Assembly (NCBI RefSeq): GCF_900114615.1
Contig: NZ_FOTS01000041.1
Span: forward strand, 1-46,326
DNA length: 46,326 bases
Direction: 5' to 3'
From: Pelosinus propionicus DSM 13327
Lineage (GTDB): Bacteria > Bacillota > Negativicutes > DSM-13327
Both the position numbers and the translations under genes were made by a program. The stretch's first letter is position 1, and each line of letters opens with the position of its first letter. Below, in pieces: positions 1 through 46,326 of the stretch. The notes under the pieces were generated by a model. That model did no database searches, was not told the origin of the DNA, and was given only the letters and a program-made list of their open reading frames with translations.

Positions 1-233
1 GAATAGATGCCGTTCATGTACCCATAGACAAGAATTTTAAATAGACGCTTCGGTGATCTCTCGATTCTCCCCATTCGGGAGTACGTAGTGTACAGTTTGC
101 TATAATCCAGCCTTTCTAACACTGCGCTGAGTAACCGTACCGAGTCATCTTCTGGGATCATCTCGCCGATGTCCATCGGCAAGACTAGTTGATATATATT
201 TGTGTCTGTTATATAATTTGCTTGTATTTTCAT
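1..233 (-). CDS. IS1182-family transposase, N-terminal part (partial)
   Basis: This is the first 77 codons of a transposase that runs off the left window edge. It begins with ATG at 233 on the minus strand. The motifs PMDIGEMIP, DSVRLL and YSRMGRIERSPKRLFKIL are typical of the DUF772 N-terminal domain of IS1182/IS5-like DDE transposases; the catalytic DDE part is not in view. It is clearly related (about two thirds identical by eye) to the partial transposase at the right edge but is not the same copy. No good Shine-Dalgarno is seen; both copies share GTAAAATCAA just upstream of the start. Confidence 0.8.
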   Translation of the reverse strand, partial: MKIQANYITDTNIYQLVLPMDIGEMIPEDDSVRLLSAVLERLDYSKLYTTYSRMGRIERSPKRLFKILVYGYMNGIY

Positions 234-322
234 GTTCCAACAAACTTGATTTTACACAAAAAAATGGCTCCCGGCTACTGCCGGTTGCCATTTTTGTTTT
301 TTAGGGCTAGTGCGACAGCCCC
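1..322 (-). mobile_element. IS1182-like insertion sequence, 5' end (truncated by window edge)
   Basis: The element reads leftward. Its outer end at 322 begins GGGGCTGTCGCACTAG on the minus strand, and the element at the other window end starts with the same GGGGCTGTCGCA. Between this end and the transposase start is a hairpin (about 260-295, AAAAATGGC paired with GCCATTTTT), which could block read-in transcription or translation. The insertion lies 36 bp beyond the stop of the ABC transporter gene. The rest of the element is outside the window, so family and completeness are inferred. Confidence 0.75.
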
Positions 323-358
323 TTTATTCTTACTATAATAGCCCAAATATCTGTTTTC

Positions 359-2092
359 TCATGTTACTGGCAGCTTTGATAATTGCCAACTCCCTAGACC
401 ATCGAGTTCTAGTTTTAATGTATGAAATTTCTTTAAAGCATCTTGATGTCCGACGCTGATGAGTACGGTATTAGGCAGAGTTCTTTTTAAGAGAGCATAC
501 ATGTATAATTCCGTCTCTGTATCGAGAGAAGACGTTGCTTCATCAAGCAGCAGCCACTCTGGTCGATGCAGTATTGCCCTGGCAATTGCTAATTTTTGTT
601 GTTCACCTAAGGACAAAATTTGCCCCCAATTATTTTCTTGATCTAATTGTTCTATGAGGAAGGATAGCTGGCAAAGTTTTAACGTTTCCCGCATAGCAAG
701 TCTCGTGATGGGAGTATGAAGGTTAGGGTATAAGAGCACATGGTACAATGTGTGGATGGGAATATAAGATTTTTGCGGCAGGAGAATTATTTTCTCCTTC
801 GGTGGATGTGTAAGCGTTCCTTGGGAGAAAGGCCAAATACCGGTTAAGGTCTTTAGCAGTGTACTTTTTCCGCATCCCGATGGACCTGTTATGAGAATAT
901 GATCCTTGGCAGTTACCCGCAGAGACAAGCTTTTTAATAAGAATTCGTTGCGAGGACATTGTATAGAAAGGTCTTTTGCGATAAAGGAGTCGTTTACAGG
1001 AGGATGTATCGTAAGATCTTGTGTTGCTTTTAGTAATAATTGGGCTTTTCGCATATTTTGAGAAAATCGTGCAAGGCGAATCAGGATGGATTGCCAGTCT
1101 GCAATTTTGCCAAAACTATCAATAATGTAAGAGAGAGCTGAATGGACGTACCAATAGGCTCCTGATATTTCAAAAAGTTGACCCAGTTGTATTTCATTAT
1201 TGAAATAACGAGGGGAGGCCATAAGAAAAGCAAAAATAATGGATACTTGAGAATAAATTACAGTAAGCCAAGTTATATTTTTACTGGTGATTGTAATTTT
1301 TCCATAGTTGGTATAAATATTGTGAAAAATACGCATGAATTTATTTTTTTCGGCTGTTTCTCCATTATATAATGCGATACTTTCATCATTTTCTCGGAAA
1401 CGGACAAGAGCGTAGCGGAAATCAGCTTCATAGCCCTGTTGCAAGACATTGAGTTTTACCAATGGGCGGCCTATCCAGGTGATCAGGCTGGTGCCTACAA
1501 TGGAATATCCTATTGCTGCCCAAACTAGATAACCATAGATGGTTATGGAAGTTTGATTAACCGTAAGAATCATATTTCCAGATAACTGCCATAGAACGGT
1601 AATGAAGGTAATGAGGGTAGCAAGTTGTTTTAGTAGTCCTAGAAAGAGGCTGAGTGTGCTAGTGGCAAGTAGATGTACATCTTCGCTAATACGCTGATCG
1701 GGATTGTCTGTATTATGGAGTAAATGATTCATATAATAATAAGTTTTATCATGAAGCCAGCGCTGCAGATAATGATGAGTCATCCATCGCCGCCAATGCA
1801 TTTGCAGCATCATCTGAAAAAAGACCTGAAACCCGGAGATAATAATATAAACACTGCCTATAAGGCTAAAATCAAATAAAGCACTAATGAAACCGGCATA
1901 ATTGTAATACTGAAGTTGATGATAAAAGTTCCCTTGCCAGTGATTTAAATAAAAATTAATCAGAACAATTCCTATATTCAGCGTTATGGTTGTAAGGAGC
2001 AATCCCCAGGCCAGCGGTGCTTTTTTTGAAAACCAATAAGAGGTGATTAACTGCCAGGAAGTAGTATGTAGACTGGGTTTTCCTTGCTGCAC
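359..2092 (-). CDS. BacA/SbmA/YddA-type ABC transporter, fused permease-ATPase
   Basis: A 577-residue half-transporter with an N-terminal membrane domain of about six helices (residues roughly 25-330) and a C-terminal ATPase. Walker A is GPSGCGKST near residue 402, the signature is LSLGEQQKLAIARA near 495, and Walker B is WLLLDEATSS near 515. The membrane domain resembles the ABC_membrane_2/SbmA_BacA family. That family includes bacterial peptide importers and the mycobacterial cobalamin importer Rv1819c. The start is GTG at 2092, with AAGGAGG six bases upstream. It is transcribed away from the corrinoid region and has no riboswitch of its own, so a role in B12 uptake is only suggested by location. 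Substrate unknown. Confidence 0.75.
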   Translation of the reverse strand: MQQGKPSLHTTSWQLITSYWFSKKAPLAWGLLLTTITLNIGIVLINFYLNHWQGNFYHQLQYYNYAGFISALFDFSLIGSVYIIISGFQVFFQMMLQMHWRRWMTHHYLQRWLHDKTYYYMNHLLHNTDNPDQRISEDVHLLATSTLSLFLGLLKQLATLITFITVLWQLSGNMILTVNQTSITIYGYLVWAAIGYSIVGTSLITWIGRPLVKLNVLQQGYEADFRYALVRFRENDESIALYNGETAEKNKFMRIFHNIYTNYGKITITSKNITWLTVIYSQVSIIFAFLMASPRYFNNEIQLGQLFEISGAYWYVHSALSYIIDSFGKIADWQSILIRLARFSQNMRKAQLLLKATQDLTIHPPVNDSFIAKDLSIQCPRNEFLLKSLSLRVTAKDHILITGPSGCGKSTLLKTLTGIWPFSQGTLTHPPKEKIILLPQKSYIPIHTLYHVLLYPNLHTPITRLAMRETLKLCQLSFLIEQLDQENNWGQILSLGEQQKLAIARAILHRPEWLLLDEATSSLDTETELYMYALLKRTLPNTVLISVGHQDALKKFHTLKLELDGLGSWQLSKLPVT

Positions 2093-2241
2093 GATTGTCC
2101 TCCTTGCCAGATAACTCCATTGTAGTTATTATATAGACATGATAAATATATGTAGACAGTTCGTATAATATGATGAGGCCTGCTTTTATTAAAAGGTTAG
2201 ATATCTATTTATGTAAATAGGATCAATTAAGTGAAAACTAA

Positions 2242-2270
2242 TTGACAGCAGGGCTGGAGTATGGTATTTT
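2242..2270 (+). promoter_or_regulatory. Probable sigma-70 promoter of the tandem riboswitch leader
   Basis: TTGACA at 2242-2247 and TATTTT at 2265-2270 are separated by 17 bases and lie about 40 bases before the first cobalamin aptamer. Confidence 0.5.
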
Positions 2271-2307
2271 AAACAGGTAAGTTACAAAAGGTACAATCTA
2301 ATAAGAA

Positions 2308-2524
2308 GAGATAGGTGCCCGCAAGGGCTTAATAGGGAAGTTCGGTTGAATGCCGGCGCGGTCCCGCCACTGTATTGGTGAGCGACTTCAAGTATATGCC
2401 ACTGGGAATAAAAATCCTGGGAAGGTTTGAAAGAGCGATGATCCAGAGTCAGGAGAACTGCCTATTTGACAATCGCCATTTGACCTGCGAGGAAACAGGG
2501 AGGAGATTATTCGAGGCATCTATT
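2308..2524 (+). promoter_or_regulatory. Cobalamin riboswitch 1 (first of a tandem pair)
   Basis: The sequence shows the cobalamin (B12-box) aptamer core: ATAGGTGCC, TTAATAGGGAA, GCGGTCCCGCCACTGT, a CACTGGG/CCTGGGAAGG arm, AGTCAGGAGAACTGCC and GACCTGCGAG. ATAGGTGCC at the start can pair with GGCATCTAT at the end as P1. It is followed by a strong terminator and then by a second aptamer, with no gene in between. Confidence 0.93.
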
Positions 2525-2565
2525 TGATAGGTTTGTTTCAAGTTGTTATTCAACTGATACTAGTG

Positions 2566-2640
2566 GAAAAATAGGTTTCTCAAATAGTCAATTCTTCCAG
2601 AGAAGAGTTAGGTTTGACTAGTTGAGAAATCTATTTTTTA
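2566..2640 (+). terminator. Intrinsic terminator after riboswitch 1
   Basis: A long hairpin pairs AAAATAGGTTTCTCAAATAGTC with the complementary strand ending GAGAAATCTATTTTTT, and a run of six T closes it. It lies about 40 bases after the aptamer and would act as the expression platform. Confidence 0.8.
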
Positions 2641-2761
2641 TTTGTCAAAAGTCATACAAAAAAATTACGATTCTTAAAAGGTGGTGTAATATAGGGATTT
2701 CCTTCTTTAAGAGTCAAATTAAATTTTACCTAGTGGTCTCTATTTAAAAATAGAATAGAAA

Positions 2762-2974
2762 GAGATAGGTGCCCGCAAGGGCTTAATAGGGAAGTTCGGT
2801 TGAATGCCGACGCGGTCCCGCCACTGTATTGGTGAGCAACCTCAAGATGTGCCACTGGGATGATTTCCTGGGAAGGTTTGAGTGCGCGATGATCCAGAGC
2901 CAGGAGAACTGCCTATTTGACAGTCACCGTTTGACCTGCGAGCGATGGGAAGGAGATTATTTGAGGCGTCTACT
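2762..2974 (+). promoter_or_regulatory. Cobalamin riboswitch 2 (second of a tandem pair)
   Basis: This is a complete second cobalamin aptamer. Most of its first 75 bases match riboswitch 1, differing at only a few positions, and the GGAGAACTGCCTATTTGACA block is shared too, so a duplication is likely. It is followed by a 28-bp perfect hairpin and then by two short reading frames and a BtuF-like gene. Confidence 0.93.
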
Positions 2975-3017
2975 TTATAGGCTATTTTGGGTTGTCTTTT
3001 ACTTAAAATGGTTAAGC

Positions 3018-3086
3018 AAAATGGATCTCTCTTATAATCATCTTTTATGGCAAGAGGTAAAGATGATTATAAGAGAGATCCATTTT
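3018..3086 (+). terminator. 28-bp perfect inverted repeat, probable riboswitch 2 terminator
   Basis: Arm 3018-3045 is the exact reverse complement of 3059-3086, with a 13-base loop. The arms start AAAATGG and end CCATTTT, so only four T follow the GC-containing part. It sits about 45 bases after aptamer 2, where an expression platform is expected. The perfect, long stem is unusual for a simple terminator. Confidence 0.6.
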
Positions 3087-3132
3087 ACATTGAAACAATA
3101 AAAAATATAAAACTTACTGGAGGCTATATAAC

Positions 3133-3282
3133 ATGGAATTAACAAGTGAAATTATGGGGATACAGCAACAATACAAGAATGGCTTCGCAATTAAACAAGA
3201 TAACCAGAAGACTAAAAAAGAAATACGAACGAAGGATATTACAAAGACACAATGGTTCTGGGATATTGCTGTTCTGTCTTAG
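3133..3282 (+). CDS. Small protein of unknown function (49 aa)
   Basis: ATG at 3133 follows a good ribosome site (TGGAGG, 9 bases upstream) and gives 49 residues, lysine/glutamine-rich and hydrophilic, ending QWFWDIAVLS before TAG. No signal peptide, membrane helix or known motif was seen. It is the first reading frame after the tandem riboswitches. The same frame stays open after the TAG and a TAA six bases later into the next small frame, so this may be part of a decayed gene rather than a real small protein. Confidence 0.4.
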   Translation: MELTSEIMGIQQQYKNGFAIKQDNQKTKKEIRTKDITKTQWFWDIAVLS

Positions 3283-3288
3283 CCGTAA

Positions 3289-3429
3289 ATGAGAGCAGTA
3301 TTAAGTACTAGCCTGGCTGAAGGTAGTGAGGAAATGTTTGGGAATCCTCCGCCTCTTGTTGCTGGAGGATTTTCATTTAAGGACAGTGAGCCTTTGGATT
3401 TAAAGCAGCGTTATGAATGCCATATTTAA
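3289..3429 (+). CDS. Possible small ORF or gene remnant (46 aa)
   Basis: This frame begins with ATG at 3289, in the same reading frame as the upstream 49-aa ORF and separated from it only by TAG, one codon and TAA. It encodes 46 residues starting MRAVLSTSLAEG and ending at TAA 3427-3429, 17 bases before the BtuF-like gene. It has no clear ribosome site and contains a terminator-like hairpin (AATCCTCC at 3343 paired with GGAGGATT at 3364). No family was recognised. Confidence 0.2.
   Translation: MRAVLSTSLAEGSEEMFGNPPPLVAGGFSFKDSEPLDLKQRYECHI
3343..3378 (+). terminator. Weak hairpin before the BtuF-like gene
   Basis: An 8-bp stem, AATCCTCC with GGAGGATT, has a 13-base loop and is followed by TTCATTT. 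It could attenuate transcription into the downstream lipoprotein gene, but the T-tract is interrupted. Confidence 0.35.
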
Positions 3430-3446
3430 ATTTATTTTAGGAGGAA

Positions 3447-4433
3447 ATGATGAGGATAACAAAAAAACAATATCTGTTTTTGGTGATGATCGTGTTGGTT
3501 TCATTCTTATTTACCGGCTGTATAAATAAACAAGTAACGAGTGATGGATCTAAAGAACAACAAGGACGAGTTATAATAAATAATCATAAACGTGTGATTG
3601 AATTTGTAAATGTTCCTCAGCGAGTAGTTACTCTAAACCAGCATGCAACTGAAATTATGCTGGCACTGGGACTTTCGGACAAAATAGTAGGAACAGCCCA
3701 TAGGGACGGTGAAATTCAGGATGAATACAAGGAACAATATAACAAACCTCCAGTCTTATCAGATACATATCCTTCAAAGGATACTTTATTAACAGTAAAA
3801 CCTGATTTTATTTATGGTTATAACGAAGCTTTTGAGGATAAGTGGATTGGTACTGTAGATATTCTTGAAAAGCAAAATGTTAAGTCCTATATCACCCAAG
3901 GGGGACTTAAGGAGCATGCAACGATTCAGGAAGTGTACAATGATATTAACAATATCGGAAAAATTTTTCATGTTGAAAAAAATGCACAGGATCTCATTAA
4001 AAGTATGAAAAATGAGATTCAGCAAGTTAAAGAAAAAACTGATATTATCGATAAGCCGGTCAAAATTATGGTAATTGATGAAGCGACAGGGAATCAGGTT
4101 CTAATTGCAGGAAAATCGCTGGAAAGTGATTTAATACGTTTAGCGGGCGGCGATAATGTTTTTGGACATTTAGAGAAAAGCTGGGAAAAAACAGACTGGC
4201 AGGAGATCATAAGACGCAATCCAGAAGTGATCGTGGTTAATGAGTATGCTGGGACATCAGCCCAAGAGACAATACAAATGCTTGTAAAGAATCCGGCATT
4301 ATCAGAGGTAGGAGCTATCAAGAAACAACGATTTGTTATTTTTTCTTTCAATGATATGAATGGAGGAATCAGAAGCGGTAAAACGGTTCAATGGTTAGCT
4401 AAAGCTTTTTATCCACAGTTATTTCAATCATGA
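3447..4433 (+). CDS. BtuF/FecB-like corrinoid-binding lipoprotein (orphan)
   Basis: A periplasmic-binding protein of the Peripla_BP_2 (helical backbone metal-receptor) fold. It has a lipoprotein signal with lipobox FTGC and then typical segments such as PQRVVTLNQHATEIMLALG and the C-terminal WQEIIRRNPEVIVV. It would bind a corrinoid or chelated metal and deliver it to a BtuCD-type permease. Two ATGs are present: 3447 is only 2 bases from AGGAGG, so 3450 (327 aa) is the better spaced start. No permease or ATPase follows directly, so it probably shares one of the two BtuCD sets downstream. The tandem cobalamin riboswitches upstream strongly support corrinoid as substrate. Confidence 0.82.
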   Translation: MMRITKKQYLFLVMIVLVSFLFTGCINKQVTSDGSKEQQGRVIINNHKRVIEFVNVPQRVVTLNQHATEIMLALGLSDKIVGTAHRDGEIQDEYKEQYNKPPVLSDTYPSKDTLLTVKPDFIYGYNEAFEDKWIGTVDILEKQNVKSYITQGGLKEHATIQEVYNDINNIGKIFHVEKNAQDLIKSMKNEIQQVKEKTDIIDKPVKIMVIDEATGNQVLIAGKSLESDLIRLAGGDNVFGHLEKSWEKTDWQEIIRRNPEVIVVNEYAGTSAQETIQMLVKNPALSEVGAIKKQRFVIFSFNDMNGGIRSGKTVQWLAKAFYPQLFQS

Positions 4434-4443
4434 TTCTCTTGCA

Positions 4444-4486
4444 TTGACAAATCATACCGCTTGTTATACGATACAAGCGGTATGGT
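4444..4486 (+). promoter_or_regulatory. Promoter of the cbiK leader, overlapped by an inverted repeat
   Basis: TTGACA at 4444-4449 and TACGAT at 4467-4472 (17-base spacer) lie upstream of riboswitch 3. A perfect 12-bp inverted repeat, CATACCGCTTGT and ACAAGCGGTATG, spans 4453-4484 with the TATACGAT loop over the -10. It may be an operator, or a weak terminator of the upstream lipoprotein gene; no T-tract follows. Confidence 0.5.
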
Positions 4487-4504
4487 AAAAAGTACATATA
4501 GATG

Positions 4505-4712
4505 GTATAGGTGCCCGTAGGGCTTAATAGGGAAGTTCGGTTACATGCCGACGCGGTCCCGCCACTGTAATGAGGAGTATTCCCCTAGGTTTACCACTGA
4601 GATAAAATCTTGGGAAGGTTTGAGGAAGCGATGATTCTAAGTCAGGAGAACTGCCTATATAACAATCACCAATTGACCTGCGAGTGATGGGGAGGGGATT
4701 AAGTACAGATGC
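4505..4712 (+). promoter_or_regulatory. Cobalamin riboswitch 3 (cbiK leader)
   Basis: A complete B12 aptamer: GTATAGGTGCCC, TTAATAGGGAA, GCGGTCCCGCCACTGTAA, TTGGGAAGG, AAGTCAGGAGAACTGCC and GACCTGCGAG. It is followed after about 70 bases by an intrinsic terminator and then by cbiK, consistent with repression of cobalt insertion when cobalamin is plentiful. Confidence 0.93.
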
Positions 4713-4784
4713 TAGTTGTATTTTTTCTGGCGCATAAAGGCTGGAATTTTAATAGAATGAGTCAAATTACTTAATGAAAACTTC

Positions 4785-4815
4785 AATCTCCTAACCATTG
4801 GTTAGGAGGTTTTTA
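4785..4815 (+). terminator. Riboswitch 3 expression-platform terminator
   Basis: The stem CTCCTAACCA / TGGTTAGGAG is followed by TTTTTAT, 40 bases before cbiK. Confidence 0.85.
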
Positions 4816-4856
4816 TATGTATTCACTAGCAGAAAAGAAGAAATAAGGAGTGGCAA

Positions 4857-5684
4857 ATGATGAAAAAGGCTATTGTAGTTGTGAGTTTTGGTACAACCTA
4901 TCAGGAGGGGTTACGACTCAATATTGAAAGCGTGGAAAATAAAATTAAAGCGAACTTTCCCGAATATGAAGTTCGCAGAGCCTTTACATCTCGAATCGTT
5001 ATTAAAAGATTAGCAGCCAGAGATGGTATCCACATTGATACAGAAACAGAAGCAATCCAAAGGTTGGAGGATGAAGGATACAAAGAAGTATATATTCAGC
5101 CCTTGCATGTGGTTGGCGGCGAAGAATTCGACAAGATTAAAAACACCGTTGCCCAATACATTCATAAGCACCAAAAGGCATTTGACAAAATTATAATCGG
5201 TCGTCCTTTGCTTTATTATACCGGACAGGAAGACAGACCAGATGATTATGCAGAAGCAATTGAGGCTTTGACGGCACAATTGCCTACTGTGGAAAGTCAG
5301 AAAGCCATTGTGTTTATGGGACATGGCGGTGTACATCCTGCCAATACCGCTTATGCTGCATTGCAGATGAAAATGGAAGAAGCAGGGCTAAATCATGTAT
5401 TTGTGTATACTGTAGAAGGTTTCCCCCCGCTGGAAAGTGTGATTGCAAAGTTAAAAAAATGGGATATCAAGAAAGTAACATTGATGCCATTTATGCTGGT
5501 TGCCGGTGATCATGTCAATAATGACATGGCTGGCGATGAGGACGATTCTGCGAAATCCCAGTTAGTAAAGGCGGGTTTCACAGTGGATGTCTATCTTCAT
5601 GGCTTAGGAGAAAATGCGAAGATTCAAGATCTTTATGTGCAGCATCTTAAGGATGCCATGAACCAAAAAAGCCGGATATGGTAA
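4857..5684 (+). CDS. cbiK: Sirohydrochlorin cobaltochelatase CbiK (cytoplasmic)
   Basis: Class II chelatase of the anaerobic cobalamin pathway that inserts Co2+ into sirohydrochlorin. The 275 residues match the usual CbiK length and layout: VVVSFGTTY at the N-terminus, RAFTS near 41-45, the GHG catalytic histidine at 156, and a second metal-binding histidine at 219 in MLVAGDHVNNDMAGDE. There is no signal peptide, unlike the second CbiK at 25122. ATG at 4857 or 4860 are both acceptable relative to AAGGAG. It stands alone behind riboswitch 3, and a hairpin lies between it and the nitrogenase-like genes. Confidence 0.93.
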   Translation: MMKKAIVVVSFGTTYQEGLRLNIESVENKIKANFPEYEVRRAFTSRIVIKRLAARDGIHIDTETEAIQRLEDEGYKEVYIQPLHVVGGEEFDKIKNTVAQYIHKHQKAFDKIIIGRPLLYYTGQEDRPDDYAEAIEALTAQLPTVESQKAIVFMGHGGVHPANTAYAALQMKMEEAGLNHVFVYTVEGFPPLESVIAKLKKWDIKKVTLMPFMLVAGDHVNNDMAGDEDDSAKSQLVKAGFTVDVYLHGLGENAKIQDLYVQHLKDAMNQKSRIW

Positions 5685-5726
5685 GTGCAAGCATTAAAAT
5701 ACGATAATTACATAGGTAAATAACGT

Positions 5727-5761
5727 AATAGCTAGATGTTTCTTGTAAATATCTAGCTATT
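5727..5761 (+). terminator. Hairpin downstream of cbiK
   Basis: An 11-bp perfect stem (AATAGCTAGAT / ATCTAGCTATT) with a 13-base loop and no long T-run. It may partly separate cbiK from the nitrogenase-like genes. Confidence 0.45.
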
Positions 5762-5909
5762 CTATAACTGTTATCTGTACTTGATACGAATAAAAAAGGA
5801 TGCGCAGTCTTCTCTCTAGGAAGTCAAATCAAGAGAACTTATATGGAGTTGCATTATAATTTAACTGTGCCTGCACCTATGTTATTTGAAAGAGTAGAGG
5901 AGTTGGTGC

Positions 5910-7205
5910 TTGCTTATGGCAATTAGTAAAAAAAATGTAATTACAATGAAACGAAGCTACAGTTGTAGTATGTCTGGCGTGTGGAATGCTGTGGCGCACA
6001 ATCAGGGAGCTTTAGTGATCTATCATAGTCCCAAAGCCTGCGGACATGTCACTCATACTATGGAGTTAGGGAGTTATTATCGGTCCTTAGCAAGGCAGGA
6101 AATGAATTGGCAGCAATATACCGCACCATTAATTACAAGTAATTTAAAGGAAGAGCACTCTATTTTTGGCGGCACTGAGCAATTACGTAAATGCATTGAT
6201 TACGTAGTTAAGAGGTATAAACCAGAGTATATTGTGATCGCAAGTTCCTGTGTAGCCGGTGTGATTGGTGATGATGTCAAGTCAGTAACGACTGCTGCGC
6301 AAGGGATGTGGAATATTCCTATGCTATCAGTCGATTCTCAGGGCTTTTTTAACGATTATGATACTGGCTATTATCAGGCTGGCCTTACATTAATAGAGCG
6401 TTTTATGTGTAAGCAGGAAAAGAAAAAAAATACTGTTACTTTATTGGGGGATCGGGGCGGTCCTCAAGGAATTGATGTACAGGAAATTAAGGAACTGCTT
6501 GTGATTTTTGGACTTGATGTTCATTGCCAGTTTCCAGGGTATGCTTCTTTAGAAGAAATACAGCAGGTACCATCGTCCTCTCTTTGCGTTTTATTGGGAG
6601 GACGAGCAAAGTCACATCTGGGGATTCACACCTTAGCCGCTGATTTAGAGACAAAATTTGATATTCCTTTTTTTGATGCACCATGCCCTATTGGGCGGCA
6701 GGAAACCAAAGATTGGCTTAGGAGGATGGGGCAGTTATTAGGAAAAGAAAAGGACGCTTTAGCAGCAATCCGTCAACAAGAAGAAAAATTACTGCATGCA
6801 ATTGCTTCCTATTCTTCTAAGTTGGAGAATGAAAAAGTAGTACTATGCATTGGTCGTCCTCTTCTTTATTTCCAACCCGCATGGGCATTGGAGCTGCTTG
6901 CGCAGGCTAAAGTAAATGTAACGGGAATTATTCTATTAAAAGGGCTGACCGAACAGCAGCAGCAAGAGATGAGAATAGAATTAGAAAAATACACGTTAGC
7001 GCCCATTCGGCAAGAAGATGAAGACAAGGAATTAGAAAAGGCAGAAATAGCTGTTACGACTCATGAATTATCCGATTCGATACCGCGACAGTTCTTTTTG
7101 CCTGTAATACCACCTGTAGGTGTAGGTGGAATGATAAGGTTACTCTGCAAATTAGCAAGGCTAGCAGGGCGATCGAAAGAGAGAAGAGGAATTGTATATG
7201 GATAA
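5910..7205 (+). CDS. Nitrogenase component 1-like protein, D-type subunit
   Basis: A member of the nitrogenase component-1 superfamily (NifD/NifK, BchN/B, CfbD; Pfam Oxidored_nitro), 431 aa. Three cysteines sit as in NifD cluster ligands: C19 in SCSMSG, C44 in SPKACGH, and C114 in SSCVAGVIGDDV, where NifD also has CxxGxIGDD. PIGRQETKDWLRRMGQLLG in the C-terminal part also fits the family. The FeMo-cofactor Cys and His ligands of true NifD were not recognised, so N2 fixation is unlikely. The start is TTG 5910 (7 bases from AGAGGAG) or ATG 5916. It overlaps the next nitrogenase-like gene and is followed by cbiZ and cobO. No NifH-like partner is in the window. Substrate unknown; a corrinoid or tetrapyrrole is inferred. 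Confidence 0.82.
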   Translation: MLMAISKKNVITMKRSYSCSMSGVWNAVAHNQGALVIYHSPKACGHVTHTMELGSYYRSLARQEMNWQQYTAPLITSNLKEEHSIFGGTEQLRKCIDYVVKRYKPEYIVIASSCVAGVIGDDVKSVTTAAQGMWNIPMLSVDSQGFFNDYDTGYYQAGLTLIERFMCKQEKKKNTVTLLGDRGGPQGIDVQEIKELLVIFGLDVHCQFPGYASLEEIQQVPSSSLCVLLGGRAKSHLGIHTLAADLETKFDIPFFDAPCPIGRQETKDWLRRMGQLLGKEKDALAAIRQQEEKLLHAIASYSSKLENEKVVLCIGRPLLYFQPAWALELLAQAKVNVTGIILLKGLTEQQQQEMRIELEKYTLAPIRQEDEDKELEKAEIAVTTHELSDSIPRQFFLPVIPPVGVGGMIRLLCKLARLAGRSKERRGIVYG

Positions 7206-8493
7206 GCAGGCATGGGATAATGTGCATACTCAGTTTAATAGTTGTGCTTTGACTGGTGCTGCAGCTTTTTTTGCTGGCATACCAGATTCTGCTGTTGTTG
7301 TGAATGGGCCCTTATGGTGCTATTTTTATGCTTTGCGGTACATCGAAAGAGCATGTCCAACCGTAGGGAATCGTTTTTATTGCACTCAGCCAGATAATAA
7401 TGCGGTGATCTATGGTACCGAGGATTGTCTAATGGAAATATTAGAGGTTATCAGAGAAAAATCTAAGCCCTCTGTATTGTTTATCGAAAATAGTTGTGCA
7501 ATTAGCTTAATCGGCGATGATGTTGCTGGGATTGCCAAGCAGGCGAATTTGTCTTGCCCGGTAGTGAGTCTGGATAGTGGCGGAATAAAGGGGACCTTTA
7601 GCGAAGGATACCAAGCGGGAGCTAAGGCATATTTTTCTAAGATTCCACTGCAGTCTCGCGGAGAAGCAAGACCTCGTACAGTAAATTTGCTAGGCTGTAC
7701 ATTGGGGTATTATAATGCTGCTAACGATATAGAGGAAATAAAACGTTTATTGGCATTAGCTGGTTACCAAGTATTAGCCTGCCCCGGGGCGGGTAGCAGT
7801 ACCGAAGAAATTGCTGCTATGACAAAAGCAGAGTTGAATATTGTAATTCACGAGGAACTGGGAGACGGTATTGCACAATATTTACAGAAGGAATATGGAA
7901 TGCCTTACCTATCCTTGCTGCCGCCTTATGGTATGGAAGGATCAATGAGGTGGCTGAGAACCATTGGGCAAATTATGTGGATGAGTGATGCTAGTTTCGC
8001 ACCTGTACTGCAAGAAATAGATGATTTGAGTAAAAAAATGGATGGGGCAATATTAGATATGCAGCGAATTTGGGGTGATTTATGGTTTGATCAGACACTC
8101 ATTGCTGCTACCTCTTCAATTGCTTTAGGTATAGCAGAAGCCCTGCGGTTAGAATGGATCGATACGGGATTTTTAAGCGTAATACTGCAAAATGGCATTT
8201 TATCCAATGCCGTGCCAGATTGTATTGATAGAATCTTGAGTGGGCAAGGTGACAGTCAGGCAATCGAAAGTCAGCTGGCAGGATTGACAGGAGGACTTCT
8301 GCTGGGCAGCAGTAATGAAAAAGCGTTGCTGCAGCAAAAGGCAGTGCCTAATGTGCTTTGTCAAAATATTGCTTTGCCGGTGTATGATGAAATCATTCTT
8401 AGTACACGTCCCTTCATGGGGATACGAGGTGCTTGCCATATGAATGAAAGACTCTGGAACCAATACATTAGCCGCTGTCAACAGGGAGTTTAA
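7198..8493 (+). CDS. Nitrogenase component 1-like protein, K-type subunit
   Basis: The second component-1 subunit, 431 aa from ATG 7198, chosen because AGAGGA lies 7 bases upstream; the TTG at 7192 is too close. It overlaps the preceding gene by 8 bases, which suggests translational coupling and an alpha-beta complex. Cluster-ligand-like cysteines are C16 (NSCALTGA), C41 (GPLWCYF) and C100 (ENSCAISLIGDDV), with further cysteines at 53 and 62 shared with the third homologue. LLPPYGMEGSMRWLRTIGQ corresponds to the family's conserved P-G-T helix region. It probably holds an Fe-S cluster at the subunit interface. The electron donor is not encoded nearby. Confidence 0.82.
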   Translation: MDKQAWDNVHTQFNSCALTGAAAFFAGIPDSAVVVNGPLWCYFYALRYIERACPTVGNRFYCTQPDNNAVIYGTEDCLMEILEVIREKSKPSVLFIENSCAISLIGDDVAGIAKQANLSCPVVSLDSGGIKGTFSEGYQAGAKAYFSKIPLQSRGEARPRTVNLLGCTLGYYNAANDIEEIKRLLALAGYQVLACPGAGSSTEEIAAMTKAELNIVIHEELGDGIAQYLQKEYGMPYLSLLPPYGMEGSMRWLRTIGQIMWMSDASFAPVLQEIDDLSKKMDGAILDMQRIWGDLWFDQTLIAATSSIALGIAEALRLEWIDTGFLSVILQNGILSNAVPDCIDRILSGQGDSQAIESQLAGLTGGLLLGSSNEKALLQQKAVPNVLCQNIALPVYDEIILSTRPFMGIRGACHMNERLWNQYISRCQQGV

Positions 8494-8549
8494 ATGGAGA
8501 TTATGTAAGTTATGTTGTAGTGCATTTGATTAGTGAAAGGAGATATTTC

Positions 8550-9653
8550 ATGAAACTGTGTACCTTATCAACAGGTGATATTGCATATAAATATTATAAA
8601 AGCATTGTGATTTTATTTGGGAGGCCACGCAAGGTACTTAGTACTTCTGTGTATAATGGTGGATATCGTGAAGATTTAACAGCTGTATTTAATCACGATT
8701 GCAATCCAGGCGCGGGTATGGCTTATGAATTGCGTGCCCCTACTTATGAGGAACACATGCGGTTGGTAGCGCAAGATGTGGGGCTCCATGCAGATTCTGT
8801 TTCTGGTATGGCAACAGCTGCCTCTATGGATAATGTAGCGATTCAATCTGAAAGTTATGAAAATCTGCAGGTAACAGCTTTGGTAACAGGCGGTATCGAA
8901 GTGAACGGGGGAAGGGTAGGCGATCCTGCTGCTTATTTTCAGCCTATTGAGAAGTCTACATTACAAAAACCAGGTACGATTAATATAATACTGATGATTG
9001 ACTCCGATATGCCGCCAGGGACATTGTCCAGGGCCTTGGTTACTTGTACGGAGGCTAAGACAGCAGCATTACAGGAATTGATGGCTGGGAGTAATTATTC
9101 CAATGGTTTGGCAACCGGTTCAGGGACGGATCAAACAATGATTATTGCGAATCCCCATTCTCCGTTATATTTAGAAAGTGCAGGGAAACATTCGAAATTA
9201 GGTGAACTAATTGGCTGTGTGGTGAAGAAAGCTGTTAAAGATGCTTTAAAACAGCAATCTGGTCTTTGTCCTCAAAAACAGCATAGTGTACTGCGACGCA
9301 TAAAACGCTTTGGTGTAGTAGAAGAGACGATATGGCAGAGTTATCGGAAAGATCATGCAGGGGCAATCATAAAAGCTGAATTTTTAGAGCAATTATATGT
9401 TATAGACCAAGATGAGCAATTAGTAACGTACACATCCTTGTATGTTCATTTACTGGATCAATTAATATGGAAACTGTTAACTAGTAAGGAAGTGATAGAA
9501 GCTGGAAATGCAATACTATGCTTAGCTGCAGCTAAATTTGGCGCAGAATGTCCTGTAATTCAGCAACCAGATTTAGAAAGCTGCCTAAGTGCATGGCAAA
9601 AATTATTACATAACATCATGGAAATCAGAACGGACATGCTTGACTGGAGCTAG
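8550..9653 (+). CDS. cbiZ: Adenosylcobinamide amidohydrolase CbiZ
   Basis: CbiZ cleaves the aminopropanol side chain of adenosylcobinamide (and of pseudo-B12-type cobamides in some bacteria) to give adenosylcobyric acid, allowing salvage and remodelling. Family signs are LSTSVYNGG near the N-terminus, SGMATAASMDNVAI, ALVTGGIEVNGGRVGDP, ATGSGTDQTMIIA and GKHSKLGELIG. ATG 8550 gives 367 aa and has AAAGGAG 7 bases upstream; the upstream GTG at 8520 lacks one. The C-terminal third (about residue 240 on) extends beyond the core amidohydrolase and was not recognised. It lies 56 bases after the nitrogenase-like pair and before cobO, most likely in one operon. Confidence 0.88.
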   Translation: MKLCTLSTGDIAYKYYKSIVILFGRPRKVLSTSVYNGGYREDLTAVFNHDCNPGAGMAYELRAPTYEEHMRLVAQDVGLHADSVSGMATAASMDNVAIQSESYENLQVTALVTGGIEVNGGRVGDPAAYFQPIEKSTLQKPGTINIILMIDSDMPPGTLSRALVTCTEAKTAALQELMAGSNYSNGLATGSGTDQTMIIANPHSPLYLESAGKHSKLGELIGCVVKKAVKDALKQQSGLCPQKQHSVLRRIKRFGVVEETIWQSYRKDHAGAIIKAEFLEQLYVIDQDEQLVTYTSLYVHLLDQLIWKLLTSKEVIEAGNAILCLAAAKFGAECPVIQQPDLESCLSAWQKLLHNIMEIRTDMLDWS

Positions 9654-9726
9654 TCACAGTTAAAGCAAAAAAGAGATATATCGTTTGTTAATATCATGAT
9701 ATAGTAAGAAAAGAGGAGGGCGTTAT

Positions 9727-10260
9727 ATGGAAAATAGACATGGATTAATACTTGTTAACACAGAAAATGGCAAAGGAAAAACAACAGCAGCTTTAGGTCT
9801 TGGATTAAGAGCTTGGGGACAGGGATTCAAAGTGTTGATTATACAGTTTATTAAAGGCAGCTGGAAGTATGGAGAATTAAAAGCGGCAGAGGCTTTGGGA
9901 TCTAAATTTGTAATGCGTCAGATGGGGGAAGGTTTTGTTCGCAATGCAAGCGAAGACGCTATGGCAGAGCATCGCCATGCAGCCGAGGAGGCATTGGCGA
10001 TGGCGCGAAAAGAATTTGAATCAAACCAGTGGGATATGATTATTTTAGATGAAATTAACTATGCGATTAAGTTTGGTGTTCTATCTCTGGAAGCAGTATT
10101 AAATTTATTAGAGGATAAGCCCTCTGCCTTACATCTTGTGCTGACAGGCAGGGATGTCCGTCCTGAGATTGTTGAAAAGGCGGATTTAGTAACAGAAATG
10201 AAGGAGATTAAACATCCTTATAAAAAGGGGATAAAGGCACAAAAAGGGATAGAATTTTAA
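9727..10260 (+). CDS. cobO: Cob(I)yrinic acid a,c-diamide adenosyltransferase, CobO/BtuR type
   Basis: Transfers the adenosyl group of ATP to Co(I) corrinoids, forming the Co-C bond of adenosylated corrinoids. It has 177 aa, normal for the CobA/CobO/BtuR family. The P-loop is NGKGKTTAALGLGLRAWGQG at the N-terminus, followed by IIQFIKGSWKYGE and the Walker-B-like WDMIILDEINYAI. A strong ribosome site (AAGAGGAGGG) precedes ATG 9727. CbiZ acts on adenosylated substrates, so its position next to cbiZ is sensible. The enzyme needs Co(I), and the adjacent nitrogenase-like pair could be a source of low-potential electrons; that link is inference. Confidence 0.92.
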   Translation: MENRHGLILVNTENGKGKTTAALGLGLRAWGQGFKVLIIQFIKGSWKYGELKAAEALGSKFVMRQMGEGFVRNASEDAMAEHRHAAEEALAMARKEFESNQWDMIILDEINYAIKFGVLSLEAVLNLLEDKPSALHLVLTGRDVRPEIVEKADLVTEMKEIKHPYKKGIKAQKGIEF

Positions 10261-10283
10261 AAGAAATCATTACACTGAATTGC

Positions 10284-10310
10284 TTGACAATTCATTAAAG
10301 ATATTATAAA
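10284..10310 (+). promoter_or_regulatory. Probable promoter of riboswitch 4 transcript
   Basis: TTGACA at 10284-10289 and TATAAA at 10305-10310 with a short 15-base spacer, 33 bases before the aptamer. Riboswitch 5 has the same TTGACA plus 15-base arrangement. Confidence 0.45.
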
Positions 10311-10342
10311 GTGAATCTTATAACATGTAAAAAAATTCATAT

Positions 10343-10556
10343 GGATGGTATAGGTGCCCTTTGAGGCTTAATAGGGAAGTCCGGTTTCATTCCGGCACGG
10401 TCCCGCCACTGTAATGAGGAGTGAACCCATGATTATGCCACTGAGACAAAGTTCTTGGGAAGGTATGGGGGAGCAATGATTCTAAGTCAGGAGAACTGCC
10501 TATATAGCAATCACCGCTAGAACCTGCGAGAGATGGGGAGGGGATTTGTACGATAG
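10343..10556 (+). promoter_or_regulatory. Cobalamin riboswitch 4
   Basis: A complete B12 aptamer with GTATAGGTGCCC, TTAATAGGGAAG, CACGGTCCCGCCACTGTAA, TTGGGAAGG, AAGTCAGGAGAACTGCC and ACCTGCGAG. It precedes a terminator and the operon starting with the third nitrogenase-like gene and the BtuB-like receptor, so corrinoid uptake is expected to be repressed by cobalamin. Confidence 0.93.
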
Positions 10557-10579
10557 TTTTTTTATTGTGCTTATTTTTC

Positions 10580-10601
10580 CCCGACGTATATATACGTCGG
10601 G
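10580..10601 (+). repeat. 22-bp palindrome in riboswitch 4 leader
   Basis: CCCGACGTATATATACGTCGGG is self-complementary and lies between the aptamer and the terminator. It has no T-run and may be part of the expression platform. Confidence 0.5.
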
Positions 10602-10626
10602 ATTACTATTTGCTTTATGCTATTGT

Positions 10627-10663
10627 AAAATCTCTTGACCTTTTTAGGTTAAGAGATTTTTTT
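10627..10663 (+). terminator. Riboswitch 4 expression-platform terminator
   Basis: A 12-bp stem (AATCTCTTGACC with GGTTAAGAGATT) with a T-rich loop and a run of seven T, 44 bases before the next start codon. Confidence 0.88.
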
Positions 10664-10706
10664 ATGGCTATTGTTGGAGAACTGCAAAAAAAGGGAGGTA
10701 TTGTGT

Positions 10707-12029
10707 ATGGTTACAAGTCTTTCAACCTATATGTGCAAAGAGGGCAATAGTTGTGGATTGACAGGTGCATCAACCTTTTTTTCAGGTATTCCAGATGCTG
10801 TAATGGTGCTTAACAGTTCCTTGTGGTGTTACTTTTCAGCTCATGAGTATATTGAAAAACAATGCCCAACCGCAAGAATGCGCTTCTTTTGCTCCCAGAG
10901 GAACAAAGATGCTGTATTTGCTGGTACAGAACAGTATTTGCTGCATATTTTACAATCCATACAACAGACGGCTCAGCCATCGGTAGTGCTGCTGGCTAAC
11001 AGCTGTACTGACAGTACCCGTAATGAGGATCTTTTGCAAATTGCCAAGCAGGCAAACCTGAATTGCCCTGTAATTTGTCTGGATCGTCATGATTTGGAAG
11101 AAGGATTTTGGGCAGGGTATCAGGCAGCTGCCAAAGCTTATTTTCGTGAGGTGCCCCTGCAGCTTCGTACTGCTATAAAGTCGGGGACGGTTAATCTTTT
11201 AGGATGCAGTGTTGGTTATTATAATGCAGTCCATGACCTGCAAGAGCTGCGACGCATGCTAACCTTAGCTGGTTATGAGGTAATTGCTTGTCCGGGGGCA
11301 GGAAGTACGATGCAGGAAATTATTAATATGACGCAGGCACAGCTGAATATTGTAGTTCATCATGAACTAGGACATGAGCTGGCAGAGCTTCTAGAAGAGC
11401 AGTATGATATGCCCTATGTATCCTTATTGCCCCCTTATGGGATACAAGGTTCCTTAAGCTGGCTAAAAGCGATTGATTACTACATGTCAGGGGAGAGTAA
11501 TGGATTAAAAGCTCTTCAGCAGGAAGCAAATTACCTAGAACAAAAGCATGGAATTATGAATAAAGAACAGCAAAAGATTTGGGGAAATATCTGGTTCGAC
11601 AGTGTTTTGATTGCTGCCCCTGCTTCTGTAGCCTTTGCTATATCTCAGGCAGTACGAGGAGAGTGGATAAATGCAAAGAAAATCATAACTGTATTGCAAA
11701 ATGGTGTTGCCTTTAAGCAGAGTTATCCTGAATATGTTGGAATTGTGTTAGATGGATATAAGGATCAGCAGAAAATTGAACAACACTTGACAGGTTTACG
11801 AGGCGGATTGCTGATGGCGAGCAGCAAAGAGAAAGCGATCCTGCATCAAAAAGCAGTGAAAGACGTGGCTTATCAGCATATTTCTTCACCTGTTTACGAT
11901 GAAATGATCCTTAAACATCGACCATTTATGGGGTTGCAAGGAAGTAGTCGTATGATAGAAGGTTTGTGGAATCAGTACATACAAAGACAAGAGAAACCTG
12001 ATTTTATCAAAAAAGCAATGGTCACCTAA
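10707..12029 (+). CDS. Nitrogenase component 1-like protein, third homologue (K-type)
   Basis: A close paralogue of the K-type subunit at 7198: the two align without gaps over the first 100 residues and keep C16 (NSCGLTGA), C41 (SSLWCYF), C53, C62 and C100 (ANSCTDS). The IGDD segment after C100 is changed to STRNEDL, so this copy has diverged at a site that is conserved in the D and K proteins. ATG 10707 (440 aa) is preferred because AGGGAGG lies 8 bases upstream. It is the first gene after riboswitch 4 and stands 39 bases before the BtuB-like receptor. It may replace the other K subunit under low cobalamin or act as a carrier/scaffold, as NifN does; both are speculative. Confidence 0.8.
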   Translation: MVTSLSTYMCKEGNSCGLTGASTFFSGIPDAVMVLNSSLWCYFSAHEYIEKQCPTARMRFFCSQRNKDAVFAGTEQYLLHILQSIQQTAQPSVVLLANSCTDSTRNEDLLQIAKQANLNCPVICLDRHDLEEGFWAGYQAAAKAYFREVPLQLRTAIKSGTVNLLGCSVGYYNAVHDLQELRRMLTLAGYEVIACPGAGSTMQEIINMTQAQLNIVVHHELGHELAELLEEQYDMPYVSLLPPYGIQGSLSWLKAIDYYMSGESNGLKALQQEANYLEQKHGIMNKEQQKIWGNIWFDSVLIAAPASVAFAISQAVRGEWINAKKIITVLQNGVAFKQSYPEYVGIVLDGYKDQQKIEQHLTGLRGGLLMASSKEKAILHQKAVKDVAYQHISSPVYDEMILKHRPFMGLQGSSRMIEGLWNQYIQRQEKPDFIKKAMVT

Positions 12030-12068
12030 AGCCAAGTATTATTTATATAAGAAGATAGGAGGAAAAAT

Positions 12069-13985
12069 GTGGGGAAGAATATAAAGTTAAAACAAGCCAA
12101 GTTATGTGCCTGCGTGCTGGGAAGTGCTCTACTATTATATATCCCGAATGTACACGCTGCAGAGGCGGAAGAGCAAGAAGAATATTCCTTTGATCAAGTG
12201 GTAGTAACAGCTACTAAAACACCAGTAAAGGTATTTGAAGCTAATGCTAATATGACAGTAATTACACGGGATGAGATTGAAAAAAATCATTATCATGATC
12301 TGGTGGAAGTGTTGCGGGATGTACCAGGTGTTGCTGTGTATAATTACGGCGGCGGTGTAGGGTATGAGGAAACTAATGGATTAAGAATTAATGGAGCAAA
12401 AGAGATTGTCGTATTGGTAGATGGTATAAAAGTCAATGCTGCTACGAGTGGGCCTTTTCCTTTTGGTGCCTATAGCGCTCTTGAAAATATTGAAAGAATA
12501 GAAGTACTAAAGGGGTCTGCATCTGCATTGTATGGTTCCGACGCCAAAGGTGGCGTGATTAATATTATTACCCGCAAAGCGGAAAGGAATAGCACCTCTC
12601 TAACCCTTACAGGAGGCAGTAATGGTAAGGAAAGCTATTCGCTGCTGAATCAGGGAAAATCAGGGGATCTTAGCTGGGTAATAACGAGCCAGAAAGATAT
12701 CTTAGGAGATTATAAAGATGGTCATGGTGTAAGAATTCCCCAACATCGAAACGGAGAGACTAATTCATTTAAGCTAACTCAAAATATCAACGATGACTCT
12801 GATGTAACATTGATGTATGAAAATTATAAGGCGGATTATCGTTATGCAGATAGTGCTTTTGGAACGGATAATCATAGAGCTGGAAATGCGGATAATTCTT
12901 CTTGGAAAATGATTTATAATAACAAGGTTTCGGAAAAAGGTCACAACCAAGTCTCTTTTTTCAATGGTGACTATGATACTACCTATGGAATAGGATCTAC
13001 ATGGGGTTCAACCACAACAAAAGTTAAGACTATTGGAATTCAAGAGCAATTCACGCAAAAAATGGATGATCGTCATATTTTTACTACGGGTTTTGATTTT
13101 AACCAGGATAAGGTAGTAAATTTGAATGGAGTTAAACTGATAAACCGGGCTTTATATGCACAAGATGAATGGAACATGAATAACCAATGGAAGTTAACCT
13201 CTGGTGTGCGGTACGATAACCATTCTGACTTTGGCAGTCATACAACACCCCACATGAATTTAGGATATAAGCAAAATGATAATACGAATTATTATCTTTC
13301 CTATAGTGAGTTCTTTATTGCTCCTACTCCAGTTCAACTATATGATGCTTCTTATGGAAATCGAGACTTAGATCCTGAAGATGGACGTACTATTGAAGCA
13401 GGTATAAACCACAAGTTTAATGAAACATTGACAGGTACATTTCACATATTTCAGAGGAAGTCGAATAACGTAATAGGCTTTGTATATACTGATTTGACCA
13501 CATATGAAGGCCATTATATTAATAGAAATAAGGAGAAGGTACATGGCTGGGATGTACAATTAAATAAAAAATTCTCTAACGTGCTTAGCGGCTTTGTTGG
13601 CTTTACCGGCATCAGCACTGAAACCTCTGATCAGCAAGATAATGCAAACGGATATATACCAAAAGGTACCTGGAATGTGGGTTTAAATTATCGTCAGGAT
13701 CGGTATGATGCTGCCTTACTTGGCCGTGGAATCATAAATCGAGTTGGTCCTACGCCTAGTAATGGATTGCCTGCATTACCTGCCAGCACATATTGGGTCT
13801 GGGATGCATCATTTAACTATAAAATTACAAAGCAAGCAAGAGCATTTATAAAAGTTAATAATATATTAGATAAATATTATGCAGAGTTTTCTAATGTTGC
13901 TTACGGATATCCTGACCCAATTGCCGGAGACTGGTGGTCAAGCCCTGGCCGCAATTATCAAATTGGTATTCAATATCAGTTCTAG
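12069..13985 (+). CDS. btuB: TonB-dependent outer-membrane receptor, BtuB-like
   Basis: A 638-aa outer-membrane transporter for corrinoids. It has a signal peptide ending VHA, a TonB box with DQVVVTATKTP (residues 42-52), and a plug domain (VLRDVPGV, LVDGIKV, IERIEVLKGSASALYGSDAKGGVINIITRK). The beta-barrel ends with aromatic Phe (GIQYQF). The start is GTG 12069 with TAGGAGG 6 bases upstream; the ATG two bases earlier is in another frame and hits a stop. The length is normal for BtuB. Substrate assignment rests on riboswitch 4 and the neighbouring btuFCD, cbiR-like and tonB-exbBD genes. Its presence shows an outer membrane. Confidence 0.88.
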   Translation: MGKNIKLKQAKLCACVLGSALLLYIPNVHAAEAEEQEEYSFDQVVVTATKTPVKVFEANANMTVITRDEIEKNHYHDLVEVLRDVPGVAVYNYGGGVGYEETNGLRINGAKEIVVLVDGIKVNAATSGPFPFGAYSALENIERIEVLKGSASALYGSDAKGGVINIITRKAERNSTSLTLTGGSNGKESYSLLNQGKSGDLSWVITSQKDILGDYKDGHGVRIPQHRNGETNSFKLTQNINDDSDVTLMYENYKADYRYADSAFGTDNHRAGNADNSSWKMIYNNKVSEKGHNQVSFFNGDYDTTYGIGSTWGSTTTKVKTIGIQEQFTQKMDDRHIFTTGFDFNQDKVVNLNGVKLINRALYAQDEWNMNNQWKLTSGVRYDNHSDFGSHTTPHMNLGYKQNDNTNYYLSYSEFFIAPTPVQLYDASYGNRDLDPEDGRTIEAGINHKFNETLTGTFHIFQRKSNNVIGFVYTDLTTYEGHYINRNKEKVHGWDVQLNKKFSNVLSGFVGFTGISTETSDQQDNANGYIPKGTWNVGLNYRQDRYDAALLGRGIINRVGPTPSNGLPALPASTYWVWDASFNYKITKQARAFIKVNNILDKYYAEFSNVAYGYPDPIAGDWWSSPGRNYQIGIQYQF

Positions 13986-14049
13986 GTTATCATAAGAAGA
14001 TGCTACTAGTAGCATCTTCTTCATAAATAAACAATAAAGGACTTATACT

Positions 14050-15015
14050 ATGTTACAACTTGTGAATTTATCCAATTATGCATCTGATCTGGAACTCATT
14101 CATAATAACCCTGTATGCTTAGAAGCTTTTTTGAATCATCATCATTTAGATGGCTTGGAAATGATGTTTTGTGATTCTTGGAATCCGCGTGTCCATAAGA
14201 AACAGTGGATACAAGGAGTGCATTTGCGTTTTTGGCCGAATTGGCTGGACTTCTGGCGAGGAGACAGGGCGGAACTGCTCAGGCAATTTGGCAGTGATGC
14301 ACAAATTGAAGCTTGTTATGGCGCATTGACCCGTGAAGGCTGGCTAAATGTTTATCGTGAGAATCTTCGTATTGCTAAAATGGCAGGTGCCAAATATGTC
14401 GTCTTTCATGTCAGTCAGGCACGAATTCCAGAGTTGTTTCATTGGCAGTTTAGCTTCTCTGATCGACAAATCATTGAAGCTACGGTTGAGGTAATTAATG
14501 AGCTGGTTCAGAGTATACCAGGGGATATGGAATTATTATTTGAAAATTTGTGGTGGCCAGGATTAACTTTGAAGGATAAAGAGCTTACAGCGTTGTTACT
14601 TGATAGTGTAAAACATCCCAAGGCAGGGATCATGCTGGATATCGGTCATTTGATGAATACAAATCCAGAATTAAAGAATCAGGATGCTGGTGTAGATTAT
14701 GTACTGAAGATAGTTGATAATCTGGAAGAATATAAACATTATATTCACGGTGTGCATTTGCATTATTCCTTGTCCGGAAATTATATCAAACAGAGTAGGG
14801 GTGCGGCTATGCCTCAAAAAGATATTTTGGCAGCTGCTATGAGTCATGTGCTGCGAATTGATGAGCATTTACCCTTTAGTTCTCCCTGCGTGAAGAAGAT
14901 TATAAATTGTGTACAACCTACATACGTAGTACATGAGTTTATGTATACATCGATTAATGATTGGTCTGAAAAAATCAGGATTCAGCAGCAGGCCTTGCAA
15001 TATAAGGAGCGTTAA
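14050..15015 (+). CDS. cbiR: AP-endonuclease-2/xylose-isomerase-fold protein, probable cobamide-remodelling CbiR
   Basis: A TIM-barrel protein of the AP_endonuc_2 superfamily, 321 aa. Candidate metal ligands lie at the strand ends: His in VVFHVSQ, Glu in LLFENLWW, Asp/His in IMLDIGHL, His in HGVHLHYS and Glu in VVHEF. A member of this superfamily, CbiR (described from Akkermansia muciniphila), hydrolyses the nucleotide loop of cobamides so the lower ligand can be exchanged. Its position between the BtuB-like receptor and btuF, only 3 bases before the latter, makes that function more likely than sugar isomerisation. CbiZ encoded upstream would be a second, different remodelling activity. The assignment to CbiR rather than another superfamily member is inference. 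Confidence 0.62.
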   Translation: MLQLVNLSNYASDLELIHNNPVCLEAFLNHHHLDGLEMMFCDSWNPRVHKKQWIQGVHLRFWPNWLDFWRGDRAELLRQFGSDAQIEACYGALTREGWLNVYRENLRIAKMAGAKYVVFHVSQARIPELFHWQFSFSDRQIIEATVEVINELVQSIPGDMELLFENLWWPGLTLKDKELTALLLDSVKHPKAGIMLDIGHLMNTNPELKNQDAGVDYVLKIVDNLEEYKHYIHGVHLHYSLSGNYIKQSRGAAMPQKDILAAAMSHVLRIDEHLPFSSPCVKKIINCVQPTYVVHEFMYTSINDWSEKIRIQQQALQYKER

Positions 15016-15018
15016 TAG

Positions 15019-15969
15019 ATGAAAAAATTATCGTTTATTGCTTTACTCTTAAGTTGCTGCCTTTTGCTAGTTGGCGGCTGCAGTTCTAACCAATTGCCGG
15101 ATGTACCTAAAACAGGAGGCTATGAAGTACAGGATTTCCAAGGGCATGTAATAAAACTTCCTCATAAGCCCAGCCGAATTGTGTCCTTGTCCTTGGGGAC
15201 AGATGAGATACTGGTGGACCTGGTTCCAATGGAACGTATTTTAGCCTTGACCTATTTGGCAGATGACCCGGAAATATCCAATATAAGTGAAAAGGCTAAA
15301 TCGGTATCCAAAAAGGTGAAGGCCAATCCGGAAGCAATTATTGCATTACAGCCAGATGTATTATTTATTGCTGATTGGCAGCCTGTAGAATTGGTTCAAA
15401 CCATTCGTGACGCAGGAGTTCCTGTCTATGTATATAAAACACCCAGCAACATTGAAGATGTGAAACATGTGATTCGAGAAATTGCCGATGTTGTTGGAGA
15501 AGAACAGATGGGGCAGCAAATGGTAATCCAAATGGACAAGCAATTAGGAATGATTCAAAAATCACTGGAGAAAGTGAGTTCTGAAGAGCGAAAAACGGTA
15601 ATCCTCTTCTCCCTAATGGGAGGAATCGGAGGACAAGGCAGCTTATTTGATGATATCTGCCGATATGCAGGTGTGGTGAATGGAGCAAGTAAAGTAGGCG
15701 TTGGTAAGAATGAAATGATGACTAAAGAACAGATTGTAGCTGCCAAGCCTGACGTTTTTATCATGCCAACCTGGAATTATAATGGCAAAACCAATGTAGA
15801 GGACTTTAAAACAGAGGTACGAGAGGATCCTGCATTTCAAAGCCTTAGAGCAATCAAAGAGGAGCAGCTATTCACGATTCCCGATCGGCATTTAAGCTCT
15901 TCATCACAATATATTGTACAAGGAGTAAAGGACGTTGCTAAGGCAGCCTATCCCCAGTATAGCCAATGA
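15019..15969 (+). CDS. btuF: BtuF-like corrinoid ABC transporter binding lipoprotein
   Basis: A Peripla_BP_2 binding protein of 316 aa with a lipoprotein signal (lipobox VGGC, Cys21). The N-terminal lobe includes HKPSRIVSLSLGTDEILVDL and ALQPDVLFIADWQP, and the C-terminal lobe AAKPDVFIMPTW. ATG 15019 has AAGGAG 9 bases upstream. The stop overlaps the start of btuC by four bases (ATGA), so it is the binding partner of the BtuCD encoded next. Context makes corrinoid the likely ligand, although heme or siderophore binders have the same fold. Confidence 0.85.
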   Translation: MKKLSFIALLLSCCLLLVGGCSSNQLPDVPKTGGYEVQDFQGHVIKLPHKPSRIVSLSLGTDEILVDLVPMERILALTYLADDPEISNISEKAKSVSKKVKANPEAIIALQPDVLFIADWQPVELVQTIRDAGVPVYVYKTPSNIEDVKHVIREIADVVGEEQMGQQMVIQMDKQLGMIQKSLEKVSSEERKTVILFSLMGGIGGQGSLFDDICRYAGVVNGASKVGVGKNEMMTKEQIVAAKPDVFIMPTWNYNGKTNVEDFKTEVREDPAFQSLRAIKEEQLFTIPDRHLSSSSQYIVQGVKDVAKAAYPQYSQ

Positions 15970-17033
15970 GAGAAACAATGCGAAAGAAGACACAAGGGAA
16001 TCGAGATAAGGCTTGGAAGATTATGATGGTGCTTAGTATATTATTGCTCTGTATTATTGTGTTTTCTATATCTTGGGGGACCATAAGAGTTCCATGGGAA
16101 GATACCCTAGCAATTATTGGACAGCATGTGCCCATGATTAACGGATACTTCCCCTCTGTGAATGCCGAATTTCAGGCTGTAGTGTGGAATATTCGTATGC
16201 CCCGGGTACTTGTAGGGGTGCTAGTAGGAGCTGCATTAGGTGTATCGGGAGCTGTTATGCAGGGGGTATTTGGTAACCCTCTGGCTGATCCGGGAATTAT
16301 TGGCGTTTCCAGTGGAGCATCTTTTGGAGCTGTTACTGCCATTGCTCTTGGTCTTACGTCTTATAGTATATTTGTTATGCCGATGTTTGCATTAGCCGGA
16401 TCCCTTGCAGCAGTGAGCGCAACCGTTTTTTTATCTATGTCAAGAGGCAAAATTCCCGTGATGACTTTACTGCTGTCAGGAGTAGCTGTCAGTATGCTAA
16501 TGGGAGCTCTAACATCTGGAATTTTGACGTTGATGAATGAGTATCGAGTACGAGAATATTTATTTTGGGTAGTAGGAGGTCTGGACTATCGACGCTGGGA
16601 GCATGTTTACCTGGCAGTTGTTCCAATTCTCATCGGCCTGATTGTTTTATGCTTGCTGGCACGGCATTTGAATGTTCTTGTACTAGGAGAACAAGAGGCT
16701 CGATCCGTAGGGGTACCTGTAGTTGCATTGCGCCTGCTTTTATTATTTGTGGCTGCTGCTACTACGGCAATGGCGGTATGTGTGAGCGGTACCATTGGTT
16801 TTGTCGGTTTAATTGTACCTCATATTATGCGAATTATAGTGGGACCGGAGCATCGATGGCTGCTGCCAAGCAGTGCCTTAGCAGGTGCTTTGTTCTTAGT
16901 GTTCTGTGATACCTTAGGACGAATGATTTTTCCTCCTAATGAAATTCGTGTAGGTATTATGACGGCATTATTGGGAGCCCCTTACTTCTTATATCTGCTG
17001 CGTAAAACGCAACAGTCTGGAGGAATCTCATGA
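15966..17033 (+). CDS. btuC: BtuC-like ABC transporter permease
   Basis: An inner-membrane permease of the FecCD/BtuC family, 355 aa and about ten helices. Typical segments are WNIRMPRVLVGVLVGAALGVSGAVMQGVFGNPLADPGIIGVSSGA, interrupted here only by normal family variation, and GFVGLIVPHIMRIIVG with PPNEIRVGIMTALLGAPYFLYLL at the end. ATGA overlaps tie it to btuF before and btuD after. It forms the translocation pore for corrinoid import. Confidence 0.9.
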   Translation: MRETMRKKTQGNRDKAWKIMMVLSILLLCIIVFSISWGTIRVPWEDTLAIIGQHVPMINGYFPSVNAEFQAVVWNIRMPRVLVGVLVGAALGVSGAVMQGVFGNPLADPGIIGVSSGASFGAVTAIALGLTSYSIFVMPMFALAGSLAAVSATVFLSMSRGKIPVMTLLLSGVAVSMLMGALTSGILTLMNEYRVREYLFWVVGGLDYRRWEHVYLAVVPILIGLIVLCLLARHLNVLVLGEQEARSVGVPVVALRLLLLFVAAATTAMAVCVSGTIGFVGLIVPHIMRIIVGPEHRWLLPSSALAGALFLVFCDTLGRMIFPPNEIRVGIMTALLGAPYFLYLLRKTQQSGGIS

Positions 17034-18292
17034 CACAGGAAATCATAGCCGCCTGTAATACTAGTATTGTATTTGGTGAGAAGAAAATTTTAGAGAATAT
17101 TACCTGCAGCATAAGTGCTGGAGAATTTGTGGGGATTATTGGTCCTAATGGAGCAGGAAAAAGTACCTTGCTGCTTGCTTTGCGTGGGTTTGTGCCTTTA
17201 GCTGCAGGTGAGGTACTGTTAGCTGGTCGCCCCATTACAACTTTGTCTGATAAGGAACTGGCTCGTCAGGTTGCCTATATGCAGCAGGAAGTAAATGTAG
17301 GTTTTGGTTTTACTGCCTTAGAGGTGGTTTTAACTGGGCGCTATCCATATTTAAAATGGTGGCAGCATGAGCAGGCTGAAGATAAAGCAATAGCTCATCG
17401 ATATATGGAGTTTACAGGAGTAGAAGCATTAGCGGAAAAACCGGTCCATTTGATGTCAGGCGGTGAGAAACAGCGTGTTTTATTGGCCAAAGTTCTGGCA
17501 CAAGAAACGCCGCTTATTTTTTTAGATGAGCCTACAGCTAGCCTGGATTTAGTTTACCAGGAAGAAATATTTCGTTATTGTCAATTGATATCACAGCAAG
17601 GTAAAACGGTATTGATAGTAGCACATGATTTGAAATTGGCAGCTAAATTTTGCTCTCGGCTGCTGCTATTGGCAGAAAATACAATGATTGCGGATGGTCC
17701 TCCTGAGAAGGTGATAACCAAAGAAAATTTACAAGCTGCTTATGGTTTGCATGCTGCTGTATTTATGAATAAAGTAACTGGTAATCTAGATATCCACACC
17801 TACGCTGCTGATGATGATAATCCTAATAAAGATACGAAGGTTCATATTATTTGCGGCGGGGGATCGGGGGAAAAAATTATTCGTGTGCTTTATGAAAGGG
17901 GCTATCGGTTGACCCTTGGAGTAATACAGCCAGGTGATGCGGATGCTAATGCAGCAGAAGCATTTCATCTGTCTTGCCTGCTGGGGCAGCCTTTTTCAAG
18001 CATTGATGAACTGGCAGCTGAAGAAAATCGCAGAAAAATTAGTGCGGCCGATTGGGTGGTATTATCAGATTTAACCTATGGCGAACAAAATATTGACAAT
18101 TTACAAGCTGCTTTTACGGCTAAAAATTTAATTGTGATTGAGGATACACCCATTGAAAAGCGGGATTTTCTTGAGGGGAAAGCAATTGAATTATATACAA
18201 AATTAGTAAAAATGCCTCAAGTTGCTGTGATGACATTTCCACAGTTTATTACATCCCTGGAGAAAAATATGTTGCCAGCAGTTCATAGATGA
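17030..18292 (+). CDS. btuD: BtuD-like ABC ATPase with an extra C-terminal domain
   Basis: Residues 1-255 are a normal FepC/BtuD ATPase: Walker A GPNGAGKST near 38-46, signature LMSGGEKQRVLLAKVL, Walker B LIFLDEPTASLD, and H-loop VAHD. Residues about 265-420 form an added domain with a glycine-rich beginning (VHIICGGGSGEKIIRVLYER) and TLGVIQPGDADANAAEAF, looking like a small Rossmann-like nucleotide- or ligand-binding fold. Such extensions occur on some archaeal and clostridial corrinoid ATPases as far as I recall, but their function is not known to me. The other BtuD here (28105) lacks it. ATGA overlap with btuC. The frame after its stop remains open for 64 codons into a gene remnant. Confidence 0.85.
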   Translation: MTQEIIAACNTSIVFGEKKILENITCSISAGEFVGIIGPNGAGKSTLLLALRGFVPLAAGEVLLAGRPITTLSDKELARQVAYMQQEVNVGFGFTALEVVLTGRYPYLKWWQHEQAEDKAIAHRYMEFTGVEALAEKPVHLMSGGEKQRVLLAKVLAQETPLIFLDEPTASLDLVYQEEIFRYCQLISQQGKTVLIVAHDLKLAAKFCSRLLLLAENTMIADGPPEKVITKENLQAAYGLHAAVFMNKVTGNLDIHTYAADDDNPNKDTKVHIICGGGSGEKIIRVLYERGYRLTLGVIQPGDADANAAEAFHLSCLLGQPFSSIDELAAEENRRKISAADWVVLSDLTYGEQNIDNLQAAFTAKNLIVIEDTPIEKRDFLEGKAIELYTKLVKMPQVAVMTFPQFITSLEKNMLPAVHR

Positions 18293-18293
18293 C

Positions 18294-18487
18294 ATGATCT
18301 GCGATTTATCCTTTTCCTCTATTGTGGGACAAGAGGATACGAAGTTGACATTGAGGTTTTGCAGGCATCTCAACTCATTGGTGAGACTGGAGTCAACAGT
18401 TTAGTGATTGTCACTGAGCAAGATTTTATTAAGCTGTATGACTTGTTAGTAGAAAATAGTATTCACGTTGTAAATGGTATGAAATGA
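18294..18487 (+). pseudogene. Remnant of a Mg-chelatase-type (ChlI/BchI/BchD-like) ATPase gene
   Basis: From ATG 18294 the frame reads a short start followed by LSFSSIVGQEDTKLTL, which matches the conserved N-terminus of Mg-chelatase AAA subunits (PFSAIVGQExMKLALLLNAV). Homology stops after about 20 codons and this frame ends at TAG 18402-18404. A second frame then reads QASQLIGETGVNSLVIVTEQ and ends at TGA 18485-18487; it looks coding but was not identified. An internal deletion and frameshift would explain this. Genes of this type often accompany cobalt chelatase CobN near corrinoid transporters, so loss of such a gene is plausible. Based on motif memory only. Confidence 0.5.
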
Positions 18488-18505
18488 AGAAAGGATTGAT
18501 AATAA

Positions 18506-19153
18506 ATGGAATTTGTATCACAATGCATTAATTTATTCCATCAAGGTGGCCCAGTCATGTATGTGATTGCAGGGTGTTCTTTGGCTGTAGTGACAATTGC
18601 AGTGGAGAGGTATATTTATTTCCGGCAGATGTCTACAGATACCCAGCTGTTTATTAATAAGCTGCAGCCTTTATTAGAAAGAAAGAAAATTGGTGAGGCC
18701 CAGCAATTATGTGAAGATACGCCCGCCGTAATCGGACGTTTAGCAGCAGAAGGGTTAGAAGCGTACCAAAAGGAGAGCAACATAGAGGTGGTTATGGAAG
18801 GAGCAGCCGCTTTATCAGCAGCCAGATTAAGAGAATATTTGAATTATTTAAGTTTCATTGTGACCTTATCCCCTTTGCTAGGATTATTAGGAACTGTAAT
18901 TGGTATGATTAATTCCTTTAGTGTTTTCAATGTGAAAAATGGTCAGCCCATGGCTATCACTGGCGGAATTGGCGAAGCTTTAGTGGCAACCGCTACTGGT
19001 TTAATGGTTGCGATTATGGCGTTGGCTGCGCACACCTATTTTACTCATCGCTTAGATCAATTGGTTACGGATATGGAACAAGTCTATACTCTCATCATGA
19101 CTCGACTGGCAGGCAATAAAAGGGCTCGGAGGGAAAATCATGAAATTGCGTAG
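18506..19153 (+). CDS. exbB: ExbB-like proton channel (MotA/TolQ/ExbB family)
   Basis: An inner-membrane proton channel subunit that energises TonB. 215 aa, with an N-terminal helix (VMYVIAGCSLAVVTIAVERY), a cytoplasmic segment, and the two conserved C-terminal helices including LSPLLGLLGTVIGMINSF and GGIGEALVATATGLMVAIMALAAH. ATG 18506 follows AAAGGA. It overlaps exbD by 14 bases and starts an exbB-exbD-tonB cassette serving the BtuB-like receptor upstream. Confidence 0.92.
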   Translation: MEFVSQCINLFHQGGPVMYVIAGCSLAVVTIAVERYIYFRQMSTDTQLFINKLQPLLERKKIGEAQQLCEDTPAVIGRLAAEGLEAYQKESNIEVVMEGAAALSAARLREYLNYLSFIVTLSPLLGLLGTVIGMINSFSVFNVKNGQPMAITGGIGEALVATATGLMVAIMALAAHTYFTHRLDQLVTDMEQVYTLIMTRLAGNKRARRENHEIA

Positions 19154-19550
19154 CTTACGCATTGAGAAACAGCCGGAATTAATGATTATTCCCATGATTG
19201 ATATTATCTTTTTTTTATTAATATTTTTTATGATGAGTACCTTATATATGGTTGAGCAGCATACTATTCCTATCAATTTACCGCAGGCTGCAGCTGCACA
19301 GAAGGAGCTTTCTAAAAACATTAATATTACGATTCTACAAAATGGTAATATCATGTTTGATCAAGAAGAAATTCCTTTTCCCTTGCTTCAAAAACGAATT
19401 AGTATCCAACTGGCGAAACAACCAGAAAATATATTTGTTGTACGAGCAGATAAACAAGCAGAGTATGGTCAGGTAGTGGCAGTATTAGATGAGCTCAAAA
19501 TGTCAGGAGCACATAGGGTAGCTGTGGCTACTGATCGGAAAGGAAGATAG
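19140..19550 (+). CDS. exbD: ExbD-like biopolymer transport protein
   Basis: 136 aa, one N-terminal membrane helix with the conserved proton-carrying aspartate in IPMIDIIFFLLIFFMMSTLY, then a periplasmic domain ending FVVRADKQAEYGQVVAVLDELK, typical of ExbD/TolR. GGAGG just before ATG 19140 lies inside the end of exbB. It works with ExbB and TonB in energising outer-membrane transport. Confidence 0.93.
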   Translation: MKLRSLRIEKQPELMIIPMIDIIFFLLIFFMMSTLYMVEQHTIPINLPQAAAAQKELSKNINITILQNGNIMFDQEEIPFPLLQKRISIQLAKQPENIFVVRADKQAEYGQVVAVLDELKMSGAHRVAVATDRKGR

Positions 19551-19555
19551 AGCGT

Positions 19556-20290
19556 ATGACATACCGACCGCGTTGGCGTAAGGCCATCGGCATTTCTATA
19601 ATTTTTCATATACTATTTTTGGGTGTAATCTGTTGGTTGGCTGATAAGGCTATTACATCCATAGAAGAAGAGCCTTACATTGAATTAGAATTACTTACCG
19701 ATGCGTCTATAGAGGATTCAGGATTAGATGATCCATTACCCAATTCCCAAAGTGCACCTAGTGCTGCACCTGTCCAGACTATGCAAATCAGGGAGAAGAC
19801 AGCCGTTTCAACTGTTGCCGCTCAAGTAGTGGCCGTGGACAATGAGATGGAGATGGAAGCAGTTGAAGCAGTGACTTCATCTCAGTTTGCAAGTGGTAAT
19901 GAGTCTACTGGAATTTCTTCTACTGGCAGTGATGCAGTTGGGAATAATGGGAGCGGCAGCAGCGGCACTAATGCTGGTTCTAATGGTGGCGGAAATGGCG
20001 GACGAAAAGGTAAGGTTATTCGTCCTCAGATATTATCTAAAGTAGATCCTGATTATCCTGAAGGAGCGAAGGCAGCTGGCTTAACAGGCACCGTAAAGGT
20101 AAAAATTCAAATTTTAGCGAATGGATTACCTGGCGATGTATCCATTAGTGAGACATCAGGACATGATATATTGGATGCTGCAGTGGTAGCAGCCGTTCGA
20201 AAATGGAGATTTATACCAGCTAAGGATCCAGAGAGCGGTGCCAGTATTATGTGTTATACCAACATGCCAGTTACTTTTCGTTTTAAGTAG
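19556..20290 (+). CDS. tonB: TonB energy-transducing protein
   Basis: 244 aa. The N-terminus is a single membrane anchor (IGISIIFHILFLGVICWL). A low-complexity periplasmic spacer follows that is rich in Ser, Gly, Asn and Ala rather than the usual Pro/Lys. The C-terminal TonB domain runs from about 160 (PQILSKVDPDYPEGAKAAGL, GTVKVKIQILANG, AAVRKWRFIPA). It begins 6 bases after exbD and carries proton-motive energy to the BtuB-like receptor. The Gly/Ser spacer could be short for spanning a thick periplasm. Confidence 0.92.
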   Translation: MTYRPRWRKAIGISIIFHILFLGVICWLADKAITSIEEEPYIELELLTDASIEDSGLDDPLPNSQSAPSAAPVQTMQIREKTAVSTVAAQVVAVDNEMEMEAVEAVTSSQFASGNESTGISSTGSDAVGNNGSGSSGTNAGSNGGGNGGRKGKVIRPQILSKVDPDYPEGAKAAGLTGTVKVKIQILANGLPGDVSISETSGHDILDAAVVAAVRKWRFIPAKDPESGASIMCYTNMPVTFRFK

Positions 20291-20412
20291 GTAAAAATCG
20301 TAGAAAAGCAGGGCACTTATTGCAGTTTTAGAGAGAGTGCATTTTCAATTATTCGATTTGTGATATAGTATAAGTAAGAAGCTAGTTTGGATAATGTAGT
20401 AGGAGTTGAATC

Positions 20413-21180
20413 ATGAATTACCAATTTGTAGGAAAAGTAGTGATGATTACTGGCGGGACTTCTGGTATTGGTTTGGAAGCTGCTCGTCAATTGCTGGCCC
20501 AAGGGGCTAAGACAGCCTTAATTGGGCGTCAAGAGGAAAAAGGGCAGATGGCTTTATTAGAATTATCATCCTATGCTGATCGTGTATGTTTTATACAAGG
20601 TGATGTCAGTTCTGTGAGTCAATGCCAGGAAGTCGTAGAAAAAACGGCGGTCCAGTTTGGTGGTCTGGATATTGTTATCAATGCTGCTGGTACATATATG
20701 GAAAAAATCATTGGTGAAGTTACGGAAGATGAGTTTGATCATATCATGAATATCAATATAAAAGGTACCTATTTTATTTGTAAATCTGCTTTGCCTTATT
20801 TGCGTCAGAGGGGTGGTGGAGCTATTATTAATGTGTCTTCTGATGCAGGGATCAATGGTAATTGTTTATGTACTGCCTATTGCGCCTCAAAGGGAGCGGT
20901 AACGACTTTTACAAAGGCATTGTCCTTAGAAAGCATTCACTATAGTGTTCGTGCTAATTGCGTATGCCCTGGTGATGTGGATACACCTATGCTTAAGCAA
21001 CAATTAGCAGAGGCAAACAATCCAGAGGAATATTTACGAGACATGGCATCGATGTATCCAATAGGAAGAATTGCTAAAGTACACGAGGTGGCTCATGTAA
21101 TTTGCTTTCTGGCATCTGATCAGGCGTCCTTTGTTAATGGCGCAGTTTGGACAGTGGATGGAGGCTTAACTGCGTGTTAA
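20413..21180 (+). CDS. Short-chain dehydrogenase/reductase (SDR)
   Basis: A classical SDR of 255 aa: NAD(P)-binding TGGTSGIG at the N-terminus, the NAAG motif as VINAAGTY, catalytic Ser in INVSSDAG, YxxxK as YCASK, and a C-terminal CFLASDQASFVNGAVWTVDGG. Substrate cannot be told from sequence. It is separated from tonB by 122 bases and followed by a strong terminator, so it may be its own unit. No evident link to corrinoids beyond location. Confidence 0.85.
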   Translation: MNYQFVGKVVMITGGTSGIGLEAARQLLAQGAKTALIGRQEEKGQMALLELSSYADRVCFIQGDVSSVSQCQEVVEKTAVQFGGLDIVINAAGTYMEKIIGEVTEDEFDHIMNINIKGTYFICKSALPYLRQRGGGAIINVSSDAGINGNCLCTAYCASKGAVTTFTKALSLESIHYSVRANCVCPGDVDTPMLKQQLAEANNPEEYLRDMASMYPIGRIAKVHEVAHVICFLASDQASFVNGAVWTVDGGLTAC

Positions 21181-21196
21181 ATTAATGACAATGAAA

Positions 21197-21247
21197 AAAT
21201 AAAGCAAACCAACCAAAATAACTCTGGTTGGTTTGCTTTATTTTTTT
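21197..21247 (+). terminator. Terminator after the SDR gene
   Basis: A perfect stem, AAAGCAAACCAACC with GGTTGGTTTGCTTT, is flanked by A-rich and T-rich runs, so it can act in both directions. Confidence 0.88.
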
Positions 21248-21298
21248 AGGATATAAAGTGCTTTTGTGAGATGAAAGAATTGACAGGAAGTGATTTTT

Positions 21299-21329
21299 TT
21301 GACATACTTAGATAATGATAATCATTATC
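21299..21329 (+). promoter_or_regulatory. Promoter with perfect Fur box
   Basis: GATAATGATAATCATTATC at 21311-21329 equals the 19-bp classical Fur-box consensus. It lies between TTGACA (21299-21304) and the start of the kinase gene, over the likely -10 (CATTAT, 21323-21328, 18-base spacer). Iron-dependent repression of the downstream CheA-like/CheY-like pair is expected. Confidence 0.8.
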
Positions 21330-21379
21330 ATTATAAAAATAGTAAATAATCTATATATCAATAAACAGGGGGTAGATGG

Positions 21380-23296
21380 ATGACAATAAAAAAACGTCTC
21401 CGGATCATTTGTCTGGGTTTCAGTATTATGCCTTTAATGATTGTGTATTGGCTGGGGAAAAATGCAGGACTAGCAGGAAATAATGCTTTTGAGCATGCGG
21501 TGGCTCTTGCTTTAATGTCCTCTATCTTGTTAGGTTTATTTAGTTCTGGTGCAGTAAAATACTGGTTTTTAGGCAAGCAGTTAGAGAAAATTAAAGAGTT
21601 TTGCCTTGCTGTAAAAGATGGGTCTTATCATGTATTTTTACCAGTGCCAAATGAGTCTAGTGATATCGATGATGAAAATGAAATGGTAGAGTTAATGCGT
21701 ACCATGAATTGGATGGCTCATCATATAAAATTAAATGAGGAAAGTTTACAATCTCAAAAAGAAGAATTGGAGCAGGCATATACGAAGCAGCTAATCGTAC
21801 AAAAAAAACTGGAAAATCGTACAAAGCAATTAACAGAAGTGCTGCATAAAGTGCGAAATTTACTTGACCATGCAGGACAAGGATTTGTATCTTTTGGTCA
21901 AGAGTTAAAAGTAGCACCTGAATATAGTGCAGAATGTATTACGATATTTCAGAAGGAAATTGCCGAAGAGAGTATTGCCAAGCTATTATATCCGTTAGAT
22001 GAAAAACAAGAAGAATTTGTTACAAACGTATTGGAAAAAATATTTACAGTAGAAGATAATTTTTTAAGAGAAACATATTTTACGTTATTACCTAGTGAAA
22101 TAGCAATCGATTGCACTTATATTAAAATTGATTATAAGTTTATACATAAAGAGAGCCATAAGGAAATTATGCTGATTCTAACGGACGTTACGGAAGTACG
22201 AAAGATGGAAGAGCAGATTCAAGAAGAAAAAGATATATTATCAATGGTGGTAAAAGTAGTAACACAATATGAGGATTTTTCCGATGCTGTAGCGGGGTAT
22301 ACTGCTTTTTGTGAGGATGAATTGCCTGGTATCGTACAAGCAGATTGTCTAATTTCAGAAAAGTTGAGTACGATATTTCGTATCATACATACATGGAAAG
22401 GCACTTTTGCTCAACTCAATATGCAGAATATTGTAAAAGAATTGCATAATGTAGAAGGGGAACTGGCTGCGCTGCGTGAAGAAGAAGTCATTCCTGCAGC
22501 AGCCTTTATTGAATTGATTAGCGCCTATTCTTCCGAACGAATGGTGAGCTGGCTTACGGATGATACCAATATCTTAAAACGTATTTTGGGAGACGGTTTT
22601 TTAAGGCAGCATACTATGGTCAACATTGAAAAAGCAAAACTGCATCAACTGAAAGAAAAAATCAGACACTGGCCAGGATCATCTCAAAAGCAGGAAATTG
22701 CCTTAGGATTGGAGATGTTAACCTATCGGCCATTCCAAGATCTGCTGCGAGCATACCCAGAATATACGGTAAGCTTAGCAAAGCGATATGAAAAAGGGGT
22801 ACATCCTTTTGTTATTACAGGTGAGCAGGTTTTTGTTAATCCTGAAACCTATCATGATGCTGCGCAAACTTTTGTCCATCTGTTCCGTAATGCGGTGGCC
22901 CATGGGCTGGAAACGATGGAAGAGCGTTTGGATGCTGGAAAAGAAGAAAGCGGCAGAATTTCTTGCAAGGTACAACTTGCAGAAAATGATATTCTTGTGA
23001 TGATCAAAGATGATGGTTGTGGTATTGACACCGAGCGTTTAAAAAAAGTTGCTGTAGAAAGAAAAATATTAGATCGAAGAGCAGCTTTGTCCTTGTCCGA
23101 TGACGAAGCGATGCAGCTAATCTTTGCTGATGGATTTTCGAGTGCTTCCTGCGCTGATGACATATCTGGACGGGGTGTGGGGCTTTATGCAGTGCGTAGT
23201 GAAGTAGAAAAGCTTGGCGGAAAAATTGAAGTCCATAGTGAAATGGGAGTGGGAACCGAGTTTCGTTTAATAGTACCATTGCTGCATAGTATATAA
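21380..23296 (+). CDS. Membrane-bound CheA-like histidine kinase with Hpt domain
   Basis: A 638-aa signalling kinase. Two N-terminal helices (about 9-26 and 38-60) are followed by a HAMP-like/linker region, a coiled coil (about 118-155), a PAS-like segment (about 160-272) and an Hpt domain with probable phospho-acceptor His337 in RIIHTWKGTF. The HATPase has N-box FRNAVAHG (N504, H508), G1 DDGCGID (544-550) and G2 GRGVGLYAV (597-605). It is CheA-like in having Hpt upstream of the ATPase, but no CheW-like P5 domain follows. ATG 21380 follows AGGGGGTAG. It pairs with the CheY-like protein 27 bases downstream and lies behind a perfect Fur box. Ligand unknown. Confidence 0.82.
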   Translation: MTIKKRLRIICLGFSIMPLMIVYWLGKNAGLAGNNAFEHAVALALMSSILLGLFSSGAVKYWFLGKQLEKIKEFCLAVKDGSYHVFLPVPNESSDIDDENEMVELMRTMNWMAHHIKLNEESLQSQKEELEQAYTKQLIVQKKLENRTKQLTEVLHKVRNLLDHAGQGFVSFGQELKVAPEYSAECITIFQKEIAEESIAKLLYPLDEKQEEFVTNVLEKIFTVEDNFLRETYFTLLPSEIAIDCTYIKIDYKFIHKESHKEIMLILTDVTEVRKMEEQIQEEKDILSMVVKVVTQYEDFSDAVAGYTAFCEDELPGIVQADCLISEKLSTIFRIIHTWKGTFAQLNMQNIVKELHNVEGELAALREEEVIPAAAFIELISAYSSERMVSWLTDDTNILKRILGDGFLRQHTMVNIEKAKLHQLKEKIRHWPGSSQKQEIALGLEMLTYRPFQDLLRAYPEYTVSLAKRYEKGVHPFVITGEQVFVNPETYHDAAQTFVHLFRNAVAHGLETMEERLDAGKEESGRISCKVQLAENDILVMIKDDGCGIDTERLKKVAVERKILDRRAALSLSDDEAMQLIFADGFSSASCADDISGRGVGLYAVRSEVEKLGGKIEVHSEMGVGTEFRLIVPLLHSI

Positions 23297-23323
23297 AATG
23301 AGTAGATAAAAGGGGAGGATAAA

Positions 23324-23776
23324 ATGGCAAGAGTGTTAATTGTTGATGATGCTTTAATGATGAGGAAGACAATCAGAAAAATGATTGAGAATGCTGGGTA
23401 TATTGCCGAAGCTGAAGCTATAAATGGTGAACAGGCAATACAGATGTATAAAGAATATATGCCAGATATTGTTACTATGGACATTACAATGCCTGGAATT
23501 GACGGTATTGAAGCCTTAAGACATATCATGGCTTATGACAAAGATGCTAAAGTGATTATGGTTAGCGCATTAGGTCAGCAATATAAAGTGATGGAAGCGT
23601 TAGAGTGCGGTGCTAAAAGTTATATCTTAAAGCCGATTACTGCTGAGAATTTGATTGCCGTTATAAATCAAGTTCATGATAAGAGCAAAACCAATGCATT
23701 TACTAAGCCCGTATTTGAATGCGGTGAAGGAAGACATCAACAGTCTTGTGACATAATCGTGGGAAAAACGGTGTAG
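23324..23776 (+). CDS. CheY-like response regulator
   Basis: A single receiver domain with acidic pair D8-D9, phospho-acceptor D53 (TMDITMPGIDG), S81 (MVSALGQQ) and K103 (SYILKPI). It has a 30-residue tail after the domain containing a cysteine and histidines (FECGEGRHQQSCD), which is not part of normal CheY. 150 aa in total. Good ribosome site GGGGAGG. It lacks a DNA-binding domain, so output is by protein interaction. It is the expected partner of the kinase just upstream. Confidence 0.88.
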   Translation: MARVLIVDDALMMRKTIRKMIENAGYIAEAEAINGEQAIQMYKEYMPDIVTMDITMPGIDGIEALRHIMAYDKDAKVIMVSALGQQYKVMEALECGAKSYILKPITAENLIAVINQVHDKSKTNAFTKPVFECGEGRHQQSCDIIVGKTV

Positions 23777-23795
23777 AATATTAGTAAGTATGTTC

Positions 23796-23822
23796 TTGAC
23801 AATAAAATGTATTTATTATACT
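23796..23822 (+). promoter_or_regulatory. Probable promoter of riboswitch 5 transcript
   Basis: TTGACA at 23796-23801 and TATACT at 23817-23822 (15-base spacer), or TACTCT with 17, upstream of the fifth aptamer. Confidence 0.5.
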
Positions 23823-23853
23823 CTAAGTAAGAGTGGACAGCAAAATTTAATAT

Positions 23854-24066
23854 GGATGGTATAGGTGCCCTTTAGGGCTTAATAGGGAAGTCCGGTTAAA
23901 TTCCGGCGCGGTCCCGCCACTGTAATGAGGAGTAAACCCATAATTATGCCACTGAGATATAAATCTTGGGAAGGCTTGGGAGAGCGATGATTCAAAGTCA
24001 GGAGAACTGCCTATACAGCAATCACCGTTAAAACCTGCGAGAGATGGGGAGGAGATTCGTACAGTT
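23854..24066 (+). promoter_or_regulatory. Cobalamin riboswitch 5
   Basis: A complete B12 aptamer with GTATAGGTGCCC, TTAATAGGGAAG, GCGGTCCCGCCACTGTAA, TTGGGAAGG, AAGTCAGGAGAACTGCC and ACCTGCGAG. It is closest in sequence to riboswitch 4. It heads the operon cbiL, exported cbiK, btuFCD and the ABC-2 transporter. Confidence 0.93.
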
Positions 24067-24137
24067 ATACTGTTGTACATTACACACGATAATGACGTGT
24101 TTATATGATGGCAGGCGACTATAATTGTATTTATTAG

Positions 24138-24169
24138 AATCTTCCGTTATGAGTGACGGAAGATTTTTT
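24138..24169 (+). terminator. Riboswitch 5 expression-platform terminator
   Basis: AATCTTCCGT pairs with ACGGAAGATT across an 8-base loop, followed by further T. It stands about 190 bases before cbiL; nothing else was recognised in that gap. Confidence 0.88.
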
Positions 24170-24362
24170 GCGCTAGTAACGATGTTTATCCAGTAGAATT
24201 ATATTTGGAGTAACTCTTTCTTCGATAATTTTCTGATTTTTAAGAGTACTGGTCAAGAATACTGGATAATGGTAAAATTAAGAGTGCAAATTTTCGTTTT
24301 ACTCAGTTATCGTTATTGTACTTGTATATGTTGTACCACAAATTATAGTTAAGGAGGCCATT

Positions 24363-25070
24363 ATGGCAGGAATTTTTTACGGTGTTGGTGTAGGGCCGGG
24401 AGATCCAGAGCTGCTCACATTAAAAGCAGTGGAGGTGATAAGAAACGCGGATGTGGTAATTGCTCCTAAAACAGAAAAAAAGGAAGGTAGTACAGCGCTA
24501 TCAATTGCTCATCCTTACTTGAAAACAGATGTTGAGATATTAAGGTTGGTTTTCCCGATGGTAAATGATGCAGATACGCTAGCTAATGCATGGGAAAACA
24601 ATAAAAATAGTATTCTGGCAGAATTACAGGCTGGGAAAAAAGTCGTGTTTTTAACATTAGGCGATCCTATGTTCTATAGCACTTATATGTATGTATATCG
24701 TTTATTAAAAAACTCTGGTTATGCGATTGAAACTATACCAGGAGTTCCAGCTTTTTGTGCGATTGGCAGTCAATTAGGTCAGCCTCTAGCAGAGGGAAAT
24801 GATATACTTAGCATTATTCCTGCGACGATGTCAGAAGAAGAATTAGATGCTATATTGGGAGTCGTCGACAATGTTGTATTAATGAAAGTTTACAAAAATT
24901 TTGGACAGGTTGTAGCGAAATTAAAAGAGCATGGCTTTGGTGAAAACTCTGTTATGATTAGTCGCTGTGGTTTGCCTGATGAGCAAATTAGCTATAATTT
25001 AGATGAAGTAGACCCAACGAATGTAAATTATTTGTCTACAATCTTGGCTAAAAAACGTAAGCTTGGTTAA
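24363..25070 (+). CDS. cbiL: Precorrin-2/cobalt-factor-2 C20-methyltransferase CbiL
   Basis: A SAM-dependent tetrapyrrole methylase that adds the C20 methyl group early in corrin synthesis. 235 aa, normal length. N-terminal GVGVGPGDPELLTLKAVEVI binds SAM with FLTLGDPMFYSTYMYVYRLL; ETIPGVPAFCAIG and VVLMKVYK are also typical of CobI/CbiL. With CbiK present the substrate is probably cobalt-factor II. A strong AAGGAGG precedes ATG 24363. It is the only corrin-ring methylase in the window, so the other cbi genes must lie elsewhere. Confidence 0.92.
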   Translation: MAGIFYGVGVGPGDPELLTLKAVEVIRNADVVIAPKTEKKEGSTALSIAHPYLKTDVEILRLVFPMVNDADTLANAWENNKNSILAELQAGKKVVFLTLGDPMFYSTYMYVYRLLKNSGYAIETIPGVPAFCAIGSQLGQPLAEGNDILSIIPATMSEEELDAILGVVDNVVLMKVYKNFGQVVAKLKEHGFGENSVMISRCGLPDEQISYNLDEVDPTNVNYLSTILAKKRKLG

Positions 25071-25121
25071 CTGTAATCTGATTGATGCAGATTGAAAAAA
25101 CTGAGTGGGGAGTTGTACAAA

Positions 25122-26048
25122 GTGAATTTGAATTTTTTATATAAAGTGGCAATGAGTTTTGCATTAAGTGTTTCCTTATTGCTGGGTGCTAGTGTATTTG
25201 GCTTATCGAATGCAAGTGCGCTAGCAGCCCCAAAAAGTCAAAAAGCCATTGTTGTTGTTAGTTTTGGTACTACTTTTGCAGAAGCTCGTAAATTAAATAT
25301 TGAGGGTGTAGAAAACCGTATTGCTCAGGCTTTTCCTGAATATGATGTATATAGGGCTTTTACTTCCAAAATTGTTATGAAACGCTTGGCGGAAAATAGC
25401 AATATTCATGTGAATGATTTGGAAACAGTATTAAACAACTTAAAAAAAGATGGATATAAAGAAGTTATTGTACAAACAACTCATCTAACACCAGGCGAAG
25501 AATATGATAAAAAAGTTGTGGCAACTGTAGAAAAGTTTAATGGTTCTTTTGAAACTCTTTCTATAGGCCGCCCAGTATTATTCTTTCATGGTGAAAACGG
25601 TAAACCTAATGACTTTGCCATTGCTGTAAATGCCCTTAAAAAACAACTTCCTGCATTGCAATTGCAAGGTAAAACGGTTGTGTTTATGGGACATGGTTCA
25701 CCACATCAGCATAACCCAGCGTACCAAGCCTTACAGGATCAATTTGATGCAGCTGGATTGCATGTGATTGTTGGCGTTGTAGAAGAAACGGATCATCCTA
25801 ATCTTCAAGATGTTGAAAAATTACTGAAAGAAAAAAACATTAAAAAAATTACCTTGATGCCGCTCATGTTAGTTGCTGGTGATCATGCGAATAACGATAT
25901 GGCTGGGGATGAAAAAGATTCTTGGAAGAATACATTCCTTGCAGATGGATATCAAGTGGACACGTATATTCATGGTTTAGGTGAAAATACTGGAATCCAA
26001 GATATTTATGTACAGCATGTACGTGATGCCATTAATGGTTTGAAATAA
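25122..26048 (+). CDS. cbiK: Exported CbiK-type cobaltochelatase (CbiKP-like)
   Basis: A second CbiK with a signal peptide ending about ASALA (residues 31-35), so it is probably periplasmic like CbiKP of Desulfovibrio. GTG 25122 (308 aa) is preferred because GGGGAG lies about 10 bases upstream; TTG 25092 has no site. Catalytic histidines H191 (MGHGSPH) and H255 (MLVAGDHANNDMAGDE) are conserved. A chelatase outside the membrane could handle metal or tetrapyrrole before uptake, or act as a cobalt/heme-binding factor. It is followed by btuF in the same operon, which suggests a link to transport. Confidence 0.88.
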   Translation: MNLNFLYKVAMSFALSVSLLLGASVFGLSNASALAAPKSQKAIVVVSFGTTFAEARKLNIEGVENRIAQAFPEYDVYRAFTSKIVMKRLAENSNIHVNDLETVLNNLKKDGYKEVIVQTTHLTPGEEYDKKVVATVEKFNGSFETLSIGRPVLFFHGENGKPNDFAIAVNALKKQLPALQLQGKTVVFMGHGSPHQHNPAYQALQDQFDAAGLHVIVGVVEETDHPNLQDVEKLLKEKNIKKITLMPLMLVAGDHANNDMAGDEKDSWKNTFLADGYQVDTYIHGLGENTGIQDIYVQHVRDAINGLK

Positions 26049-26068
26049 AAATTAAGCGAGTAGTAAGA

Positions 26069-26099
26069 GGGATGCCGGATTGTATATCCGGCCTTTCCC
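26069..26099 (+). terminator. Weak hairpin between exported cbiK and btuF
   Basis: GCCGGAT and ATCCGGC form a 7-bp stem extended by GGGA/TCCC, with no T-run. It may be a processing or attenuation site. Confidence 0.35.
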
Positions 26100-26130
26100 A
26101 TTTGTTGTATATATGGAAGGAGAGCAAGTT

Positions 26131-27099
26131 GTGAAAGGGAAATTAACATATTTACTCTGCATGCTAAGTATAATGAGTGTAATCTTGGCGGGATGTGCTT
26201 CTTCAGTCCAGGAAAAATCCGCAGCAAAATCTCCAGATCATTATCTGCAAATAACGGATGATGCAGGGCGTAATGTAGTGTTGGGACAAAAACCGCAACG
26301 CATTGTTGTGTTATCTACCTCGTTCTTAGATGTATTATATGGAGTAGGTGGCAAAGCTGTTGGAAGGCCTAGCTCTAAAACACCTCAGACTTTTCCTGCT
26401 CAGCAGGATATTCCAGAAGTAGGATTTATTTACAATGTTAATGTGGAGCAGGTATTAACCCTTCAGCCAGACTTAATAATTGGTTTTCAAGGAATTCATG
26501 ATAAATTAATTCCGACATTTGAAAGCAGTAAGGTTCCTATGCTCATATTAAAGATGAAGACCTATGATGATATTTTAGAGAAAGTAAAGTTATTTGGCGA
26601 TATTGCAGGCACGCAAGGACAGGCTGAGAAACTGCTTGCTGACATGCAAGCTAACATCAACGAGGTAACAGCTAAGTTACCGAATCAAAGTAAAAAAGTA
26701 ATTATATTGCATGCCACCGCCAAAAATGTTACTGTCGAGCTTGAGAATAGTATTGCAGGAAATGTGGCTTCTATCTTAAAACTCAAAAATATTGCTGCAG
26801 GCAGTACGCCAATCGATGGTGACAATGAAGCAACTCCTTATAGCTTAGAGAAGCTGGTAGAAGGAGATGCAGACGCTATTTTGGTTGTTACCATGGGTAA
26901 CATGGCTGAAATTGAAAAACGAATGAAAGCTGACCTTGAAAGCAATCCGGCTTGGGGTGGTTTACGTGCAGTAAAAACAGGACAAGTTTATTTTCTGCCA
27001 GCAGAATTATTCCAACTCAATCCCGGTATTCGTTTTCATGAATCAGTAGCATATATGGCAAAAGTAATGTATCCTGAGGTTTATGGAAATGTTAAATAA
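26131..27099 (+). CDS. btuF: BtuF-like corrinoid-binding lipoprotein (second set)
   Basis: A Peripla_BP_2 binding protein. GTG 26131 (322 aa) has GGAAGGAG about 8 bases upstream and starts a clean lipoprotein signal with lipobox LAGC (Cys22); the upstream TTG at 26080 would add 17 unlikely residues. Features include QKPQRIVVLSTSFLDVLYGVG, VLTLQPDLIIGFQG and a C-terminal SNPAWGGLRAVKTGQVYFLP. Its end overlaps btuC by 17 bases. Riboswitch 5 upstream supports corrinoid as ligand. Confidence 0.86.
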   Translation: MKGKLTYLLCMLSIMSVILAGCASSVQEKSAAKSPDHYLQITDDAGRNVVLGQKPQRIVVLSTSFLDVLYGVGGKAVGRPSSKTPQTFPAQQDIPEVGFIYNVNVEQVLTLQPDLIIGFQGIHDKLIPTFESSKVPMLILKMKTYDDILEKVKLFGDIAGTQGQAEKLLADMQANINEVTAKLPNQSKKVIILHATAKNVTVELENSIAGNVASILKLKNIAAGSTPIDGDNEATPYSLEKLVEGDADAILVVTMGNMAEIEKRMKADLESNPAWGGLRAVKTGQVYFLPAELFQLNPGIRFHESVAYMAKVMYPEVYGNVK

Positions 27100-28105
27100 G
27101 AAGATTTTTTCCCGTAGGGGCGTGCGCGATCGAAGCGAATGGAGAGCATTTATTTTGATAATATTCCTATTGCTTGCTTTAGGGGGAATTGCTCTTAGTT
27201 TGAGCGTAGGAGCATTATCTATTAGTCTAAATGAAATTATAACGGCTATTTTTTCTGATACTTCGGGAGCAAATCGACAAGTGATATGGAATATACGGCT
27301 GCCAAGAACCTTAGTAGGCGCACTGGTAGGGATTAATTTGTCCTTAGCTGGAGCCATTTTACAGGGGGTTATGAAAAATCCCCTGGCTGACCCTCATATT
27401 ATTGGGGTTTCGTCAGGAGCTGGTTTAGCTGGCGTAAGCATTATGGTGCTGTTCCCTCATAAAGAATATTTGGTAACTCCTGTTGCCTTTTTTGGTGCTA
27501 TGTTAGCAGCTATTTTCATCTATATTTTGGCTTGGAAGGGCGGCATTCGGCCAGTACGTATTATTTTAGCAGGGGTAGCCGTATCAGCTTTTTTGAATTC
27601 AGCTATTTCTGCATTATTAGTATTTTACAGTGATCGGGTCCATGGAGCATTGATGTGGATGGTGGGAGGATTGTCAGCCCGCAGTTGGCCGCATCTTGAT
27701 ATTATTTTGCCTTATACGATAATAGGTGGAATTTTAGCTATATTGGGTGCTAGGCGGCTTAATATCCTAAACCTTGGAGATGAAATTGCCCGAGGGTTGG
27801 GGTTAAATGTTGAAGTTTCTCGTATTGCTCTGACAGCTGTAGCAGCATTAATGGCGGCAAGTGCGGTCAGTGTTGTTGGCCTGCTGGGTTTTGTAGGCTT
27901 GATTGTACCTCATGCAGCCCGCTTATTGGTTGGGTCGGATTATCGCTACCTTCTTCCTGCCTCTGCCTTATTGGGAGTCGCAGTTGTAACGCTAAGTGAT
28001 ACTTTGGCTAGAGTGGCATTTGCTCCAATTGAAATTCCGGTAGGGATTATTATGGCCTTTGTCGGTGCGCCATTCTTTCTCTACTTGCTAAGGAGGGATG
28101 CATAA
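27083..28105 (+). CDS. btuC: BtuC-like ABC transporter permease (second set)
   Basis: A FecCD/BtuC-family inner-membrane permease, 340 aa, about ten helices. Conserved segments are WNIRLPRTLVGALVGINLSL, GVMKNPLADPHIIGVSSGAG, GLLGFVGLIVPHAARLLVG and APIEIPVGIIMAFVGAPFFLYLL. It starts inside the end of btuF and ends one base into btuD, showing tight coupling. It is related to, but clearly distinct from, the permease at 15966. Confidence 0.9.
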   Translation: MEMLNKKIFSRRGVRDRSEWRAFILIIFLLLALGGIALSLSVGALSISLNEIITAIFSDTSGANRQVIWNIRLPRTLVGALVGINLSLAGAILQGVMKNPLADPHIIGVSSGAGLAGVSIMVLFPHKEYLVTPVAFFGAMLAAIFIYILAWKGGIRPVRIILAGVAVSAFLNSAISALLVFYSDRVHGALMWMVGGLSARSWPHLDIILPYTIIGGILAILGARRLNILNLGDEIARGLGLNVEVSRIALTAVAALMAASAVSVVGLLGFVGLIVPHAARLLVGSDYRYLLPASALLGVAVVTLSDTLARVAFAPIEIPVGIIMAFVGAPFFLYLLRRDA

Positions 28106-28893
28106 TGTCCAATATGAAGGCAGAAGCCTTATCCGTGAATTTTGATGATAAAATGGTCTTGAAAGACCTTTCCCTAGCAATTGAGGAAGGAAAAATTATT
28201 TCAATTTTAGGTCCTAATGGGTCAGGTAAAAGTACCTTATTGAATGTCTTATCACGGAATATAAAACCGAATAAAGGGATTGTCTATTTAGATGGTCAGA
28301 ATTTATCTCAGCTTAGCGGTAAAATGTTAGCACAGCAAATGGCTGTCTTGCCTCAATCTCCTCAGGCTCCCAGTGATTTAACAGTAAGGGATTTAGTCGA
28401 ATTTGGGCGATTTCCTCATCAAAGCTGGTGGAGAGGAAAATCAGAGCAAGATGAGGCTTGTGTTAGTTGGGCTTTGATGCAGACTGGACTTATACAAATG
28501 GCTGATCGAGTGGTGAGTACTCTTTCTGGTGGTGAACGTCAGAGGGTTTGGATTGCCATGGCTTTAGCACAAAAGCCAGAAATCTTATTATTAGATGAAC
28601 CTACTACTTATCTTGATATTTGCCACCAGCTAGAAATCATGGAATTGCTAGCTGCTTTTAATCATGAACATAAACTTACTGTTGTGATGGTACTGCATGA
28701 CATTAATCATGCTGCTAAATATTCAGACTACGTTGCCGTCTTGCAGCAAGGGCAAATTTTTGCAGCAGGTGAGCCTGCGGAAGTCATTACGGAACATACT
28801 CTGCGAGAAGTATTTAGGGTTGAAAGCGAAATTTCCTTTGATGTATCGGGCAAACCAATGGTAATGATCCGAGGACTAACGCCTAAAAATTAA
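28105..28893 (+). CDS. btuD: BtuD-like ABC transporter ATPase (second set)
   Basis: 262 aa, the usual length for FepC/BtuD-type ATPases and without the extra domain of the first BtuD. Walker A GPNGSGKST, signature TLSGGERQRVWIAMAL, Walker B ILLLDEPTTYLD and H-loop VLHDINHA are all present. It shares one base with the btuC stop. It powers the second BtuFC set. Confidence 0.92.
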   Translation: MSNMKAEALSVNFDDKMVLKDLSLAIEEGKIISILGPNGSGKSTLLNVLSRNIKPNKGIVYLDGQNLSQLSGKMLAQQMAVLPQSPQAPSDLTVRDLVEFGRFPHQSWWRGKSEQDEACVSWALMQTGLIQMADRVVSTLSGGERQRVWIAMALAQKPEILLLDEPTTYLDICHQLEIMELLAAFNHEHKLTVVMVLHDINHAAKYSDYVAVLQQGQIFAAGEPAEVITEHTLREVFRVESEISFDVSGKPMVMIRGLTPKN

Positions 28894-28924
28894 TCATTTA
28901 ATTAGGAGAAGTAGGGGATAGTAA

Positions 28925-29764
28925 ATGATTCACATTGAGAATTTTAGTAAGAAATTTGATGAACGCACCGCTGTAGATAATTTATCTTTAAAAATTGCCA
29001 AAGGAGAAATTTTTGGTCTATTAGGTCCAAATGGCGCAGGGAAAACAACTACCATTCGCGTACTAACCATGCTGACACGACCGACAACAGGCAAGATTAT
29101 TATTGATGGCTGTGAGGCTTCCCATCAGGAACAGCACATTAAATCTGTCATTGGTGTAGTCCCTCAGCATTTCAATTTAGACAATGATTTAACACCCTGG
29201 GAAAATCTTGAGCTTCATGGCAGACTTCATCATATGATGCCCCAACTGCGTAATCAACGGATTGAAGAATTATTAAAATTCGTAGAACTGGAAGACCGAG
29301 CCCATGAGATGGTGCAGAAATTCTCTGGCGGTATGAAACGGCGCTTAATGATTGCAAGAGCGTTATTGCATCAGCCTAAAGTACTTTTTTTAGATGAGCC
29401 TACAGTAGGACTGGATCCGCAAGTACGCCGCCGTCTTTGGGATCTGATACGCCACTTGAAGAATGAGGGACTTACTGTATTGCTGACTACACATTATATT
29501 GAAGAGGCTGAAAACTTATGCCAGAGGGTTGCGATTATGGAGAAAGGGAAATTAATTGCTCTGGATACTCCTGGGGCATTATGCCAGCGGCTTGGCTCCT
29601 ATGCAGTGGAGTGGGCAGATGAAGAAGGCACAAAAACAAAATTCTTCGCTGATCGCAATGAGGCATCCACTTTTGCAGCTACATTAATCACAACGACAAC
29701 TTTGCGTCAGACAAACCTAGAGGATGCGTTTGTAGAATTGACTGGGCGGAAGGTGATAGGATAA
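28925..29764 (+). CDS. ABC-2 type transporter ATP-binding protein
   Basis: 279-aa ATPase of the DrrA/CcmA/NatA group: Walker A GPNGAGKTT, signature KFSGGMKRRLMIARAL, Walker B VLFLDEPTVGLDP and TTHYIEEAE. The C-terminal 60 residues resemble the usual drug-exporter tail. It is coupled by one overlapping base to a membrane partner and lies 31 bases after btuD, so probably in the riboswitch 5 operon. Exporter or importer role and substrate are unknown. Confidence 0.88.
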   Translation: MIHIENFSKKFDERTAVDNLSLKIAKGEIFGLLGPNGAGKTTTIRVLTMLTRPTTGKIIIDGCEASHQEQHIKSVIGVVPQHFNLDNDLTPWENLELHGRLHHMMPQLRNQRIEELLKFVELEDRAHEMVQKFSGGMKRRLMIARALLHQPKVLFLDEPTVGLDPQVRRRLWDLIRHLKNEGLTVLLTTHYIEEAENLCQRVAIMEKGKLIALDTPGALCQRLGSYAVEWADEEGTKTKFFADRNEASTFAATLITTTTLRQTNLEDAFVELTGRKVIG

Positions 29765-30504
29765 TGTTGTATGATATTTGGACAGTATTTTGGCGTGATT
29801 GGTTAGTGCTAAAAAGACGCATTGGCCGTTTTATTTTGTCTCGAATGGTCTCGCCTATATTATATCTGGTGGCTTTTGGCTGGGGATTAGGACGCAGCAT
29901 TCAGGTTAATCAAGGTAATTATTTAGATTTTATTGTTCCGGGAATTATTGCATTGAATTCCATGAATATCAGTTTTAATTCTGTCGGCAGCCCTCTTAAT
30001 ATGAGCAGAGTATATCACAAGACTTTAGAAGAATACTTAATTGCTCCTATCTCCTCTATCTCCTTTGTGTTTGGGAAAGTCTTATCAGGTGCGCTGCGCG
30101 GCTTATTATCATCTCTGATTATTATTCTATTAGCCTTTGCTTTTGGTGCCCATGCTTTAATTACAGTCTGGTTTGCAGTTGCATTAGTACTGAACTGTCT
30201 AGTTTTTGCGTCAATGGGGTTGGTAGCGGCTATGATTATGGATACTCATGAAGATATGGCTAATTTTAATACGTATGTATTATTGCCTATGTCATTTTTA
30301 TGTGCTACATTTTTTATTCCAGATCATTTGCCGGCAATCTTGCGCTGGCTAATTGAGATTTTGCCTCTGACTCATGCTAGCCATGCTTTACGGGCAATCG
30401 TCTCCGGCGGAGGAATTCCTGTGCTATCCCTGATCATAATGGCAGCGTATGTTACTGCTTTTTGTGGAATCGGGGTATGGTTGATGGAGAAAGTACGGGA
30501 GTAG
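29764..30504 (+). CDS. ABC-2 type transporter permease
   Basis: 246 aa with about six membrane helices in the ABC2_membrane pattern. The N-terminal FWRDWLVLKRRIGRFILSRM is followed by YLVAFGWGLGR, an internal EEYLIAPIS segment, and the conserved LPLTHASHALRAI near the C-terminus. It partners the ATPase just upstream. Such pairs export drugs, lipids or polysaccharides. Its location at the end of a cobalamin operon hints at efflux or handling of a corrinoid or metal but does not prove it. Confidence 0.86.
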   Translation: MLYDIWTVFWRDWLVLKRRIGRFILSRMVSPILYLVAFGWGLGRSIQVNQGNYLDFIVPGIIALNSMNISFNSVGSPLNMSRVYHKTLEEYLIAPISSISFVFGKVLSGALRGLLSSLIIILLAFAFGAHALITVWFAVALVLNCLVFASMGLVAAMIMDTHEDMANFNTYVLLPMSFLCATFFIPDHLPAILRWLIEILPLTHASHALRAIVSGGGIPVLSLIIMAAYVTAFCGIGVWLMEKVRE

Positions 30505-30509
30505 ATTTT

Positions 30510-30538
30510 TTTACTATATTGACTTTATGTGCTATACT
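30510..30538 (+). promoter_or_regulatory. Probable promoter of the ykkC leader
   Basis: TTTACT (30510-30515) and TATACT (30533-30538) with a 17-base spacer, about 40 bases before the riboswitch. Confidence 0.45.
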
Positions 30539-30576
30539 ATGGATAGAAAGAGTCCTTAAATTTTAATAGATAAATA

Positions 30577-30696
30577 GAGTTTTCTAGGGTTCCGTGGTTT
30601 AACCAGTCTGGACCGAGAGAAAACCCACAGTTTTACTGTGCACACGGAAGGATAAAAACCTGGGAGAACATACTAGATGTTTTCCCAGGTTTTTTT
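30577..30696 (+). promoter_or_regulatory. ykkC-family riboswitch (probably guanidine-I) with overlapping terminator
   Basis: The leader carries the conserved ykkC blocks TCTAGGGTTCCG, GGACCGAGAG, ACACGGAAGGATAAAAACC and TGGGAGA. Its 3' part (30657-30671) is also the left arm of a terminator whose right arm, ATGTTTTCCCAGG, is followed by TTTTTTT. Ligand binding should therefore release the terminator and switch expression on. Subtype 1 (guanidine) is most likely from the preserved core, but ppGpp or PRPP variants cannot be excluded by eye. Confidence 0.85.
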
Positions 30697-30759
30697 GTTG
30701 AGTTTTTAAACATTGAGAGTAGCTATGAAAAAGATCAATAGTTAAGTGAGGGGAGAAGA

Positions 30760-31092
30760 ATGATATTGAATACGATTATGGAATACAAATGGATTGTTTT
30801 ATTTATCTTAGAGGTTGCTGCTTGGTCTGTAACCATATTTATGTTTTATGCAAGGTATAGAATGCAATCGGATCGATGGTTTAAATTTAGTACTGTAGTA
30901 TTTGCCCTTACAGGTGTGATTCCTCAAGTTATTTTAGGAGTCATAAACTTTATTGTGGTGAAAGAAGTCGATGTTTTTACTTTGGTGATTATAATATTGC
31001 TGGTGTATGGCTTTACCCTAGGGAAAAAACAAATTAAGCAGTTAGATGCTTGGGCGCAGAAAAAGTTTGCAATGAAATCAGATGTTTCCTAA
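30760..31092 (+). CDS. Small three-helix membrane protein of unknown function
   Basis: 110 aa with three predicted helices (about residues 9-31, 41-65 and 70-88) and a basic, soluble C-terminus ending KKFAMKSDVS. The length is like an SMR/Gdx guanidinium exporter, but the usual four helices and the N-terminal helix glutamate pattern of Gdx were not recognised; E17 in the first helix (FILEVAAW) is the only membrane acid. It is the sole gene behind the ykkC riboswitch, with GAGGGGAG before ATG 30760, so a role in guanidine handling is a reasonable hypothesis. It could also be an unrelated small membrane protein. Confidence 0.65.
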   Translation: MILNTIMEYKWIVLFILEVAAWSVTIFMFYARYRMQSDRWFKFSTVVFALTGVIPQVILGVINFIVVKEVDVFTLVIIILLVYGFTLGKKQIKQLDAWAQKKFAMKSDVS

Positions 31093-31101
31093 ATATGTAG
31101 G

Positions 31102-31152
31102 AATAGAAAGAGAACGCAAAGAGTATTGCTGCTCTTTTTGCGTTCTTTCTAT
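31102..31152. terminator. Bidirectional terminator between convergent genes
   Basis: A long stem (AATAGAAAGA, GAACGCAAAGAG with CTCTTTTTGCGTTC, TTTCTATT) ends at the stop codon of the minus-strand M20 gene and has A/T runs on both sides. Confidence 0.8.
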
Positions 31153-32325
31153 TTATAGTGAGGAAGACAATTTCATAGCGGCACGTACCATTGTCTCTGT
31201 TCCATACGCCAATGCCTTCTCATCAATATCAAATTTAGGATGGTGCTGAGGATAAATAATGCCCTTGTCCTTGTTACCTGTGCCAATAAAGATAAAGGCT
31301 CCAGGGATTTTCTCGAGATAAACGGAGAAATCTTCACCGCCCATTACGGGATCAATTGTTAAGGTATTTTCGGCACCCAGAGTCTCGACACTGGCATTAG
31401 CAAATGCCTCTGCAATTTTGGGATTATTGATGACAGGGGGGAAGCCCAGTTGCTTTTCAATTTGGAAGGTGGCACCTGCTGATAGACAGATACCACTGAC
31501 AATTTGCTCGATCCTTTCAAAAACAATTTTCTTTATTTCCAATGAAAAAGAGCGTACGGTGCCAATAAGAACGGCTGTATCAGGAATTATGTTGAAAGTA
31601 TCACCTGATTTAAAGGAACCAATAGAGAGAACCGCCTGTTCTAGCGGATCAATATTACGGCTGACAATCGTATGTAATGCTGTTACTATCTGAGAGGCTA
31701 CAAGAATAGCGTCAATTGTTTGATGCGGCATAGATCCATGACCGCCTCGCCCCTTAATCGTAATGGTAAATGAGTCAGGAGAAGCCATCATGCGGTTATA
31801 GCTAATGCCGCTGGTTCCAGCAGAAAGACTTTGCCAAAGATGAGTTCCAATAATGGCATCAACGTCTGTAAGAGCACCTTCTTGCACCATGAGGACTGCC
31901 CCTCCGGGAAAACATTCTTCACTAGGCTGAAATAAAAAAATGATTGTGCCGGCTAGATGATCTTTTAACTCTACTAACGTTTTGGCTGCTCCAATCAGCA
32001 TGGCTGTATGACCATCATGACCGCAAGCATGACATACACCTGGATTTTGAGATTGATAGGACTTGCCGCACTCATCTTGTAATTCTAGAGCATCAATGTC
32101 AGCGCGAATTGCAATGGTCTTGCCAGGTAAAGCTCCGTGCAGCTGGGCAATTACTCCTGTGCCTGCAATTTTACGAGGAGTAAGTCCTAAAGCTGATAAT
32201 TCCTCCATGATTCTTTGTTGCGTATTGAATTCCTGGGCACTAAGCTCAGGATATGTGTGAAAATGCCGTCGCAGAGAAACAATAGAATCATAATGTTTTT
32301 CAACAATATCTTTAATGATTCGCAA
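31153..32325 (-). CDS. M20 family amidohydrolase (HipO/N-acyl-amino-acid hydrolase type)
   Basis: A zinc-dependent M20D peptidase/aminoacylase, 390 aa. Metal-binding segments are CHACGHDGHTAML near residue 95, QPSEECFPGGA near 135, and GGEDFSVYLEKIPGAFIFIGTG near the C-terminus. The middle part (RGGHGSMPHQTIDA) is the lid/dimerisation domain. It hydrolyses N-acyl amino acids, hippurate or similar amides in the cytoplasm; the substrate is not set by sequence. The start is TTG 32325 with AGGGGG 8 bases upstream. It is a single gene. Confidence 0.9.
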   Translation of the reverse strand: MRIIKDIVEKHYDSIVSLRRHFHTYPELSAQEFNTQQRIMEELSALGLTPRKIAGTGVIAQLHGALPGKTIAIRADIDALELQDECGKSYQSQNPGVCHACGHDGHTAMLIGAAKTLVELKDHLAGTIIFLFQPSEECFPGGAVLMVQEGALTDVDAIIGTHLWQSLSAGTSGISYNRMMASPDSFTITIKGRGGHGSMPHQTIDAILVASQIVTALHTIVSRNIDPLEQAVLSIGSFKSGDTFNIIPDTAVLIGTVRSFSLEIKKIVFERIEQIVSGICLSAGATFQIEKQLGFPPVINNPKIAEAFANASVETLGAENTLTIDPVMGGEDFSVYLEKIPGAFIFIGTGNKDKGIIYPQHHPKFDIDEKALAYGTETMVRAAMKLSSSL

Positions 32326-32547
32326 ATTGAAAGCCCCCTATTCGTAAGATACAAGTATCTGCAATGAAGAGATATAACATTACAATATCTATCATTATAT
32401 ACTTGTAAAACATAAAATAAAAGCTGAAAAGCAGATTTTACCTTAAGATGCATGAGAAAATAAATCTTGCTTAACAATGATAGACAAGGATGTTATTATA
32501 TGGTATTATTTATTAGATAAGAATATTATTAATAAGGAGAGTCGTAG

Positions 32548-33516
32548 ATGATAAAAAAATGGAAAAAGTCTATAACTGCTAGTATGTGTCTTTTGGTTTT
32601 ATTTTTAGTAGTGGGATGTGGTAGTAATACTGCAAAAACGACAGAGCCAGAAGTTAAGAAAATAAAAGTGGTCACTACTATGTATCCCGTATATGAATTT
32701 GTAAAACAGGTTGGCGGCGATAAGGTAGATGTGGTTATGCTGATACCTCCAGGAGCAGAACCTCATGACTGGGAACCGACAGCAAAAGATATTATTCAAA
32801 TTAAAAGTGCGAAGATTTTTGCTTATCATGGAGCTGATTTTGAGCCGGTTGAAAAATTATTACATAAAGATGTATTAGGTGATGCTCTTGCTGTAGAGAT
32901 AAGTAAAGATGTTAAAAAACTGGAAGCAAAACATGAAGAAGAGGATGAAGAGGAAGAGCATGGTCATACGCATGGGCATGCTCATGAAGAGCATCAGTTT
33001 GATCCTCATGCTTGGCTGGATCCAATAGCAGTTCAGCAAGAAATTAAAACCATCCAGCAGGCATTGACTGCCGTTGATGAAAGAAATGCTGATTACTACA
33101 AACAAAATGCAGAAACATACAATAAAAAGTTAACTGAGCTTGATGAGCAATATAAAAAAGTCTTAACTGGAATTACTCGAAAAGAAATTGTTACGAGCCA
33201 TAGAGCTTTTGGTTATCTGGCAAATCGTTATGGGTTTGAACAGTTAGGTATTATGGGACTTTCTCCCGATGCAGAACCTACACCGGATCGAATGGCAAAG
33301 ATCACTGAATTCTGCCGTGAACATAAAGTTAAATATATATTTTTTGAAACCTTAACGAGTCCTAAATTAGCGCAGACTCTTGCGAAGGAAACAGGAGCGG
33401 AATTGCTTGTATTAAATCCGATTGAAAGCCTAACAGAGCAGGAAATGAAAGAGGGAAAAAATTATTTAACCATCATGGGTGAGAATTTAGTAAATTTGCA
33501 AAAAGCCCTCAAGTAA
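32548..33516 (+). CDS. znuA: Zinc/manganese ABC transporter binding lipoprotein, ZnuA-like
   Basis: A cluster A-I metal-binding protein (ZnuA/TroA family), 322 aa, with lipobox VVGC (Cys24). It has VTTMYPVYEFVKQVGGDKVDV, PPGAEPHDWEPTA with a ligand His, and an acidic His-rich loop (EEHGHTHGHAHEEH, about residues 137-150). It continues with FDPHAWLDP, TSHRAFGYLANRYG and a terminal FFETLTSPKLAQTLAKETGA. The long His-rich loop favours zinc. No znuB or znuC is adjacent, so it is an orphan here. Ribosome site AAGGAGAG. Confidence 0.88.
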   Translation: MIKKWKKSITASMCLLVLFLVVGCGSNTAKTTEPEVKKIKVVTTMYPVYEFVKQVGGDKVDVVMLIPPGAEPHDWEPTAKDIIQIKSAKIFAYHGADFEPVEKLLHKDVLGDALAVEISKDVKKLEAKHEEEDEEEEHGHTHGHAHEEHQFDPHAWLDPIAVQQEIKTIQQALTAVDERNADYYKQNAETYNKKLTELDEQYKKVLTGITRKEIVTSHRAFGYLANRYGFEQLGIMGLSPDAEPTPDRMAKITEFCREHKVKYIFFETLTSPKLAQTLAKETGAELLVLNPIESLTEQEMKEGKNYLTIMGENLVNLQKALK

Positions 33517-33559
33517 ATGAAAGAGATGAAGAATTGCATGATAAGCAAATCTTCATCTC

Positions 33560-34252
33560 TTATTTTTTATGTAGCAGATATAAAGTTGCCAATAGTATTG
33601 GCTGATGGATCAAATAGACAGCTAAAGAATGTCGTCCTAGCCAAGTGATTACTTTGGGAAGGGAGGCAGAAATATAAGGCTGTTTGGATTTATAAAACAA
33701 CTTGCCGATTAGAATTCCGATGACAAAAATTCCATACCAAGGAAATAGAGGATAATAATCCAGGGATGTAAAAGTACGAGTCTGCAAGCCCAGAGGGAAG
33801 AGGTATGGAGAAACTGTGAAGCTTGCCGTAACAACCAGCCCCATAATAAATGACGTAACCGCTAACAGTAATAACCATCTAATTTGCAAAGGACGAATTA
33901 GAGGCGACGAAAGTAAACTGATTCCAAGAAAATGCAAGATACCAAAACGAATATAAAAATCTGGATTGTAAAAATAGGTAATAGACGTTAGTAGGAGCGC
34001 CCAAATAAAAATGTGGATACCATGGCGTACACTGTTGCGGCTGAGGGTACTGCTCAAACCGCAAAGGAAGATAAATAAGATTGCCGATAGCTTTCCTTCC
34101 CAATACCAAAATCCTACCAGATACTCTAGTTTATAAGCATACAAATCTTTTAGATCTACGATAAGATGAAAGAGTATCATTAATACTATTGCCAAACCGC
34201 GGGCAAAATCCAATTCTTCAAGACGGTATTTAATAATAGGATCAGGTAACAT
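33560..34252 (-). CDS. DUF1624/HGSNAT-like membrane acyltransferase
   Basis: 230 aa from ATG 34252, which has AAGGAG 6 bases upstream; a longer frame from 34315 would add 21 residues without a ribosome site. It opens with RLEELDFARGLAIVLMILFHLIVDL, the hallmark of DUF1624 (heparan-alpha-glucosaminide N-acetyltransferase catalytic domain), and has six or more helices and SLAVYLIHQPILL near the end. Family members acetylate sugars or envelope glycans across the membrane. A specific acceptor cannot be named. It lies downstream of the cupin gene, in the same direction. Confidence 0.8.
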   Translation of the reverse strand: MLPDPIIKYRLEELDFARGLAIVLMILFHLIVDLKDLYAYKLEYLVGFWYWEGKLSAILFIFLCGLSSTLSRNSVRHGIHIFIWALLLTSITYFYNPDFYIRFGILHFLGISLLSSPLIRPLQIRWLLLLAVTSFIMGLVVTASFTVSPYLFPLGLQTRTFTSLDYYPLFPWYGIFVIGILIGKLFYKSKQPYISASLPKVITWLGRHSLAVYLIHQPILLATLYLLHKK

Positions 34253-34415
34253 AAGAATCTCCTTATAATAAACTGAGATTAGCAGCGACAACAATGTAAA
34301 TGTAGTCAGGTTCATTTGCTAAAAGTCTAATATTACAAGTGTAATCAATTGATGATAAAAAGGCAATAAAAAGAAAATATATATTGGGTGTCAGACACAG
34401 AGGATACAGAGATCA

Positions 34416-34448
34416 ATTACGAGCCTAGTGCTTCACTAGGCTCGTAAT
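34416..34448. terminator. Hairpin between the cupin and DUF1624 genes
   Basis: A perfect stem, ATTACGAGCCTAGTG / CACTAGGCTCGTAAT with almost no loop, lies downstream of the minus-strand cupin gene. There is no strong T-run on the minus strand, so terminator function is moderately likely. Confidence 0.55.
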
Positions 34449-34493
34449 AATCATATTTTTATTTTTTGTGCAGAGCAATTTGTGTATAATTAT

Positions 34494-34832
34494 TTACCCT
34501 TTTACTAAAATCAGCATCATTTTAAAATTTTCTGTGGCGTCTAAACCATGAGGAATATTTGAAGGCATAACAAGAGTTTGTCCTTTGGTCGCAATGAATT
34601 TGCTTTCTCCTACAGTGATAGAGGCCTCCCCATCTAAGATATATACCATAGCATCTCCGGGTGCAGAATGGGTACTTACTGCCTCACCTTTTGCAAATGC
34701 AAATAATGTTAACGTTAAAGTATCATTTTGTACAAGAGTAAGACTGACAACACGACCATCTTGATATTCTACTAAATTCGCCATTTCTAGGGCTTTGCTA
34801 AACTCAATATTTTTGATAAATTTCTTTTCCAT
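34494..34832 (-). CDS. Cupin-domain protein
   Basis: A small single-domain cupin, 112 aa from ATG 34832 (GGAGG about 9 bases upstream); a longer frame from 34913 lacks a site. Cupin motif 1 is seen in KGEAVSTHSAPGDAMVYILDGEA and motif 2 in LVMPSNIPHGLDA, giving likely metal ligands His (THSAPGD) and His (PHGL). Such proteins are sensors, isomerases or dioxygenase-like. It is divergent from asnB, with the two promoters probably in the 185-base gap between them. Function unknown. Confidence 0.8.
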   Translation of the reverse strand: MEKKFIKNIEFSKALEMANLVEYQDGRVVSLTLVQNDTLTLTLFAFAKGEAVSTHSAPGDAMVYILDGEASITVGESKFIATKGQTLVMPSNIPHGLDATENFKMMLILVKG

Positions 34833-35017
34833 ATTCCTAATCCTCCACTTCATTTCTGATATCTTAACTTCATTGTACAGGTTAATGTATCCAATTTCTG
34901 TGATGCCTATCACAATTATTATTTTTTGCGTATCACATTTCTACTTTGATTCATATATTATCTTGTGGTTGGCATATAGCGAAGGTGCTTTATTTTCTCA
35001 AAGGAGATGGATAACGT

Positions 35018-36862
35018 ATGTGTGGAATTGTAGGATGGATAGATTGGGAAAGAAACCTTGAAAATGAGGGCCATATAATGGCCAACATGATGGAAACGTT
35101 AGCAGCTCGTGGGCCTGATGCTTCAGGTATGTATTTAACAAAGCACGCGGCATTAGGGCATCGGCGTCTTAGTGTAGTCGATCTAGAAAATGGAGCACAG
35201 CCTATGATTCGGGATAGAGGGCAGCGACGCTATGTAATAACGTATAATGGAGAACTGTATAATACTCCTGAATTAAGGCAAGCGTTAGAAGCTCTAGGAT
35301 ATGTCTTTCGTACCAATTGTGATACGGAAGTGTTGTTAACTGCATATATAGAATGGGGTCCTTCTTGTGTAGAAAAATTCAATGGTATCTTTGCTTTTGG
35401 TATTTGGGATGAAACAGATCGCACTTTATTTCTTGCTCGTGATCGTATTGGTGTCAAACCTTTATTTTATACGAGACAAGGTAGCAAATTTATTTTTGGT
35501 TCAGAATTAAAAGCATTGTTAGCTCATCCAGAAATTAAACCAGAAATAGATAGCGAAGGCTTGGCAGAAGTACTTATTATTGGGCCTGCACGAACGCCAG
35601 GTCATGGTGTATTTCGTAATATAGCAGAGCTTAGACCAGGACACAGTATGTTGTATAGCGAAAAGGGCATGTATCTTTGTCAATATTGGGCATTGGAAAG
35701 TATGCCTCATCCAGATGATTTTGATACCACGGTGGAAACTGTACGAGAGTTGATGCAAGATATTGTAAAGCGCCAATTAGTCGCTGATGTTCCTGTTTGT
35801 ACCTTATTGTCAGGCGGACTGGACTCGAGTGCATTAACTGCTCTGGCATGCAGTACATATCGCCAGCAAGGTTTAGGTGATCTTCATACCTACTCTGTAG
35901 ATTATCTTGATAATGCACAGTATTTTCAAGCAAACAGCTTTCAGCCTAATGCTGATGCTCCCTGGGTACAGCGTGTTTCTGAATTTTTTGACACACGTCA
36001 TCACAATATTATTCTGGATACGCCTGAATTAGCAGGCAGTCTGCCTCAGGCTACAATATCAAGGGACTTACCAGGTATGGCCGATGTCGATACCTCTTTG
36101 TATCTATTTTGCCGTGAAATAAAAAAGGGAGCCACGGTTGCTTTATCTGGTGAATGTGCTGATGAGGTATTTGGCGGTTATCCTTGGTTTTATCGGGAAG
36201 ATATGATTAATGCCTCCTGTTTCCCATGGTCGCCTAATTTAGATGTACGTATGCAGTGGTTATCGTCTGAAATGAAATCAGTAACAAAGGCTCATGATTA
36301 TTTACAGCAACGTTATCAAGAAGCATTAGCCGAAGTGCCGCGTCTGCCTGGTGAGGATGCAAAGGATGCCCGTATGCGAGAAATCTTCTACTTGAGTCTA
36401 ACACGATGGATGCCTACTTTACTTGATCGCAAAGACCGCATGAGTATGGCTTCAGGCTTGGAAGTTCGAGTGCCATATTGCGATCATAGACTCGTTGAAT
36501 ATGTATGGAATGTACCATGGCATATGAAAAACTTCCATGATCGAGAAAAAGGTCTTTTACGACAGGCATTAGTGGGAATTTTGCCTGAAGATGTTTTATG
36601 GAGACGCAAGAGTCCTTATCCAAAAACCCATAATCCTTCTTATTTGAACGCTGTTCGCTTGTGGGTTCTACAAATTTTAGATGATACATCTTCGCCATTA
36701 CGAAGAATCGTGGATGTGGATAAAGTACGTGCAATGGCTCAACAGAATGCTGAAATATCAAATATACCCTGGTTTGGTCAGCTTATGTCGAGTGTTCAGT
36801 TATTTGCTTATTTGATTCAGGTGGATACTTGGCTCAGAGAGTATAAGGTGCAGCTGGTATAG
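35018..36862 (+). CDS. asnB: Asparagine synthetase (glutamine-hydrolysing)
   Basis: Makes asparagine from aspartate, ATP and glutamine. The class II glutaminase domain starts with MCGIVGW, so Cys2 is the nucleophile after Met removal, and has RGPDASG and YNGELYN. The synthetase domain carries the PP-loop LSGGLDSS (about residue 265), SGECADEVFGGYPW and DRKDRMSMASGLEVRVPYCDH. 614 aa, normal length. It starts at ATG 35018 after AAAGGAGATGG. It is an ordinary AsnB rather than a lasso-peptide cyclase, since the N-terminal glutaminase is intact. Confidence 0.94.
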   Translation: MCGIVGWIDWERNLENEGHIMANMMETLAARGPDASGMYLTKHAALGHRRLSVVDLENGAQPMIRDRGQRRYVITYNGELYNTPELRQALEALGYVFRTNCDTEVLLTAYIEWGPSCVEKFNGIFAFGIWDETDRTLFLARDRIGVKPLFYTRQGSKFIFGSELKALLAHPEIKPEIDSEGLAEVLIIGPARTPGHGVFRNIAELRPGHSMLYSEKGMYLCQYWALESMPHPDDFDTTVETVRELMQDIVKRQLVADVPVCTLLSGGLDSSALTALACSTYRQQGLGDLHTYSVDYLDNAQYFQANSFQPNADAPWVQRVSEFFDTRHHNIILDTPELAGSLPQATISRDLPGMADVDTSLYLFCREIKKGATVALSGECADEVFGGYPWFYREDMINASCFPWSPNLDVRMQWLSSEMKSVTKAHDYLQQRYQEALAEVPRLPGEDAKDARMREIFYLSLTRWMPTLLDRKDRMSMASGLEVRVPYCDHRLVEYVWNVPWHMKNFHDREKGLLRQALVGILPEDVLWRRKSPYPKTHNPSYLNAVRLWVLQILDDTSSPLRRIVDVDKVRAMAQQNAEISNIPWFGQLMSSVQLFAYLIQVDTWLREYKVQLV

Positions 36863-36896
36863 CTAAATTAGTGTTCTAAGGCTGTCAAAATAGTAA

Positions 36897-36942
36897 AACA
36901 AGAGCCAGGGATTCGTGGTTACGAATTTACCTAGCTCTTGTT
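36897..36942 (+). terminator. Terminator after asnB
   Basis: The outer stem AACAAGAGC / GCTCTTGTT encloses a second stem ATTCGT-GGTT-ACGAAT, followed by TTAATTTG. Confidence 0.7.
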
Positions 36943-36975
36943 AATTTGTAACATTTATATAATAAAGAAATCGTT

Positions 36976-36993
36976 TGTACAAATATTTGTACA
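36976..36993. repeat. 18-bp perfect palindrome
   Basis: TGTACAAATATTTGTACA is self-complementary and lies 6 bases beyond the stop of the Cys-rich repeat gene. It may be a termination or protein-binding site. Confidence 0.4.
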
Positions 36994-36998
36994 TGCGG

Positions 36999-37361
36999 TT
37001 AACAGTCTTGCCGCGGCCAGCAATCTTGTCGCGGCCAGCATCCTCGTCGTGGCCAGCATCCTTGTTGCGGCCAGCATCCTTGCTGCGGCCAGCATCCTTG
37101 CTGCGGCCAGCATCCTTGCTGTGGCCAGCATCCTTGCTGTGGCCAGCATCCTTGTTGCGGCCAGCATCCTTGCTGTGGCCAGCAATTTTGTCTAGGCCAG
37201 CAACTTTGCCTAGGCCAGCACAGTCTAGGAGCACAAGTATGGCGAGGTGTGCAGCCTATAGCAAAACCTACTCCAATAGTTGAATGATAAGATTTTGCTC
37301 GAGATTCTAGGTCTTCGTCCCAATCCTCAATTTCAGGGGTTCCCCACTCCTTATAATCCAT
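36999..37361 (-). CDS. Cys-rich hexapeptide-repeat protein (possible RiPP precursor or structural protein)
   Basis: 120 aa. The non-repeat N-terminus (about 40 residues, acidic, starting MDYKEWGTPEIEDWDEDL and containing GVGFAIGC) is followed by twelve hexapeptides of the form CWP(Q/R)(Q/R)x: first CWPRQS and CWPRQN, then seven CWPQQG, CWPRRG and two CWPRQD, ending in Cys before TAA. A clear ribosome site (AGGAGG) precedes ATG 37361, and only this minus-strand frame has one, so it is the coding frame although the 18-bp repeat opens others too. It recalls Cys-rich repeat bacteriocins such as sonorensin-type precursors, or metal-binding or coat proteins. No RiPP maturation gene is adjacent. Family not recognised. 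Confidence 0.6.
   Translation of the reverse strand: MDYKEWGTPEIEDWDEDLESRAKSYHSTIGVGFAIGCTPRHTCAPRLCWPRQSCWPRQNCWPQQGCWPQQGCWPQQGCWPQQGCWPQQGCWPQQGCWPQQGCWPRRGCWPRQDCWPRQDC
37015..37220. repeat. 18-bp tandem repeat, 12 units
   Basis: GGCCAGCA recurs at exactly 18-base steps from 37015 to 37213 (12 times). The middle units are nearly identical (GGCCAGCATCCTTGCTGC) while outer ones drift, as expected from expansion by slippage in the centre. The repeat is richer in GC than its surroundings and encodes the CWPxxx hexapeptides on the minus strand. Confidence 0.95.
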
Positions 37362-37767
37362 AAGTATCGCCTCCTGACTTGCGAGAATCTTAAAGATGAG
37401 TTAGTTCAAATGGGAGATTAACTTAACATGAATCATAGTTGCTCTTAAATGCTACTTGTATATAGGTATCTTGCCCCTCTAAAACGCACTTAGTATGAGT
37501 AAAAGCCTGTTTTTTCTGATGCAGGGATTAAAGATTATAAAAAGATATCTTACTATATAATATGCTTTATGATACATAAGAGTGATTGATTTAAATTGCA
37601 TAAAGAGCTTGTTTATTAAGTTTTTTCTGCAAACTTTGTAGATTTTTATTTATGATAACAAAAGTATAATGTGTTTCTTATTATTGCAAAATGGATATGA
37701 AATCTTAAAGGATTCATGTAGCATTTTAGCGAAGTATACAGGAAAGAATGTGAGGATGTGTTAATAA
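37362..37767. other. 406-base gap without a recognised gene
   Basis: This AT-rich stretch should hold the divergent promoters of the Cys-rich repeat gene (ribosome site near 37370-37376, minus strand) and of the following small gene. A TATAAT at 37665-37670 is the best -10 candidate for the plus strand but lacks a clear -35. No conserved RNA was recognised. Confidence 0.5.
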
Positions 37768-38079
37768 ATGTGTACTGCATGTGATGAAACATACAAAATA
37801 TTTACGATTGAACTTGTCACGAAGGATCCTGCTAATACTAATATGGAATTATTTAAAGAAATAGCTCATAGATTGTTTCAAAATAAAGTAATATCTAATA
37901 TCAATATCAATAATAATAAAGTGTATCATTCTGATAATAAACAAATATTTGGATTTGACATTCATCTGGGCAATCCAACGAATCCTTCAACGGTAAATCT
38001 TAAAAGTGTTGAAAAAGCTCTTGATGGTCTTGTCGACCAGTTTGACGACTATTCTGAAATGAAGATTAAACTCAGCTAA
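37768..38079 (+). CDS. Hypothetical small protein (103 aa)
   Basis: A soluble 103-residue protein with an N-terminal CxxC (MCTACDETYK) and no signal peptide or helix. The middle is rich in Asn and Ile (ISNININNNKVYHSDN). The ribosome site is weak (GTGAGGATG, over 10 bases from ATG 37768). It is followed by a terminator, so it is probably a single gene. No family recognised; codon pattern and the clean terminator make it likely to be real. Confidence 0.55.
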   Translation: MCTACDETYKIFTIELVTKDPANTNMELFKEIAHRLFQNKVISNININNNKVYHSDNKQIFGFDIHLGNPTNPSTVNLKSVEKALDGLVDQFDDYSEMKIKLS

Positions 38080-38094
38080 ACTCTTTTACATAAT

Positions 38095-38125
38095 AAAGCA
38101 TCCTCCTTAGGGGTGCCTTTTTTTT
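38095..38125 (+). terminator. Terminator after the 103-aa protein gene
   Basis: An imperfect stem (GCATCC with GGGTGC) followed by a run of eight T. Confidence 0.75.
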
Positions 38126-38246
38126 ATATAAAGAAATCACTGTTCAAACTGTTGCATTAAAATAAATGTAAATTATGACTGAGCAGTCATAATTTTGTCA
38201 CATTTCCAGATTATAATGATACTATCAAATAAAGGAGGGGTTTTTC

Positions 38247-38549
38247 ATGAAAGGTTTTGTTAAAAAAGGAATCATTTTCTCGCTAATTGGGGTTATGCAG
38301 CTTGGTATAGGGGCATCAGTAATCGAAGCATCACCCAAACATGAGAATAGAAACCATAAGCAGCATTGGGATAATCGAGATCATAGGATTCAAGAAGAAC
38401 GGGATCGTCATGAAAGAGAAATGGCACGACGAGATCATGAAGAAGAATGGCAATGGAAAGAACGTCAAAAAAGAGAAAAAGACCACCATGAAGAAGTCAT
38501 GAGAACGCTTGGAGGAATTGCATTACTCTACATATTAACCAATAATTAA
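38247..38549 (+). CDS. Secreted charged, His-rich small protein (paralogue 1)
   Basis: 100 aa with a signal peptide (MKGFVKKGIIFSLIGVMQLGIGASVIEA-S) and a highly charged body rich in His, Arg, Glu and Asp, probably helical (ERDRHEREMARRDHEEEW). It ends with a short hydrophobic tail (GGIALLYILTNN). It has a strong AAAGGAGG site. Its signal peptide is nearly the same as that of the next gene, 31 bases downstream, so the two arose by duplication. A periplasmic metal-binding or envelope stress role is only a guess from composition. Confidence 0.7.
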   Translation: MKGFVKKGIIFSLIGVMQLGIGASVIEASPKHENRNHKQHWDNRDHRIQEERDRHEREMARRDHEEEWQWKERQKREKDHHEEVMRTLGGIALLYILTNN

Positions 38550-38579
38550 AATGATACAAATTGCGAGGAGGAAAACCCC

Positions 38580-38915
38580 ATGAAAGGTATTGTTAAAAAA
38601 GTAGCCATATATACTATGGTTGGTATCATGCAAGTTGGTTTTGGTGCATCAATAATAGAGGCTTCACCATTACAAGGCAACCCTACTCCTATGCAGTTTG
38701 GATATGACAGACATGATCAAGGTCATGATAGACATGATCGTGAACGCTGGGAAAGAGAAAAACAAAGGCAAGAACGTCTTGAGAATGAAAGGCACGAAAG
38801 AGAAATGAAACGTCGTCCACATGAGACGAGAAAACAATGGCGTGAACGTCAGAAACACGAAAACGAGCGACACGAAAGAGAGCTGCGCAAAATCAGAGAG
38901 CATAGGTATAGATAG
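38580..38915 (+). CDS. Secreted charged, His-rich small protein (paralogue 2)
   Basis: 111 aa; signal peptide MKGIVKKVAIYTMVGIMQVG ... ASIIEAS, then a His/Arg/Glu-rich body with repeated RHDRE and ERHERE patterns, likely a long helix. It lacks the hydrophobic tail of its neighbour and ends EHRYR. GAGGAGG precedes ATG 38580. Same operon as paralogue 1. Family not recognised. Confidence 0.7.
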   Translation: MKGIVKKVAIYTMVGIMQVGFGASIIEASPLQGNPTPMQFGYDRHDQGHDRHDRERWEREKQRQERLENERHEREMKRRPHETRKQWRERQKHENERHERELRKIREHRYR

Positions 38916-39096
38916 TATTAGTTTCGGTACTTTTTACAGACATCCTTGTTCTTGCCAGTAGATGATTAATTTTTGTATGGTTATAAAAAAACCATATAAA
39001 GGAAGCGGTGATATGGCTGACGAGAATCTATTTTTATGATAAGATTCAAATATACATAACTAGTTTATGTTAGTTTGTAAAGAAGGGGAATAAGGA

Positions 39097-39564
39097 ATGT
39101 TTAAGAACAATGTAAGAGTGCTATTGGCTGTAAGTATGTTAGTCCTTATGATAGTAGTGGCAGGCTGTGGCGGCTCGTCAGGAGTTAAACGTGTATCTGG
39201 ATTGAGTACGACAGAAACAGTAACCACTTTTTTTGACGCAGCTAAGAATAACCGTATGTCAGAAGCTAGTTTATATGTATCAAATGCTTCTAAGAATGAT
39301 CCTAAAACTGTGTTAAAGTTTATGAAGGGACAATCTGGAATTCAAGAAATTAAGAATGCCAACATTGTATCGATTAAGCAAGTTGCACAAGAAAGTAACT
39401 ATGCAGCTGTTATTGCAACAATTCAGGAGCAAAATACTTTCAAAATGAGTATTAAACCAGTAGGCCTGGAAAAAATAAATGGTGAATGGTATATTGTAGA
39501 TTTTGACCAAATCTATAATGGTGCCAAATACAAAGTATTGCAGCAGCTGCTTGCCAATATATAA
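39097..39564 (+). CDS. Small lipoprotein with NTF2-like (DUF4878-type) fold
   Basis: 155 aa with lipobox VAGC (Cys24). The mature part begins TETVTTFFDAAKNNRMSEASLYVS and ends KINGEWYIVDFDQIYNG, the layout of DUF4878/lumazine-binding-like NTF2 lipoproteins of Firmicutes. No enzyme residues evident; function unknown. AAGGGGAATAAGG precedes ATG 39097, and a good terminator follows, so it is a single gene. Confidence 0.72.
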   Translation: MFKNNVRVLLAVSMLVLMIVVAGCGGSSGVKRVSGLSTTETVTTFFDAAKNNRMSEASLYVSNASKNDPKTVLKFMKGQSGIQEIKNANIVSIKQVAQESNYAAVIATIQEQNTFKMSIKPVGLEKINGEWYIVDFDQIYNGAKYKVLQQLLANI

Positions 39565-39571
39565 TACTCCT

Positions 39572-39616
39572 AAAACTCTGGTAAAATAGTGTATGCTATT
39601 CTACCAGAGTTTTTTT
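39572..39616 (+). terminator. Terminator after the NTF2-like lipoprotein gene
   Basis: AAACTCTGGTAAAATAG pairs with CTATTCTACCAGAGTTT, followed by further T. Strong stem. Confidence 0.9.
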
Positions 39617-39774
39617 GTAAAAAAGTAATGAATTACAAAAGCACAATGCAGCCGCTCGCGGCACATAAAGGAGAGCACGGAAAAAAAGTTATTAATTAAC
39701 CCTTTGTGTCTTTTTGCTTCGATTCGTTTTAAGGACGAGTCAGCATTTTTCTTATGTGCAATTGAAACTTTTAC

Positions 39775-39803
39775 TTTTCACTATACGATATTTTTAGTAT
39801 AGT
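39775..39803 (+). promoter_or_regulatory. Probable promoter of the envelope cluster, with inverted repeat
   Basis: TTTTCA (39775-39780) and TATAGT (39798-39803) with a 17-base spacer. CTATAC at 39781 and GTATAG at 39797 form an inverted repeat through the spacer, which could be an operator. Confidence 0.4.
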
Positions 39804-39840
39804 AATGAATGAGTTAATAAATAAATAGGAGTTGAATGCC

Positions 39841-40980
39841 ATGCATTTTACTTATTATATGCCAACTAAAATATTCTTTGGATGCGGTGAGTTTGAAAAG
39901 GCTCCTGCTTATATCAAACCTCTTGGCAAAAAGGTACTGATTGTTACAGGTAAATATGCGATGAATAAATATGGCTTTACCAAGAGATTAGTAGACGGTC
40001 TTGCTGACCAAGGAATTGAATCCATGGTATTTGAAGGAATTAGTGCCAATCCTCTGGCTAGTGAGGTCAACGCTTGTGTTAAGAAATTTTCTGGCTGGCA
40101 GCCTGAGGTTGTAGTAGCCCTGGGCGGCGGCAGTGCTATTGATGCTGGGAAAGCTATTCTTCTTGGTTTGTCAACAGGAGAAAAAGTGGAACCTTATTTA
40201 TTGGGTCAATTGCCGATTACTCATGCTGATATTCCTCTTGTAGCGATTCCTACTACGGCAGGTACAGGATCTGAAACCAATTGGGCGGCGATTTTAACCG
40301 ACGAGAGTACTGGCACTAAGACTAGCTTTCGTCATAGCGATTTTTTTCCTGCTATTGCTATCGTTGATCCAGAACTGACAATGTCTTTATCACCAGAAAT
40401 TACAGTAGAAACCGGTTTTGATGTATTTGCTCATGGGGTAGAGACCTATATTTCCAAAAGTGGGTTAAGTCCTTTGGTTGGCAGTAATTCTCTAAAAGCA
40501 ATACAATTAGTAGGGCAATATTTGCCTCAGGCCTTAGCGGATGGTGAAAATGGTACTGCTCGTACCTATATGATGTATGCCAGTATGCTGATGGGGTTCA
40601 ATTTAGCGAATTCCAGTACGTGCCTGCCTCATCGTTTACAGTATCCAATCGGTGTAAAAACCAACAGCAGTCATGGCAGCGGATTAATGGCTCTCTTTGA
40701 AAGCTGGATCGATTTGACTTATGAGATTTCCAAAGAGAAGTTCAATCATATTGGAGAAGCATTATCAGGCACAAGATGCACTAGTAAGAAGGAATTTATG
40801 AATGTTTATCGTCAATTTAGGCAAAGTATAAATATAAATCCTAGTTTGGCGGATTTTTCTTTAACAAAAGCGGATGTAAGTTATTTAGCAAGTAAAGTAA
40901 CAGGTAACTTGTCCAATGATCCGGCAGGGGAAATTCCGGGGATTGTGGAGAAGATTTATAACGGGGCGTTTTATAAATGA
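39841..40980 (+). CDS. Iron-containing alcohol dehydrogenase
   Basis: A group III Fe-ADH (Pfam Fe-ADH), 379 aa from ATG 39841 (TAGGAG 8 bases upstream; a TTG at 39832 overlaps that site). NAD-binding VVALGGGSAIDAGKAI, then PTTAGTGSETNWAAIL. The metal site is in ETGFDVFAHGVETY and SHGSGLMALF. Substrate could be an alcohol or a lipid- or sugar-linked aldehyde. It overlaps the UbiA prenyltransferase gene by four bases, so it probably belongs to the envelope operon. Confidence 0.9.
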   Translation: MHFTYYMPTKIFFGCGEFEKAPAYIKPLGKKVLIVTGKYAMNKYGFTKRLVDGLADQGIESMVFEGISANPLASEVNACVKKFSGWQPEVVVALGGGSAIDAGKAILLGLSTGEKVEPYLLGQLPITHADIPLVAIPTTAGTGSETNWAAILTDESTGTKTSFRHSDFFPAIAIVDPELTMSLSPEITVETGFDVFAHGVETYISKSGLSPLVGSNSLKAIQLVGQYLPQALADGENGTARTYMMYASMLMGFNLANSSTCLPHRLQYPIGVKTNSSHGSGLMALFESWIDLTYEISKEKFNHIGEALSGTRCTSKKEFMNVYRQFRQSININPSLADFSLTKADVSYLASKVTGNLSNDPAGEIPGIVEKIYNGAFYK

Positions 40981-41879
40981 GTCTTTTGGAGCAGACAATG
41001 ATAAAAAAAGATGTTGACAAAATTTTGCCCTATCTAATGGTATTGCGTCCAAAACAATGGACAAAAAATTTGTTAGTGTTTGCTGCTTTGATTTTTTCCA
41101 TTAAAACTGTATCTGTAGATATGCTGGTACAATCAGCTGTTGCTTTTATTTTGTTTTGTACAACATCAGGCTGCGTTTATATTATAAACGATTATCTTGA
41201 TCGGGAAGCCGATAGCAGACATCCGGAGAAATGTCATCGTCCCATTGCTTCAGGCAAATTGCATCCTTTGGGGGCATTACTGTTTGGGAGTGTTTTATTA
41301 GGCTGCTCACTTACAGCAGCATTTATAGCAGAGCCTTTGCTGAGTCTGTTACTTTTGGGATATTTTATGGTGAATGTAGCGTATTCGATGAAGTTAAAGC
41401 GAATTGTGATTATTGATATTATGGTGATTGCCTTTGGTTTTGTTTTGCGGGCCATTGGGGGAGGATTAGCTATTAATGTTTCTTTTACTCCTTGGTTTTT
41501 AATTTGTACTATGCTATTGGCTTTGTTTTTGGCCATCAGCAAACGCAGGCATGAACTATATTTGCTCAGTCATCATAAAGGTGAGCACCGTAAGGTGTTA
41601 GAGCAATATTCTCCTGAATTGTTGGATCAATTAAATAGTATTGTTACTACAGCAGCGATTATGAGCTATTCTTTATTTACCTTTACTTCAGGTCATACCA
41701 TTCATCTAATGTGGACCATTCCTCTCGTCATGTATGGGATTTTTCGCTATCTTTATTTAATTCATATAGAAGGACAAGGCGGAAGACCTGAAAAAGTACT
41801 GGTAGAAGATAGTCATATTTTAGGAACAGTTATATTGTTTGCTGCTATGGTTGTGTCTATTTTATATTATTTTGAATAA
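40977..41879 (+). CDS. UbiA-family prenyltransferase, decaprenyl-phosphate phosphoribosyltransferase-like
   Basis: 300 aa, about nine helices. The N-terminal LRPKQWTKNLLVFAALIFS is typical of the DPPR-synthase branch, and the Mg-diphosphate motif is NDYLDREADSRHPEKCHRPI. This branch transfers phosphoribose from PRPP to polyprenyl phosphate, the first step to polyprenyl-phosphate-linked pentose donors. ATGA overlap with the Fe-ADH. The next genes encode a small flippase-like protein and a polytopic glycosyltransferase-like protein, which fits lipid-linked sugar donor making, flipping and use. Confidence 0.85.
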   Translation: MSLLEQTMIKKDVDKILPYLMVLRPKQWTKNLLVFAALIFSIKTVSVDMLVQSAVAFILFCTTSGCVYIINDYLDREADSRHPEKCHRPIASGKLHPLGALLFGSVLLGCSLTAAFIAEPLLSLLLLGYFMVNVAYSMKLKRIVIIDIMVIAFGFVLRAIGGGLAINVSFTPWFLICTMLLALFLAISKRRHELYLLSHHKGEHRKVLEQYSPELLDQLNSIVTTAAIMSYSLFTFTSGHTIHLMWTIPLVMYGIFRYLYLIHIEGQGGRPEKVLVEDSHILGTVILFAAMVVSILYYFE

Positions 41880-41916
41880 AAATCTTAATGAAATTTAGTA
41901 GTGAGGTAGCATGTAA

Positions 41917-42261
41917 ATGAAAGATTTACTATTAATTATTATCTCGGTAATCATTGGTGCAGTAGGGCAAATTGCTTTTAAATTGGGAGCCATGCAACTG
42001 GTTCAAAATCCTGGTGTTACTATACTCGAAAAAATCAAATGGCCGATTGTGCTAGGACTATTTTTGTATGGTATCAGCACAATTTTATGGATTATGGCTT
42101 TGAAAAAAGTAGAACTTAGTTATGCTTATCCTATGATAAGTTTAGGCTATGTTCTAGTATTTATTGCCTCCTATTTTATTTTTCATGAACCAATAAACTG
42201 GCTAAGGATGGGGGGAATGCTCTTTATTATCGCAGGTATTATCTTAGTCGCTAGATCCTAG
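41917..42261 (+). CDS. Small DMT/EamA-like transporter (possible lipid-linked sugar flippase subunit)
   Basis: 114 aa with four helices in the SMR/ArnE-like pattern: GAVGQIAFKLGAMQL in the first helix, WPIVLGLFLYGISTILWIMALKKVELSYAYP and LGYVLVFIASYFIFHEP next, and a final helix GGMLFIIAGIILVARS. Such small DMT proteins move polyprenyl-phosphate sugars or act as multidrug exporters. Its place between a DPPR-synthase-like gene and a glycosyltransferase-like gene favours a flippase. Confidence 0.75.
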   Translation: MKDLLLIIISVIIGAVGQIAFKLGAMQLVQNPGVTILEKIKWPIVLGLFLYGISTILWIMALKKVELSYAYPMISLGYVLVFIASYFIFHEPINWLRMGGMLFIIAGIILVARS

Positions 42262-42273
42262 GAGGGTGTTACA

Positions 42274-42684
42274 TTGGATTATAGATATGCAGTACTGCCT
42301 GTTATTGCTTGGTTTGTAGCTGGCACAGTAAAATTTATCGTAAATTATATTCGATTTCGAAGAGAGGCTGTCACCTTAATTGGCAATGGGGGATTTCCAA
42401 GTACTCACACCACTGTCATTAGCAGTACAGTTTTTTTTATTGGATTATCAGAAGGTATCAATCAGCCAGTATTTAGTTTGGGCATAGCAGTGCTTATGAT
42501 TACCATATTTGATGCAATGGGGATCAGACGGGCTTTAGGAAAACAGGCTGCGATGATCAATCAGCATATAGGACCTCATCAAATTGCAAAGCCATTAAGA
42601 GAGCGGCAGGGTCATACTCCCTTTGAAGTCTTGGGAGGGCTTATAGTAGGATTCGTATTGGCGTTTGTTTTTTACCGTATGTAA
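42274..42684 (+). CDS. Divergent PAP2-family membrane protein (DUF212)
   Basis: 136 aa with four helices. It carries the DUF212 hallmarks GNGGFPSTHTTVISST, FDAMGIRRALGKQAAMINQH and ERQGHTPFEVLGGLIVGF. The conserved His and Arg resemble those of acid phosphatase/vanadium haloperoxidase proteins, so a lipid phosphate phosphatase role is thought likely for the family. The start is TTG 42274 with GGAGGG about 8 bases upstream. Its location in this cluster would fit recycling of polyprenyl phosphates. Confidence 0.82.
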   Translation: MDYRYAVLPVIAWFVAGTVKFIVNYIRFRREAVTLIGNGGFPSTHTTVISSTVFFIGLSEGINQPVFSLGIAVLMITIFDAMGIRRALGKQAAMINQHIGPHQIAKPLRERQGHTPFEVLGGLIVGFVLAFVFYRM

Positions 42685-42707
42685 CAGATTCATGTGGGAG
42701 GAAATCT

Positions 42708-44402
42708 ATGATAGGAAGCTTTTCTTTTATATTAGGGCTAACCTTATTGTCTTTTATGTTTTTTATTTTAACGCTATCAGCTGTGGGATTTGGAATAGGC
42801 ATACCCTTGCTGCCCATTCATTTATGGCTATCAGCCGCTGGTAGTCTTATTTTTGTTTTTATTAGTGGAATTTTTTATAGAAAAGAAAATAAATGGAAAT
42901 GGACTCTTACTATAGGGAGCCTGTCCATAGTGTTAATGTACTTTTTTATGCTGGTAAGTGGTTTGTTTTATGATATCTCCTATGATGGACAAGTGTATCA
43001 TCAAGAAGCAGTCATACAGCTGGCTAATCATTGGAATCCTTTTCAGCAATATTTGACTAAAGAGCAATCTCAATCGGCTATGCTGCTAAATCACTATGCA
43101 AAAGGGCCATGGATTTATGAAGCGGCCTTATATACAATAACAGGGCAAATTGAACAGAGTAAAGCCTTTAATTTGATATTAATCACAGCATCTTTTCTAT
43201 TAACATTTTCTGCGCTGCAAAATAGCCAGAGATACAGTAGAAATCAAACTATATTTTTTAGCTTGCTATTGGCTTTAAATCCGGTAAGCATCTATCAATC
43301 CTTAAGCTTTTACATCGATGGACAGCTGGCATCGTTATTATTATGTTTACTGGCTTTATCATATCAAATGATCAGGCAGTATGATATATTTGTTTTAGCT
43401 GGTTTTATCATGAGCATTGGTTTGTTGGTAAATGTAAAATTTACCGGTATTGTATATGCTGTTGCCTGTATAGGGTTAATGGGTGGTTGGCTATGGCTGC
43501 TAAAGAAACGAGAAAGTTATCAGAGTCTTGGGAAATCAGCATTTATTGCTTTTGTTGCGGGGATTTGCATACTTGGTTATAATCCGTATGTCACCAATAG
43601 TCTTTTCTACAAGCATCCTTTCTATCCATTATATGGAGCAGGATCCAAGTCGATGGATATTATGACCAGTAATTCCCCAAAGGGTTTTTTGCAAATGAGT
43701 GGAATAAAGAAACTATATGTTGCTAATTTCTCTATGGCTACAAATCAGTTTGATAGGGAAGAACCCGTGGTAAAACCTCCTTTTTATGTCACTGCACAAG
43801 AACTTAGACCTTTTATTTATGGTGCGGATATTCGAATTGGAGGATTTGGTCCTTGGTTTAGCGGTATGCTGGTGCTTAGTGGTCTTATCTTACTATTCTT
43901 ATTAGGGTCTCTTAAGAAAGATACATTTTATGGGGTAGGTTTGGTCGTGAGCATTATGATATCGGCGCTCATAAATCCGGAATCTTGGTGGGCACGATAT
44001 GTGCCGCAAATTTGGTACGCCTGTATTTGCCTTGCACTCCTTGCTTGGTCCAATCAAAAAAAAGCAGTTCGTTATCTCGGAGGGATTCTAGCAGGAGCGG
44101 CTGTGATCAATCTGGCCTTAATTTCTTATCCCTATATTCTTGGCAATTATTACTGTACCCAGGCGCTAAGGCAAGAATTAAAAGAGATTGCTGCGTATCG
44201 TAATCCCATCAATGTATGTTTTGGCGAGTTTACTTCGAACTATGTGCGATTTGCTCAAAACAATATTTCTTTTGTGGATGCACCGGCAGATATTGCTGAT
44301 ATGAATATAGAGGTCATGAGGTACAACTATTTAACTGCTCCAGCGAAAGAACAATCATTAGCAACTATTTTTGAAAAAGAAAGGATGGATAAACATGAAT
44401 AA
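42708..44402 (+). CDS. Polytopic membrane glycosyltransferase-like protein
   Basis: 564 aa with about twelve helices and no recognised soluble domain. An acidic motif in the first extracytoplasmic loop (GLFYDISYDGQVYHQEAVIQL) and many helices fit GT-C type glycosyltransferases that use lipid-linked sugars, such as PMT/ArnT-like enzymes. A short C-terminal soluble part (EFTSNYVRFAQNNISF onward) follows. GGGAGG precedes ATG 42708. It ends inside the start of the DUF4127 gene. Sugar and acceptor are not known; a GT-C assignment is inferred from topology. Confidence 0.6.
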   Translation: MIGSFSFILGLTLLSFMFFILTLSAVGFGIGIPLLPIHLWLSAAGSLIFVFISGIFYRKENKWKWTLTIGSLSIVLMYFFMLVSGLFYDISYDGQVYHQEAVIQLANHWNPFQQYLTKEQSQSAMLLNHYAKGPWIYEAALYTITGQIEQSKAFNLILITASFLLTFSALQNSQRYSRNQTIFFSLLLALNPVSIYQSLSFYIDGQLASLLLCLLALSYQMIRQYDIFVLAGFIMSIGLLVNVKFTGIVYAVACIGLMGGWLWLLKKRESYQSLGKSAFIAFVAGICILGYNPYVTNSLFYKHPFYPLYGAGSKSMDIMTSNSPKGFLQMSGIKKLYVANFSMATNQFDREEPVVKPPFYVTAQELRPFIYGADIRIGGFGPWFSGMLVLSGLILLFLLGSLKKDTFYGVGLVVSIMISALINPESWWARYVPQIWYACICLALLAWSNQKKAVRYLGGILAGAAVINLALISYPYILGNYYCTQALRQELKEIAAYRNPINVCFGEFTSNYVRFAQNNISFVDAPADIADMNIEVMRYNYLTAPAKEQSLATIFEKERMDKHE

Positions 44403-45951
44403 TAAAAAAAGTATTTTGACAGCAATTTTTCTTCTGCTATTCTTTATCCATGTGCCAGGATATGCCCAAACCCTTATGTATGTTCCTTTTGACAATCGCC
44501 CTGTAAGTAATGAATACGTAGTTGATACCGTAAAAAAAGGTGGATTTGATATTCTCGTTCCGCCGGAAGATTCTCTTGCCGCCAGAACGAGAAGTGCAAA
44601 TCCCGACCAACTATGGGAATGGGTCTTTGCCCATGCGAAAGAAGCAGACGGAGTCGTAGTATCAGCCGATGCACTGATCTATGGAGGATTGGTTGCTTCT
44701 AGAACTCATGAAATCAGTGAAGACGTGCTGCTGGAAAGAGTGGCAAATTTTCAAAAACTAAAGGAATTGAATCCTTCTGCACGCATATATGTATTCAGTA
44801 CGATTATGCGTAGTCCCCATGCTTCCAGTGGCGGGGTAGAACCGGCGTATTACGAAACTTATGGACCTGCAATTTTCCGTATTCATGCTCTTCAAGATAA
44901 AAGTGAAATGGAAAAGTTAAATAAAAAAGAAAAGAAAGAATTAGAAACATTAAATGCGCAAGTTCCGAAGGATATTATGGAAGATTGGGTAAACAGGCGT
45001 GAAAAGAATTTTAAAGCAAATTTACAGCTTGTTTATGCTGCAAAAGACAATCTCTTTAATTACTTGTTGATTGGTCGTGATGATTGTTCCCCGCTGTCGA
45101 GATCCCATCAGGAATCCAGATGGCTAAGTAAAGAAGCAGCGGATTTATCTGCCAGCAAATATTCTTCTTTTCCAGGCGCAGATCAGTTAGGAATGCTCAT
45201 GCTGACGAGAGCCGTGAATGATTTGACCTTCACCATCCCCACGGTTTCTGTAATTTATACGCAAGGTGCTGGTAATAAGACCATTCCTTCTTATGAAGAT
45301 ACTCCTGTTGGAAAAAATGTAAGAGATCATTTATTTGCTGCTGGTTTTGTACCTTTATTATCGGATAAATCAGCCGATATGATTTTGGCTGTCAATACAC
45401 CCATAGATGGCTGGACTAGAGAAGCCGGCATGGAATCAAATAAAACAAAAGCCAGTAAAGAAACCCTTGCCTTTGTAAAACAGATTCAAGGCTATTTACA
45501 AGCTGGACGAAAAGTAGCGGTGGCAGATATTTCGTTTGCTAATGGTTCCGATAATGCTTTTATGAAAGAAATGACCAATAACAAATTGGCGTCTCAGTTA
45601 GAATCTTATTCTGGCTGGAATACAGCCAGCAATACCATTGGTTATACCATTGGACAAGCTGCTTTCGCGCAGCGCATGACAGCAGCTGACAAAAATAATC
45701 TAATTGCTGTCCGACTTTTAGATGATTGGGCGTATCAAGCCAATGTGCGCAGTGATCTAATGAATGAAGTGTTAATTCCTCAAGGAATCAGCAATGTACA
45801 ATTAAATGAAATGCGCCCAGCCCTTACCCAAGATGTTACTAAACGCATACAAAATTTTGCTCAGCAAAATTTAACTGAGTTTCCGCTGGAAAAAGTAGAA
45901 GTTTCTTTCCCTTGGAATCGCATGTTTGAAGTAGATGTGAAAGCAAAATAG
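44395..45951 (+). CDS. DUF4127 family secreted protein
   Basis: 518 aa from ATG 44395 (a TTG 24 bases earlier is also open but without a better site). Signal peptide ends about GYAQ. DUF4127 signs are LMYVPFDNRPVSNEYV, ADALIYGGLVASR, IMRSPHASSGGVEP, LLIGRDDCSPLSRSHQE and FPGADQLGMLMLTRAVND. The family is found in Firmicutes with unknown function, often near envelope genes; it may be a glycan-active enzyme. It overlaps the glycosyltransferase-like gene by 8 bases. The IS element starts 23 bases after its stop. Confidence 0.82.
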   Translation: MNNKKSILTAIFLLLFFIHVPGYAQTLMYVPFDNRPVSNEYVVDTVKKGGFDILVPPEDSLAARTRSANPDQLWEWVFAHAKEADGVVVSADALIYGGLVASRTHEISEDVLLERVANFQKLKELNPSARIYVFSTIMRSPHASSGGVEPAYYETYGPAIFRIHALQDKSEMEKLNKKEKKELETLNAQVPKDIMEDWVNRREKNFKANLQLVYAAKDNLFNYLLIGRDDCSPLSRSHQESRWLSKEAADLSASKYSSFPGADQLGMLMLTRAVNDLTFTIPTVSVIYTQGAGNKTIPSYEDTPVGKNVRDHLFAAGFVPLLSDKSADMILAVNTPIDGWTREAGMESNKTKASKETLAFVKQIQGYLQAGRKVAVADISFANGSDNAFMKEMTNNKLASQLESYSGWNTASNTIGYTIGQAAFAQRMTAADKNNLIAVRLLDDWAYQANVRSDLMNEVLIPQGISNVQLNEMRPALTQDVTKRIQNFAQQNLTEFPLEKVEVSFPWNRMFEVDVKAK

Positions 45952-45974
45952 CTGTAAAGTGCATAAATGAAGAA

Positions 45975-46326
45975 GGGGCTGTCGCATTAAGCCAGCCTCC
46001 AAAAGCAACAAAAAACGGCAACTGACAAGAGTCAGAAGCCGTTTTTTGTTGTAAAATCAAATTTATGACGAAAAAGAATTTACAACCAGATTATACAGTA
46101 AACGAGGATACCTATCAACTATTTCTTCTGCCCATGGATATTGGCGAAATGATCCCGGCAGAAGATTCGGTACGCTTACTCAACGCGGTAATGGAAGGGA
46201 TGGATTACAGAAAATTGTACGCCGCGTACTCTCGCATGGGGAGAATCGAGAAATCACCGAAACGGTTGTTTAAAGTTCTCGTGTATGGATACATGAACGG
46301 CATCTACTCCAGCCGTAAACTAGAAC
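45975..46326 (+). mobile_element. IS1182-like insertion sequence, 5' end (truncated by window edge)
   Basis: The outer end begins GGGGCTGTCGCATTAAG at 45975, sharing the first twelve bases with the left element. A hairpin (46006-46051: CAACAAAAAACGGC with GCCGTTTTTTGTTG) lies before the transposase gene, as in the left copy. The element reads rightward and runs off the window. Confidence 0.75.
46065..46326 (+). CDS. IS1182-family transposase, N-terminal part (partial)
   Basis: Starts at ATG 46065 and continues past the window end: 87 codons visible. LPMDIGEMIPAEDSVRLL and YSRMGRIEKSPKRLFKVL match the left copy and DUF772 transposases. It is a different copy, since sequence differs at many positions, yet both break near the same YGYMNGIYS segment, which suggests assembly ends in a shared repeat. 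Confidence 0.82.
   Translation, partial: MTKKNLQPDYTVNEDTYQLFLLPMDIGEMIPAEDSVRLLNAVMEGMDYRKLYAAYSRMGRIEKSPKRLFKVLVYGYMNGIYSSRKLE

Follow-up and report, generated by a model that had tools for sequence, protein, structure and literature searches.

Cysteine-rich repeat peptides of spore-forming Pelosinus relatives: probable late-sporulation products modified by a dedicated radical-SAM enzyme encoded elsewhere

Results

The window, the whole 46,326-nt stretch of Pelosinus propionicus DSM 13327 DNA that was analyzed, carries on its minus strand a short gene for a leader followed by a repetitive cysteine-rich core. Its features are as follows.

36999–37361, minus strand: putative precursor open reading frame (ORF), 120 residues plus stop codon (ATG start, TAA stop)
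37254–37361, minus strand: acidic leader, residues 1–36, conserved family-wide
37320–37346, minus strand: leader motif WGTPEIEDW (W-x-x-P-E-I-x-x-W)
37251–37274, minus strand: GVGFAIGC, residues 30–37, at the border of leader and core
37005–37220, minus strand: twelve CWPxxx units of 18 bp each
37370–37375, minus strand: ribosome site AGGAGG, 8 nt before the start
37557–37583, minus strand: predicted sigma-K-type promoter AC-N17-CATATTAT, then ATA (family consensus GTA)
37381–37545, minus strand: 165-nt stretch from promoter to ribosome site, single-copy in the genome, with about 20 nt instead in genome G003

This ORF is confirmed as a real gene. Tandem Repeats Finder gave an 18-bp period with 9.9 copies at 91% match (37007–37184), and the core in frame reads CWPRQS, CWPRQN, seven CWPQQG, CWPRRG and two CWPRQD, followed by a final Cys. 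Together with the strong ribosome site, this bears out the first-pass annotation of a Cys-rich protein of twelve CWPxxx units encoded by an 18-bp tandem repeat. The repeat region is also spanned by other long frames. Searches with the annotated frame revealed homologues of 81% identity over 120 residues in G003, where the surroundings are syntenic, and of 74%–76% identity in four further genomes of the genus, all of them keeping the unique leader. Furthermore, the repeat differences between the window ORF and G003 fall mostly on the third codon position (3, 10 and 29 at positions 1, 2 and 3), in agreement with the frame that had been chosen. The copy number had also been expected to change fast, an expectation that finds no support in the 12, 12, 12, 11 and 11 CWPxxx units of the five orthologues in the genus.

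The window protein has no match in Pfam or NCBIfam at E ≤ 1; a heterocycloanthracin/sonorensin-like bacteriocin was considered and dropped, as no NCBIfam model matched at this threshold. A lasso-peptide link via the neighbor at 35018–36862 was likewise rejected, given its 250.9 bits on the lasso cyclase model against a cut-off of 525; this neighbor reads as an ordinary asparagine synthase (asn_synth_AEB, 528 bits, cut-off 267.1). Elsewhere in the window, two similar short proteins are encoded in tandem on the plus strand (38247–38549 and 38580–38915), with a signal-peptide-like start, a highly charged His/Arg/Glu-rich body and no family match above cut-off.

The window ORF belongs to an unnamed family with a W-x-x-P-E-I-x-x-W leader and a core of C-x-P repeats. 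A protein search of 60 genomes, including its own, at E ≤ 0.01 yielded matches in 25, the weakest of which (G053 and G057) are possibly due to chance. The own genome has five distinct family places; in G003, ten matches fall on eight places, two of the matches being antisense to repeats already counted. We gathered 51 distinct frames by motif from the loci, one of which (L041) is the core half of a frameshifted gene. Most of them show W-x-x-P-[ED]-[IM]-x-x-W, in many cases together with ERQ and a glycine/aromatic stretch, ahead of the C-x-P repeats; the simple leader pattern is absent from five. The residue after Cys varies (Trp, Phe, Tyr, Ser, Asn and others), the constant residues being Cys and Pro, and each peptide has 12–17 Cys. 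Three relatives of the window precursor gave nothing significant in Pfam. The family thus has the form expected of RiPP precursors, a ribosomal peptide with a conserved leader and a variable or repeated core.

One paralogue of the own genome, on contig C103, adjoins genes that by eye look phage-like on a contig predicted to be viral; family members may therefore travel with prophages. One IMG/VR contig (L246, 2001–2261) has a protein identical to this paralogue; the idea of a viral family was rejected.

The first-pass annotation had likened the protein to a leader plus core and proposed a search for homologous N-termini beside maturases. Such N-termini exist: homologues with a W..PE[IM]..W leader (RPKW.RPEM type) are encoded immediately after the gene for a protein of about 410 residues, whose Radical_SAM and SPASM domains exceed the Pfam cut-offs and whose N-terminal domain is RRE-like by modelling. 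In the own genome this maturase gene (L037, 7467–8699, contig C79) adjoins trigger factor, clpP and clpX, which likewise flank it in G054, from another family. The cysteines of its CxxxCxxC motif (C107, C111 and C114) and eight C-terminal cysteines are invariant in nine sequences, leaving both the radical-SAM and SPASM cysteines intact.

A maturase scan with one genome per species gave 52 loci, comprising 28 close ones (L104–L131, 53%–96% identity), five distant ones (L132–L136, 36%–41%) and 19 fragments or remote radical-SAM proteins. The close loci are found in Pelosinus, Sporomusa, Lucifera, Anaerospora, Propionispora, other Negativicutes or Bacillota, and one Ruminiclostridium. In 23 of the 28, a C-x-P-rich ORF adjoins the maturase (upstream of it in L122, L125 and L130), so that the modifying enzyme sits beside a family member, an arrangement not shared by the window copy. 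Among the five misses, L114 and L117 have degraded remnants in which the leader can be read by eye; L129 consists of a contig fragment, and nothing of the kind is present in L124 or L128. Four of the five distant loci also have such an ORF beside the maturase, and one distant genome, G405, has two in tandem. In a sample of the phylum, the maturase was found at E ≤ 1e-45 in two of 398 genomes, the own genome being one.

Some loci have features of their own. Degraded precursor remnants, seen by eye, follow an intact maturase at about 5230–5340 in L117 and 5240–5300 in L114. In P. fermentans JBW45 (L105, 5258–5620 and 5380–5586), the maturase-linked precursor is frameshifted inside the repeat, with the leader and most of the core in two frames, which may reflect a sequencing error, a pseudogene or slippage. 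In Ruminiclostridium sufflavum, of the Clostridia, a maturase of 57% identity is preceded by an ORF with C-x-P repeats (L130, 3297–3869), perhaps a case of horizontal transfer. Past the precursor, two Pelosinus loci carry an amino-acid permease-like gene and then a gene for a Coat_F-domain protein, two genes past the maturase-linked precursor (L037, 4153–4641, 92.8 bits; L048, 9045–9542, 91.2 bits). No dedicated exporter or leader peptidase was recognized in the three maturase loci read, the nearest candidates beside the maturase being the housekeeping clpP and the permease-like gene.

Modelling suggests that the first 80 residues of the maturase adopt a fold like a RiPP recognition element (RRE). 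Since the full-length model was weak (pLDDT 66), residues 1–95 were modelled separately from 31 sequences (pLDDT 82). The best matches of this model are lasso-peptide B1 RREs (Z 10.6, 9.6 and 9.4) and PqqD (Z 8.4), with Z 5.6–7.4 against the RRE parts of TigE, 5wgg/5why and SuiB; Foldseek alone gave E 0.008 at best, and VIA-align also listed NO66/MINA53-type oxygenases at Z 4.5–6.9. The enzyme is thus predicted to bear the RRE fold of a RiPP maturase. Among the 25 best NCBIfam matches listed for the maturases, none exceeded its cut-off; the three tested reached 106.5–119.1 bits on TIGR04193 (Grasp-with-spasm, cut-off 175) and 70.5–79.5 bits on TIGR04403 (sporulation killing factor maturase, cut-off 300).

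The maturase and the scattered precursors have a common promoter, AC-N17-CATATTATGTA, which by its sequence fits the late mother-cell factor sigma-K. Statistics covered 113 distinct genes with a script-set start, namely 91 precursors and 22 maturases. CATANNATG lies within 140 nt of the start in 58 of the precursors and 20 of the maturases, against 1.4 of 113 expected from shuffling (maximum 5 in 200 trials). AC stands exactly 17 nt before CATA at 60 of the 78 sites, other spacings from 12 to 23 occurring one to nine times, and at 31 of 46 (background 2.4) when Pelosinus and near loci are set aside. ATA was found 13, 14 and 15 nt before at 1, 1 and 0 of the 78 sites. In Clostridioides difficile, sigma-E and sigma-K share a similar −10 element, and the −35 element is ATA or AC (PMC3789822).

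By reading, the 33 precursors lacking CATANNATG comprise 21 second genes behind a maturase, four one-base variants and eight without the element. The window copy is among these eight, with its promoter farther out, a one-base variant AC-N17-CATATTAT at 37583–37557; the same C. difficile source names CATATTAT as a mother-cell −10 (PMC3789822). Its CATA is 203 nt from the start, compared with 57 in the orthologues (about 146 nt farther), because 165 nt replace about 20. In sequence, the family and the window copy have the AC −35, 16–18-nt spacing and CATA-type −10 of a sigma-K regulon.

Twenty further, hand-picked positions were checked for the promoter. It fits in L111, L114, L118, L120, L121 and L127; L109 has the −10 without AC at 16–18 nt; L122, G013 and G034 have weaker forms, and G025 only the loosest. 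None was found in L124, L125 or L128, nor in the distant L130 and L132–L135, which indicates that the maturase is not intrinsically a sporulation enzyme. Plain CATATTATGTA is only partly specific, with 84 sites in seven genomes versus 25 in the reversed control, many without a plausible gene behind; with AC-N17 the counts are 59 versus 17 in five genomes, several lacking a gene or preceding unrelated ones. NCBIfam and Pfam searches with nine proteins encoded behind the promoter, eight of which are small or unnamed, returned nothing beyond DUF2935 and weak sub-cut-off matches, so that these proteins are no proof of a coat regulon. The same pattern precedes small proteins in L203, L232, L202, L229, L206, L227 and L228, including a Cys/His-rich one, a zinc-ribbon-like one and short acidic coiled-coil-like ones, which are candidate sporulation proteins.

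We compared the distribution of the precursor profile, the maturase and SpoIVA across one common set of 300 genomes from the class, which gave 46, 50 and 51 matches, respectively. Maturase and SpoIVA occur together in 46 genomes, maturase only in 4, SpoIVA only in 5 and neither in 245; for precursor and SpoIVA the numbers are 44, 2, 7 and 247, and for precursor and maturase 44, 2, 6 and 248. Each pair gives a Fisher p below 1e-41, the genomes being related and no tree used. The maturase gave a single match in 49 of the 50 genomes carrying it and is found in 28 of 97 genera, as is SpoIVA. The mismatches include G004, G007, G122 and G134, which are 65%–87% complete. True or possible exceptions are G014, G032 and G048 (94%–99% complete), with SpoIVA and no maturase, and G037 and G043 (92%–93%), with the maturase and no SpoIVA. 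The maturase is thus not needed for sporulation, given the former three genomes.

Discussion

Family, leader, maturase linkage, RRE-like fold, shared promoter and SpoIVA co-occurrence were all obtained by computation. In every computable respect the system behaves as a radical-SAM RiPP system would, and it reaches the cut-off of no named family. With moderate confidence, we propose a RiPP-type system in which a single maturase serves dispersed substrates, with synthesis in the mother cell and incorporation into the spore coat. The peptides are probably late-sporulation products modified by a dedicated enzyme encoded elsewhere, and perhaps building material of the outer spore layers. In this model, the window ORF would encode a precursor peptide of such a system in spore-forming Negativicutes. 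The maturase would bind the leader motif W..PEI..W via its N-terminal RRE-like domain and modify the C-x-P core; one substrate is usually encoded beside it, and the scattered ones, including the window copy, would be modified in trans. Maturase and precursors would be transcribed from sigma-K promoters at a late stage in the mother cell, and the product would be retained there and deposited on the spore as a cross-linked peptide with a structural role. As cysteine is the constant residue, the cross-links are most likely thioethers, although a C–C link at the aromatic-Pro-Arg part is also conceivable. Retention of the product in the mother cell is most likely, given that the three loci read show no recognizable exporter or leader peptidase dedicated to the system. 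The leader and promoter of the window copy suggest that it is a substrate; its separation from the maturase, variant promoter and long 5′ leader weigh against the proposal. The coat-protein idea of the first-pass annotation gains indirect support from the promoter, the SpoIVA co-occurrence and the presence, in two genomes of Pelosinus, of a Coat_F gene not far from the maturase.

Several known systems share parts of this design. The thioether-forming maturase 5wgg/5why, which we take to be CteB of the SCIFF type, resembles the maturase in its RRE, radical-SAM and SPASM parts, its Cys-rich substrate and by structural match; the SCIFF core differs from the C-x-P repeats found here. Grasp-with-spasm is the best NCBIfam model for two of the three maturases tested, via the C-terminal SPASM part; unlike that system, the three loci read have no recognizable ATP-grasp gene. 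TigE, a radical-SAM enzyme acting on a repeating core, is another structural match. A precedent for one radical-SAM enzyme working repeatedly along a repeating core is TvgB, whose TVGG core, in contrast, lacks Cys and for which no sporulation link is seen in the part of the source consulted (PMC9062424). The C. difficile sigma-K coat genes cotA and cotE have the same promoter type, an AC −35 and a CATA-type −10; the consulted part of the source does not describe them as leader-bearing precursors (PMC3789822).

The position of the window copy and most paralogues away from the maturase would also suit a plain, unmodified cysteine-rich protein of the spore coat or outer layers, hardened by disulfides, with the radical-SAM enzyme acting only on the adjoining copy. 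The promoter type and SpoIVA co-occurrence would hold regardless of modification. However, unlinked and linked copies have the same W..PEI..W motif, and precursor and maturase go together in 44 of the 300 genomes, with only two precursor-only cases (drafts of 85%–87%) and six maturase-only ones, so we regard this reading as unlikely.

A secreted antibacterial or cannibalism RiPP of sporulation appears far less probable. It would resemble the sporulation killing factor of Bacillus subtilis, whose SkfB, a sporulation-linked maturase of the radical-SAM/SPASM RiPP type, is our maturase's best sequence match in the PDB (6efn, E 4.4e-18) and its first Foldseek match. In contrast, the present system has many large repeat precursors, a promoter of late mother-cell type and a TIGR04403 score far below cut-off, and neither an ABC exporter nor an immunity gene was recognized in the three loci read. 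We consider it equally improbable that the peptide, whether modified or not, binds or stores metal and is loaded in the course of sporulation. Metal reduction is a known trait of Pelosinus, and the many cysteines of each peptide would suit this role; yet their spacing, C-x-P-x(1-3)-C, is unlike the common C-x-x-C metal motif, and the loci read have no metal-transport gene that consistently adjoins the maturase.

Radical-SAM RiPPs have mostly been studied as antibiotics, signals or cofactors. Here, the maturase tracks sporulation capacity across the class and shares a late mother-cell promoter type with its scattered putative substrates, suggesting a structural role in the spore. The system is not described in the open-access papers searched, an absence that is weak evidence. 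As a bolder and more tentative idea, to which we give somewhat less than an even chance, the spore coat of spore-forming Negativicutes may be partly RiPP-built, with a mother-cell radical-SAM enzyme stapling scattered peptides of tandem C-x-P repeats into rigid, cross-linked rods resembling keratin. If true, RiPP chemistry would serve as structural material rather than as antibiotic, signal or cofactor; a maturase acting many times along one repeat would be of interest for peptide stapling, and the little-known spore envelope of the diderm Negativicutes would become approachable.
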